From an uncultured Acholeplasmatales bacterium (lineage in GTDB: Bacteria > Bacillota_I > Bacilli_A > Acholeplasmatales > Anaeroplasmataceae): DNA of 42,247 nt. The notes beneath the pieces are model-generated. The model had not been told where the DNA came from, searched no databases, and worked only from the letters and a program-made list of their open reading frames with translations. The stretch spans positions 1 to 42,247 of the forward strand of contig CAJOQR010000134.1 in NCBI GenBank assembly GCA_905236965.1, read 5' to 3'. Shown here in pieces: positions 1 to 42,247 of the stretch (the stretch's first letter is position 1; each line of letters opens with the position of its first letter). The translations under genes and the position numbers were made by a program.

Positions 1-522
1 CGTGGTACTTTTATTGATATGCAATATTTAGAAGAAACTAGAGCTTTAATTCATTATTCAATTCCTTTATTAGAAATTGTTTATGATTTTTTTGATAAAT
101 TAAAAAGTTATACAAAAGGATATGCTTCATTTGATTATGAAATAGGTGATTATGAGACTTCTAAATTAGTAAAAATGGATATTATGTTAAATGGTGAAGT
201 TGTAGATGCCCTATCTACAATTGTTCATAAAGATTTTGCATATGATAGAGGTAGAATTTTAGTTGAAAAATTAAAAGAAATAATTCCAAGACATTTATTT
301 GAAATACCTGTTCAAGCTGTAATTAATCATAAAGTTATCGCAAGATCTGATATAAAAGCATTAAGAAAAGATGTTTTAGCTAAATGTTATGGTGGAGATA
401 TTTCAAGAAAGAAAAAATTATTAGAAAAGCAAAAAGAAGGAAAGAAAAAAATGAAATCTATTGGTTCAGTTGATGTGCCTCAAGAAGCTTTTTTAGCAAT
501 TTTATCAACAGATGAAAATTAA
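1..522 (+). CDS. lepA: Elongation factor 4 (LepA), C-terminal part, cut by window start
   Basis: This is the last 173 codons of the ribosome-associated GTPase LepA/EF4, which back-translocates or remodels stalled ribosomes. The reading frame is open from base 1, so the gene begins outside the window and the GTPase domain is not seen. What remains is the EF-G-like domain V followed by the LepA-specific C-terminal domain, recognised by the stretch [20 protein letters not shown] and the ending [13 protein letters not shown], both near invariant in the family. It ends with TAA. A new promoter follows at 531-559, so the next gene is probably not dependent on it. Identity is secure; only the missing N-terminus limits the call. 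Confidence 0.96.
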
Positions 523-530
523 AATTATAA

Positions 531-559
531 TTGAATTAAAATAAAGAAATGATTATAAT
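531..559 (+). promoter_or_regulatory. SigA-type promoter for the HIT gene
   Basis: TTGAAT (531-536), 17-base spacer, TATAAT (554-559). It lies 21 bases before the start codon, with a Shine-Dalgarno AAAGGAG in between. Confidence 0.65.
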
Positions 560-580
560 TTAAAAAAAGGAGAAATAAAA

Positions 581-1006
581 ATGAAAAAAGATAATTGCCC
601 ATACTGTCAACAAAAAGAATTTTTAGCTAAATTCGGTTATTTAGCATTTGAAACAGAAACAAGTGAAGTAATAGTATTTAAAGATCAAACTCATAAAGGA
701 AGAGCCATTGTAGCTTATAAAAAAGATCATATAGCAGAAATTCAAGATTTATCTGATGAAGAAAGAAATGCATTTATAAAGGATGTATCTGATGTAGCAA
801 AAGCAATTCAAAAAGCATATAATCCAGATAGAATTAATTATGGTGCATATGGTGATACATTAGGACACCTTCATTTTCATATTTGTCCAAAATATAAAGA
901 TGAATTTGAATGGGGTGGAACATTCCAAATGAATACAGGAAATCTATCAAATGATGAAGTTTGTGAAGAAGTTGCAAAAAATATAAAAAAGAATTATAAA
1001 TTTTAA
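581..1006 (+). CDS. HIT family (histidine triad) nucleotide-binding protein
   Basis: A 141-residue protein of the histidine triad superfamily, small cytosolic nucleotide hydrolases or transferases acting on nucleoside phosphoramidates and dinucleoside polyphosphates. The hallmark HxHxHxx motif is present near residue 107 as HLHFHICPK. The N-terminus has a CPYC pair (residues 6-9), seen in HIT proteins that bind zinc. An AAAGGAGA ribosome site sits 7-8 bases before the ATG. It has its own promoter and is closed by a hairpin terminator at 1013-1035, so it is monocistronic. The natural substrate cannot be told from sequence. Confidence 0.88.
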   Translation: MKKDNCPYCQQKEFLAKFGYLAFETETSEVIVFKDQTHKGRAIVAYKKDHIAEIQDLSDEERNAFIKDVSDVAKAIQKAYNPDRINYGAYGDTLGHLHFHICPKYKDEFEWGGTFQMNTGNLSNDEVCEEVAKNIKKNYKF

Positions 1007-1012
1007 ATTAAT

Positions 1013-1035
1013 AAAACGGCAAATGCCGTTTTTAT
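1013..1035 (+). terminator. Rho-independent terminator after HIT gene
   Basis: Stem AAAACGGC (1013-1020), loop AAAT, GCCGTTTT (1025-1032), then a T run. Confidence 0.8.
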
Positions 1036-1088
1036 TATAATTATAAAAATTAAATTAAATTAAAAATTATAAATAAAAGTGTTTATAA

Positions 1089-1117
1089 TTGAAATACAAA
1101 TGTATTTGTGATAAAAT
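1089..1117 (+). promoter_or_regulatory. Promoter of hom with a dyad in the spacer
   Basis: TTGAAA (1089-1094), 17-base spacer, TAAAAT (1112-1117). The spacer contains the perfect inverted repeat ACAAAT-GT-ATTTGT (1096-1109), which occupies the position where a repressor would block RNA polymerase. The dyad may be an operator; nothing else identifies the factor. Confidence 0.55.
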
Positions 1118-1150
1118 CGAAATGTATTTTTTAAGAGAGGTTATTTAAAA

Positions 1151-2239
1151 ATGAAATTAGGATTATTTGGATATGGAAATATAGGAAGAGGAGTATATAA
1201 AGTTGCTCAAAATTTAGATATAAGCTATGATTGTGTTATTAAAAAAGTATTTGATTTACCAATTAAAAAAGATGAATTAAAAGATAAATTAGTTACAAAT
1301 ATTGATGACATAATTAATGATCCTGAAATAGGTGCTGTAGTAGAAGTATTGGGTGGTCATGATTTACCATATGAAGTAATTACAAGATGTCTAAAAGCAG
1401 GTAAAAGCGTTGTAACAGCAAATAAAGAAGTTGTTTCAATGCATTTAGAAGAATTTATTAATTTAGCTCATTTAAATAATTGTTCATTTTGCTTCGAAGC
1501 ATCAGCAGGCGGTGGTATTCCTGTTTTAAGACCTTTAATAGATAATATTAAAGTAAATGAAGTAAATAATATTTTTGGTATTTTAAATGGTACAACAAAT
1601 TATATTTTAACAAAAATGGATGAAGAAGATTTAAGCTTTGATGAAGCTTTAAAATTAGCTCAACAAAATGGATTTGCAGAAGCAAATCCTACAGCTGATT
1701 TAGAAGGATTAGATATTGTAAGAAAAATTAATATAATATCTTCTATAGCTTTTAAAGGTAATATAAATAATAATGATATATATCATTATGGTATAACAAA
1801 TGTTACAAAAGAAATTTTAAATCATATAAAAGAATTAGGATATGTTTTAAAATTTGTTGCATCATCAAAAAGAATAGAAAATGATGTAATTATAAGAGTA
1901 GAACCAACAATTGTAAGACCAAATCATCCTTTTGCAACAATTAAAGATGAATTTAATGCAATATTATTTAATGGTTCAACTAATGGTGATTTATTATTTT
2001 ATGGAAAAGGTGCAGGTCCTCTTCCTACAGCAACAGCTATTATTTCAGATGTAATTTCAATTTTAGAAAATAGAAGCTATATTCATTTTAAAAATGAAAG
2101 AAAACTCATTGTTAATAAAAATATTAAAAATGAATATAAATATTATATTGTTGATGAATTTAATAACGGTAAATTCATTGATTCACCTGATGATTCAACA
2201 CTATTATCAGCAAAATTTTATGCAAGAGTTTTAGATTAA
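1151..2239 (+). CDS. hom: Homoserine dehydrogenase, short form without ACT domain
   Basis: Catalyses NAD(P)H-dependent reduction of aspartate semialdehyde to homoserine, the branch point to methionine and threonine. The N-terminal Rossmann motif is GYGNIGRGV (residues 7-15), followed by VVTANKEVVS, the catalytic-domain signature GGGIPVLRPL and the DLEGLDIVRKINII segment carrying the conserved Asp/Lys pair. At 362 residues it is shorter than the roughly 430-residue enzymes that end in an ACT regulatory domain; about 45 residues follow the catalytic domain and do not look like ACT. Loss of threonine feedback is therefore likely (inference). Single gene between terminators. Its product would feed metA/metY at 4216-6421. 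Confidence 0.93.
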   Translation: MKLGLFGYGNIGRGVYKVAQNLDISYDCVIKKVFDLPIKKDELKDKLVTNIDDIINDPEIGAVVEVLGGHDLPYEVITRCLKAGKSVVTANKEVVSMHLEEFINLAHLNNCSFCFEASAGGGIPVLRPLIDNIKVNEVNNIFGILNGTTNYILTKMDEEDLSFDEALKLAQQNGFAEANPTADLEGLDIVRKINIISSIAFKGNINNNDIYHYGITNVTKEILNHIKELGYVLKFVASSKRIENDVIIRVEPTIVRPNHPFATIKDEFNAILFNGSTNGDLLFYGKGAGPLPTATAIISDVISILENRSYIHFKNERKLIVNKNIKNEYKYYIVDEFNNGKFIDSPDDSTLLSAKFYARVLD

Positions 2240-2247
2240 TAAAATAT

Positions 2248-2286
2248 AAAAGATAGTCATTTCTATTTAATGACTATCTTTTTTTA
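2248..2286 (+). terminator. Strong terminator after hom
   Basis: 14-bp stem: AAAAGATAGTCATT (2248-2261) pairs with AATGACTATCTTTT (2269-2282), loop of 7, then Ts. Confidence 0.88.
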
Positions 2287-2346
2287 AAAAATTTGCTTTT
2301 TTAAATAAAATAATATATTCAATTTAAAAAAAAGATTATGTTTAAA

Positions 2347-2374
2347 TTGAAAATATTAAAATATGTTGTATAAT
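2347..2374 (+). promoter_or_regulatory. Promoter of the riboswitch-thiT transcript
   Basis: TTGAAA (2347-2352), 16-base spacer, TATAAT (2369-2374), just before the start of the TPP aptamer. Confidence 0.6.
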
Positions 2375-2381
2375 AAAAATG

Positions 2382-2471
2382 TCATATTAAGGGGAGCCAA
2401 AAATGGCTGAGAGGAATAAGATTCGACCCTTTAACCTGATCTAGGTAATGCTAGCGTAGGAACTAATGTGA
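2382..2471 (+). ncRNA. TPP (thiamine pyrophosphate) riboswitch aptamer
   Basis: Conserved THI-element blocks are present in order: GGGGAGCC, GGCTGAGA, ACCCTTTAACCTGATCTAGG, TAATGCTAGCGTAGGAA. A P1 stem forms between TCATATTA (2382-2389) and TAATGTGA (2464-2471). Downstream there is a terminator hairpin at 2507-2531. This predicts transcription shut-off of thiT when thiamine pyrophosphate is plentiful. Confidence 0.97.
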
Positions 2472-2506
2472 AAATAATATAATATTTCTTTTAGTTTAAT
2501 ATGCAC

Positions 2507-2531
2507 ATGTCCTAGTTGGACATTTTTTTAT
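2507..2531 (+). terminator. Riboswitch-controlled terminator hairpin
   Basis: ATGTCC (2507-2512), loop TAGTT, GGACAT (2518-2523), then seven Ts. Its 5' side overlaps sequence that can pair with the 3' strand of riboswitch P1, giving a simple terminator/antiterminator switch. Confidence 0.85.
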
Positions 2532-2549
2532 TTATAAGGAGGAATTAAA

Positions 2550-3209
2550 ATGGAGAAGAAATTCTCAACAAAGGTTTTAGCTGAAATTGCCATCTTTGCG
2601 GCTATTGCCTTCGCACTAGATTTTTTACAAGGTGGAATATGGAGAGGAGTTTGGACCTCAGGTGGATCAATAGGATTAGCAATGGTACCAATTTTTATTA
2701 TTGCATATAGAAGAGGATTATTACCAGGAATTTTATGTGGTCTAATTGTTAGTATAATTCAAATGTTAGGTGGAGTTTATGCAATTAATGGTTCTTCATT
2801 TGAATCAACATTTATGCAAGCAATGGGACCTTTTTTCCAAATTTTACTTGATTATGTATTAGCTTATACTTTAGTTGGTATTGCAGGAGCTTTTTCTGGT
2901 TTATTTAAAAAACAAAAAAATTTTAAAGCACAAATGCTATGGTTAATTATCGGATGTGTTATTGCAGGATTATTAAAATATTTTTGTCATGTATTAGCTG
3001 GCGGTCTATTTTGGCTAAATATGGGTGGTTCTTTTGCAGGAATAAATGATTCTAGCTGGTTATATTCTTTTATATATAATGGAACATTTATGATACCTAA
3101 TATTATTATTTGCACTATAACAATGATTTTAATTAACAAAATTAATCCAGCAATTTTAAATATTGATTATGAAAATAAAGAAGAAAAGGAGGAAGATACA
3201 AATGAATAA
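2550..3209 (+). CDS. thiT: Thiamine transporter ThiT, ECF S-component
   Basis: Membrane substrate-binding subunit that captures thiamine and hands it to the shared energy-coupling module (EcfA1/A2/T), whose genes are not in this window. The 219-residue protein is hydrophobic with about six membrane segments. The ThiT-like region is visible as GGIWRGVWTSGG followed by GLAMVPIFIIAYRRG near residues 28-57, with the tryptophans and charged loop typical of the YuaJ/ThiT family. The upstream TPP riboswitch gives independent support. The ATG is preceded by AAGGAGGAA. Its last bases overlap the start of the next gene (ATG at 3202), which is preceded by GGAGG inside thiT, so the two are translationally coupled. 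Confidence 0.95.
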   Translation: MEKKFSTKVLAEIAIFAAIAFALDFLQGGIWRGVWTSGGSIGLAMVPIFIIAYRRGLLPGILCGLIVSIIQMLGGVYAINGSSFESTFMQAMGPFFQILLDYVLAYTLVGIAGAFSGLFKKQKNFKAQMLWLIIGCVIAGLLKYFCHVLAGGLFWLNMGGSFAGINDSSWLYSFIYNGTFMIPNIIICTITMILINKINPAILNIDYENKEEKEEDTNE

Positions 3210-3633
3210 TAAAAATTATAATTTAATTTCTAAAATCAGTTTTGTATGTTTTTCTTCATTGTTATTGATATTTTCATTAGTTTTATATGCTTTAAGTTTT
3301 GAAGTATATAATGATGGATTTGGAATAGATTTTAGTACAAACGAGGATTTATTAGTTGGTCTTTTAGTTTCAATAATTATTTTTATTTATTCATTAATTA
3401 AATTAATTTCTAAAAAAGAAGAAATATATATAATAAATTCCAAAAATATAAGTATTACAATTTCAAGTTTTATTATAAGTTTTTATTCTTTTGGTAAATT
3501 TTTTAAATATTTAGCTAAAAAAGGTTCAAATTTTATTTATGTAGATTATCAAGTATATTTATATTTAGGATTTATTTGTTTAGCTTTAGCAATTTATACA
3601 ATATTTAAATATTTAAATGATAATAAAAAATAA
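3202..3633 (+). CDS. Small membrane protein of unknown function coupled to thiT
   Basis: A 143-residue protein I do not recognise. It has four likely membrane helices (about residues 12-32, 46-66, 82-100 and 116-134) separated by short polar loops, and a Lys/Asn-rich tail. An earlier in-frame ATG exists at 3163 inside thiT, but the start at 3202 has an ideal AAGGAGG ribosome site and overlaps the thiT stop by 8 bases. It therefore sits on the same TPP-controlled transcript, so a role in thiamine or precursor uptake or in the membrane around the ECF transporter is possible, but that rests on position alone. A strong terminator follows. Confidence 0.7.
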   Translation: MNNKNYNLISKISFVCFSSLLLIFSLVLYALSFEVYNDGFGIDFSTNEDLLVGLLVSIIIFIYSLIKLISKKEEIYIINSKNISITISSFIISFYSFGKFFKYLAKKGSNFIYVDYQVYLYLGFICLALAIYTIFKYLNDNKK

Positions 3634-3639
3634 ATAATA

Positions 3640-3671
3640 AAAAAGCTTATAAAGGTTTATAAGCTTTTTTA
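3640..3671 (+). terminator. Terminator of the thiT operon
   Basis: Long inverted repeat: AAAAAGCTTATAAA (3640-3653) against TTTATAAGCTTTTT (3656-3669). Confidence 0.85.
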
Positions 3672-3703
3672 TTTCATTTAGTATAATTATATATTTTAAA
3701 TAT

Positions 3704-3729
3704 AAAAATGCCTTAAAAAGGCATTTTTT
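3704..3729 (-). terminator. Terminator for the minus gene at 3740-4081
   Basis: AAAAATGCC(TT) 3704-3714 pairs with (AA)GGCATTTTT 3718-3728; symmetrical, so it could also act on + strand transcripts. Confidence 0.7.
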
Positions 3730-3739
3730 AATAATATAA

Positions 3740-4081
3740 TTAAAAATCAAGCTTCATTAAGCTATCTATTTTTTGCATCATTTGAATAAAATCAAAATTA
3801 TCAATTCTAAATCCATAAAATTTATGGAATCCTTTTTTGATTTCTTTTCCATCATTAATTAAAGGATAAATATAATTTGAATAATATTTCATTAAATTGT
3901 TAGATTTAGAAGTTGTTGTTTCATAAGCTAAAATTGAATCACATTTTTCTTTTAATTTAGGCCAATTCTTTAAATCAACTACTTTGTATTCTTTCATTGT
4001 TCCTTCTTCATAAATTGTGTTTAATTTATAAAGCTCACCAGTTAAATTTTCAATCATATGATTATAAAATTGATCTACCAT
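3740..4081 (-). CDS. Hypothetical protein, 113 residues, downstream of metA
   Basis: I do not recognise this protein. The open frame runs back to 4153, but the ATG at 4081 fits best: it gives a soluble, mixed-charge protein beginning MVDQFYNHMIENL and is preceded by AAAGGATGG. The upstream extension (LIIYFFIIKW) looks like translated spacer. Content is rich in Tyr, Lys, Asn and Asp, with a cluster of lysines near the middle and the ending MMQKIDSLMKLDF. No signal peptide or membrane segment remains with this start. It lies between a terminator after metA (4191-4217) and its own terminator (3704-3729), so it is probably transcribed separately. Existence is likely, function unknown. Confidence 0.5.
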   Translation of the reverse strand: MVDQFYNHMIENLTGELYKLNTIYEEGTMKEYKVVDLKNWPKLKEKCDSILAYETTTSKSNNLMKYYSNYIYPLINDGKEIKKGFHKFYGFRIDNFDFIQMMQKIDSLMKLDF

Positions 4082-4190
4082 AAATAATATACCATCCTTT
4101 TCTTTTTTTAAATACATTACCCATTTTATAATAAAAAAATATATAATCAACATGAAAACGTTTCATAAAATTAAATAATTTTAAAACGAA

Positions 4191-4217
4191 AAAAAATGCA
4201 TAAAATATGCATTTTTT
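4191..4217 (-). terminator. Terminator overlapping the metA stop
   Basis: AAAAAATGCATA (4191-4202), loop AAA, TATGCATTTTTT (4206-4217). The T tail is within the stem, so strength is moderate. Confidence 0.65.
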
Positions 4218-5145
4218 ATTCGTTTTTATATTTGATTTTTGGGTTTTTAAAATCAAAAGGAGTTATTTGATATACATAATAATTTAACCAATTATTATAT
4301 AAAATATTTGCTGTAGATCTCCATAAAACATCAACATCAGTTTTAGCAGAATTAAAATAATTAATAGGTTCTTTAATTTCTAAACCTAAAGATAAATCTC
4401 TTTCATATTCTGTTTTTAATGTATATTTATCATATTCTAAATGTCCTAATACAAATACTTGCTTATTATCTTTTGATTTTAACATTGTTACACCTAAATC
4501 ATCAGAATAAGCTAATGGGATTAATTCTTTACAATTTAATAATTCCTCTTCAGGATTATAAGTATGTCTTGATTGTGGAATATAAAATACATCATCTATT
4601 CCATTTAATAAAGTTTCAAACAAAACGGCTTTTTTATGCTTATATACCCCGAATATTTTTTCATTATTTTTCTTTTTTGAAATACCATAAAAATAATTTA
4701 AGGCAGCTTGAGCACCCCAACAAATAAACATTGTAGAAGTAACATGTGTTTTTGTAAATTCAAAAATTTCCTTTAATTCTTCCCAATAATCAACATCTTC
4801 AAATTTTAAATGTTCAACAGGAGCACCTGTAATAATCATTCCATCAAAATTTTCATTTTTAATTTTATCAAAAGTTGTATAAAATTTTTCTAAATGAGAT
4901 AAGCTTGTATTTTTTGATTCATGAGTTGAAGGAGAAATTAATGTTAAATTAATTTGTAATGGTGAATTAGCTAAAAGTCTACACAATTGAGTTTCGGTCT
5001 CTATTTTTGTTGGCATTAAATTTAAAATTAAAATATTTATAGGTCTTATATCTTGAGTATTCGCTCTAGCTTTGCTCATAACAAAGACATTTTCTTCTTT
5101 TAATTTATTATATGCAGGAATATCTTTTGGAATAACAATAGGCAT
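4216..5145 (-). CDS. metA: Homoserine O-acetyltransferase (MetA/HTS family)
   Basis: Acylates homoserine as the first committed step of methionine synthesis. The 309-residue length and N-terminus MPIVIPKDIPAYNKLKEENV are typical of the MetA family. Counting residues places the catalytic Cys at 142 (FICWGAQA) and His235 and Glu237 in LGHLEYD, matching the family numbering exactly. Residue 111, which selects the acyl donor, is Glu (GAPVEHLKFEDVDYW). In characterised enzymes Glu111 marks acetyl-CoA use and Gly marks succinyl-CoA use, so the product should be O-acetylhomoserine despite frequent annotation as succinyltransferase. The adjacent O-acetylhomoserine sulfhydrylase gene ends one base before this start, which agrees with that choice and indicates one operon. 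Confidence 0.95.
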   Translation of the reverse strand: MPIVIPKDIPAYNKLKEENVFVMSKARANTQDIRPINILILNLMPTKIETETQLCRLLANSPLQINLTLISPSTHESKNTSLSHLEKFYTTFDKIKNENFDGMIITGAPVEHLKFEDVDYWEELKEIFEFTKTHVTSTMFICWGAQAALNYFYGISKKKNNEKIFGVYKHKKAVLFETLLNGIDDVFYIPQSRHTYNPEEELLNCKELIPLAYSDDLGVTMLKSKDNKQVFVLGHLEYDKYTLKTEYERDLSLGLEIKEPINYFNSAKTDVDVLWRSTANILYNNWLNYYVYQITPFDFKNPKIKYKNE

Positions 5146-5146
5146 T

Positions 5147-6421
5147 TTAAATCCTTTCTAAAGCCTGCTTAATATCTTCAATTAAATCTTCTTTATTCTC
5201 AATACCACATGATATTCTAATTAATCCAGCTGGGATACCAGCTTCTTTTAATTGCTCATCTGTTAATTGCCTATGAGTAGAAGTGGCAGGGTTTAAGCAA
5301 CAAGATCTTGCATCTGCAACATGTGTTTCGATTGCAATAAGTTTTAAAGATTTCATGAATGATTCAGCTTCAAATCTTCCACCTTTAATAACAAATGATA
5401 CAACTCCACATCCACCATTTGGAAGATATTTTTTAGCAAGCTTATAATATTTATCAGTTTTTAATCCAGGGTAATTAACACATAAAACTTTAGGATGATC
5501 ATTTAAAAATTCAGCAACTGCTTGACCATTTTCAACATGCTTAGGCATTCGAACATGTAATGATTCTAAACCTAAATTTAGCAAAAAAGCATTTTGAGGA
5601 GATTGAATTGAACCAAAATCTCTCATTAATTGAGCTGTACATTTAGTAATAAATGCACCTTCATTACCAAATTTAGTAGCATAAGTAATTCCATGATATG
5701 ATTCATCAGGTGTACATAGACCTGGAAATTTTTCTTTATGAGCCATCCAATCAAATTTACCAGAATCAACTATACAACCACCAACTGCTGCACCATGACC
5801 ATCCATATATTTAGTAGTAGAATGAGTTACAATATCAGCTCCCCATTCAATTGGTCTACAATTTATAGGTGTTGGGAAAGTATTATCAACTATTAATGGT
5901 ACACCATGCTTATGAGCTACTTTAGCAAATTTTTCTATATCTAAAACAGTTAAAGCAGGATTAGCGATTGTTTCACCAAATAAAGCTTTAGTATTTTCTT
6001 TAAATGCTTTATCTAACTCTTCTTCAGTTGCATCTGGTGAAACAAATGTTACATCAATACCCATTTTTTTCATTGTTACAGCAATTAAATTAAATGTACC
6101 TCCATAAATAGATGAAGAAGATACAATATGAGAACCACATTCACATATATTGAATAATGCAAAAAAATTGGCAGCTTGTCCTGATGATGTTAGCATAGCA
6201 GCTGTTCCACCTTCTAATGCTGCAATTTTTGCTGCAACATAATCATTTGTAGGATTTTGAAGTCTTGTATAAAAATATCCAGATGCTTCTAAATCAAACA
6301 ATTTTCCCATATCTTCGCTTGTATCATATTTAAAAGTAGTAGATTGGATAATTGGTATTTGTCTTGGTTCACCATTTTTTGGAGTATAACCAGCTAAAAT
6401 GCACTTTGTTTCTTTATTCAT
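5147..6421 (-). CDS. metY: O-acetylhomoserine sulfhydrylase (MetY)
   Basis: PLP enzyme of the Cys/Met metabolism family that makes homocysteine directly from O-acetylhomoserine and sulfide. The 424-residue length suits MetY, longer than the roughly 380-390-residue cystathionine synthases and lyases. Visible motifs are YTRLQNPTNDYVAAKIAALE, the cofactor-stacking SSSIYGGT, VDNTFPTP with the PLP-ring Asp, and THSTTKYMDGHG with the Schiff-base lysine. The C-terminus carries the substrate-binding RISCGIE. It is first in the metY-metA operon with a promoter at 6453-6481 and an AGGAG site before the ATG. No SAM riboswitch or T-box is visible in the short leader, which is unusual for Bacillota methionine genes. 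Confidence 0.95.
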   Translation of the reverse strand: MNKETKCILAGYTPKNGEPRQIPIIQSTTFKYDTSEDMGKLFDLEASGYFYTRLQNPTNDYVAAKIAALEGGTAAMLTSSGQAANFFALFNICECGSHIVSSSSIYGGTFNLIAVTMKKMGIDVTFVSPDATEEELDKAFKENTKALFGETIANPALTVLDIEKFAKVAHKHGVPLIVDNTFPTPINCRPIEWGADIVTHSTTKYMDGHGAAVGGCIVDSGKFDWMAHKEKFPGLCTPDESYHGITYATKFGNEGAFITKCTAQLMRDFGSIQSPQNAFLLNLGLESLHVRMPKHVENGQAVAEFLNDHPKVLCVNYPGLKTDKYYKLAKKYLPNGGCGVVSFVIKGGRFEAESFMKSLKLIAIETHVADARSCCLNPATSTHRQLTDEQLKEAGIPAGLIRISCGIENKEDLIEDIKQALERI

Positions 6422-6452
6422 TATAATAATCTCCTAAATAAAATTTAATATG

Positions 6453-6481
6453 ATTATATCATATTTTTTTATCAATAATAA
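6453..6481 (-). promoter_or_regulatory. Promoter of the metY-metA operon
   Basis: On the minus strand: TTATTA (6476-6481), 17-base spacer, TATAAT (6453-6458), about 30 bases before the metY ATG. Confidence 0.5.
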
Positions 6482-6556
6482 AGAAAAATATTTTTGTTAT
6501 ATGAAAAATTAATTAAAAATAAGAAAAAGTTGAATGAAACTAATATTTAATAATAT

Positions 6557-6567
6557 GGTTTACATAA
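6557..6567 (+). other. Isolated copy of the XerD-side arm of dif
   Basis: GGTTTACATAA is identical to the 11-base XerD-side arm of the dif-like site at 12203-12230, in the same orientation. The matching second arm is absent. It lies 50 bases before hemW-xerD. It also overlaps a possible -35 box (TTTACA). Confidence 0.35.
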
Positions 6568-6616
6568 CATTGTAATTAAATTTAAAATAAATTATAATTA
6601 TTAAGCGAGGTTAACT

Positions 6617-7720
6617 ATGAGAGGATTATATATTCACATTCCATTTTGTAATTCAATATGCTCTTATTGCGATTTTCCTAAAATTGTTGCTAAAGAAGAT
6701 TTAAAAGAAAAATATATTAAAAGATTAATTGATGAATTAAATTCATACAATAAATATTTTGATTCTATTGATACAATTTATATTGGTGGAGGAACTCCAA
6801 ATAGTCTTTCTTTGAATAATTTAGAAAATTTATTTAAAGCTTTAGAAAAAAATATTAATTTTGATCAAATTAAAGAATTTACAATAGAATTAAATCCAGA
6901 AAATGTTGATTTAAATTTAGCTTTATTATTAAAAAAATATCATATAAATAGAGTTTCTATGGGTGCTCAAACAATTGATGATAAAACCTTAAAATTATTG
7001 AATAGAAATCATAATAAAAAAGATATTATAAATGCTATTAATGTTTTAAATAATGTAGGAATAAAAAATATAAATATAGATTTTATGTTTGGTATGCCAA
7101 ATACTAATTTAGAATTAGTAAAAAAAGATTTAAAATTTATTAATGATCTTCCAATAAAGCATGTATCTTATTATTGTTTAATTGTTGAAGATAATACAAA
7201 ATTAAATACATTAATAAAAAAAGGCCAAATTAAGCCTTTAGATGATGATTTAGAATCTGATTTATATTATTTTATTGTTAATGAAATGAAAAAGATGGGA
7301 TACCATCATTATGAAATATCTAATTTTGCTAAAGATGGATTTGAATCAATTCATAATTTAAAATATTGGAATACTTTAGAATATATAGGAATTGGTGCTG
7401 GGGCATCAGGGTATTTAGATAATATTAGATATGATAATTATAGAAGTGTTTTTAAATATTTAAATGAATTTAAAGAAAATTCTATTGAAATTAATTTAGA
7501 TGAAGAAAAAAAAGAATTTTTTATGATGGGATTAAGAAAAGTAGATGGAATATCTATAAAAGAATATAAAAATAGATTTAAATCTAATCCTTTACTTGAC
7601 TTTAATTTAAATAAGTTATTAAATAATAATCTAATACTAATCGATGATGATATTATTAGAATTAATCCCAATAATTTATTTATATCAAATATAGTTTTTG
7701 AAGAATTTGTAGGTGATTAA
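6617..7720 (+). CDS. hemW: HemW-type radical SAM protein (coproporphyrinogen oxidase-like)
   Basis: Radical SAM protein of the HemW/HemN-like family. The 4Fe-4S motif CNSICSYC is at residues 11-18 (CxxxCxxC), followed by YIGGGTPNSL and the SAM-contacting ELNPENVD. The later SMGAQTIDDKTLKLLNRNH and YHHYEISNFAK segments are characteristic of HemW, and the 367-residue length fits HemW rather than the longer HemN. HemW proteins are heme chaperones rather than true coproporphyrinogen dehydrogenases; in a genome with little heme metabolism the partner is unclear. A GCGAGG ribosome site precedes the ATG. The stop is directly followed by the xerD start at 7722, so hemW, xerD and deoB form one transcript. 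Confidence 0.9.
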   Translation: MRGLYIHIPFCNSICSYCDFPKIVAKEDLKEKYIKRLIDELNSYNKYFDSIDTIYIGGGTPNSLSLNNLENLFKALEKNINFDQIKEFTIELNPENVDLNLALLLKKYHINRVSMGAQTIDDKTLKLLNRNHNKKDIINAINVLNNVGIKNINIDFMFGMPNTNLELVKKDLKFINDLPIKHVSYYCLIVEDNTKLNTLIKKGQIKPLDDDLESDLYYFIVNEMKKMGYHHYEISNFAKDGFESIHNLKYWNTLEYIGIGAGASGYLDNIRYDNYRSVFKYLNEFKENSIEINLDEEKKEFFMMGLRKVDGISIKEYKNRFKSNPLLDFNLNKLLNNNLILIDDDIIRINPNNLFISNIVFEEFVGD

Positions 7721-7721
7721 T

Positions 7722-8648
7722 ATGGCAAGACCTAAAAAAGAAGAAGAGGAAACTTTTTTTGAAATATCAAGCTATAAATATTATTTAATTGATAAAAGAT
7801 TAAGTGATAATACAATTGATGCATATATTAGAGATTTAAATCAATACGCTATATTTATGAGAAAATATCAAAACGTTTTTGATGTAGCTGATATTGAAAG
7901 AGAAAATATAGAAAAATATATTTTATCTTTAAAAAGAAAAGAATTATCTAAACAATCTATCGCAAGAAAAATAATTGCAATAAAGGATTTTCATAATTAT
8001 TTAGTATCAGAAGAAAATTTTAAAAAAAATCCAGCAGCTCATATTTCATCACCTAAGCAAGATAAAACTTTACCTGTTGTTTTAACCCAAGAAGAAATTA
8101 CAAAAATGCTTGATTCAATTAATGGTGAAGATGATTTATCAATTAGAAATAGGGCTATGATGGAAGTATTATATGCATCAGGGTTACGTATATCTGAGCT
8201 TTTGGAATTAAAGCTTGGAAATCTTCATTTAAATGATAAATATATAACTACAATTGGAAAAGGGGATAAAGAAAGAATGATTCCAATTGGTGAAGAAGCT
8301 ATTTTTCATTTAAGAAAATATTTAAATGGTCCTAGATTAAATTTAAATAAAAATAATTCTTTATTAGTATTTTTAAATTATAAAGGCGGGCAAATGTCTA
8401 GGCAAGGATTTTATAAATATATAAAAGAATTAGCTATAGAAAATGGTATTGAAAAAGAAATATCTCCTCATACTATAAGACATTCTTTTGCAACTCACTT
8501 ATTAGAAAATGGAGTAGATTTAAGAATAGTTCAAGAATTATTGGGCCACGAAGATATTTCAACAACACAAATTTATACACATATTGATAAATCTAAGCTT
8601 AAAAATGATTATGATAAATCATTTAAAATAAATAAAAAAGGAAGTTAA
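7722..8648 (+). CDS. xerD: Tyrosine recombinase XerD-like (chromosome dimer resolution)
   Basis: Site-specific tyrosine recombinase of 308 residues with an N-terminal SAM-like core-binding domain (about 13-100) and a C-terminal catalytic domain. All catalytic residues are visible: Arg156 (GLRISELLEL), Lys180 (GKGDKER), His250 and Arg253 (HTIRHSF), His276 (LLGHEDISTTQ) and the nucleophile Tyr285 (IYTHI). The frame also offers GTG at 7713, but ATG at 7722 has AGGTGAT as ribosome site at good spacing. The lysine/glutamate-rich N-terminal extension MARPKKEEEE is slightly unusual. Xer recombinases act at dif in the terminus, and a dif-like site lies 3.5 kb downstream. XerC versus XerD is decided only by overall similarity. 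Confidence 0.9.
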   Translation: MARPKKEEEETFFEISSYKYYLIDKRLSDNTIDAYIRDLNQYAIFMRKYQNVFDVADIERENIEKYILSLKRKELSKQSIARKIIAIKDFHNYLVSEENFKKNPAAHISSPKQDKTLPVVLTQEEITKMLDSINGEDDLSIRNRAMMEVLYASGLRISELLELKLGNLHLNDKYITTIGKGDKERMIPIGEEAIFHLRKYLNGPRLNLNKNNSLLVFLNYKGGQMSRQGFYKYIKELAIENGIEKEISPHTIRHSFATHLLENGVDLRIVQELLGHEDISTTQIYTHIDKSKLKNDYDKSFKINKKGS

Positions 8649-8654
8649 TAAAAT

Positions 8655-9830
8655 ATGAAATTTAAAAGAATTTTTTTTATTGTTATGGATTCGGTTGGCT
8701 GTGGTACAGCACCTCTTTCATATCAATATAATGATGATGGTGCTAATACCATAAAACATATTTCAGAATATATGAATGGCATTAGTCTACCTACAATGGA
8801 AAAATTAGGTTATGGAAATCTAACAGAAATAAAAGGGGTTATGCCAATAAATGAATTTGGTTATTATGGAAAAATGGATGAAGCTTCTAAAGGAAAAGAT
8901 ACTCTAACAGGACATTGGGAATTTATGGGAGTTTTGACATCAAAACCATTTAAAACATTCACTGATACAGGTTTTCCAAAAGAATTAATTGACGAATTAG
9001 AACAAAAAACATCTCATAAAATTATAGGAAATTGTGCTGCTTCTGGCACTGAAATAATTAAAGAATTAGGAGAAGAACATATTAAAACAGGAAAAATGAT
9101 TGTATATACATCATCAGATTCTGTTTTACAAATAGCAGCACATGAAAAATATTTTGGTTTAGATGAATTATACCGTTGTTGTAAAATTGCAAGAGAAATT
9201 TGTATGAAAGAAGAATACATGCTAGGACGTATAATCGCAAGACCTTTTGTAGGAGAAGATAAATATACATTTACAAGAACAACAAATCGTCATGATTATG
9301 CATTATCACCAACAGATGTAACAACATTAGATAATTTAAAATCAAATGGATATGATGTTATTTCTGTTGGAAAAATTTCTGATATTTTTAATTCAAGAGG
9401 AATTACAGAATCAAATAAAATAAAATCTAATCATGATGGAATGGAAATAACAACAAAAATTGCTAAAAAAGATTTTAATGGTTTATGTTTTGTAAATTTA
9501 GTAGATTTTGATGCATTATATGGTCACAGAAGAGATCCAAAAGGATATAAAGAAGCATTAGAAGAATTTGATAAAGACTTAAATATTTTAATGAATGAAT
9601 TAAAAGAAGATGATTTATTAATAATTTCTGCAGATCATGGTAATGATCCAACATGGATTGGAACCGATCATACAAGAGAATATGTTCCTCTTTTAGTTTA
9701 TTCTAAAAAAATAAATAAAGGTAATCTAGGTTTAAGATCTACTTTTGCAGATATAGGCGCTACAATTGCAGATAATTTTAATGTTGAATTACCACATATT
9801 GGAAAATCATTTTTAAGTGAATTAAAATAA
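8655..9830 (+). CDS. deoB: Phosphopentomutase DeoB
   Basis: Interconverts ribose-1-phosphate (or deoxyribose-1-phosphate) and the 5-phosphate in nucleoside salvage. The 391-residue protein has the alkaline-phosphatase-like metal sites: [12 protein letters not shown] at the N-terminus (Asp), [10 protein letters not shown] with the phospho-accepting Thr, and near the C-terminus [10 protein letters not shown] and [14 protein letters not shown] with metal-binding Asp/His. These are the standard DeoB signatures. It follows xerD by 6 bases and ends before a hairpin terminator at 9872-9900. Together with the two uridine-kinase-type genes on the other side of the terminus it indicates active nucleoside salvage. 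Confidence 0.96.
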
Positions 9831-9871
9831 ATTATTGGTGTTTTTTTATTACAATTATAAAAATAGTATTT

Positions 9872-9900
9872 GCGCAAGATTTAATTCTTGCGCTTTTTCT
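9872..9900 (+). terminator. Terminator of hemW-xerD-deoB
   Basis: GCGCAAGA (9872-9879), loop of 6, TCTTGCGC (9886-9893), then TTTTTCT. Confidence 0.9.
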
Positions 9901-9913
9901 ATAACAAAATATA

Positions 9914-9942
9914 TTGAATATTAATAAAAACAATCATAAAAT
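9914..9942 (+). promoter_or_regulatory. Promoter of the alcohol dehydrogenase gene
   Basis: TTGAAT (9914-9919), 17-base spacer, TAAAAT (9937-9942). Confidence 0.5.
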
Positions 9943-9985
9943 TTAAATATAATAATATTCAAATAAAAGAAAGGAAAAAACATAT

Positions 9986-11158
9986 ATGGAAAATTTCATT
10001 TATAATACTCCCACAAGAGTTTATTTTGGAAAAGGACAAGAGAATAATCTAGGTCAAATTTTAAAATCTTATGGAATAAAAAAAGTATTATTTCATTATG
10101 GAAAAGAATCTATTAAGAAAACTGGTCTATATGATAAAGTCATTAATCAATTAAAGGCCTTTAAAATCCATTTTATAGAATTAGGAGGAGTCGAACCCAA
10201 TCCTAAGCTTTCACTAGTTTTAAAAGGCGTAGAAATAGCTAAAAAAGAAAATATAGATTTAATTTTAGCTGTTGGTGGTGGTTCTGTTTTAGATTCAGCT
10301 AAAAGCATATCAGTTGGCGCAAAGGTTGATTTTAGTCCATGGTTATTTTCAACTCATGAAAAAGAACCAACTTCCCATATTCCAGTTGCATCAATTTTAA
10401 CAATAGCAGCTTCAGGATCTGATATGAGTAATTCATGTGTAATTACAAATGATCAAACCAAAGAAAAAAGAGGATTCTCATCAGAAGAAAATAGATGCTT
10501 ATTTTCAATATTAAATCCTGAATTAACATATACAGTTTCACCATATCAAACAGCATGTGGAATAACAGATATAATGATGCATACATTAGAAAGATATTTT
10601 TCTTTAGGAAAAGAAACACCTTTAACAGATAATATTGCATTAGGATTATTAAAATCAGTTGTTGATGCAGGAAAAATAGTTATGAAAGATCCAACAAATT
10701 ATGATGCAAGAGCAACATTACTTTGGGCTAATTCATTATCACATAACACATTAACAGGTCTAGGTAGAGGCTATGTAATGAGTGTACATCAGCTTGAACA
10801 TGAATTATCAGGTATGTTTGATAATGTTAGTCATGGTGCTGGACTTGCAGTATTATGGCCAGCATGGGCAAAATTATCATTTAAAGCCACTCCAGAACGT
10901 TTTTTAAGATATTCTTATGAAGTAATGAATGTTACAAAAACAAATGATTTAGAAGCAGATATTTTAAAAGGAATAGAAAATACTAAAGAATTCTTTAAAT
11001 CTATAGGAATGCCAACAACATTAAGAGAATTAGGAATATATGAAAATTCATTTTCAAAGCTAGCAAATAATGCAATGTTTAATGGGAAAAGAGTATTAAA
11101 AGATATAATTACTGTTGACTATGAAATGGCTTTAAAAATATTTAAAGAAGCAGCATAA
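9986..11158 (+). CDS. Iron-containing alcohol dehydrogenase (butanol dehydrogenase type)
   Basis: NAD(P)H-dependent group III alcohol dehydrogenase, reducing aldehydes such as butyraldehyde or acetaldehyde during fermentation. The 390-residue protein starts MENFIYNTPTRVYFGKGQ, typical of the YugJ/YugK/BDH subgroup. It has the dinucleotide-binding VGGGSVLDSAK (about residue 96) and the metal-binding region GITDIMMHTLERYF together with MSVHQLEHELSGMFDNVSHGAGL, where Asp and three His would coordinate the metal. GGAAAAAACATAT precedes the ATG. It is monocistronic, with a terminator about 130 bases downstream. Substrate range cannot be set from sequence. It is the last + strand gene before the terminus region. 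Confidence 0.93.
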   Translation: MENFIYNTPTRVYFGKGQENNLGQILKSYGIKKVLFHYGKESIKKTGLYDKVINQLKAFKIHFIELGGVEPNPKLSLVLKGVEIAKKENIDLILAVGGGSVLDSAKSISVGAKVDFSPWLFSTHEKEPTSHIPVASILTIAASGSDMSNSCVITNDQTKEKRGFSSEENRCLFSILNPELTYTVSPYQTACGITDIMMHTLERYFSLGKETPLTDNIALGLLKSVVDAGKIVMKDPTNYDARATLLWANSLSHNTLTGLGRGYVMSVHQLEHELSGMFDNVSHGAGLAVLWPAWAKLSFKATPERFLRYSYEVMNVTKTNDLEADILKGIENTKEFFKSIGMPTTLRELGIYENSFSKLANNAMFNGKRVLKDIITVDYEMALKIFKEAA

Positions 11159-11178
11159 ATAAAATAATACTAAAATAA

Positions 11179-11208
11179 AAATTTCAGATTGTATCTAGTT
11201 TTAAAAAC
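11179..11208 (+). repeat. Terminus repeat copy A
   Basis: Family form: AAATTTCA, four variable bases, GTATCTAG, TTTTAAAAAC. Copy A has GATT as the variable part. It matches the inverted copy at 16161-16190 in 27 of 30 bases. Confidence 0.75.
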
Positions 11209-11248
11209 TAAAGAATAAAATATTAAAAATGCAAAATATAAACAATAT

Positions 11249-11272
11249 AAAATTAGATGTATTTTTAAAAAC
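11249..11272 (+). repeat. Terminus repeat copy B (lacks CTAG)
   Basis: Ends GTAT then TTTTAAAAAC, exactly the family 3' half with the four central bases CTAG missing; the 5' half is only loosely similar. Confidence 0.45.
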
Positions 11273-11290
11273 TAAATAATTCATAAAAAT

Positions 11291-11330
11291 AAAAAGTGCT
11301 TAATTTATAGATTGAATAAGCACTTTTTTT
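11291..11330 (+). terminator. Terminator downstream of alcohol dehydrogenase
   Basis: AAAAAGTGCTTA (11291-11302) pairs with TAAGCACTTTTT (11317-11328), then further Ts. It lies 130 bases past the stop codon, beyond repeat copies A and B, so those copies would be in the transcript. Confidence 0.8.
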
Positions 11331-11428
11331 TACTTTAACTAATAAGTAAAAAATAGACAAAATAATATGAAACAAAAACAATGATAGATTTAAAACACTA
11401 TATTAATAGTTGAAAAATACAGACAAAA

Positions 11429-11458
11429 AAATTTCAAAATGTATCTAGTTTTTAATAC
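11429..11458 (+). repeat. Terminus repeat copy C
   Basis: AAATTTCA, AAAT, GTATCTAG, TTTTTAATAC; 27 of 30 bases match copy F. The core continues to CTAGAT, making an inverted repeat ATCTAGT...ACTAGAT (11443-11463). Confidence 0.75.
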
Positions 11459-11554
11459 TAGATGAAAAATATTTTCATATAAAAGTTGTATAAAATTAAA
11501 TTATGCAAACGCTTTTATGAAAAAAATTTAAATATACAAATGCAAAATAAATGA

Positions 11555-11572
11555 GTATCTAGTATTTAAAAC
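11555..11572 (+). repeat. Terminus repeat copy D (3' half)
   Basis: GTATCTAG then TATTTAAAAC; 16 of 18 bases match the family 3' half. It continues to CTAGAT and forms the same ATCTAGT...ACTAGAT inverted repeat as copy C. Confidence 0.6.
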
Positions 11573-11690
11573 TAGATAAATAAACAGAAAGTAATTATTA
11601 AATCACTTTAATTTAAAATAAAGAAACTATATAAATTTAATTAAAATTATTAAGATAATAGTAGCTTACAGCAGAAGAATCAACAAAGAA

Positions 11691-11720
11691 AAATTTCAAA
11701 ATGCAAATAGTTTTTAAAAC
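11691..11720 (+). repeat. Terminus repeat copy E
   Basis: AAATTTCA, AAAT, then GCAAATAG and TTTTTAAAAC; the palindromic centre is altered but the 5' half is identical to copy C. Confidence 0.65.
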
Positions 11721-12058
11721 TAAATATAAGAATTATAAAAAATAATAAATGAGATATAAAATAACATATATTTTTTAGCTATTTTTCATTCAATAATAGA
11801 CTAAAAATTAATTTCCCATTATAGGAGCAAAAATTCATAAAACGTAAAATCAGCAAACGAGAATAAAAAATATGGATAATTATACATCTCGATTAATATA
11901 ATTTAGTTCCAATTTTAACATCAACTGCAGAAAAACATACTCATGATTTAGAATTTGAATATAAATGCTGGTACGAGATGCTCAAAAAACATATCCAAAA
12001 TCGCAAATCTAAAATTAGCTGATCGTGTATCAGAATGCAATTATTAAAACTTCAAAAA

Positions 12059-12067
12059 TGTGGATAA
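12059..12067 (-). promoter_or_regulatory. Consensus DnaA-box 9-mer near dif
   Basis: TTATCCACA on the minus strand, the perfect DnaA-box consensus. A one-mismatch form (TTATCCATA) is at 11871-11879. A single box could occur by chance, and there is no cluster to suggest an origin. Confidence 0.3.
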
Positions 12068-12202
12068 GTATAAATTGCATATTTTAATGAAAACGCTTAA
12101 TTTTTCCTTTATTTAAGCCATTTTTTAAGATAGAGCAATATAACATTTACAGCACTAATTCACAAAAATCTATTTTTTGGCTTATTTACTATTCTTTTTA
12201 TT

Positions 12203-12230
12203 GGTTTACATAATATATATTATGATAACT
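12203..12230 (-). other. dif-like site (XerC/XerD recombination site at the terminus)
   Basis: Read on the minus strand: XerC-side arm AGTTATCATAA, centre TATATA, XerD-side arm TTATGTAAACC. From memory the Bacillus subtilis dif has arms ACTTCCTATAA and TTATGTAAACT around the same TATATA centre. By that alignment the XerD arm matches in 10 of 11, the centre in 6 of 6, the XerC arm in 7 of 11. The inner half-sites are the expected inverted repeat ATAA...TTAT. Supporting context: convergent gene orientation, A/T skew reversal at this place, no intact gene for 1.9 kb, and xerD nearby. Confidence 0.85.
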
Positions 12231-12237
12231 TATTTAT

Positions 12238-12540
12238 TTATTTGAAACTTCTAATAAACGCTTCTAAAATAATAAAAGAAGTATATTTGATATAGTTTAT
12301 TACGTTTTTTAAGGCTAATTCTTCTTCTCAAACGTGTTCATATTAATTTATTTGGATATGTTTAGCAAATAATTCAAAAAACTCATAAGCAACGAAAAAT
12401 CCTTTTACAGACATTTCTTCGCGTCATCTGTTCATTTGCCTGTGTTTTACATCAACAACGGTTTAAAAGGCTTTTAAGATATTTTTTAATTTAGCTGGTT
12501 CCGAAGCCGATGTCTACTTCTTCTACTCTCTTTTATGTGT
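12238..12540 (-). pseudogene. Possible decayed gene next to dif
   Basis: One minus-strand frame reads like protein over about 100 codons but is broken by six or so stops. Segments include SASEPAKLKNILKAF, TVVDVKHRQMNR, REEMSVKGFFVAYEFFELFA and EEELALKNVINYIKYTSFI. The frame ends with TAA 7 bases before the dif-like site. Around 12410-12540 the G+C is visibly higher than in the flanks. I do not recognise the family. It may be a remnant of an element once inserted at dif, or merely chance. Confidence 0.25.
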
Positions 12541-12560
12541 CCCTTATTTTTGATTTCGTT

Positions 12561-12581
12561 TATGAAAATTTATGAAAATAA
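12561..12581 (+). repeat. Inverted repeat, left copy
   Basis: 21 bases, TATGAAAATT followed by TATGAAAATAA, exactly reverse-complementary to 12934-12954. It is itself a tandem of a 10-base unit, so low complexity may explain the match. Confidence 0.45.
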
Positions 12582-12710
12582 GCTTTTTTAGCTCTATTTT
12601 TACAATATAATAATACGAGTTTTATTAGGATTCACCATTATGTTTTATATAAATAGTATCCTAATTTATGTTTTTTTAATTAAAATCAGCAAAAATAATA
12701 AGTTTTTTAT

Positions 12711-12730
12711 TTGATACATTATTTATGCCA
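12711..12730 (+). repeat. Right-side direct repeat, copy 1
   Basis: TTGATACATTATTTATGCCA; 17 of 20 bases match the copy at 13000-13019. Confidence 0.5.
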
Positions 12731-12898
12731 AGTTTTAATAGATCATTGTTTCTTACTTTACTTTATATAATAATTCTATATTTTAATCATTTATATTCAA
12801 TATCTATGGAGTTTATACTTATTACGCATTTTTTGTTTTTTATATTATCATACATATAATTTTAGATCTTATTTTTGACTTTTTTATTATATAACATA

Positions 12899-12918
12899 TT
12901 TATACATTAATTATGTCT
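12899..12918 (+). repeat. Right-side direct repeat, copy 2
   Basis: TTTATACATTAATTATGTCT; one base differs from the copy at 13000-13019. Confidence 0.65.
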
Positions 12919-12933
12919 ATTACTTTTTTATTT

Positions 12934-12954
12934 TTATTTTCATAAATTTTCATA
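12934..12954 (-). repeat. Inverted repeat, right copy
   Basis: Exact reverse complement of 12561-12581, 352 bases away. Confidence 0.45.
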
Positions 12955-12999
12955 GTTTTTATAAAATGATAAAATTTGTAATTTTTATGTCATTTTACA

Positions 13000-13019
13000 T
13001 TTATACATTATTTATGTCT
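13000..13019 (+). repeat. Right-side direct repeat, copy 3
   Basis: TTTATACATTATTTATGTCT; the similarity to copy 2 extends a few bases on both sides. Confidence 0.65.
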
Positions 13020-13030
13020 TATTTTGCAAA

Positions 13031-13058
13031 CGAAAAAAATGAGGGTTTCCCAACCCTC
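13031..13058 (-). terminator. Terminator of the Fic-like gene
   Basis: GAGGGTT (13041-13047), loop of 4, AACCCTC (13052-13058). On the minus strand the hairpin is followed by a run of seven Ts (13033-13040 region). Confidence 0.85.
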
Positions 13059-13077
13059 TATATATACTAGATAATAG

Positions 13078-14154
13078 TTATTTCATTTCATTTAAATCAA
13101 ATAATGTGATTTGTTTCCCTTTAGCATTAAAAATTTCATCTACTACAGTTTTATTCCAAGTGGCAGATCTGCCTGTTCCATTAGAAATAATTTTGCCTTC
13201 TTCTTGAAGAGATGCTAAAGCTCTATTTATTGTTGTTTGAGAAATATAAGGATACATTTGACTTATTTGAGCTTTTGTAAATGTCTGTGGTAATTTCATG
13301 ATTGCTGCTTTTACATTATCAATTTTATAAAGCTTTTTGTCAAAATCAGTGTCTTGAATCATTTTTTCAACATTTGTGTAACCTTCATTAAGCATTGAAA
13401 TAATTAGCTTATTTAAATCATCTGTATTAGAAAATCCAGTTTCCCATCTATAGCTTGCTTTAGCTTGAGCTTGAATGAATTCATCTTTATGATCAATATA
13501 CATCTTAAAAAAGCTTACATATTTAAAAACATTAAATCTTTGTCTAAATAATAAACAATATAAAATAAGTAAAGATAATTCTTCATTATAAGAAGAAAAT
13601 ATTTTTTGATTTAAAATATCTACATAAAAATTTGTAACAAGTAAAGTAGTTTCTACAGTTTCATCATCTAATTTTTTAGCATATAAATTTAATTCTTCTT
13701 TTAGCTTTTCTCTTTTTGATTCAAGCCTTTTTTCTGTAATTAAATTTAATTGATATTCAACCGTCTCATTAGTATAATCAATTCTTGTGTGATTTTTAAA
13801 AATTCTTATTCCTAATTGTAAGAATTCATTTGTTGTTAATTCAATTGATTCTGATTTTGATTGAATTAGTTCAAATACCGTTTTAAGATTTTTTACAACA
13901 ATTTCATCTTTTGTTTTAGGTGTTGAATCTTTTTTTATTAATAATTTAAATCTATTTTCAGAAACATTTAAATTTAATATTTTTGAAAAATATAATGTAT
14001 CAGTTTCAATGGTTGTCCTAATTATTCCATCAATATGATTTTTTAAAAAATCTTCATAAAAAAAATCTTTTCCTTTAAACTGATATAATTTTGTTAAATC
14101 CATAACCAATTCGATTGGGTATGTTGCTCTTTCAACATTACTTAAACATTTCAT
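13078..14154 (-). CDS. Fic-like protein without the Fic motif, with C-terminal winged helix
   Basis: Fic enzymes transfer AMP or other groups to target proteins through HPFxDGNGR. This 358-residue protein aligns with the Fic C-terminal half. LLILYCLLFRQRFNVFKYVS corresponds to the helix after the active site, and the DEFIQAQAKASYRWETG stretch to the usual YYEAL...W region. FTKAQISQMYPYISQTTINR then starts a winged helix-turn-helix (about residues 295-350), as in many Fic proteins. At the active-site position it reads KIFSSYNEE, so His, the acidic residue, both glycines and Arg are lost while Phe and Asn remain. It is therefore probably a catalytically dead, DNA-binding relative. The frame also opens at TTG 14166 and ATG 14160; ATG 14154 has GGTGA at good spacing. 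Assignment is by eye and needs structure prediction. Confidence 0.6.
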   Translation of the reverse strand: MKCLSNVERATYPIELVMDLTKLYQFKGKDFFYEDFLKNHIDGIIRTTIETDTLYFSKILNLNVSENRFKLLIKKDSTPKTKDEIVVKNLKTVFELIQSKSESIELTTNEFLQLGIRIFKNHTRIDYTNETVEYQLNLITEKRLESKREKLKEELNLYAKKLDDETVETTLLVTNFYVDILNQKIFSSYNEELSLLILYCLLFRQRFNVFKYVSFFKMYIDHKDEFIQAQAKASYRWETGFSNTDDLNKLIISMLNEGYTNVEKMIQDTDFDKKLYKIDNVKAAIMKLPQTFTKAQISQMYPYISQTTINRALASLQEEGKIISNGTGRSATWNKTVVDEIFNAKGKQITLFDLNEMK

Positions 14155-14179
14155 TTCCATCACCAATTTTCATATAAAA

Positions 14180-14208
14180 ATTATAACAAAATCACCTATT
14201 TTTTTCAA
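14180..14208 (-). promoter_or_regulatory. Promoter of the Fic-like gene
   Basis: Minus strand TTGAAA (14203-14208), exactly 17-base spacer, TATAAT (14180-14185), close to consensus, 25 bases before the start codon. Confidence 0.7.
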
Positions 14209-14235
14209 TTATTTATAAATCAATAAAAAAAGAAA

Positions 14236-14279
14236 AAATCAAATCGTTTTAAAGGTTTTAAAACCAATTTATTTGATTT
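14236..14279 (-). terminator. Hairpin after the nucleoside kinase gene
   Basis: AAATCAAAT (14236-14244) pairs with ATTTGATTT (14271-14279). An inner palindrome GGTTTTAAAACC sits at 14254-14265. The minus strand continues into Ts. Confidence 0.55.
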
Positions 14280-14340
14280 GATTTATTTCTTATTCATTTT
14301 ATATCAAAAAACGTCTTAAAAGGGCTATTTTAAGCCTATT

Positions 14341-15987
14341 TTAGCATTTATCTTCTGTATAAAATATTGAACCACCAATAAACTCTCTTAAAATTGAATT
14401 ACATGGAACCCATTTATCAGATATAGGAGTAAAATATTTTAAAAATTTTAAAAGTCTATTTGCAGTAATATAATGTGGGGAATCTTCTTTTATTTCTGAT
14501 AATAATTTAATAGCATATTTACTCATAACGCAAAGCTCATATCCTAATTCTGAATTAAATACAAAATCTGCATCATTTTGGTATGGATAAATCCATTTAA
14601 ATTCGCCAGCTCTAACTGATGGCCAAAATTCTAATGTTCTTTCACATGTTGTTCCACGATAATTATAATCTCTTACCATTCTTCTTATTAATCTTAAATC
14701 TGAAATAGAAATAGGATTTCTCTCATCTATTCTATATTGAATTAATGGCGCAATATAAATTTTAAATTTTTCTTCATGAGCAATTGATGGAGTTAAATCA
14801 TCATTTAATGCATGAATACCCTCAATTAAAATTGGTTGATTATGCATTAATTTTATAGGCTCTGAAAAGCTTCTTGTTTTAGTTGTAAAATCATATGTTG
14901 GTAATGATACTTTTTCACCTTGAATTAAATTATACATACATTCATTGAATAATTTTCTATCTAATGCATCTATATCTTCAAAATCAGGCTTTCCATCAGC
15001 GCCTAAAGGGCATAAATCAGGATGCTTATAAAAGTTATCAATTGATATCATTAAAGGATTAATGCCTCTGCTCATAAGTTCTATTCTAAGTCTATTTGTA
15101 AAAGTAGTTTTTCCACTTGATGAAGGACCAGCAACACAAATTAATTTAATATCTTCAATTTTGTTTTGAATTTTTTGGCCTAAATCAGAAAGCTGCCTAT
15201 TGTGACGTGTTTCACATATATTCATAAATTCTAGTGCTTTTCCTTGCTCAATTATCTCATTGAAATCAGAAATATAAGAAGCCTTTGAAATATTAGTCCA
15301 ACGATTAGCCTCCTTTAATGAATTTCTAAATACTCTTTCATCTTGAAATTCAGGAATTTCTCCTAATGTCTCACTTCTAGGATATGTAATTAAAAATCCT
15401 GGAGTATATAATTTTAAAGAATATTTTTTTAAATACCCAGTTGAAGAAAGCATATATCCAAACATATAATCCATAAATCCATTACATTCATAAACATGAA
15501 CTTTATCTTCTTTGCGATATTTTAATATTTTTACTTTCTCATCAGCACCTAAATCTTTATATAACTTTAATGCTTCATCTTTTGTTATAGTAGATCTTAC
15601 TATAGGATAATCAGCATTAATAATATTTTCTAATTCTTTTTGAACCAAATCTAAATCAGATTGTAAAAAAGGATGCCCTAAATTTGAAACTGAGGCAAAA
15701 ATAGCCCTTGATACACTATAATTATAAGTTAATTTTGCTTTAGGATATACATTATGTAATGCCATAAATACTAAAAATCTCAAAGTTGATTGATATATTC
15801 TACATACATCTGAATCTTCTAAACCTAAAAGTTCAATATTTGCATCATCAGATACTATATACCTTAGTTCTCTTAATCGATTATTTACCTTAGCAGCCAT
15901 ATATTTATAATCATTATTATCAATAAATTCTAATATTCTTTTAGGTTTTTCTAATATAATTTCCTTTCCTTGTAATTTGATTTTCAT
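14341..15987 (-). CDS. Nucleoside kinase with TGS/threonyl-tRNA-synthetase-like N-terminus
   Basis: A 548-residue protein in three parts. The first 60 residues resemble a TGS domain (KIKLQGKEIILEKPKRILEF). Residues about 60-230 resemble the second additional domain of threonyl-tRNA synthetase, with LGHPF in place of its metal motif. The C-terminal half is a uridine-kinase-like P-loop kinase. The kinase has Walker A GPSSSGKTTF near residue 285, the IDNFYKHPD substrate loop and ILIEGIHALND. This fusion is common in Bacillota as a predicted uridine/cytidine kinase, distinct from the short Udk at 20225. It may be a nucleoside kinase with a non-catalytic RNA-related module; the role of the N-terminus is unknown. 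The ribosome site is AGAGGTG. It is the first gene right of the Fic-like gene and has a long 282-base leader. Confidence 0.87.
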   Translation of the reverse strand: MKIKLQGKEIILEKPKRILEFIDNNDYKYMAAKVNNRLRELRYIVSDDANIELLGLEDSDVCRIYQSTLRFLVFMALHNVYPKAKLTYNYSVSRAIFASVSNLGHPFLQSDLDLVQKELENIINADYPIVRSTITKDEALKLYKDLGADEKVKILKYRKEDKVHVYECNGFMDYMFGYMLSSTGYLKKYSLKLYTPGFLITYPRSETLGEIPEFQDERVFRNSLKEANRWTNISKASYISDFNEIIEQGKALEFMNICETRHNRQLSDLGQKIQNKIEDIKLICVAGPSSSGKTTFTNRLRIELMSRGINPLMISIDNFYKHPDLCPLGADGKPDFEDIDALDRKLFNECMYNLIQGEKVSLPTYDFTTKTRSFSEPIKLMHNQPILIEGIHALNDDLTPSIAHEEKFKIYIAPLIQYRIDERNPISISDLRLIRRMVRDYNYRGTTCERTLEFWPSVRAGEFKWIYPYQNDADFVFNSELGYELCVMSKYAIKLLSEIKEDSPHYITANRLLKFLKYFTPISDKWVPCNSILREFIGGSIFYTEDKC

Positions 15988-16160
15988 TTTTTTACACCTC
16001 TTTTGTTAAATAATTTATTTAAATTAATATATACTTTGTATATATTAAAATTTATTAAGTTTAGTATTTATTTCGTATTTTTTAAATATAAAATATTATT
16101 GAATATTAGTTGTTCTTGTTTATTTTATTATTTATTTGTATAAACACATTAGTTATTCTT

Positions 16161-16190
16161 GTTTTTAAAACTAGATACGTTTTGAAATTT
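16161..16190 (-). repeat. Terminus repeat copy F (inverted, right of dif)
   Basis: On the minus strand: AAATTTCA, AAAC, GTATCTAG, TTTTAAAAAC. It matches copies A and C in 27 of 30 bases but lies 4 kb to the right of dif in opposite orientation. It is in the leader between the nucleoside kinase start and the acidic S24/S26-like gene. A short direct repeat (16105-16121 and 16148-16164, one mismatch) adjoins it. Confidence 0.75.
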
Positions 16191-16216
16191 ATTTTTTTAA
16201 AATTTTAAGAAAATAA

Positions 16217-16237
16217 AAAGGGTGATAGTCACCCTTT
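16217..16237 (-). terminator. Terminator of the S24/S26-like gene
   Basis: AAAGGGTGA (16217-16225), loop TAG, TCACCCTTT (16229-16237), with T/A-rich flanks on both strands. Confidence 0.8.
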
Positions 16238-16269
16238 AAATACATCAAATTATTTTGGTTAAATAAAAT

Positions 16270-17193
16270 TTATGATTCTAAATTATCTTCATCTAAAGCT
16301 AATTCAATATCTGGATTTGATTCATCTGCATTTATAGCATCATCTAATTCTTCATCCAATTCGCTTGAATTTAATGCTTCTAAAGCCTCATATTCTTCTT
16401 TAGTAATAGGATTTCCTTCTTCATCTACATACTCAATTTCATCTTCTTGAGCTTGTAATGCTTCATATTCTTCTTTAGTAATAGGATTTCCTTCTTCATC
16501 TACATATTCTATTTCCTCATCAGGCATGCTACTAGCTTTTCTAAGTTCTAATACTAAAGTATCTGGATTTAAGAAAGATTGTAAGTCACTATCTAAGTCA
16601 AAATCATATTTATATTCTTTCTTTTCAACCTCAGTAGCATTAATTTTAGCTCTTTCTTGAGCTAATTCTAATGATTCTTCTAATGCTTCAGTTTCGTAAT
16701 CTGTTATTCTATTACCTAATCTAAATTTAGATAAATTAACCTTTTTAAATGTATAAATTTTCTTTTTAGGGGCGACTGAAAAGCTTAAAACCTTAAGCTT
16801 TCTTTGCCTTGATATTACTTTACCTAATATATCTTTTCTTTTGATAATATGATATTCATGTTCATTATCTCCTGCAACATAAATATCATCTTCTACAAAT
16901 TTAATTACTCTTCTTACAAAATATTCTTCATGTGATTGATATAAAACAAAATCTCCTGGTTTTACTCTATTCACCCTATAAATGCTTATAAAATCATTTT
17001 TTTTGAAAATGGGCTCATTTATATCATCATTTACTCTTAAAGTTCCTACTACGCCACCTGTAACTCTATCAACAACAACCTCCATTGAATAAATATCAAT
17101 TTCTTGATTTGCTTCAAGTATTTCTTCCCATGTTGGTCCTTTTTGTTCAATAATTTTAGGTGTATCATTTAATTTTTTCTTAAATAGCGGCAT
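16270..17193 (-). CDS. S24/S26-peptidase-like protein with acidic repeat tail
   Basis: A 307-residue cytosolic protein. Residues about 30-150 resemble the beta-rich S24/S26 fold: VKPGDFVLYQ, YFVRRVIKF, VAGDNEHEYHIIKRKDILGKV. This mirrors signal peptidase elements GDIVVF, YVKRVIG, GDN and GxV. However, the Ser nucleophile region is not recognisable and the usual Lys in the KRV element is Arg, so activity is doubtful. A charged linker follows, then two tandem 25-residue units containing EIEYVDEEGNPITKEEYEAL, then a strongly acidic tail. There is no signal peptide or membrane helix. An upstream in-frame ATG at 17211 exists, but ATG 17193 has GGGTGA at good spacing. The role is unknown; the tail suggests protein binding. 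Confidence 0.55.
   Translation of the reverse strand: MPLFKKKLNDTPKIIEQKGPTWEEILEANQEIDIYSMEVVVDRVTGGVVGTLRVNDDINEPIFKKNDFISIYRVNRVKPGDFVLYQSHEEYFVRRVIKFVEDDIYVAGDNEHEYHIIKRKDILGKVISRQRKLKVLSFSVAPKKKIYTFKKVNLSKFRLGNRITDYETEALEESLELAQERAKINATEVEKKEYKYDFDLDSDLQSFLNPDTLVLELRKASSMPDEEIEYVDEEGNPITKEEYEALQAQEDEIEYVDEEGNPITKEEYEALEALNSSELDEELDDAINADESNPDIELALDEDNLES
16388..16506 (-). repeat. In-gene tandem duplication of a 75-base unit
   Basis: 44 identical bases at 16388-16431 and 16463-16506, spaced 75 bases (25 codons). They encode the two EIEYVDEEGNPITKEEYEAL units. Confidence 0.9.
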
Positions 17194-17345
17194 AATAATC
17201 ACCCATTCCAATAAAGCTTTTATTTATTTAATTATATAAGAAAATTAGGGTAATTTCAAGTATATCACAAACTCTTAAAATGTAAATAGATATTTAATTT
17301 TTTTATTTACAATTTTAATTTTAAATTATTTAGATTAAAACAATT

Positions 17346-17373
17346 AAAAAAAGACAAAAATTTAATTTTGTCT
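17346..17373 (-). terminator. Terminator after the GGDEF/EAL gene
   Basis: AGACAAAA (17352-17359), loop of 6, TTTTGTCT (17366-17373), with a T run on the minus strand side (17346-17351). Confidence 0.75.
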
Positions 17374-17391
17374 CTTTTTTTAAATTTATAT

Positions 17392-20079
17392 TTAATTTAT
17401 ATATTTATTTTCAAAAGAATCAATGTTAATTGGCTTATCAAAATAATACCCTTGAATATAATCAGCACCAATTTCAGTTAAATATTTTACATATTCTTCT
17501 GTTTCTATGCCTTCACAAACAACATTCATATTCATTCCTTTAACAAGCTTAGTCATAGAATCAACTATCATTCTTTCTTTTATATTATCAATGTCATTAA
17601 AGAATCCTTTATCAAATTTAATTGTATCGAAATTAAGTTGAGATAAAGTTGATATATTAGAATTTCCTGAACCAAAATCATCCATTGATACTTTATATCC
17701 TACATCATGCAATTTATGTATAAATTCTTCAATTGCAATATTATCGTGAGAATACATTCCTTCTGTAATTTCTATTTCTATTAAATCAGCTCTTACATTA
17801 TATTTCTTTCTAATTGCTTCTAATGTTTCAAAATATATATTAAAATCTTTAATTGATCTTGATACATTTACAGAAATAGGTATTATATTTTTACCTTCAT
17901 CTTCTAATTTTTTTATGAATTTACATACATTTTCAAAAACTTTATAATCTAGCTTAGAAATATATCCATTTGTTTCAAGCAATGGAATAAATTCATTTGG
18001 AAATAATATCTTTTCAAAATTATAATCCCATCTAGATAGTGCTTCAGCCCCTGCTACAGATCCAGTTTTTGTACTAATTTTAGGCTGTAAATAAAGAATA
18101 AATTCATTATTTTCTAATGCTTGATCTATATGGCTCACAAGCATTGTTTTAAATTTATCTACAACAAGCATTTCTTCATCAAATTCTAAAATATTATTAA
18201 TACTGTTTGCTTTTTTTCTTGCAGTAATAGCTCTATCTAATATTTCATCAAATTCTAAATAATTATTTTTAACATCAACAACATAATATCCAGATCTTAT
18301 ATTAACTTTTTCACCATAAGTACCTTTTAAAATCGATAAATTATTTAAAATTTTATCAAATATATTTTTTATAAATTCTTTATTTTCAAAAGGAATAAAT
18401 AATGTAAATCTATTTTCATAGCTTCTGCAATATTTTATTCCATTTAATTCTAATCCTTTTAAAGAATCAGCAATTGTTCTTAAAGCTTTTCTAACATATT
18501 TTATTCCAGCAACACTTACTAAAGTACTAAATTTCATAATACCTATATCAAAAATTGTATATTTTTCTATTGCATTAGTTTTTTTATTTTCCTCTAAAAT
18601 TAAATTAACATCTTCATACCATTTATGCAAATTAAATAATTCAGTTTCTACATCAAAATACATTTGTCTAAAATGAATATATGCCTCATATTCTTTATTA
18701 TATTTTGTTGAAATGATTTTTGTTAATAAATTTATAGCCATTATATCGTCTTTTTGCCAACGCCTTGTATGAGAAGTCATTTCATATTGAATAAGGCCAA
18801 ATTTTTTGCCATTAATCTTAATTTCAGATGAAATCATTGCATAAATATGTGATTTTTTGCATTCTTCTTTAATTAAATTATTTTCTATATTTAAAACATT
18901 TTCAAAAATAAATAAATTAGATTCACCTAATATTTTTCTAAAATGTTCTATCATATCATTTTGAAAATAAATATCATATTTTGGACTAATCGGATTTTCC
19001 CATTTTATTGCATTTTTAATTTTTCCTGATACTTGATCTAATTCTATTATAGATAACCTATCAAGCATTAAAAAAGTCCCAATCAAACTCATTGCCTCTT
19101 CTATACTTTTTCTAAATGGCATATTGGAATTTAATATATCAATTACACCTGTTATACCACTATAGTTTGCAGTTTTTTTATTTTCAATTTCTAATTTTTC
19201 TATTCTCTTAAAATTATCAATTTCACCACATTTTTCTTTGAAATATATAATAAAGCAATCCCTAGATTTTTTCTTTCCTCTTTCTAGTGCTTTAAAAGCT
19301 TTATTATATAAAGAATTAAAATCATCACCATCTACATAAGCTCTTGATGCACCAATAGTTGTAGTAATTTTAGGTTCAACATTTAAATTTTTATTTAATT
19401 CTTCTTTTATTTTTAATTTTAATGACAATAAAAATTCTCTAATATTTTCATAATTATTTTTAATTTTATAACAAAAGGCAAATGTATCTCCACCTATTCT
19501 AGATAGCATTGCATTAGATTTTAAAATATCTTTTAATATTTTTGTTATTTCAATTAATATAATATCACCATATATATCGCCATATTTTGAATTAATATCT
19601 TTAAAATTATCTATATCAATCATACCAAAAATAAATTCTTCTTTTATTTTTAATAAATCATCAGTATATTTTTTTAAAATATCTAATGAATTACATTTAG
19701 TTAATTCATCAATTGATGTTTTAATTTCATAATTATCTACTAATATAGCAAACATTATGTTTTCTTCAAATTTTCCACCTTTAATTCTTAATTTTAAAAC
19801 TTTTTTATCTATTGTATTTATAATATATGGAAAATCAAAAAAATCATTGCCATCTAACATCATAAAAATTGTTTCAACAATTGGTAAATAATCAATATTT
19901 ACATTATAAAAATTATTTAAAAATGAGAAAAAATCTTCTTTTGAAAAATTCTTTTCTTCTTTTTCAATATCATCATGATAATATATAATTTCAGAAATTA
20001 TTTTCTTATTATTATCATAACTACAAACTATGGAATTATCATTTTTAATAAATAATTTTAAAAGATCAATATTTTTCAT
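17392..20079 (-). CDS. GGDEF-GAF-GGDEF-EAL protein, probable c-di-GMP phosphodiesterase
   Basis: An 895-residue soluble regulator of cyclic di-GMP. Order: N-terminal region of about 120 residues; a GGDEF domain (about 125-285) with IDIDNFKDIN and GGDTF at 196-200, the catalytic Glu being Thr; a GAF-like sensor (about 320-480); a second, very degenerate GGDEF domain (about 490-640) with SYENRF at the motif; and a C-terminal EAL domain (about 645-890). The EAL domain looks intact: EAL in GAEALSRW, Asn in SVNVS, Glu in EITE, DDFGSGNS, Lys in IKFDKGF, EGIE and QGYYF. So it should hydrolyse c-di-GMP, with the GGDEF domains at most binding GTP or serving as scaffolds. No membrane segment. AAGGAGC precedes the ATG. 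Confidence 0.9.
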   Translation of the reverse strand: MKNIDLLKLFIKNDNSIVCSYDNNKKIISEIIYYHDDIEKEEKNFSKEDFFSFLNNFYNVNIDYLPIVETIFMMLDGNDFFDFPYIINTIDKKVLKLRIKGGKFEENIMFAILVDNYEIKTSIDELTKCNSLDILKKYTDDLLKIKEEFIFGMIDIDNFKDINSKYGDIYGDIILIEITKILKDILKSNAMLSRIGGDTFAFCYKIKNNYENIREFLLSLKLKIKEELNKNLNVEPKITTTIGASRAYVDGDDFNSLYNKAFKALERGKKKSRDCFIIYFKEKCGEIDNFKRIEKLEIENKKTANYSGITGVIDILNSNMPFRKSIEEAMSLIGTFLMLDRLSIIELDQVSGKIKNAIKWENPISPKYDIYFQNDMIEHFRKILGESNLFIFENVLNIENNLIKEECKKSHIYAMISSEIKINGKKFGLIQYEMTSHTRRWQKDDIMAINLLTKIISTKYNKEYEAYIHFRQMYFDVETELFNLHKWYEDVNLILEENKKTNAIEKYTIFDIGIMKFSTLVSVAGIKYVRKALRTIADSLKGLELNGIKYCRSYENRFTLFIPFENKEFIKNIFDKILNNLSILKGTYGEKVNIRSGYYVVDVKNNYLEFDEILDRAITARKKANSINNILEFDEEMLVVDKFKTMLVSHIDQALENNEFILYLQPKISTKTGSVAGAEALSRWDYNFEKILFPNEFIPLLETNGYISKLDYKVFENVCKFIKKLEDEGKNIIPISVNVSRSIKDFNIYFETLEAIRKKYNVRADLIEIEITEGMYSHDNIAIEEFIHKLHDVGYKVSMDDFGSGNSNISTLSQLNFDTIKFDKGFFNDIDNIKERMIVDSMTKLVKGMNMNVVCEGIETEEYVKYLTEIGADYIQGYYFDKPINIDSFENKYIN

Positions 20080-20105
20080 AATTTTAGCTCCTTAAAAAAT
20101 AAACA

Positions 20106-20142
20106 CAAAAAGAGCAACAAAAAATACCATTTTTTATTGCTC
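20106..20142 (-). terminator. Hairpin between udk and the GGDEF/EAL gene
   Basis: GAGCAACAAAAAAT (20112-20125) pairs with ATTTTTTATTGCTC (20129-20142) with one wobble or mismatch, then Ts on the minus strand. Upstream on the minus strand are two direct copies of AAAAGAAACTT (20145-20155 and 20170-20180). It either ends the queH-udk operon or attenuates the EAL gene. Confidence 0.7.
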
Positions 20143-20224
20143 CTAAGTTTCTTTTAAAAAATAATGCTAAAGTTTCTTTTCTATTTATATTTTAATTTAA
20201 TTAATTTTTTTTGTCAATAAAAGA

Positions 20225-20845
20225 TTATTGCCAAATTATATCTTTAATTTTAGCAGCTAAAATTCCTAATGCAACATCATGATTATCATTATTTGGAATA
20301 ATAATATCTGCAAATCTTTTACAAGGCTCTACATATAAATCATGCATAGGTTTTACAGTTTTTAAATATTGATTAATAACATCATCTAAAGATCTACCTC
20401 TTTCTGTTGTATCTCTTTTTAATCTTCTTATAAATCTAATATCAGATTCAGATTCAACGAAAATTTTAATATTTGCTAAATTCCTAATATCATTATCATA
20501 CATTGATAAAATACCTTCTAATATAATGACTTTTGAAGGTCTAATAGCTATTTTAGAATCACTTCTATTATGAATTTTAAAATCATAAGAAGGAGAATAA
20601 ATAATATTTCCTTTTTGTAAAGATTTTAAATCATTTTTTAACAATTCTAAATCAAATGAATCAGGGTGGTCATAATTAATTAATTTTCTTTCTTCTAAAG
20701 AAAAATCATCTCTTTTTTTATAATAATTATCCATTAATAAAACAGAAATATCTGATGAATTAAAATAGCTTGTTATTTCATTTACAACTGTTGTTTTACC
20801 AGAAGCAGTCCCACCAGCGACCAAAATTAAAATAGGTTTTTCCAT
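20225..20845 (-). CDS. udk: Uridine kinase
   Basis: Phosphorylates uridine and cytidine to UMP and CMP with ATP or GTP. The 206-residue length is standard for Udk. Motifs: Walker A AGGTASGKTTV (about 10-20), LLMDNYYKK, NYDHPDSFD with substrate-binding Asp/His, SPSYDFKIHNR and VIILEGILSMYD. The arginine-rich RFIRRLKRDTTERGRSLDDV is the lid region. It is the last gene of the minus operon that begins at queH and lies 3 bases after the LRR protein gene. It is distinct from the long nucleoside kinase at 14341. Confidence 0.95.
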   Translation of the reverse strand: MEKPILILVAGGTASGKTTVVNEITSYFNSSDISVLLMDNYYKKRDDFSLEERKLINYDHPDSFDLELLKNDLKSLQKGNIIYSPSYDFKIHNRSDSKIAIRPSKVIILEGILSMYDNDIRNLANIKIFVESESDIRFIRRLKRDTTERGRSLDDVINQYLKTVKPMHDLYVEPCKRFADIIIPNNDNHDVALGILAAKIKDIIWQ

Positions 20846-20848
20846 AAT

Positions 20849-21496
20849 TTACTCCTTTTCAATATAATTAACAATTGCTAAAGATTTTAAATAAGAATTA
20901 GATTTTAATGATTTACCATATACATTAATATTTTCTAATAAATAACATTCATAAAATGCATCCTGACCTAAAAAATTACATGTTGATGGAATATTTATAT
21001 TTTTTATTTTTGTATTAGAAAAAGCTAATGTACCAATTGAAATAGTATTATTTAAATCAACATTTGATAAAGATGAACATTTATAAAAAGCTGATGCCCC
21101 AATATATGATGCATTTAAATTTATTTCTTTTAAATTAGCACAATAACTAAAAGCATTTCTTTCTATTTCATAAACATCATCTAAATTAATTTTTTCTAAT
21201 TTAGTACATTCAAAAAAAGCCATTCTACCAATAAATTTAATTGTTGATGGTAAATTTATTTCTTTTAAATTATTATGCTTATCAAAAGCGTGTTCATCAA
21301 TTCCAACTACAGCTAAATCTTTATAATATTCTTTTATTTCATAATATTCAGCATTACCTTTAACATCAGTTATAAAATAACCATCATATTCAGCATTATA
21401 TTTATATTTAATTTTTGGAATATTAGTAATAAATATAATGATAAAAATTATTGATGTTAAGATAGGTAATGCCAAAATTTTAAAATATTTTTTCAT
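20849..21496 (-). CDS. Membrane-anchored BspA-type leucine-rich repeat protein
   Basis: 215 residues: an N-terminal membrane anchor or uncleaved signal (about 5-28, LALPILTSIIFIIIFI) followed by LRR_5/BspA-type repeats of about 20-23 residues. Repeat signatures recur as AFDKHNNLKEINLPSTIKFI, AFFECTKLEKINL, AFSYCANLKEINL, AFYKCSSLSNVDL, AFYECYLLENINV. There is no LPxTG or other wall-sorting signal. Such proteins are exposed on the surface and often bind host or protein ligands. It sits 2 bases after the ABC transporter pair and 3 bases before udk, so it is co-transcribed. Target unknown. Confidence 0.8.
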   Translation of the reverse strand: MKKYFKILALPILTSIIFIIIFITNIPKIKYKYNAEYDGYFITDVKGNAEYYEIKEYYKDLAVVGIDEHAFDKHNNLKEINLPSTIKFIGRMAFFECTKLEKINLDDVYEIERNAFSYCANLKEINLNASYIGASAFYKCSSLSNVDLNNTISIGTLAFSNTKIKNINIPSTCNFLGQDAFYECYLLENINVYGKSLKSNSYLKSLAIVNYIEKE

Positions 21497-21498
21497 TA

Positions 21499-23271
21499 TT
21501 ATTCTTCTTCCATATTTTTATATTGCAATTCATATAAATTATAATATAAACCTTTTTTAGAAAGCAATTCTTGGTGAGTACCCATTTCCTTTATTTCGCC
21601 TTTGCTTAAAACAATTATTTTATCAGCATGTTGAATTGTAGAAAGTCTATGAGCAACAACAAGCATTGTACCAATATTTTTCATTTTTTCTAAAGATTGT
21701 TGAATCAAAACCTCAGTTTCAGTATCAATATTCGCTGTTGCTTCATCTAAAATTAATATTTGAGGCTTAGCTAATATTGTTCTTGCAAAAGATAATAATT
21801 GTCTTTCGCCTTGACTGAAATTTTCACCACGTTCAATAACTTCTTCTTCTAATTTATTAGGAAGCTTTTCAATGAATGAATCAGCATTAACATACTTACA
21901 AACATCCATTACTTCTTCATCAGAATAATTTAAATCATGTAAAGTTATATTTTCTTTTATTGTTCCACTAAATAAAAATACATCTTGTAGCATTTGACCA
22001 ATTGCTTTTCTTAATGATTTAATTTTAATTTTAGATATATTAATATCATCAATTAAAATCTCACCCTTTTGTATTTCATAATTTCTTACAATTAAGCCTA
22101 AAATTGTTGTTTTACCAGCACCTGTTGCACCTACAAATGCAGCAGTTTGTTTAGAATTAATAACAAACGATACATCTTTTAAAATCCAATCAGTATCATT
22201 ATATGCAAACCATACATTTCTAAATTCAATTTTACCTTCAAATTTATCAATTTCAATGGAATCAATATCATCTTTAACTTCAGGTTCAACATCCATTAAA
22301 TTAAATAATCTTTCAGATGCAGTAAATGCTTTTTGTAAGCCATTTAATTGATCTGCTAAATTCTGAATAGGATTAAAGAATTTAGATAAATATAAATAAA
22401 ATGCAACAACTGCGCCACCAGAAAGTCCTAAGCTAAATCCTAAATATAAGCATCCAGCAACACTCAAAATATAAATTAATGTAATAAATGGTCTATATAA
22501 TCCAAAGCATAAAATTACTTGGAATCTTGCTTTCCTTATTGCTTCATTTTTTTCTTTAAATTCTTCATCTTTAAATTCTTCTTGATTGAAAATTTGCGTG
22601 ATTTTCATTCCAGATAAATTTTCATTTAAATATGTATTCATATCAGAAATTGTTTTTCTTTCTTTTCTAAAAATATCTCCTACTATTTTAGAAAATAAAA
22701 ATGAAGTAATTGCTATTATTACAACAGGTATTAATGCAAAAAGTGATAATGTTATATTTAGATATAACATGAATAAATATACACCAACTATATATATTAA
22801 ATTTCTTGCAACATTTACAAAAAGATTTGTAAATAAATCACACATAGATTGAGTATAATTTGCAACTCTTGTAACAAGTGATCCTACAGGCATTTCATTG
22901 AACTGATTTAAGCTCATATCTAAAATATGATTAAAAACATCCATTCTTAATTGTAATATTATTTTTTGACCTACTTTTTGTAAAATCATAGATTCAAAAT
23001 ATATCAAGCCCATTGAAATAATAGATATTCCTAAATATAAAATTGAATTTAATATTATATAATTAAGATCTAAATCTACTGATTCTAAATTATCAATTAT
23101 TCCTTTTAAAATAATTGGTAAATATAAATCAAAAAATACATTAGCAATTAAAAAAACAAAAGCTAATATAAATAAAAATAATTCAGGTTTAATATAAACA
23201 AAAGTTCTTTTAAATAAAATTCTTATAGGTATTTTTTTATCACCTTTTAATTTCATTAAATCGTCTTGCAT
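21499..23271 (-). CDS. ABC exporter half, catalytic partner (permease-ATPase fusion)
   Basis: 590 residues: six membrane segments (about 25-330) fused to an ATPase domain (about 355-585). Motifs: Walker A GATGAGKTT, Q-loop GQMLQDVFLF, Walker B ILILDEATANID with the catalytic Glu, and switch His in VVAHRLST. The signature is a weak FSQGERQ instead of LSGGQ. With the next gene (its start overlaps that stop as TAATG) it forms a heterodimeric exporter of the BmrCD/TM287-288 kind. The competent ATP site would use this subunit's Walker motifs and the partner's LSGGQ. Exported substrate cannot be inferred; drug, lipid or peptide are all possible. Confidence 0.92.
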   Translation of the reverse strand: MQDDLMKLKGDKKIPIRILFKRTFVYIKPELFLFILAFVFLIANVFFDLYLPIILKGIIDNLESVDLDLNYIILNSILYLGISIISMGLIYFESMILQKVGQKIILQLRMDVFNHILDMSLNQFNEMPVGSLVTRVANYTQSMCDLFTNLFVNVARNLIYIVGVYLFMLYLNITLSLFALIPVVIIAITSFLFSKIVGDIFRKERKTISDMNTYLNENLSGMKITQIFNQEEFKDEEFKEKNEAIRKARFQVILCFGLYRPFITLIYILSVAGCLYLGFSLGLSGGAVVAFYLYLSKFFNPIQNLADQLNGLQKAFTASERLFNLMDVEPEVKDDIDSIEIDKFEGKIEFRNVWFAYNDTDWILKDVSFVINSKQTAAFVGATGAGKTTILGLIVRNYEIQKGEILIDDINISKIKIKSLRKAIGQMLQDVFLFSGTIKENITLHDLNYSDEEVMDVCKYVNADSFIEKLPNKLEEEVIERGENFSQGERQLLSFARTILAKPQILILDEATANIDTETEVLIQQSLEKMKNIGTMLVVAHRLSTIQHADKIIVLSKGEIKEMGTHQELLSKKGLYYNLYELQYKNMEEE

Positions 23272-25088
23272 TAGAAATTACCTCCTTCCACTTCTTTTTC
23301 AAGTTCTTGGAGATAAACCATTTTTTTGTATGTTGGAGATACATCAAGCAATTTTTTTGGAGTATCAAAAGCTTCTACCTCTCCATCTTTTAAAACTAAA
23401 ATTTTATCTAACTTTGAAACAGTTGAAACTCTTGATGCAATAACTATAGTAGTTTTACCCTTTCTTTCTGTTTTAATGTTTTCTAAAATTCTTTCTTCTG
23501 TTTTTAAATCAACTGCTGATACAGAATCATCCATAATCATTATAGGTGAATCCTTTAAATATGCTCTAGCAATCGCAATTCTTTGTTTTTGACCGCCAGA
23601 TAAAGTCACGCCTCTTTCACCACTTAATGTTTCATAACCATTCTTAAAATCAGCAATATTATCATGTATATCTGCAAATCTTGCGGCATTTTCTATTTTA
23701 ACTCTATCACTACTTCTGTTTGAAAATGCGATATTATTATATATTTTATCACTAAATAAAAAATTATCCTGCGGTACATATGCAATAGAATCTCTTATAG
23801 ATTTAATATCACATTCCATTAAGTCATGTCCATCAATAAATATTTCACCTTGATTAACATTATAAAGTCTTAATAATGAATTAACTAAAGTAGATTTACC
23901 ACAACCAATTTTACCCACAATGCCAATTGATTCACCAGCATTAATTTCAAATGTAATATTTTTTAATGAATTATTGTTTTCTTTTGCATCTGGATATTTA
24001 AATGTAAAATTATTGAATGTTATTTTACCTTTTACATCTTTTAAAACATAAGCATTATCAGGATTCTTAATATCTTCATCAGCATCTAAAAATGCTGCAA
24101 CTCTTTTTAAAGATGCTTTAGCTCTACTTCTCATAGCAACAATTTGTCCCATAGCTATCATAGGCCATATCAATAAATCAAAATAACTTGTAAAAGTAAC
24201 AAGCATACCAGCTGTCATATTTATTTCATGACCAAAAATATTTAATGGGTTTCCAGTTACACATCCATAAACAGCATAACCACCAAAACCTAAAATCATT
24301 GACATAATTGCTGCAATAATAATTTCAATTAAAACATCAAAAATAACAGAAATTCTAGTAAAAGATATATTAGTATCTTTATTTTTTTTAGCAATTTTTG
24401 CAAAAGCATGTAATTCAGCATTTTCTTTTACAAAAGCCTTTATTACTCTTATACCTGTAAATGTTTCTTGTGTAAAATCATATAAATTATCAAAGCATTC
24501 TTGACGTTCAGTCCATTTTTTTGACATAAATTTTTCAATTAAAAATCCCCAAATAACAATTAAAACCATTGGAATAAAAGAAATTATTGCTAAAACATAA
24601 TCAAGCTGTATCATTTTTATAATTACTAAAATTCCTAAGAAAAATGCATCAACTAATGTAACAGTACCAAAGCCACAATATTCTTCAATTGTTTCTAAAT
24701 CAGTTGTAAACCAGCTCATTATTGAACCAACTTTATTTTCGTGATAATATTTCTGACTTAATTTTTCACTTTTTAAAAACATTTCATGACGAAGTCCACT
24801 TTCAATTCTGCCTGATGCATTAAATAAAGTAAATCTCCATAGCATTCTTCCAAAAAACATTACTATAGCAATTATAATAACATATAAAACAATTTGTCCT
24901 ACTTTAATTAAAGCATCATCAAATTGAATAATTCCATCAGATGAATCATTAATAATACTTACTATATCTCCTAAAAATTGAGGAATATAAATTTGTGCAT
25001 AATCAACCGCAACAAGGGAGGCTATGCCTAATATATATAAAATTATATATCGTAAATAATATTTACGCATATGTTTATCAAAAATCAT
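23271..25088 (-). CDS. ABC exporter half with degenerate Walker B
   Basis: 605 residues, with six membrane segments followed by an ATPase domain. Walker A is GKIGCGKST, the signature is canonical LSGGQKQRIAIAR, but Walker B reads PIMIMDDSVSAVD, with Asp where the catalytic Glu should be, and the switch residue is Ser (VIASRVST) instead of His. These are the usual marks of the inactive half in heterodimeric exporters and pair neatly with the 590-residue partner. Its start overlaps the end of the pseudouridine synthase gene by 11 bases. GAAAGGG precedes the ATG. Confidence 0.92.
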   Translation of the reverse strand: MIFDKHMRKYYLRYIILYILGIASLVAVDYAQIYIPQFLGDIVSIINDSSDGIIQFDDALIKVGQIVLYVIIIAIVMFFGRMLWRFTLFNASGRIESGLRHEMFLKSEKLSQKYYHENKVGSIMSWFTTDLETIEEYCGFGTVTLVDAFFLGILVIIKMIQLDYVLAIISFIPMVLIVIWGFLIEKFMSKKWTERQECFDNLYDFTQETFTGIRVIKAFVKENAELHAFAKIAKKNKDTNISFTRISVIFDVLIEIIIAAIMSMILGFGGYAVYGCVTGNPLNIFGHEINMTAGMLVTFTSYFDLLIWPMIAMGQIVAMRSRAKASLKRVAAFLDADEDIKNPDNAYVLKDVKGKITFNNFTFKYPDAKENNNSLKNITFEINAGESIGIVGKIGCGKSTLVNSLLRLYNVNQGEIFIDGHDLMECDIKSIRDSIAYVPQDNFLFSDKIYNNIAFSNRSSDRVKIENAARFADIHDNIADFKNGYETLSGERGVTLSGGQKQRIAIARAYLKDSPIMIMDDSVSAVDLKTEERILENIKTERKGKTTIVIASRVSTVSKLDKILVLKDGEVEAFDTPKKLLDVSPTYKKMVYLQELEKEVEGGNF

Positions 25089-25941
25089 ATTTAATTAACC
25101 CTTTCATATCAAAAGGAATTGGTGCTTTAATTATAATTTCTTTATTAAAAACTGGATGATTAAATATTAATTCATAGCTATGTAATGCTACTCTATCAAT
25201 TAATTTAGATTTTTTCCCATATAATTCATCACCTAATAAAGGATGACCTATTGAAGAAAAATGAACTCTAATTTGATGTGTTCTTCCTGTTTCTAATAAA
25301 ATTTTTACTAAAGTATATCCATCATAATTTTTTATAACCTCATAATGAGTAACAGCATCTTTTCCTTTATCTAAAATCATATATTTATTATTATTGTGTC
25401 TATCTTTTCCAATTTTTTTACAAATAGAACCATTTCCTTTTAAATTTCCATCAACTAAAGCTAAATAATATCTTTTTATTTGATGGGAAGAAATATAATG
25501 ATTCATATATGAAAAAGATAATGTATCTTTTGTATAAATTATTAAACCTGTTGTATCTTTATCTAATCGATGAGCAAATCTTATAAATAAATTTAAATTA
25601 TTATCATAATAATATTTTGCAACTCTATTTGACAAAGTATTATTTTTTAATTTTGAATCATCATAAATAATAATACCTTTAGGCTTATTTATTAGCAATA
25701 AATAATCATCTTCATAAATAACATCAATAGATTTATTATCTATTGCATAATCAATTTCTTGATTTTCATCGATAGATAAAATATCGCCTTCTTTTAAAAG
25801 ACTATTTTCTTTTGCTAAAACATCATTTATTTTAATTCTTTTTTCTAAAAACAAAGTATAAATTTTAGATCTAGAAATATAAAATGAATTTAAATAATCT
25901 TTCAATGAAATATCTTTTAATATTTTATACTTAAAGATCAT
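25078..25941 (-). CDS. RluA-family 23S rRNA/tRNA pseudouridine synthase
   Basis: 287 residues with an N-terminal S4 RNA-binding domain (about 12-60) and an RluA/RluD-type catalytic domain. The catalytic Asp127 is in HRLDKDTTGL; other family blocks are LLLINKPKGI, RYYLALVDG and GRTHQIRVHFSSIGHPLLGD. S4 plus HRLDKDTTG suggests RluD-like or RluC-like action on 23S rRNA, but the target cannot be assigned without comparison. The gene ends in TGA within the start of the ABC gene and begins within the phosphoesterase gene, so the three are translationally coupled. Confidence 0.92.
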   Translation of the reverse strand: MIFKYKILKDISLKDYLNSFYISRSKIYTLFLEKRIKINDVLAKENSLLKEGDILSIDENQEIDYAIDNKSIDVIYEDDYLLLINKPKGIIIYDDSKLKNNTLSNRVAKYYYDNNLNLFIRFAHRLDKDTTGLIIYTKDTLSFSYMNHYISSHQIKRYYLALVDGNLKGNGSICKKIGKDRHNNNKYMILDKGKDAVTHYEVIKNYDGYTLVKILLETGRTHQIRVHFSSIGHPLLGDELYGKKSKLIDRVALHSYELIFNHPVFNKEIIIKAPIPFDMKGLIKYDF

Positions 25942-27055
25942 ATTCTAAATACTTTGTTTCAATTAATCCAACATAACCATTTTTTTTGATTACACTATAT
26001 GGTTTGGCTTTTTTAACAATAGAAATAACATCGCCTTTTATTACAGATAAAAATGTATTTGAACCTTCATAACAATAATATTTACCATTAGATTCAAAAA
26101 CATTTGAGCTTTGAACCCACATACGAGTTTTTGTTCTTAAATCTTTTACATAATAAAAATCTAAATCTTTTTCAAAAATTTCAACTTCATTTTGAGAACC
26201 ATATGTGAAATTAACCTTATCCTCAGGCTCATCATATGATACAGTGTAATTCATAACATGCTTTTCATAATGATCTACATATAAATAACTAAATCTCATA
26301 GATTCTAAATTATGAAGCATTAAAAAATTAATTTGGCCACCCTTTACTAAATGATTTCCACCATCAATTGAAAATATTTTTTTATTGAAATCCAAAATAG
26401 GGTTTTGACATGCAACATCACTTCTATAATTTCTTGTTGGATAATGACCTACAATTGTAATTAATTTTTGAGGCTTAGCTAAATTATAATAATTATCATA
26501 TTTTAATAATGAAATAGCATATGGGGGAATATTATCAATATCATCTATTCCGCCATGTACTAAAACAATTTTATTATTAATTATAATAATATCATCTAAA
26601 GAATCCATAAATTCAAAAATATCAGCATATTTATCCTGAATTTTTTCAACAAAATCTTCAACATCCATATCTTTACCTAAAGGATATCTCATTTCTAATG
26701 CCATATCATTGATAATAGATCTTTTTCTTACTAATGTATAATATAAAAAATCCTTATGAGCTTCTTTTGGTAAAATAAACCTTAAAACCTCATCACAATT
26801 TCCACTCATACAAAAAACATTTTCTTTTTTATTTAATTCCATAAAATATCTAGCTGTTTTTAAATTATATGTTAAATCGCCTTTTTCATACATATCGCCA
26901 ATTATAAACAAATAATCATTATCATTAAAATTTATTTCTTCTAATCCTTCTTTAAAAGTAATTAAATCACCATGCATATCAGAAACAAAAATTAATCGAC
27001 GATTTAAGTCGAGATTTAATCTTTTTATTTTAGTTTTCTTTTTTAATTCTATCAT
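25931..27055 (-). CDS. Calcineurin-like metallophosphoesterase with C-terminal SH3-like tail
   Basis: 374 residues. The first 230 or so form a metallophosphoesterase: VSDMHGDLITF (metal Asp and His), IIGDMYEKGDL, MSGNCDEVL (GNxD variant of GNH[E/D]), VLVHGGIDDID and VGHYPTRN. The fold is close to the PrpE/PP1-like and YfcE-type phosphatases, although GNCDE rather than GNHE/GNHD is notable. After a linker, the last 60 residues (SVIKGDVISIVKKAKPYSV, then GYVGLIETKYLE) read like a bacterial SH3 domain. There is no signal peptide. It overlaps queH by 26 bases and the pseudouridine synthase by 11. Substrate unknown; nucleotides or phosphoproteins are possible. Confidence 0.78.
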   Translation of the reverse strand: MIELKKKTKIKRLNLDLNRRLIFVSDMHGDLITFKEGLEEINFNDNDYLFIIGDMYEKGDLTYNLKTARYFMELNKKENVFCMSGNCDEVLRFILPKEAHKDFLYYTLVRKRSIINDMALEMRYPLGKDMDVEDFVEKIQDKYADIFEFMDSLDDIIIINNKIVLVHGGIDDIDNIPPYAISLLKYDNYYNLAKPQKLITIVGHYPTRNYRSDVACQNPILDFNKKIFSIDGGNHLVKGGQINFLMLHNLESMRFSYLYVDHYEKHVMNYTVSYDEPEDKVNFTYGSQNEVEIFEKDLDFYYVKDLRTKTRMWVQSSNVFESNGKYYCYEGSNTFLSVIKGDVISIVKKAKPYSVIKKNGYVGLIETKYLEYDL

Positions 27056-27653
27056 GCTGATTCATCTCCTTTAATGAAAATTCACAACCACAATAATTTT
27101 GTCTATATAAAGAATATTCTTTTGATAAATTTATTGAATCTAAATAACCATTTTCTTTTTTAAAATCAGAATATAAATATTTAATTCCATATTTTTTTTC
27201 AAGTTCAAATCCAATTTCATTAATCCAAATTGAATTTTTATGTGGTGATAAAGATAATGTTGTTGTAAAATATTCTATTTTTAATTTTTTAGCTTCTAAG
27301 CATGCCTTTTCCATTCTTAATTTATAACATTCATAGCATCTTAGACTTTTTTCACCTAAATTTTCTTTACCTAAAATAGCTTTATAATAATCATCTGGAT
27401 TATAACCATTTTCAACTACATTTACATTTTCATCATATTCATTAACAAATTTTTTCAATTCATCATATCTTTTGAAATATTCATCACTTGGAAAAATATT
27501 ATCATTACTAAAAAAAATAGTTATATTAAAATAATTTTTTAAAATAAAAAGACAATGACTAGAACAAGGTGCACAGCATGCATGTAACAAAAGATTTGGT
27601 TTATATTCTAAATTATTTAAAAAAGCTTTAAATTCTTTATAATTTGAAATCAT
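27030..27653 (-). CDS. queH: Epoxyqueuosine reductase QueH
   Basis: Last step of queuosine tRNA modification, reducing epoxyqueuosine to queuosine; QueH replaces QueG in many anaerobes. The 207-residue protein has the family cysteines: HACCAPCSSH near residue 25, RCYECYKLRM near 107, and YRQNYCGC near the C-terminus, which bind an iron-sulfur cluster and an extra metal. The middle has NIFPSDEYFKRYDELKKF and TTTLSLSPHKN. The frame opens at GTG 27662, but ATG 27653 is best placed behind AGGTGA. It is the first gene of a seven-gene minus operon running to udk. No preQ1 riboswitch is visible upstream, so the cell may salvage queuine or regulate otherwise. Confidence 0.93.
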   Translation of the reverse strand: MISNYKEFKAFLNNLEYKPNLLLHACCAPCSSHCLFILKNYFNITIFFSNDNIFPSDEYFKRYDELKKFVNEYDENVNVVENGYNPDDYYKAILGKENLGEKSLRCYECYKLRMEKACLEAKKLKIEYFTTTLSLSPHKNSIWINEIGFELEKKYGIKYLYSDFKKENGYLDSINLSKEYSLYRQNYCGCEFSLKEMNQHDRIKKEN

Positions 27654-27678
27654 ATACATCACCTAATTCACATTTTCT

Positions 27679-27707
27679 ATTATATAATATCAAAATTTAA
27701 ATGCAAA
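27679..27707 (-). promoter_or_regulatory. Possible promoter of the queH operon
   Basis: Minus strand TTTGCA (27702-27707), 17-base spacer, TATAAT (27679-27684). Confidence 0.4.
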
Positions 27708-27759
27708 TAATTATTGTTATTACATAACAATTTATATCACTTTATATTTATTTTTTGAT

Positions 27760-27788
27760 TTGAAAATTTATTAAATCTATTATATAAT
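27760..27788 (+). promoter_or_regulatory. Promoter of the CarD-like gene
   Basis: TTGAAA (27760-27765), 17-base spacer, TATAAT (27783-27788); a near-consensus promoter, divergent from the queH operon. Confidence 0.7.
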
Positions 27789-27831
27789 AAAGTTGTAATT
27801 TTCGAAAATTCATAGAAAGGGGGCCTTTTTA

Positions 27832-28338
27832 ATGTTTAATGTCGGCGATACAATCGTCTACACCAGTTGCGGTTTATGTAAAATTGACCGGATCACTAAA
27901 AAAATTTTTAATGGAGAAGAAAAAGAATTCTATATATTAAAACCTTTAAGTGATGCTAAATCAACTTTACAAGTTCAAGTAAACAACCCTTTGACTAACA
28001 TTAAATTAAAATCATTATTAACAAGAAAAGAAATTACAGAAATAATTAATGAAATACCAAATGTTAAGCCATATTGGATTGAAAATGAAAATGAAAGAAA
28101 AAAGATTTTTTCTGAAATAATTAGAAACGGTGAACGAATCAAAATTTTGGGAGTAATGATTAGTATTATCGAACACAGTAAAGGCCTTAAAGATAAAGGA
28201 AGAAAACTTCACGCATGTGATGAAAATTATCTTAATGATGCTAAAAAACTTATAAGTGAAGAATTTTCTTATGTATTAGAAATGACAAAAGAAGATATTG
28301 ACTTATATTTAAAAAATATTATAGGAACTAAAGAATAA
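27832..28338 (+). CDS. CarD/CdnL-family RNA polymerase-binding regulator
   Basis: 168 residues. The N-terminal 60 form the CarD/TRCF RNA-polymerase-interacting domain: FNVGDTIVYTSCGLCKIDRI then FYILKPL. The C-terminal part is helical, with KGLKDKGRKLHACDENYLND, as in CarD proteins of Bacillota. CarD binds the RNAP beta subunit and stabilises open promoter complexes, often at rRNA promoters. A strong GAAAGGGGG ribosome site precedes the ATG. Monocistronic between its own promoter and a hairpin at 28338-28372. The first 60 or so coding bases are far richer in G+C (26 of 60 at 27841-27900) than the following 60 (12 of 60). Confidence 0.88.
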   Translation: MFNVGDTIVYTSCGLCKIDRITKKIFNGEEKEFYILKPLSDAKSTLQVQVNNPLTNIKLKSLLTRKEITEIINEIPNVKPYWIENENERKKIFSEIIRNGERIKILGVMISIIEHSKGLKDKGRKLHACDENYLNDAKKLISEEFSYVLEMTKEDIDLYLKNIIGTKE

Positions 28339-28372
28339 AAAAATTGACTATCAAAAATATAGTCAATTTTTT
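28338..28372 (+). terminator. Terminator between CarD and Sel1 genes (bidirectional)
   Basis: AAAAAATTGACTA (28338-28350) pairs with TAGTCAATTTTTT (28360-28372). Confidence 0.85.
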
Positions 28373-28682
28373 ATATTAATTTTAGTTCTTCAATGCAATC
28401 GGAAATCATTGAAGAACAATCCATGTAATAATGTTTCTTGGCTCTTAAGAAAAAATCTAAGGCTTTTTTATAATTTTTTTCTACGCCGAACCCAAAATAA
28501 TAACAATTAGCTAAATAATATTCTGCTTCACCTGAGCCATCTTCTGCTGCTATATTAAACCATTTAATAGCTTCAATTAAATCCTTTTTCACACCACGAC
28601 CAGAATAATAATTTTTAGCAAGCTCTAAACTTGATATTATATCACCTTGTTCAGCTTTTTTTAATAAATCATAAAAGCTCAC
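28371..28682 (-). CDS. Sel1-like repeat protein
   Basis: A 103-residue protein of two to three Sel1/TPR-like helical repeats: GDIISSLELAKNYYSGRGVK, then EAIKWFNIAAEDGSGEAEYY and LANCYYFGFGVEKNYKKALD. No signal peptide. Usually a protein-protein interaction scaffold. I choose the GTG at 28682 because GGAGG lies 7 bases before it; the ATG at 28700 has no ribosome site and would encode MNGG from the Shine-Dalgarno itself. Single gene, converging on CarD. Confidence 0.75.
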   Translation of the reverse strand: MSFYDLLKKAEQGDIISSLELAKNYYSGRGVKKDLIEAIKWFNIAAEDGSGEAEYYLANCYYFGFGVEKNYKKALDFFLRAKKHYYMDCSSMISDCIEELKLI

Positions 28683-28800
28683 CTTAAACCCTCCATTCAA
28701 AACACAATTTAATCCCTGTTATAAAAAAGTTACCGATTGAAATCATTATACTCAATTTATTTTTTTATTTCAATAAAAAAAATAATGAAAATAACTTTCA

Positions 28801-29307
28801 TTATTCTTCATTATCTAAATATTGTTTAATTTCTAAAACATACATTTTATGTATATCACCATTTTTATATGCTTCTTCTTTTATTTCAAGAGGCAAATTA
28901 TCTAAGCTTAAATCAATACCATATAATTTTTTGCATTTTAAAACTTGTTCTGCCTCAGCAATAAAATATTCATTCATATCAACATCTAATGAAGGATGAA
29001 GCCTTGAATCTTTAAATTTATCTACATCTTTTCCACTTAATCTTCCAAATTTAATTAATTCATCTTTATATTCTTCATTTAAAAAAGAAATAGAAACACT
29101 ATCTGTTTTTTCAATAAAATTATAAGTATTTCTTGAATGTCTAATAAATATATAACAAACAGGCCTATTCCATAAAATACCTATACCACCCCAAGAAACT
29201 GTCATTGCATTTATTCCAATGTTTCTATCTCCAGCAGTTACAATTGCCCATTTTTGATCAAATTTATCAAAAATATCACTAAATTCATTTAATTCTTTTT
29301 TTAACAT
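28801..29307 (-). CDS. Flavin reductase-like FMN-binding protein
   Basis: 168 residues of the flavin reductase/NADPH-FMN split-barrel family. The core motif is VTAGDRNIGINAMTVSWGGI with WNRPVCYIFIRHSRNTYNF, the usual FMN-contacting segment, followed by SVSISFLNEEY. Typical partners are flavodoxins, rubredoxins or oxygenases, but in anaerobes these proteins are often stand-alone electron shuttles. It starts 12 bases after the CPBP protease gene, behind an AGAGGTG site, so the two are an operon. Electron donor and acceptor are not determinable. Confidence 0.82.
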   Translation of the reverse strand: MLKKELNEFSDIFDKFDQKWAIVTAGDRNIGINAMTVSWGGIGILWNRPVCYIFIRHSRNTYNFIEKTDSVSISFLNEEYKDELIKFGRLSGKDVDKFKDSRLHPSLDVDMNEYFIAEAEQVLKCKKLYGIDLSLDNLPLEIKEEAYKNGDIHKMYVLEIKQYLDNEE

Positions 29308-29319
29308 TTTAAAACACCT

Positions 29320-30162
29320 CTATAATAATATTATAATTACAGCAATTAAATTATTAACCATATGTGCAAATATAGTTGTATATATATTATATTCTGATTT
29401 GTGATAAATTAAAGAAAATAAAAATCCTGTTACTAAATAAGGAATTGATTGCAATAACCAAATACCGATTCCAACACTTGAAATACTAGTTGAAATCATA
29501 TGAGGTAATGCAAACAATATTGTTGATACTATATAAGATAAAACTATATTTTTTTTACCTAAAAAATGAAATACAGAATAACGATATATAACCTCCTCAA
29601 TCACAGGAGCTAATAAAACAACCATAATTATTACTCCCCAAGATGAATCAGATAATAGCATTAATTCAATTGTATTTTGATTTACATTTGAAGGTGCTAA
29701 TTTCGATACTAATATATCAATCAAATTAGATATTAAATTAAAAATAATTATTGCAGATGGAATAAATATTGCATAAAATTTAGGTTTTGATAATATTTTA
29801 GTAAAATCATCTATAAATATTTTTTTAAGTAAAATAATCATAAATATAAAAATAATTAAATATGACAAAAAATTTGTATAAGATAAAATTGTCATGGCAG
29901 CATTTATATAATCTTCAGCAACCTCTTCAAAATCAGATAATGATAAAACTTCAATTAATTTTATGTATTCTAAATCAGGATTATTATTAGAATATATTAT
30001 TGCTAAAAAAATTGCTAAAAATCCAGATAATATAAATTGCATTAAAACATAAATTATTATAAATAAAATTATTTTTTTATTAAATTTTATCTCCTCAATT
30101 TTTTTATTATTATCATCATTATTATTTTCATTATTATCAGTTAATACTATATCGTTATCCAT
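29320..30162 (-). CDS. CPBP-family intramembrane metalloprotease
   Basis: 280 residues with about eight membrane helices after a cytosolic Asp/Asn-rich N-terminus. The CPBP/CAAX protease motifs are complete: APVIEEVIYRYSVF (EExxxR), FALPHM with the first metal His, and a final HMVNN with the second His. This family (Abi/Rce1-like) cleaves membrane proteins; in Bacillota it is linked to bacteriocin immunity, sporulation or surface processing. The frame opens at 30174, but ATG 30162 has GGAGG 5 bases upstream. Paired with the flavin reductase gene. Confidence 0.88.
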   Translation of the reverse strand: MDNDIVLTDNNENNNDDNNKKIEEIKFNKKIILFIIIYVLMQFILSGFLAIFLAIIYSNNNPDLEYIKLIEVLSLSDFEEVAEDYINAAMTILSYTNFLSYLIIFIFMIILLKKIFIDDFTKILSKPKFYAIFIPSAIIIFNLISNLIDILVSKLAPSNVNQNTIELMLLSDSSWGVIIMVVLLAPVIEEVIYRYSVFHFLGKKNIVLSYIVSTILFALPHMISTSISSVGIGIWLLQSIPYLVTGFLFSLIYHKSEYNIYTTIFAHMVNNLIAVIIILL

Positions 30163-30344
30163 AAATTCCTCCATTTTAAATCATCGCATGATTTAATTAT
30201 TTATAATCATAGAAAATGAATTTCAAGTTAGATGATAATTAAAGCTAATATTAAATTATATAAAATATATATTTTAAAATCGATTAACTTTCTTATCCTT
30301 CAACTCTTTTATTATATCATTTATAATAAAAATTAAAAATGAAA

Positions 30345-30373
30345 TTAAAAAAAATCCCAAATAAATGGGATTT
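30345..30373 (-). terminator. Terminator of ddh
   Basis: AAAATCCCA (30351-30359), loop of 6, TGGGATTT (30366-30373); followed on the minus strand by a T run. Confidence 0.8.
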
Positions 30374-30384
30374 GAATTTATTAA

Positions 30385-31362
30385 TTATAAAGTATGTTTT
30401 AATAAATCTTCATAACTTAAATTTGATAAATCAGCTGCAGAAACATCAAATACAGTTCTAGCGCCAGATTCATTTCTTGATTTCATTTTATATGCAGCAC
30501 GTGCATAAGCAAGTAATATTGAACCTGTAAATTCAGGATTTGAATCTAATTTTAAATTATATTCAATAACATGATTAACGCCATCAGATGTTTTACCACT
30601 TCTAATTACAAAACCACCATGAGGAATTCCACTATGATTTTTATTTAATTCTTCTTGTGATATAAAATTAACAGTTGTATCATAATCAGAAAAATAATTT
30701 GGCATTTCCTTAATTTCTTTTTCTATTCTTGCTTTATCAGCACCTTCTTTTACAACAACATAACATTCTCTTCTATGCTTTTGTCTTGTTGTAAGATTAG
30801 GATTTTCACCATTTCTAACTGATTTTAAAGCCTCATCAATAGGAATAGTATATTGTCTTGCATCTATTACACCATCAATTCTTCTAATGGCATCACTATG
30901 GCCTTGTGATACACCTTTTCCCCAGAAAGTATAATCATTACCAGAAGGCAAAATTGATTGCATAATAGCTCTATTTAAAGAAAACATACCTGGATCCCAA
31001 CCAACAGATACAATTGATAATTTTTTAGCATTTAATGCAGCAGCATCAACTGCTTTAAAATGCTCATATGCATTAGCATGTGTATCAAATGAATCAATAC
31101 AATTGAAATATTGAGCTAAATATGGTGTTTGAGTAGGTAAATCAGTTGCAGAACCACCACATAAAATCATTACATCAATTTCATCTTTATATTTTAAAAC
31201 ATCATCAGCACTTATAACTTTTGCAGTTTTAGTTGCAATTTTTAAATCAAGAGGATTTCTTCTTGTAAATACAGCAACAAGTTCAAAATCTTTTGATAAT
31301 TTAATTGCAGCTTCAACGCCTCTTCCTAAATTTCCATATCCATAAATACCAATTTTAATCAT
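30385..31362 (-). CDS. ddh: meso-Diaminopimelate dehydrogenase
   Basis: One-step reductive amination of tetrahydrodipicolinate to meso-diaminopimelate with NADPH, for lysine and cell wall. 325 residues starting MIKIGIYGYGNLGRGVEAAI, a Rossmann motif, then VFTRRNP for NADPH phosphate contact, CGGSATDLPTQTP, FDTHANAYEHF, and SVGWDPGMFSLNRAI, all typical of Ddh. The ATG at 31362 has AAGGAG upstream; the longer frame to 31404 lacks one. Monocistronic. Ddh is confined to a few lineages and is frequent in gut Bacillota and Bacteroidota. Its presence argues the organism still makes meso-DAP and probably a wall. Confidence 0.95.
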   Translation of the reverse strand: MIKIGIYGYGNLGRGVEAAIKLSKDFELVAVFTRRNPLDLKIATKTAKVISADDVLKYKDEIDVMILCGGSATDLPTQTPYLAQYFNCIDSFDTHANAYEHFKAVDAAALNAKKLSIVSVGWDPGMFSLNRAIMQSILPSGNDYTFWGKGVSQGHSDAIRRIDGVIDARQYTIPIDEALKSVRNGENPNLTTRQKHRRECYVVVKEGADKARIEKEIKEMPNYFSDYDTTVNFISQEELNKNHSGIPHGGFVIRSGKTSDGVNHVIEYNLKLDSNPEFTGSILLAYARAAYKMKSRNESGARTVFDVSAADLSNLSYEDLLKHTL

Positions 31363-31582
31363 ATATTTTTTCTCCTTTTCAAATACTTTAATAGTATAGC
31401 ACAAAGAATATAATTTGAAAAGAAAAAACGAACAAAATTATAAAAATTTATTAAATATTGAATAATATTTTAATTTTTTTAAATTTTTGAATAAAAAAAC
31501 GACAACAAATTAAATTTAAATTTTATTAAATAATTATTTATCAATTTTTATTTATAATATAACATTTAAATAAATTCATAAA

Positions 31583-31611
31583 AAAAGTCCAAGCATAAAG
31601 GCTTAGACTTA
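31583..31611 (-). terminator. Terminator of the hydrogenase gene
   Basis: AAGTCCAAGC (31585-31594) pairs with GCTTAGACTT (31601-31610), one G-U pair in the minus transcript, then Ts. Confidence 0.75.
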
Positions 31612-31632
31612 AAATAAATTTATTATAATAAA

Positions 31633-33135
31633 TTAATCTAATTTTTCTAATAATTTAGTATATTCTGAATCACATGAATTCTTAATTGTTGCTTCTTTTT
31701 GAGATAATCCTACCATTGTTTTTGTTTTATTTGCTGTTGCAATAGTACCAGCTCCTGATACACATCCCATAGGGCATGCCATTCCTTCTAATAAATATCC
31801 ATCAAATTTTCCTTGTTTTGCCATTTGAAGCATTTTTTTACAATTAGCTAATCCTTGAGCACTTTCAATTTTAACTTCTCTTTCTGGATCAATTCTTTTT
31901 ATAGCATTAACAACTGCTTGAGCAACACCTCCTGCAACCGCAAATCCTCTACCATCTGCTGATGTTTCGTTTTTTAATTCTTCTTCTTCTAAATTGTTAA
32001 AATCAACACCCTTAGCAGCAAACATTCCCATTAATTCTTCAAATGTTAAAACAAAATCAACATCTGATCTAACAGATTTTCTTGATGCTTCTAATTTCTT
32101 TGAAGCACAAGGTCCAATAAATACAATTTTAGATTCTGGAAATTGTTTTTTTACAAGTCTTGCTGTTAAAACCATAGGAGTTAATGCCATTGATATATTA
32201 TCTTTAAATTCAGGAAAATTCTTTTTAGCCATTGATGACCATGAAGGACAACAAGATGTTCCCATAAATTTTAATTTAGTTGGAACATTTTCTAAAAAAT
32301 CATGTGCTTCTTCAATCGTACACAAATCAGCACCAATTGATACCTCATATACATCTTTAAATCCTAATTTTGATAAAGCATCTTTAATAGTTTTTAAATT
32401 AACCTTAGGTCCAAATTGTCCAATAAATGCAGGGGCTACAATTGCATAAACATCAAATCCAGCCTTAATTGCTTGAATCGTTTGAAATATTTGTGATTTA
32501 TCAGCTATTGCTCCAAAAGGACAACTTACTAAGCATTGTCCACAAGAAACACATTTATCATAATTTATTTTTGCTCTTCCATATTCATCAGATTCAATCG
32601 CACCAACACCACAAGCTAAAGCACAAGGTCTTTGTCTATGAACAATTGCTTTATAAGGACAAACATCATGACATTTTCCACATTTAATACATAATTCATA
32701 ATTTATAGTAGATTTACCATTAATAATTTTTATAGCGCCCTTAGGGCATACATTAGCACAAGGATTTGCTAAACAACCAACACATACATCAGTTACATAA
32801 TATGAATCTGTTGGACATGAATTACAAGCAAAATCTATAACATTAATAAGTGGTGGTTCATAATATTTTTCAGTAATTGTTGCTTCTTCAATCCCTCTTG
32901 ATATAGGTAAGTGATCATCTGATGATCTTCTATTTAAGCCTAAAGCTAATCTTATTCTTTCTCCTGCAATAGCTCTTTCTAAGAAAATAGAATCACGATA
33001 AACAGGTTGTCCTCTAAATAATTTATAAGGAATTTCATCAACTCTAGAATAATCTCCACCTTCATATCCTAATCTTGCAACTTCTTCAAATATTTTTCTT
33101 CTAATTTTAACTAATGAAGCATATGAATCTAACAT
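31633..33135 (-). CDS. Monomeric [FeFe] hydrogenase with extra Fe-S clusters
   Basis: Reversible proton reduction, disposing of fermentation electrons as H2. 500 residues. The N-terminal half has Cys-rich blocks: FACNSCP, CVGCLANPCANVCP, CIKCGKCHDVCPY and CVSCGQCLVSCPF, indicating several 4Fe-4S clusters for ferredoxin input. The H-cluster domain has L1 GTSCCPSW, L2 GPCASKKLEA and L3 EGMACPMGCVSGAG. The L2 residue before PC is Gly instead of the Met of prototypical group A enzymes, which suggests a group B (CpIII-like) type; that subgroup call is inference. Start at ATG 33135 behind GGAGGTG. Maturation genes hydE/F/G are not in the window. Single gene. Confidence 0.9.
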   Translation of the reverse strand: MLDSYASLVKIRRKIFEEVARLGYEGGDYSRVDEIPYKLFRGQPVYRDSIFLERAIAGERIRLALGLNRRSSDDHLPISRGIEEATITEKYYEPPLINVIDFACNSCPTDSYYVTDVCVGCLANPCANVCPKGAIKIINGKSTINYELCIKCGKCHDVCPYKAIVHRQRPCALACGVGAIESDEYGRAKINYDKCVSCGQCLVSCPFGAIADKSQIFQTIQAIKAGFDVYAIVAPAFIGQFGPKVNLKTIKDALSKLGFKDVYEVSIGADLCTIEEAHDFLENVPTKLKFMGTSCCPSWSSMAKKNFPEFKDNISMALTPMVLTARLVKKQFPESKIVFIGPCASKKLEASRKSVRSDVDFVLTFEELMGMFAAKGVDFNNLEEEELKNETSADGRGFAVAGGVAQAVVNAIKRIDPEREVKIESAQGLANCKKMLQMAKQGKFDGYLLEGMACPMGCVSGAGTIATANKTKTMVGLSQKEATIKNSCDSEYTKLLEKLD

Positions 33136-33274
33136 AAAAGGCACCTCCAAAAAACAATTAGGTTAGTTAAATTATTATATTTCAATATAATTATATCATT
33201 AAAAATAATTTTAATTAAGAATAATTATTAAATAAATTAAAACCATAACGCTTTCATTTTTTTAAATATAAATT

Positions 33275-35041
33275 TTATTCATTCTCGTTATTAAAATGAT
33301 TATAAACGCTTATTGCTACATTTAAAGGAAGTCCAGCTTTATTCAAATCATCTATTGATGCATTTTTTATATTTTCAATATTAATAAATTTTTTTAATAA
33401 TAATTCTTTTCTTTTTTCACCTAAGCCTTCTATTCCATCAAGCTTTGATGAAAAAATTCCTTTAGCTTTATTAGACCTATAAAAACTTATCGCAAAATCA
33501 TGAACCCTTTGTGAAATATCAGCTAACAATAAAAATACTTTACTATTTTTATCTATATTAATTAATTTTTCGTTAAAAAATAAAATTGTTGCTTTATGAT
33601 GAGAATCCTTTTGAATTCCACAAACAGGTATATTTAAATTTAAAGAATTTAAAATATCTAAGCAAGCATGAACTTGAATTTCTCCACCATCCATTATAAT
33701 TAAATTTGGCATTTTAGCATTTTCCATCATTAATCTAAAATACCTTCTATATACAACTTCTTTCATTGATTCATAATCATTTGGACCTTTTACTGTTTTA
33801 ATATGATATTTCCTAAATTCTTTAGGTTCAGGTCTACCATTTATATAACAAACCATCGCTGATACAGGATATTCTCCAAATAAATTTGAATTATCGAATG
33901 CTTCAATTCTATTTGGTGAATCTATATTTAATATTTTCCCTAATTCTTCTATTGTATCTAATCTTTTTAAAACCTTATTTTTATAAATATTTCTTTTATT
34001 TTCTAAATTAAATTTAGCATTATATAATGCCATATCTAATAATTCTTTTTTCTTACCTATTTTAGCTTCAATTATATTTATATTTAAAATATTTTTTAGC
34101 ATAGATAAATCATTTATTCCTATTACAGCAATCTCTTTTGGCTTTTGATTTAATTCATAATATTGATATAAATAGCTTATTGATTCATTTTCTCCATCAT
34201 CAATAATATCTAAAATTGTTTGATGATTTTGAACTATATTTCCTAATCTTGTTATAATTATATTTATTGATATTGAATCATCATCTATATATATTGCTAT
34301 ATAATCTCTATCTGTTAAATCATTAATTGATATTTTTTGTTTTAAAATTGTTTTATTAATCGAATCAATTAAATCTCTTATTTCTATTGCACGTTCAAAT
34401 TCTAAATTAAGAGATGCATTTTGCATATCAGTATTTAATTTATCTAAAACATCTTTTGCATCGCCATTTAAAAAAGAAATTATTTTCTTTTTATATTCTG
34501 TATAATCTATTTTATTTTTATTTATACAAGGAGCCAAGCATTGATGCATATGATAATATAGGCATTCTTTATTAGGTATATGATAACATTTCCTTAATGG
34601 ATAAATTCTATTCAATAAATCTATTGTGGCTCTAGCATCATTTACAGAAGGATATGGCCCAAAAAATCTTGCTTCATGTTTCTTTCTTTTACTCCTTGTA
34701 ACTATTAACCTAGGATGTAATTCATTTGTTAAAGCTACATAAGGATAAGTTTTATCATCAGTTAACAAGATATTATATTTAGGATTATATTGTTTTATTA
34801 AATTAATTTCTAAAACTAATGCTTCAAGCTCAGATGATGTAATAATATAAGAAAAATCTTCTATTTGACTCACTAATTTTGTAGTTTTAGCATTATGAGC
34901 ACCATGAAAATAACTTCTAACTCTATTTTTTAAATTTTTTGCTTTACCAACATAAATGATATTACCATCTTTATCCTTCATTTGATAAGAACCAGGCAAA
35001 TCAGGAAGAAGATTAAGTTTTTCTTTTATTGTTTCATTCAT
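33275..35041 (-). CDS. uvrC: Excinuclease ABC subunit C
   Basis: Makes both incisions around DNA lesions in nucleotide excision repair with UvrA/UvrB. 588 residues: GIY-YIG domain (about 10-95; LPGSYQMKDKDGNIIYVGKA), UvrBC/UVR motif region (about 195-230), RNase H-like nuclease domain (EAFDNSNLFGE...VMIDGG-like LIIMDGGEIQVHA) and C-terminal helix-hairpin-helix repeats (GIEGLGEKRKELLLKKF). ATG at 35041 is preceded by GGAGG and overlaps the end of the upstream gene by 8 bases, indicating coupling. Last gene of the gmk-rpoZ-CmpB-uvrC cluster. Confidence 0.96.
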   Translation of the reverse strand: MNETIKEKLNLLPDLPGSYQMKDKDGNIIYVGKAKNLKNRVRSYFHGAHNAKTTKLVSQIEDFSYIITSSELEALVLEINLIKQYNPKYNILLTDDKTYPYVALTNELHPRLIVTRSKRKKHEARFFGPYPSVNDARATIDLLNRIYPLRKCYHIPNKECLYYHMHQCLAPCINKNKIDYTEYKKKIISFLNGDAKDVLDKLNTDMQNASLNLEFERAIEIRDLIDSINKTILKQKISINDLTDRDYIAIYIDDDSISINIIITRLGNIVQNHQTILDIIDDGENESISYLYQYYELNQKPKEIAVIGINDLSMLKNILNINIIEAKIGKKKELLDMALYNAKFNLENKRNIYKNKVLKRLDTIEELGKILNIDSPNRIEAFDNSNLFGEYPVSAMVCYINGRPEPKEFRKYHIKTVKGPNDYESMKEVVYRRYFRLMMENAKMPNLIIMDGGEIQVHACLDILNSLNLNIPVCGIQKDSHHKATILFFNEKLINIDKNSKVFLLLADISQRVHDFAISFYRSNKAKGIFSSKLDGIEGLGEKRKELLLKKFINIENIKNASIDDLNKAGLPLNVAISVYNHFNNENE

Positions 35042-35795
35042 CCTTATAGCCTCCAAATTTATTTTTAATTTTTTCTATAAAATCAGTTATATTTTCTTTA
35101 ATATCATTTTTTAATTTTAAAGATGGATAACGAATTGAAATATTTGTTAATTTTTGATAAGCTTTAGTCTTTTTAATATATTCTTTTGCTTTTAAAACAT
35201 TTTCAGATGAAATTCTTTTAATATCATCAATAATCATAATTCCATCATTATAAAATTTTTCAAGTTTATTAATAATAGTTGAAATTTTAATATGTTTAAT
35301 TGTAGAAAATATCGTATCAACTATTAAAATAATCATTAATATTATAAATAAAATTAAATAAAATGGATAAAAGCTTGTTGTATATAAAACAAAATTAATT
35401 ATTAAAGGGTGAATACCATAAATAACTATTAATACTAAAGCTAAAAACATTAAAGAATTTTTTAAACAAATTCTTCCATTTAAATTTAAAAATTTATTAG
35501 AATAATCCCACCACCTCATATGAAATAACAATTCCATTAAAAAGCTTGTTATATATTCTAATGAAGATGTAATTAAAAATCCTAATAATATTACTAAAAT
35601 AGGATAATCTTTAAGATTAAACAAAATAAGCAAAATTAAAATTGCACCAAACCCATAAATAGGAACAATAGGACCATATAAATATCCTCTATTTGTTAAT
35701 TTTTTCAAAGAAATTGACACATAAATAACTTCACAAATATAACCTAAAAAAGAATAAATAATAAAATAGAAAAACCATATAATAAAATTAAGCAT
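35034..35795 (-). CDS. Membrane protein of the CmpB-like (putative ABC permease) family
   Basis: 253 residues with six or so membrane helices in the first 180 and a soluble Lys-rich C-terminus. It carries the family marks YGPIVPIYGFGA and SFLMELLFHMRWWDYS with LNGRICLKNSLMF, seen in the group annotated as putative ABC-transporter type IV/CmpB permease. True function is unknown; no ATPase gene is adjacent. ATG at 35795 has GTGGGG upstream; the frame opens at 35828 without a ribosome site. It ends in TGA overlapping uvrC, so uvrC translation depends on it. Confidence 0.78.
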   Translation of the reverse strand: MLNFIIWFFYFIIYSFLGYICEVIYVSISLKKLTNRGYLYGPIVPIYGFGAILILLILFNLKDYPILVILLGFLITSSLEYITSFLMELLFHMRWWDYSNKFLNLNGRICLKNSLMFLALVLIVIYGIHPLIINFVLYTTSFYPFYLILFIILMIILIVDTIFSTIKHIKISTIINKLEKFYNDGIMIIDDIKRISSENVLKAKEYIKKTKAYQKLTNISIRYPSLKLKNDIKENITDFIEKIKNKFGGYKDE

Positions 35796-35815
35796 AAAAA
35801 CCCCACATAAAAAAT

Positions 35816-35837
35816 AAAAAAGTGGCAAGCCACTTTT
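35816..35837 (-). terminator. Terminator after rpoZ
   Basis: AAAAGTGG (35818-35825) pairs with CCACTTTT (35830-35837), 4-base loop; T-rich on the minus strand. Readthrough to CmpB-uvrC is possible. Confidence 0.7.
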
Positions 35838-35840
35838 ATA

Positions 35841-36074
35841 TTAAATATTTGTTAACTTTTTAAAAGTAACTTTTGTTTTTCCATCTAGAATTTCTTCTAA
35901 AGCTTGTCCTACAGACTTAACGCACTTTGGATCATCTAATGATGTATAACCATCTTCTAATTCAATAATTCTAGCACGTCTTGCAGCTGCATATGCAAGT
36001 TTATATTTTGAATCAATAACATTTAATAATTGATCCACTGAAGGATAACGCATTCCATCAACATTCTTTGACAT
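35841..36074 (-). CDS. rpoZ: RNA polymerase omega subunit
   Basis: 77 residues, assembly factor that binds the beta-prime subunit. It has the omega signature RYPSVDQLLNVIDSKYKLAYAAARRARI, here split as RYPSVDQLL and AYAAARRAR, and the later KSVGQALEEIL. GTG 36083 and ATG 36080 are also in frame, but ATG 36074 has AGGAG 8 bases upstream. Gene order gmk-rpoZ is widely conserved in bacteria and supports the call. Confidence 0.93.
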   Translation of the reverse strand: MSKNVDGMRYPSVDQLLNVIDSKYKLAYAAARRARIIELEDGYTSLDDPKCVKSVGQALEEILDGKTKVTFKKLTNI

Positions 36075-36127
36075 TTTCATCACTCCTAAACAAAATACAT
36101 TTTAACACAAAATATAATTTATTTCAA

Positions 36128-36757
36128 TTATTCTTCAATATCTTCTCCAATTAATTCATAATATTTATGAATTGAACGCTTTGTTCTAGCATGTTCAGCA
36201 CGAATAATTGCTAAAATTCTATCTGCTGCATTAAATACATCATCATTAACTACAATATAATCATAATATTTAGCTTTTTTAAATTCTCTATTGGCTTTTT
36301 CAACTCTTTTTTCGATAATTTCTTCAGATTCAGTTCCTCTAGATCTTAATCTTTTATATAAATCATCTTTTGAAGGAGGAACTAAAAATATCATAACACA
36401 ATCTGGTACTTTCTTTTTTACTTGCAAAGCTCCTTCAACTTCTATTTCCAAAACGACTTCTTTCCCACTATCTAATTGCTCATTAACTTTATCAAGTGGA
36501 GTTCCATAATAATTACCAACAAATTCAGCATATTCTAAAAACTTACCTTCGGAAATTCTTTTTTCAAATTCTTCTTTTGAAACAAAATAATAATCCTTTC
36601 CATTTTCTTCGCCTTGTCTTATACCTCTTGTTGTCATTGAAACACTATAAGTAAGATTATGCTTAGGCATGTCAAATAATGCTTTTCTTACAGTCCCTTT
36701 TCCAACTCCAGAAGGTCCTGATATAACAATTAAAAGTCCTCGATCATTTAATTTCAT
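36128..36757 (-). CDS. gmk: Guanylate kinase
   Basis: Phosphorylates GMP to GDP. 209 residues: P-loop SGPSGVGKGTV (about 12-22), GMP-binding TTRGIRQGEENGKDYYFVS, and EVEGALQVKK plus lid RLRSRGTES. Standard length. AAAGGAGAG precedes the ATG. First gene of the cluster with rpoZ. Confidence 0.97.
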   Translation of the reverse strand: MKLNDRGLLIVISGPSGVGKGTVRKALFDMPKHNLTYSVSMTTRGIRQGEENGKDYYFVSKEEFEKRISEGKFLEYAEFVGNYYGTPLDKVNEQLDSGKEVVLEIEVEGALQVKKKVPDCVMIFLVPPSKDDLYKRLRSRGTESEEIIEKRVEKANREFKKAKYYDYIVVNDDVFNAADRILAIIRAEHARTKRSIHKYYELIGEDIEE

Positions 36758-36816
36758 ATATTAGCTCTCCTTTAAAATTTAATTAAATAATACGCTAAAA
36801 ATTATAAAAAAACAAC

Positions 36817-37191
36817 TTATAAATTCGCAATCTCATCTATTAAAGCATTTAATGTGCCCAAAATTTTATTTAATTCATCAAAAATCTCATCATTTGATTT
36901 AAAATTATAATTTAAATATATTAAATCATCTTTATAGCATGCTTTAAAATATCTAGATATAATATTGAATTCATTTATTTTTTTTAAATCAAATTCATTT
37001 CCTTTTTTTATATTAATTAAAATAGATGCCTCATCTTTTTCTTCATCAAATGTTATATAAGGATATAAAATGTTATTTTTTATAGGATACTCAAAAGACA
37101 ATACATTATTAGCAAAAGTGTAATTTATATTTTCATTTTTAAAAGATTTTATTAAAATATCTGATAATGATTTTTTGTTCCAAAAAGCCAT
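36817..37191 (-). CDS. Hypothetical 124-residue cytosolic protein
   Basis: I do not recognise it with confidence. The sequence is soluble, acidic to neutral, with alternating beta-type segments (NVLSFEYPIKNNILYPYITF, EASILINI) and later helices (FDELNKILGTLNALIDEIAN). The order beta-beta-KINEFNIISRYFKACY is reminiscent of YbjN-type chaperone-like domains, which carry a similar N-N...F...KA pattern; this is a weak resemblance. AAGGTGGG precedes the ATG. It lies 59 bases before gmk on the same strand and is divergent from rqcH. Confidence 0.6.
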   Translation of the reverse strand: MAFWNKKSLSDILIKSFKNENINYTFANNVLSFEYPIKNNILYPYITFDEEKDEASILINIKKGNEFDLKKINEFNIISRYFKACYKDDLIYLNYNFKSNDEIFDELNKILGTLNALIDEIANL

Positions 37192-37273
37192 TTAAATCCC
37201 ACCTTTTTTTCTATTTTAACATAAAGCAATAGAAAAAGGTATTAAAAAATGATATATTAATTTAGGTGATATA

Positions 37274-38923
37274 ATGTTTGATGGAATTTTTTTAAATAAA
37301 ATGCTTGAAGAACTAAATATATTAAAAACTGGAAGAATTAATAAAATAAATGAATCTGGAGATACAGATTTAATTTTTAATATAAGATCAAATTATAAAA
37401 ATTATAATTTATTAATTTCAGCTTCTTCTTCTTTTTCAAGATGCCATCTTACAGAAAAAAATTATGATTTTCCTTCTATACCAAAAAGTTTTACAATGCT
37501 ATTAAGAAAACACATAAATGGATTTTTCATAAAAAATATATATACACATTCATCAGATAGAATTTTAATTTTTGAATTAGAAGGCTTTGATGAATTATCA
37601 TATAAAAAAGAATATTATTTAATTTCAGAAATTATGGGTAGATATTCTAATATAATTTTAACAAATAAAAATTATGAAATAATAGATGCATTAAAACATG
37701 ATGGAATAGGTGAATATAATAGAACTATTCTACCTCATGCAATATACACATTTCCAATAAGCAACAAATTAAATCCTTTTGATTATTCAAAAGATGAATT
37801 AATTAATTTATCAAAAGAACATAAATTATTTTCGCCAAAGGATTATACAGATTTATTTAATGGGATTTCATTTAATATTGCTGAAGCTATTTTTATAAAT
37901 GATAACCATATGGAAAATTTTTACGAATTCATTCATAAACAAATTTTACCATCAACAATAATTAATTTTAAAAATAAGTTAGATTTTTATTATAATCCAT
38001 TAAATAATGAAGTTGTAAAAAGCTATGAAAGTTTATCTAAAATGCTTGATGATTTTTATTATCAAGAAGATTTAAATGCAAAAATAAAATCAAAAACAAA
38101 TGATTTAAAAAATTTTATAAATAAAGAAATAAAAAAATATGAAAATAAATTAAATAAACTAAAAAATGAATTAAATAATACAAGCGAATTAGAAACATAT
38201 AAATTATATGGAGAATTATTATTGCAGCTTCCTAATTTAAAAGATAAATTAAAAAATATTGAGGTTAATAATTATTATACAAACGAAATCATTAATATTC
38301 CTTTAGATAATAAATACACAATATTAGAAAATTCAAATAGATATTATAAAAAATATCAAAAATCTAAAAATGCTATTTTTTTTATAAATGAGCAAATTGA
38401 AAAAACAGAAAATGAAATTAAATATTTTAATGATTTATCATTTCAAATAAGCATTTCAAATATAAATGATGCATTAGAAATAAAAGATGAATTAATTAAT
38501 AATAAATATTTATTTGAAAAAGAAAATTCAAAAAAGAAAAATAATAAGCCTAAATTATTAACATATGAAATAAATGATACATTAATATCTGTTGGAAAAA
38601 ATAATATGCAAAACGATTATTTAACTCACAAATTTGCTAAAGCAAATGAATTATGGTTTCATGTTAAAGATGCACCAGGATCACATGTTGTTTTACATAA
38701 ATCAACAGATATAAAAGATGAAGAAATTAGAACTGCAGCATTAATTGCAGCATATTATTCAAGTTTTTCTAATTCAAGTTCTGTTGCCGTTGATTATACA
38801 TTAATAAGAAATTTAAAAAAAGTTCCTAAAATAAAAGGTTCTTTTGTTACAATGACACACCAAAAGACAATTTATGTTGATCCAGATAAACAAATAATAG
38901 ATTCTTTGAAGGTAAAAAAATGA
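37274..38923 (+). CDS. rqcH: Ribosome quality control factor RqcH (NFACT family)
   Basis: Binds obstructed 50S subunits and recruits Ala-tRNA to add alanine tails that mark stalled peptides for degradation. 549 residues: NFACT-N (about 1-220), helical and coiled-coil middle (about 250-420) and NFACT-R (about 430-530) with ELWFHVKDAPGSHVVLH. The Asp-Arg pair needed for tailing in the B. subtilis protein is present as D95-R96 (SSDRILIFEL). Older annotations call this fibronectin-binding protein. Ends TGA overlapping the methyltransferase ATG. Confidence 0.93.
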   Translation: MFDGIFLNKMLEELNILKTGRINKINESGDTDLIFNIRSNYKNYNLLISASSSFSRCHLTEKNYDFPSIPKSFTMLLRKHINGFFIKNIYTHSSDRILIFELEGFDELSYKKEYYLISEIMGRYSNIILTNKNYEIIDALKHDGIGEYNRTILPHAIYTFPISNKLNPFDYSKDELINLSKEHKLFSPKDYTDLFNGISFNIAEAIFINDNHMENFYEFIHKQILPSTIINFKNKLDFYYNPLNNEVVKSYESLSKMLDDFYYQEDLNAKIKSKTNDLKNFINKEIKKYENKLNKLKNELNNTSELETYKLYGELLLQLPNLKDKLKNIEVNNYYTNEIINIPLDNKYTILENSNRYYKKYQKSKNAIFFINEQIEKTENEIKYFNDLSFQISISNINDALEIKDELINNKYLFEKENSKKKNNKPKLLTYEINDTLISVGKNNMQNDYLTHKFAKANELWFHVKDAPGSHVVLHKSTDIKDEEIRTAALIAAYYSSFSNSSSVAVDYTLIRNLKKVPKIKGSFVTMTHQKTIYVDPDKQIIDSLKVKK

Positions 38924-39618
38924 ATGAATATAAAAAATTTGGTTACTATTATGATGAAGTAATGTCAAAACTTAATTATGATTTATGGTTAGAATTTATT
39001 GAACCATATTTAAAACCTAATGATAAAATTTTAGATTTAGCATGTGGAACAGCTACATTAGTTACAATGCTTAAGCTTAAAGGATATGATGCTGAGGGTT
39101 TAGATTTATCTTCTACTATTTTAGAAATTGCAAAAGAAAAAATGAAAATTAATCATTTAAATTTCGATTTATATAATGCTGATATGACAAATTTTAAAAT
39201 TGATAAAAAATATGATATGATTACTTGTTTTTTTGATTCAATTAATTTTTTAAATTCTAAAGATAAAATAAAAAAATTATTTAAAAATGTTAAAACAAAT
39301 TTAAATAAAAATGGTTATTTTATTTGTGATATTTTTTCTAAAACATTATTAAAAGAATACGAAAACAATAATTTAGATGAAGATTACATCACTTTTAAAA
39401 TAAATTGGGTTACTAAAAAAACATCTTCTAATTCAATAAAACACACAATAAAAATCATTGAAGATGATATTGAAATTGTAGAGACATATAATGAATATTA
39501 TTATGATATTAAAGATTTATTAAATGATGATTTTAATTTAATTAAAATATCAGGAGATTTCAATGATGATTTATTAGATGAAGATGAAAGAATAATTTTA
39601 GTATTTCAATTAAAATAG
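38920..39618 (+). CDS. Class I SAM-dependent methyltransferase
   Basis: 232 residues with the Rossmann-like methyltransferase core: motif I ILDLACGTATLVTMLKLKGY (about 38-57), acidic GLDLS, then YNADMTNFKID, and DMITCFFDSINFL. It resembles small-molecule methyltransferases of the ubiE-like group; substrate cannot be set. It overlaps rqcH by 4 bases (ATGA), so it is translationally coupled, and the pair ends at a hairpin. Confidence 0.85.
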   Translation: MNEYKKFGYYYDEVMSKLNYDLWLEFIEPYLKPNDKILDLACGTATLVTMLKLKGYDAEGLDLSSTILEIAKEKMKINHLNFDLYNADMTNFKIDKKYDMITCFFDSINFLNSKDKIKKLFKNVKTNLNKNGYFICDIFSKTLLKEYENNNLDEDYITFKINWVTKKTSSNSIKHTIKIIEDDIEIVETYNEYYYDIKDLLNDDFNLIKISGDFNDDLLDEDERIILVFQLK

Positions 39619-39640
39619 AGGTTAATTTTAACCTCTATTT
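39613..39640. terminator. Bidirectional terminator between methyltransferase and HPt-like genes
   Basis: AAATAGAGGTT... (39613-39623) pairs with ...AACCTCTATTT (39630-39640); convergent genes share it. Confidence 0.75.
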
Positions 39641-39648
39641 TAATAAAT

Positions 39649-39969
39649 TTATAAATTTTGTAATTCTTGATAAACATATCTAAATGTTTCTATAAATAAT
39701 TCTAAAGATGGTATTTTCCCATCTTTTTTTATTTTTTCTAAAACTAAAAATGCTTCATTATCAAGTGATTCGCTACCAATATTTAAAGCATAATTTTTGA
39801 TTGAATTTATATATTCATAAACACCATCAACATCATTTTTAGTTATCAAATCAAGTAATTCTTCTATTGCATTTTTATAATTATTTAAAAAATTATTTTT
39901 AAATTTTAAAAACAATTTATCAGAATTAGCTAAATTTCTTAAAGCTGTTGCTTTATCTACATAACTCAT
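39649..39969 (-). CDS. HPt-like helical protein without the phosphorylatable His
   Basis: 106 residues, all helical. The pattern LFLKFKNNFLNNYKNAIEEL, then YINSIKNYALNIGSESLDNE and VLEKIKKDGK resembles a histidine phosphotransfer domain. HPt domains have AHTLKGxAxNIG; here it reads INSIKNYALNIG, so the His is Asn. That points to a non-phosphorylatable relative, or to an unrelated four-helix bundle. ATG 39969 has GGTGA 8 bases upstream; the frame opens at 39984. It overlaps apeB by 17 bases. I see no sensor kinase near it. Confidence 0.55.
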   Translation of the reverse strand: MSYVDKATALRNLANSDKLFLKFKNNFLNNYKNAIEELLDLITKNDVDGVYEYINSIKNYALNIGSESLDNEAFLVLEKIKKDGKIPSLELFIETFRYVYQELQNL

Positions 39970-41269
39970 ATGATAATTCACCATCCTTATTATTATTTAA
40001 ATGAGTATCATAAAATTCTTTTATACCATTTATTAAATAATATAAATCTTTTGTTCCTGCAGTTTCAAAAGATGAATGCATTGCAAGCTGTGCAAGTCCA
40101 ATATCAACTGAAGGAATTGATACAGAGCTTAATGATATAGCACCTAATGTAGAACCGCCTAAAATATCAGATCTATTTGTTGTATCTTGATATTTAACAT
40201 TAGCGTTTTTACAAATTTCTTTAAAATAAGCACTTGATAATCCATCAGTTGTATATGAAGCTCTTGCTGCATTTTTAATTACAATTCCAGAATTTAAAAA
40301 ACAAGAATTAGTTGCATCATATTTATTAGCAAAATTAGGATTATACCCTTGAGCATTATCTGCTGAAACAATAAATGAATTAGCTAATGCAATTTTATAT
40401 TCTTCATTATTTAATCCTAAATTAAAAGCAATACGTTCTGTTGTATCCTTTAACAAAAGAGAATCAGCTCCATCTCTTGTTTTAGATCCAACTTCTTCTG
40501 AATCAAATAGAGCCATTATATTTATTGATTTATTATTTTTTGAATTTATTAAAGCTTTAGTTAATCCAAATGAACATTCTAAATTATCAATTTGTGGAGC
40601 CATAATAAAATCATTATTAATTCCAACTATATATCCTCTTTCAATAACACTTAAAAATAAATCATAGCTTAAAATATTATTTTTATTAATATTTAATTTT
40701 TTAGCAACTTCATCTAATAAATTAATTTCTATATTATCTTTATCAGATATAATAGGAACTAGGTCAGTTTGAGGATTTAATTCAACACCTTTATTTACAT
40801 TTTTATTATAATGAATTGGCAGATTTGGAATCATCGCAACAGCTTTATCAAATGAAAATAATTTAGGTACAATTTTATCATTTTCTTTAACAAAAACTCT
40901 TCCTGCAACATCTAATCCTTTATCCATCCATGTATGGAAAATAGGACTTCCATAGACTTCAGTATTCAATTTTTGATATTTTTTTTCATCAAGCTTAAAA
41001 TTTGGCTTTAATTTAAAAGTAGGTGAATCAAGATGAGCAGCTGTTATATTAAATGATAAATTAGATAAATCAGAAGGAATTGTAAAAGCTAAAACAGATG
41101 CATTATTTCTTGTTATAAAATATTTACCTGATTTTTTTAAATTCCATTTTTCATTTTCATATATTTTTTCATATCCTGATGAAATTAATATTTTTTCAAT
41201 ATTAAAAGCAGCATGATAAACTGTTTTTGATTCTTTTATAAAATTTAAAAATTCATTTATATAATCCAT
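39953..41269 (-). CDS. apeB: M18-family (aspartyl-type) aminopeptidase
   Basis: Zinc aminopeptidase releasing N-terminal acidic (or other) residues, cytosolic, usually a dodecamer. 438 residues, family length. Motifs: TAAHLDSPTFKLKP (metal His and Asp), DNLECSFGL, ALFDSEEVGSKTRDGADS (catalytic Glu and metal ligand), and TTDGLSSAYF, with the C-terminal GLAQLAMHSSFETAGTKD containing the last metal His. GGTAAT context has little ribosome-site signal (GAGGTTT). Co-transcribed with the HPt-like gene downstream. Confidence 0.93.
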   Translation of the reverse strand: MDYINEFLNFIKESKTVYHAAFNIEKILISSGYEKIYENEKWNLKKSGKYFITRNNASVLAFTIPSDLSNLSFNITAAHLDSPTFKLKPNFKLDEKKYQKLNTEVYGSPIFHTWMDKGLDVAGRVFVKENDKIVPKLFSFDKAVAMIPNLPIHYNKNVNKGVELNPQTDLVPIISDKDNIEINLLDEVAKKLNINKNNILSYDLFLSVIERGYIVGINNDFIMAPQIDNLECSFGLTKALINSKNNKSINIMALFDSEEVGSKTRDGADSLLLKDTTERIAFNLGLNNEEYKIALANSFIVSADNAQGYNPNFANKYDATNSCFLNSGIVIKNAARASYTTDGLSSAYFKEICKNANVKYQDTTNRSDILGGSTLGAISLSSVSIPSVDIGLAQLAMHSSFETAGTKDLYYLINGIKEFYDTHLNNNKDGELSYELCR

Positions 41270-41376
41270 AATAAAACCTCAATTCTTATACATATATTAT
41301 AATATTTTTAAATTAATTTACTAGCATTATTTTTTATAAAAAAGTATAATATTTTTAAGAAAGGAGATTACAATTA

Positions 41377-42120
41377 ATGATTAAAAAATTAATAGCTGAG
41401 TGTTTAGGGACTTTTGTTTTAGTTTTCTTTGCTTGTGGTGTTGCAGCATTAACTGGTGGTAACGAGGTTGCTACTTCATTAGCTTTTGGTTTAGTAATTG
41501 TTGCTATGGCATATTCAATTGGAAGAATTTCAGGTTGCCATATTAATCCTGCAGTTTCTTTAGCTTTAGCAATTGATAAAAGAATTACTTGGAAAGAGTT
41601 TGCTTTTTATTCAATTGCCCAAATATTAGGTGGATTTATTGGCGCTATTTTATTCTTTGGAATTGCTAAAATGGCTAATTTTTCTTTACTTGGAGATGCA
41701 TGCAACAATGTAATTAAAGCTGTAAGTTATGATGTATCTATTAATGATTATGAATTTAATTTAACATTTGGAAATGTATTATCATCTATTATATTAGAGA
41801 TAATTTTAACATTTATATTTGTATATGTTATTTTAAATGTTACTGATTCTAAAAACAATACTAGCTTAATTGCTGGTTTAATTATTGGTCTAACATTAAC
41901 ATTAGTACATTTAGTTGGAATTCCACTTACTGGTACATCTGTTAATCCTGCAAGAAGTTTAGCAACAGCATTAGCACAATTAATTTATTCTGGTAGAGCA
42001 ATTGCTTTAGCACAAATTTGGGTTTTTATTATTGGACCTTTAGCTGGTGGTGCATTAGCTGCATTAATATTTAAATGCTTACATAAAGAAGATACAAAAG
42101 ATATAAAAGAAAATGAATAA
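41377..42120 (+). CDS. aqpZ: Aquaporin (AqpZ-type water channel)
   Basis: 247 residues, six membrane helices and two half-helices with intact NPA motifs: CHINPAVSL (about residue 56) and TSVNPARSL (about 190). The selectivity-filter region LVHLVGIPLTGTSVNPARS has the His and Arg typical of water-selective AqpZ, unlike GlpF-type glycerol channels. The N-terminus IAECLGTFVLVFFACG matches the family. AAAGGAG precedes the ATG. Monocistronic with terminator at 42131-42156. Confidence 0.93.
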   Translation: MIKKLIAECLGTFVLVFFACGVAALTGGNEVATSLAFGLVIVAMAYSIGRISGCHINPAVSLALAIDKRITWKEFAFYSIAQILGGFIGAILFFGIAKMANFSLLGDACNNVIKAVSYDVSINDYEFNLTFGNVLSSIILEIILTFIFVYVILNVTDSKNNTSLIAGLIIGLTLTLVHLVGIPLTGTSVNPARSLATALAQLIYSGRAIALAQIWVFIIGPLAGGALAALIFKCLHKEDTKDIKENE

Positions 42121-42130
42121 ATAATTAATA

Positions 42131-42156
42131 AAAGGGAAAATTTTTATTTTCCCTTT
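42131..42156. terminator. Bidirectional terminator after aqpZ
   Basis: AAAGGGAAAA (42131-42140), loop of 6, TTTTCCCTTT (42147-42156). Confidence 0.8.
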
Positions 42157-42175
42157 TATATTGATAATTTAAATT

Positions 42176-42247
42176 TTATAAATTTTCAATTTCTTCTTTA
42201 GTTAGGCCAGTTGCTTCTATAATTGTATCAATTTCTACATTTAAGGA
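42176..42247 (-). CDS. C-terminal end of a minus-strand gene, cut by window end
   Basis: Open frame of 23 codons plus TAA that continues beyond the window edge. The ending reads NVEIDTIIEATGLTKEEIEN, a pattern typical of the tail of Rpn/PD-(D/E)XK nuclease family proteins, but this is short and could belong to other families. It converges on aqpZ and shares its terminator. Confidence 0.45.
   Translation of the reverse strand, partial: SLNVEIDTIIEATGLTKEEIENL

Follow-up and report, generated by a model that had tools for sequence, protein, structure and literature searches.

The locus and its dif site

The window analysed here is the entire contig C134, 42,247 nucleotides of a draft genome of 1.5 Mb in 146 contigs, which is about 83% complete and has a GC content of approximately 23%. 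The genome belongs to an uncultured bacterium of the Anaeroplasma type; Anaeroplasma is assigned to the Mollicutes by NCBI. The following features of the window are referred to throughout.

2380-2480: TPP riboswitch (Rfam), upstream of a ThiT/YuaJ-type thiamine transporter (2550-3209)
7713..8648, plus strand: xerD, 311 aa, transcribed toward dif; TIGR02225, 349 bits vs a cut-off of 329.6
8655..9830, plus strand: deoB (phosphopentomutase), directly 3' of xerD; the pair is kept in relatives
11159..13077: non-coding gap of 1.9 kb between converging genes, A-rich to the left and T-rich to the right of dif
11670..12328: interval in which the AGNAGAAG octamers switch orientation (last plus copy at 11670, first minus copy at 12328); contains dif
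12203..12230, minus strand: predicted dif site, 28 bp; XerC arm AGTTATCATAA, centre TATATA, XerD arm TTATGTAAACC
12203..12213, minus strand: XerD-side arm TTATGTAAACC, turned toward the xerD gene
12220..12230, minus strand: XerC-side arm AGTTATCATAA, assigned by homology with the B. subtilis dif
13078..14166, minus strand: protein of 362 aa with no assigned family, on the opposite side of dif, conserved in most compared family genomes
14341..15987, minus strand: uridine-kinase-like protein of 548 aa (PF00485), a conserved neighbour

Based on the letters of the window, the initial annotation had proposed a probable dif on the minus strand, consisting of two arms around TATATA, with genes converging on it and xerD about 3.5 kb away. 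The 28-base site is present at 12203-12230, and the ORFs ending at 11158 (plus strand) and 13078 (minus strand) confirm the convergence. The distance from the end of xerD to dif measures about 3.55 kb, and the xerD product scores above the XerD equivalog cut-off. By eye, its motifs ASGLRISE, GKGDKERMIP, HTIRHSFATHLL, LGH, and YTH hold the R-K-H-R-H-Y set of tyrosine recombinases. Besides the TPP riboswitch, the Rfam search over the window returned nothing. Left of dif, a palindromic repeat similar to GTATCTAGTTTTTAAAACTAGAT occurs three times in the gap (11191-11219, 11441-11469, and 11555-11583).

The 28-mer has an 11-6-11 layout and partial dyad symmetry, the inner arm bases CATAA/TTATG being exactly complementary. 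It is identical at 22 of 28 positions to the dif of B. subtilis, ACTTCCTAGAATATATATTATGTAAACT, as printed in PMC3025954. Length, layout, two recombinases (CodV/RipX in B. subtilis), and location at the terminus are further common traits, and the likeness described in the initial annotation is correct: the centre TATATA is identical, and a single base sets the two XerD arms apart. The difference lies in the XerC arm, in which 5 of 11 bases are unlike; here the B. subtilis arm ACTTCCTAGAA is nearer to ACTTCCTATAA, found in other genera of the family, than to the arm of the window. As a null model, we generated 200 first-order Markov sequences with the composition of the window and recorded the best match to the B. 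subtilis dif in each. A best match of 22 occurred in only 2 of them (p approximately 0.01 per window), so that similarity, taken without conservation, uniqueness, and position, is suggestive of dif rather than decisive.

An exact or near-exact search of the bacterium's own genome found the site once. We also scanned this genome with a 28-position dif profile, which yielded no better match than the window site; the latter scored 25.1 bits, a value that is not independent of the profile because the profile contains the sequence of the window. The second-ranking candidate, with a partial profile match (C10:11537, 21.6 bits), was rejected, as it lies inside a coding ORF of the CDP-alcohol-phosphotransferase-like type.

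Conservation of the site and position of the terminus

Among 55 genomes of the family, 42 contain the core dif motif, one copy each; the number rises to 43 if the site AGTTCCTATAATGTATATTATGTTAACC of a further family member (G054) is counted. The only Xer gene seen in nine of the genomes lacking a site is of the xerC type; the stretch with xerD and dif may therefore just be absent from their assemblies. At the level of the class, a profile search found a match in 131 of 198 genomes, almost always exactly one. Across the family, information amounts to 1.44 bits per position inside the 28-mer vs 0.2-0.7 bits outside.

The genus of the window carries AGTTATCATAATATATATTATGTAAACC, or the same sequence ending in TTAACC; in the majority of the remaining genera the site reads ACTTCCTATAATATATATTATGTTAACC, which is nearer to the B. 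subtilis dif. The XerC arm is genus-specific, AGTTATCATAA in the genus of the window vs ACTTCCTATAA in most others, and the former renders the site more palindromic.

On the XerD side, conservation does not end with the 28-mer. Counted outward from the XerD arm, most of 36 family sites have G or C in positions +22 to +24, a run of T from +26 to +31, and GTG in positions +40 to +42, the last resembling a TGTGGATAA-like box; in the window, this stretch (+21 to +46) corresponds to 12157-12182 on the minus strand. Possible readings of it are an accessory binding site, a degenerate terminator, and a DnaA-box-like element. DnaA-box-like TGTGGATAA occurs 7 times within 300 bp of dif over 18 genomes, too few to judge. 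For a dyad located approximately 18 bp beyond the XerD arm, we considered the possibility of a covarying hairpin and dropped it, since by eye its inner positions do not covary. Several sites in related Bacilli MAGs (L120, L121, L130, and L133) carry CCACA-type boxes, e.g., TTTTCCACA, just beyond the XerC arm.

The GC skew of the window turns from plus to minus at about 12 kb. It is positive to the left and negative to the right of the site in all 18 family genomes with sufficient flanking sequence, and on a 665-kb contig of one relative (G027) this holds for each sampled 10-kb bin. G216, a complete, single-contig relative, is ambiguous as a skew control: its skew switches at dif and also near 0.4 Mb, and from about 0.4 to 1.05 Mb of contig C1 the polarity is inverted over roughly 650 kb, a pattern that either a large inversion or a misassembly could explain. 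We therefore used the complete genomes G141 and G209 of the same order, in both of which dif is the sole plus-to-minus switch among the sampled stretches. Since the assembly at hand is a fragmented draft, we infer the location of the terminus on this chromosome from the window and its relatives. The mean AT skew over 18 genomes attains +0.19 and -0.18 in the 1.5 kb next to dif, roughly double its value at greater distance.

Sites resembling dif are used by mobile elements of the IMEX or plasmid type, and the non-coding gap in which the 28-mer lies varies in length among genomes. The site might accordingly be the Xer-dependent attachment site of an integrated element rather than a chromosomal dif, a reading that we consider very improbable: each genome has one copy with no duplicated dif bracketing an insert, ordinary core genes lie on both sides, the neighbours are the same across the family, and the skew switches at the site. 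Still less credible is that the 28-mer is an AT-rich palindrome arisen by chance or a terminator shared by two converging operons. Although the genome is poor in GC, the site lies between convergent genes, and some relatives have hairpin-plus-T-run elements just beyond the XerD arm, the 28-mer is strongly kept across the family amid variable flanks and does not consist of a G+C-rich stem followed by a T-run.

The 28-mer is thus almost certainly the chromosomal dif of this bacterium, situated at the replication terminus. The probable dif of the initial annotation finds its support in the single copy, in the recurrence of the site in related genomes, once in each and at the same place, and in the skew switch of the relatives, two complete chromosomes included. 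As such, the site is ordinary; a chromosomal dif served by XerC and XerD is an already known class of site.

Recombination machinery and a candidate FtsK-orienting octamer

Both cognate recombinases are represented in the genome, XerD above its cut-off and a XerC-like partner below its own. The latter, located on contig C23, matches the XerC model best, with 300.8 bits against an equivalog cut-off of 335; scores below this cut-off are found for most second Xer genes of these genomes. One FtsK gamma domain (66 bits) was identified in the genome. As judged by homology, XerC and XerD very probably cut joined chromosomes apart at the window site, and their binding, the order of strand exchange, and activation by FtsK are predicted on the same grounds.

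Of 5983 octamers that occur at least 40 times in 880 kb of family flanks, none is biased toward dif as strongly as AGAAGAAG, with 154 copies pointing toward the site and 2 away from it; since the genomes are related, these counts are not wholly independent. Genes, too, are preferentially directed toward dif, so that coding bias could contribute. In opposite-strand genes and non-coding DNA, AGAAGAAG shows a ratio of 51:0 toward dif, compared to 587:324 for all other octamers of five A and three G in the same regions. Its strand bias is present on both arms and independent of gene orientation, as a motif that orients FtsK would be expected to show. In the window, all 12 copies of AGAAGAAG point at the site, as do all 20 AGNAGAAG octamers; over 18 genomes the ratio for AGNAGAAG is 295:8.

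Known FtsK-orienting motifs are KOPS (GGGNAGGG), SRS (GAGAAGGG), and GAAGAAG of L. lactis (PMC6466248; the L. lactis motif reads GAGAAG in the methods text and GAAGAAG in a figure legend of that paper). Like these, AGAAGAAG is short, purine-rich, and aimed at dif on both replichores. GAAGAAG is contained within it, with the difference that the additional 5' A makes the motif far stricter here (154:2 vs 381:32 for GAAGAAG). SRS is rare in the family flanks, with a ratio of 9:0 in 880 kb. We regard AGAAGAAG as a strong candidate for the FtsK-orienting motif of the family, to which FtsK presumably binds.

These elements can be arranged in a putative course of events. An odd number of crossovers would fuse sister chromosomes to a dimer, whose DNA would be pumped toward dif by septal FtsK, steered by the AGAAGAAG purine octamers pointing at dif on both arms. 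Once the two dif copies meet, XerC would occupy AGTTATCATAA and XerD TTATGTAAACC, the FtsK gamma domain would activate XerD, and strand exchange across TATATA, in two successive rounds, would release separate monomers.

A literature search for Anaeroplasma and dif returned unrelated papers only. A poorly studied and largely uncultured family gains a computationally tested dif, a likely FtsK-orienting octamer, and a terminus position.

The xerD-deoB-dif neighbourhood

In all 35 family genomes with xerD and dif on one contig, the two are separated by 2.3-6.2 kb, xerD is transcribed toward dif, and dif is oriented with its XerD arm toward xerD. From the class sample of 198 genomes, 85 were resolvable, i.e., dif and xerD share a contig; under the strict xerD threshold, 23 dif-bearing genomes have no xerD above it. 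In 69 of the 85 resolvable genomes, no more than 10 kb separate xerD from dif; these 69 come from 12 families and all share one orientation. The site also belongs to an ancient xerD-deoB-dif neighbourhood of fixed orientation in this lineage. At least two Xer genes were present in each of the 17 linked genomes checked, the second Xer not being located beside dif.

In B. subtilis, we take ripX to lie far from dif, a difference to the lineage of the window, where xerD adjoins the site. Closer parallels in this respect are XerS/difSL of streptococci and lactococci and XerH/difH of epsilon-proteobacteria, in which the recombinase gene adjoins the terminus site and is genetically linked to it (PMC5357621, PMC2731167); in reviews, linkage of this kind is treated as a potential hallmark of systems with one recombinase. 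Those systems differ in that they employ a single recombinase, whereas the genome of the window has two Xer genes, of which only xerD is linked. Furthermore, difSL comprises 31 bp with an 11-bp centre, in contrast to the canonical 28 bp and 6-bp centre found here. The recombinase of the window is not an ortholog of XerS either, scoring 108.5 bits with the XerS model (cut-off 267) and best, at 349 bits, with the XerD model.

A fixed position of xerD beside dif across a dozen families appears to be undescribed. The open-access literature that we searched yielded no description of gene-site linkage for XerCD, which does not prove its absence elsewhere.

Little local rearrangement at the terminus could by itself have kept xerD near dif, with no functional link between them. 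deoB has been retained near dif as well, within the family also the genes of 362 and 548 aa, and in three families (f13, f14, and f22) xerD is found at the looser but still regional distance of 51-235 kb from dif. On the other hand, xerD and dif have remained neighbours in a single orientation throughout the 12 families, although gene order otherwise differs greatly from family to family; outside the window's own family, neither the 362-aa nor the 548-aa gene was found near deoB. We consider this explanation of the linkage, without a functional tie, about as likely as not. We lean slightly toward the proposal that a two-recombinase XerCD system forms a linked xerD-deoB-dif module whose polarity is fixed and which was already present in the ancestor of a large group of low-GC Bacilli and Mollicutes-type lineages.

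The conserved xerD-dif linkage calls into question the view that single-recombinase systems alone keep gene and site together. If the ancestral module is real, recombinase-site linkage is no hallmark of such systems, and linked XerCD precursors become possible for modules of the XerS/difSL type.

Among public named contigs, the order xerD-deoB-dif recurs in MAGs of Bacilli, Coprobacillus, and Erysipelotrichaceae, while other Erysipelotrichaceae MAGs have xerD-deoB with no dif nearby. For draft genomes of the group, the neighbourhood offers a simple dif finder: the site is to be sought just 3' of xerD-deoB.
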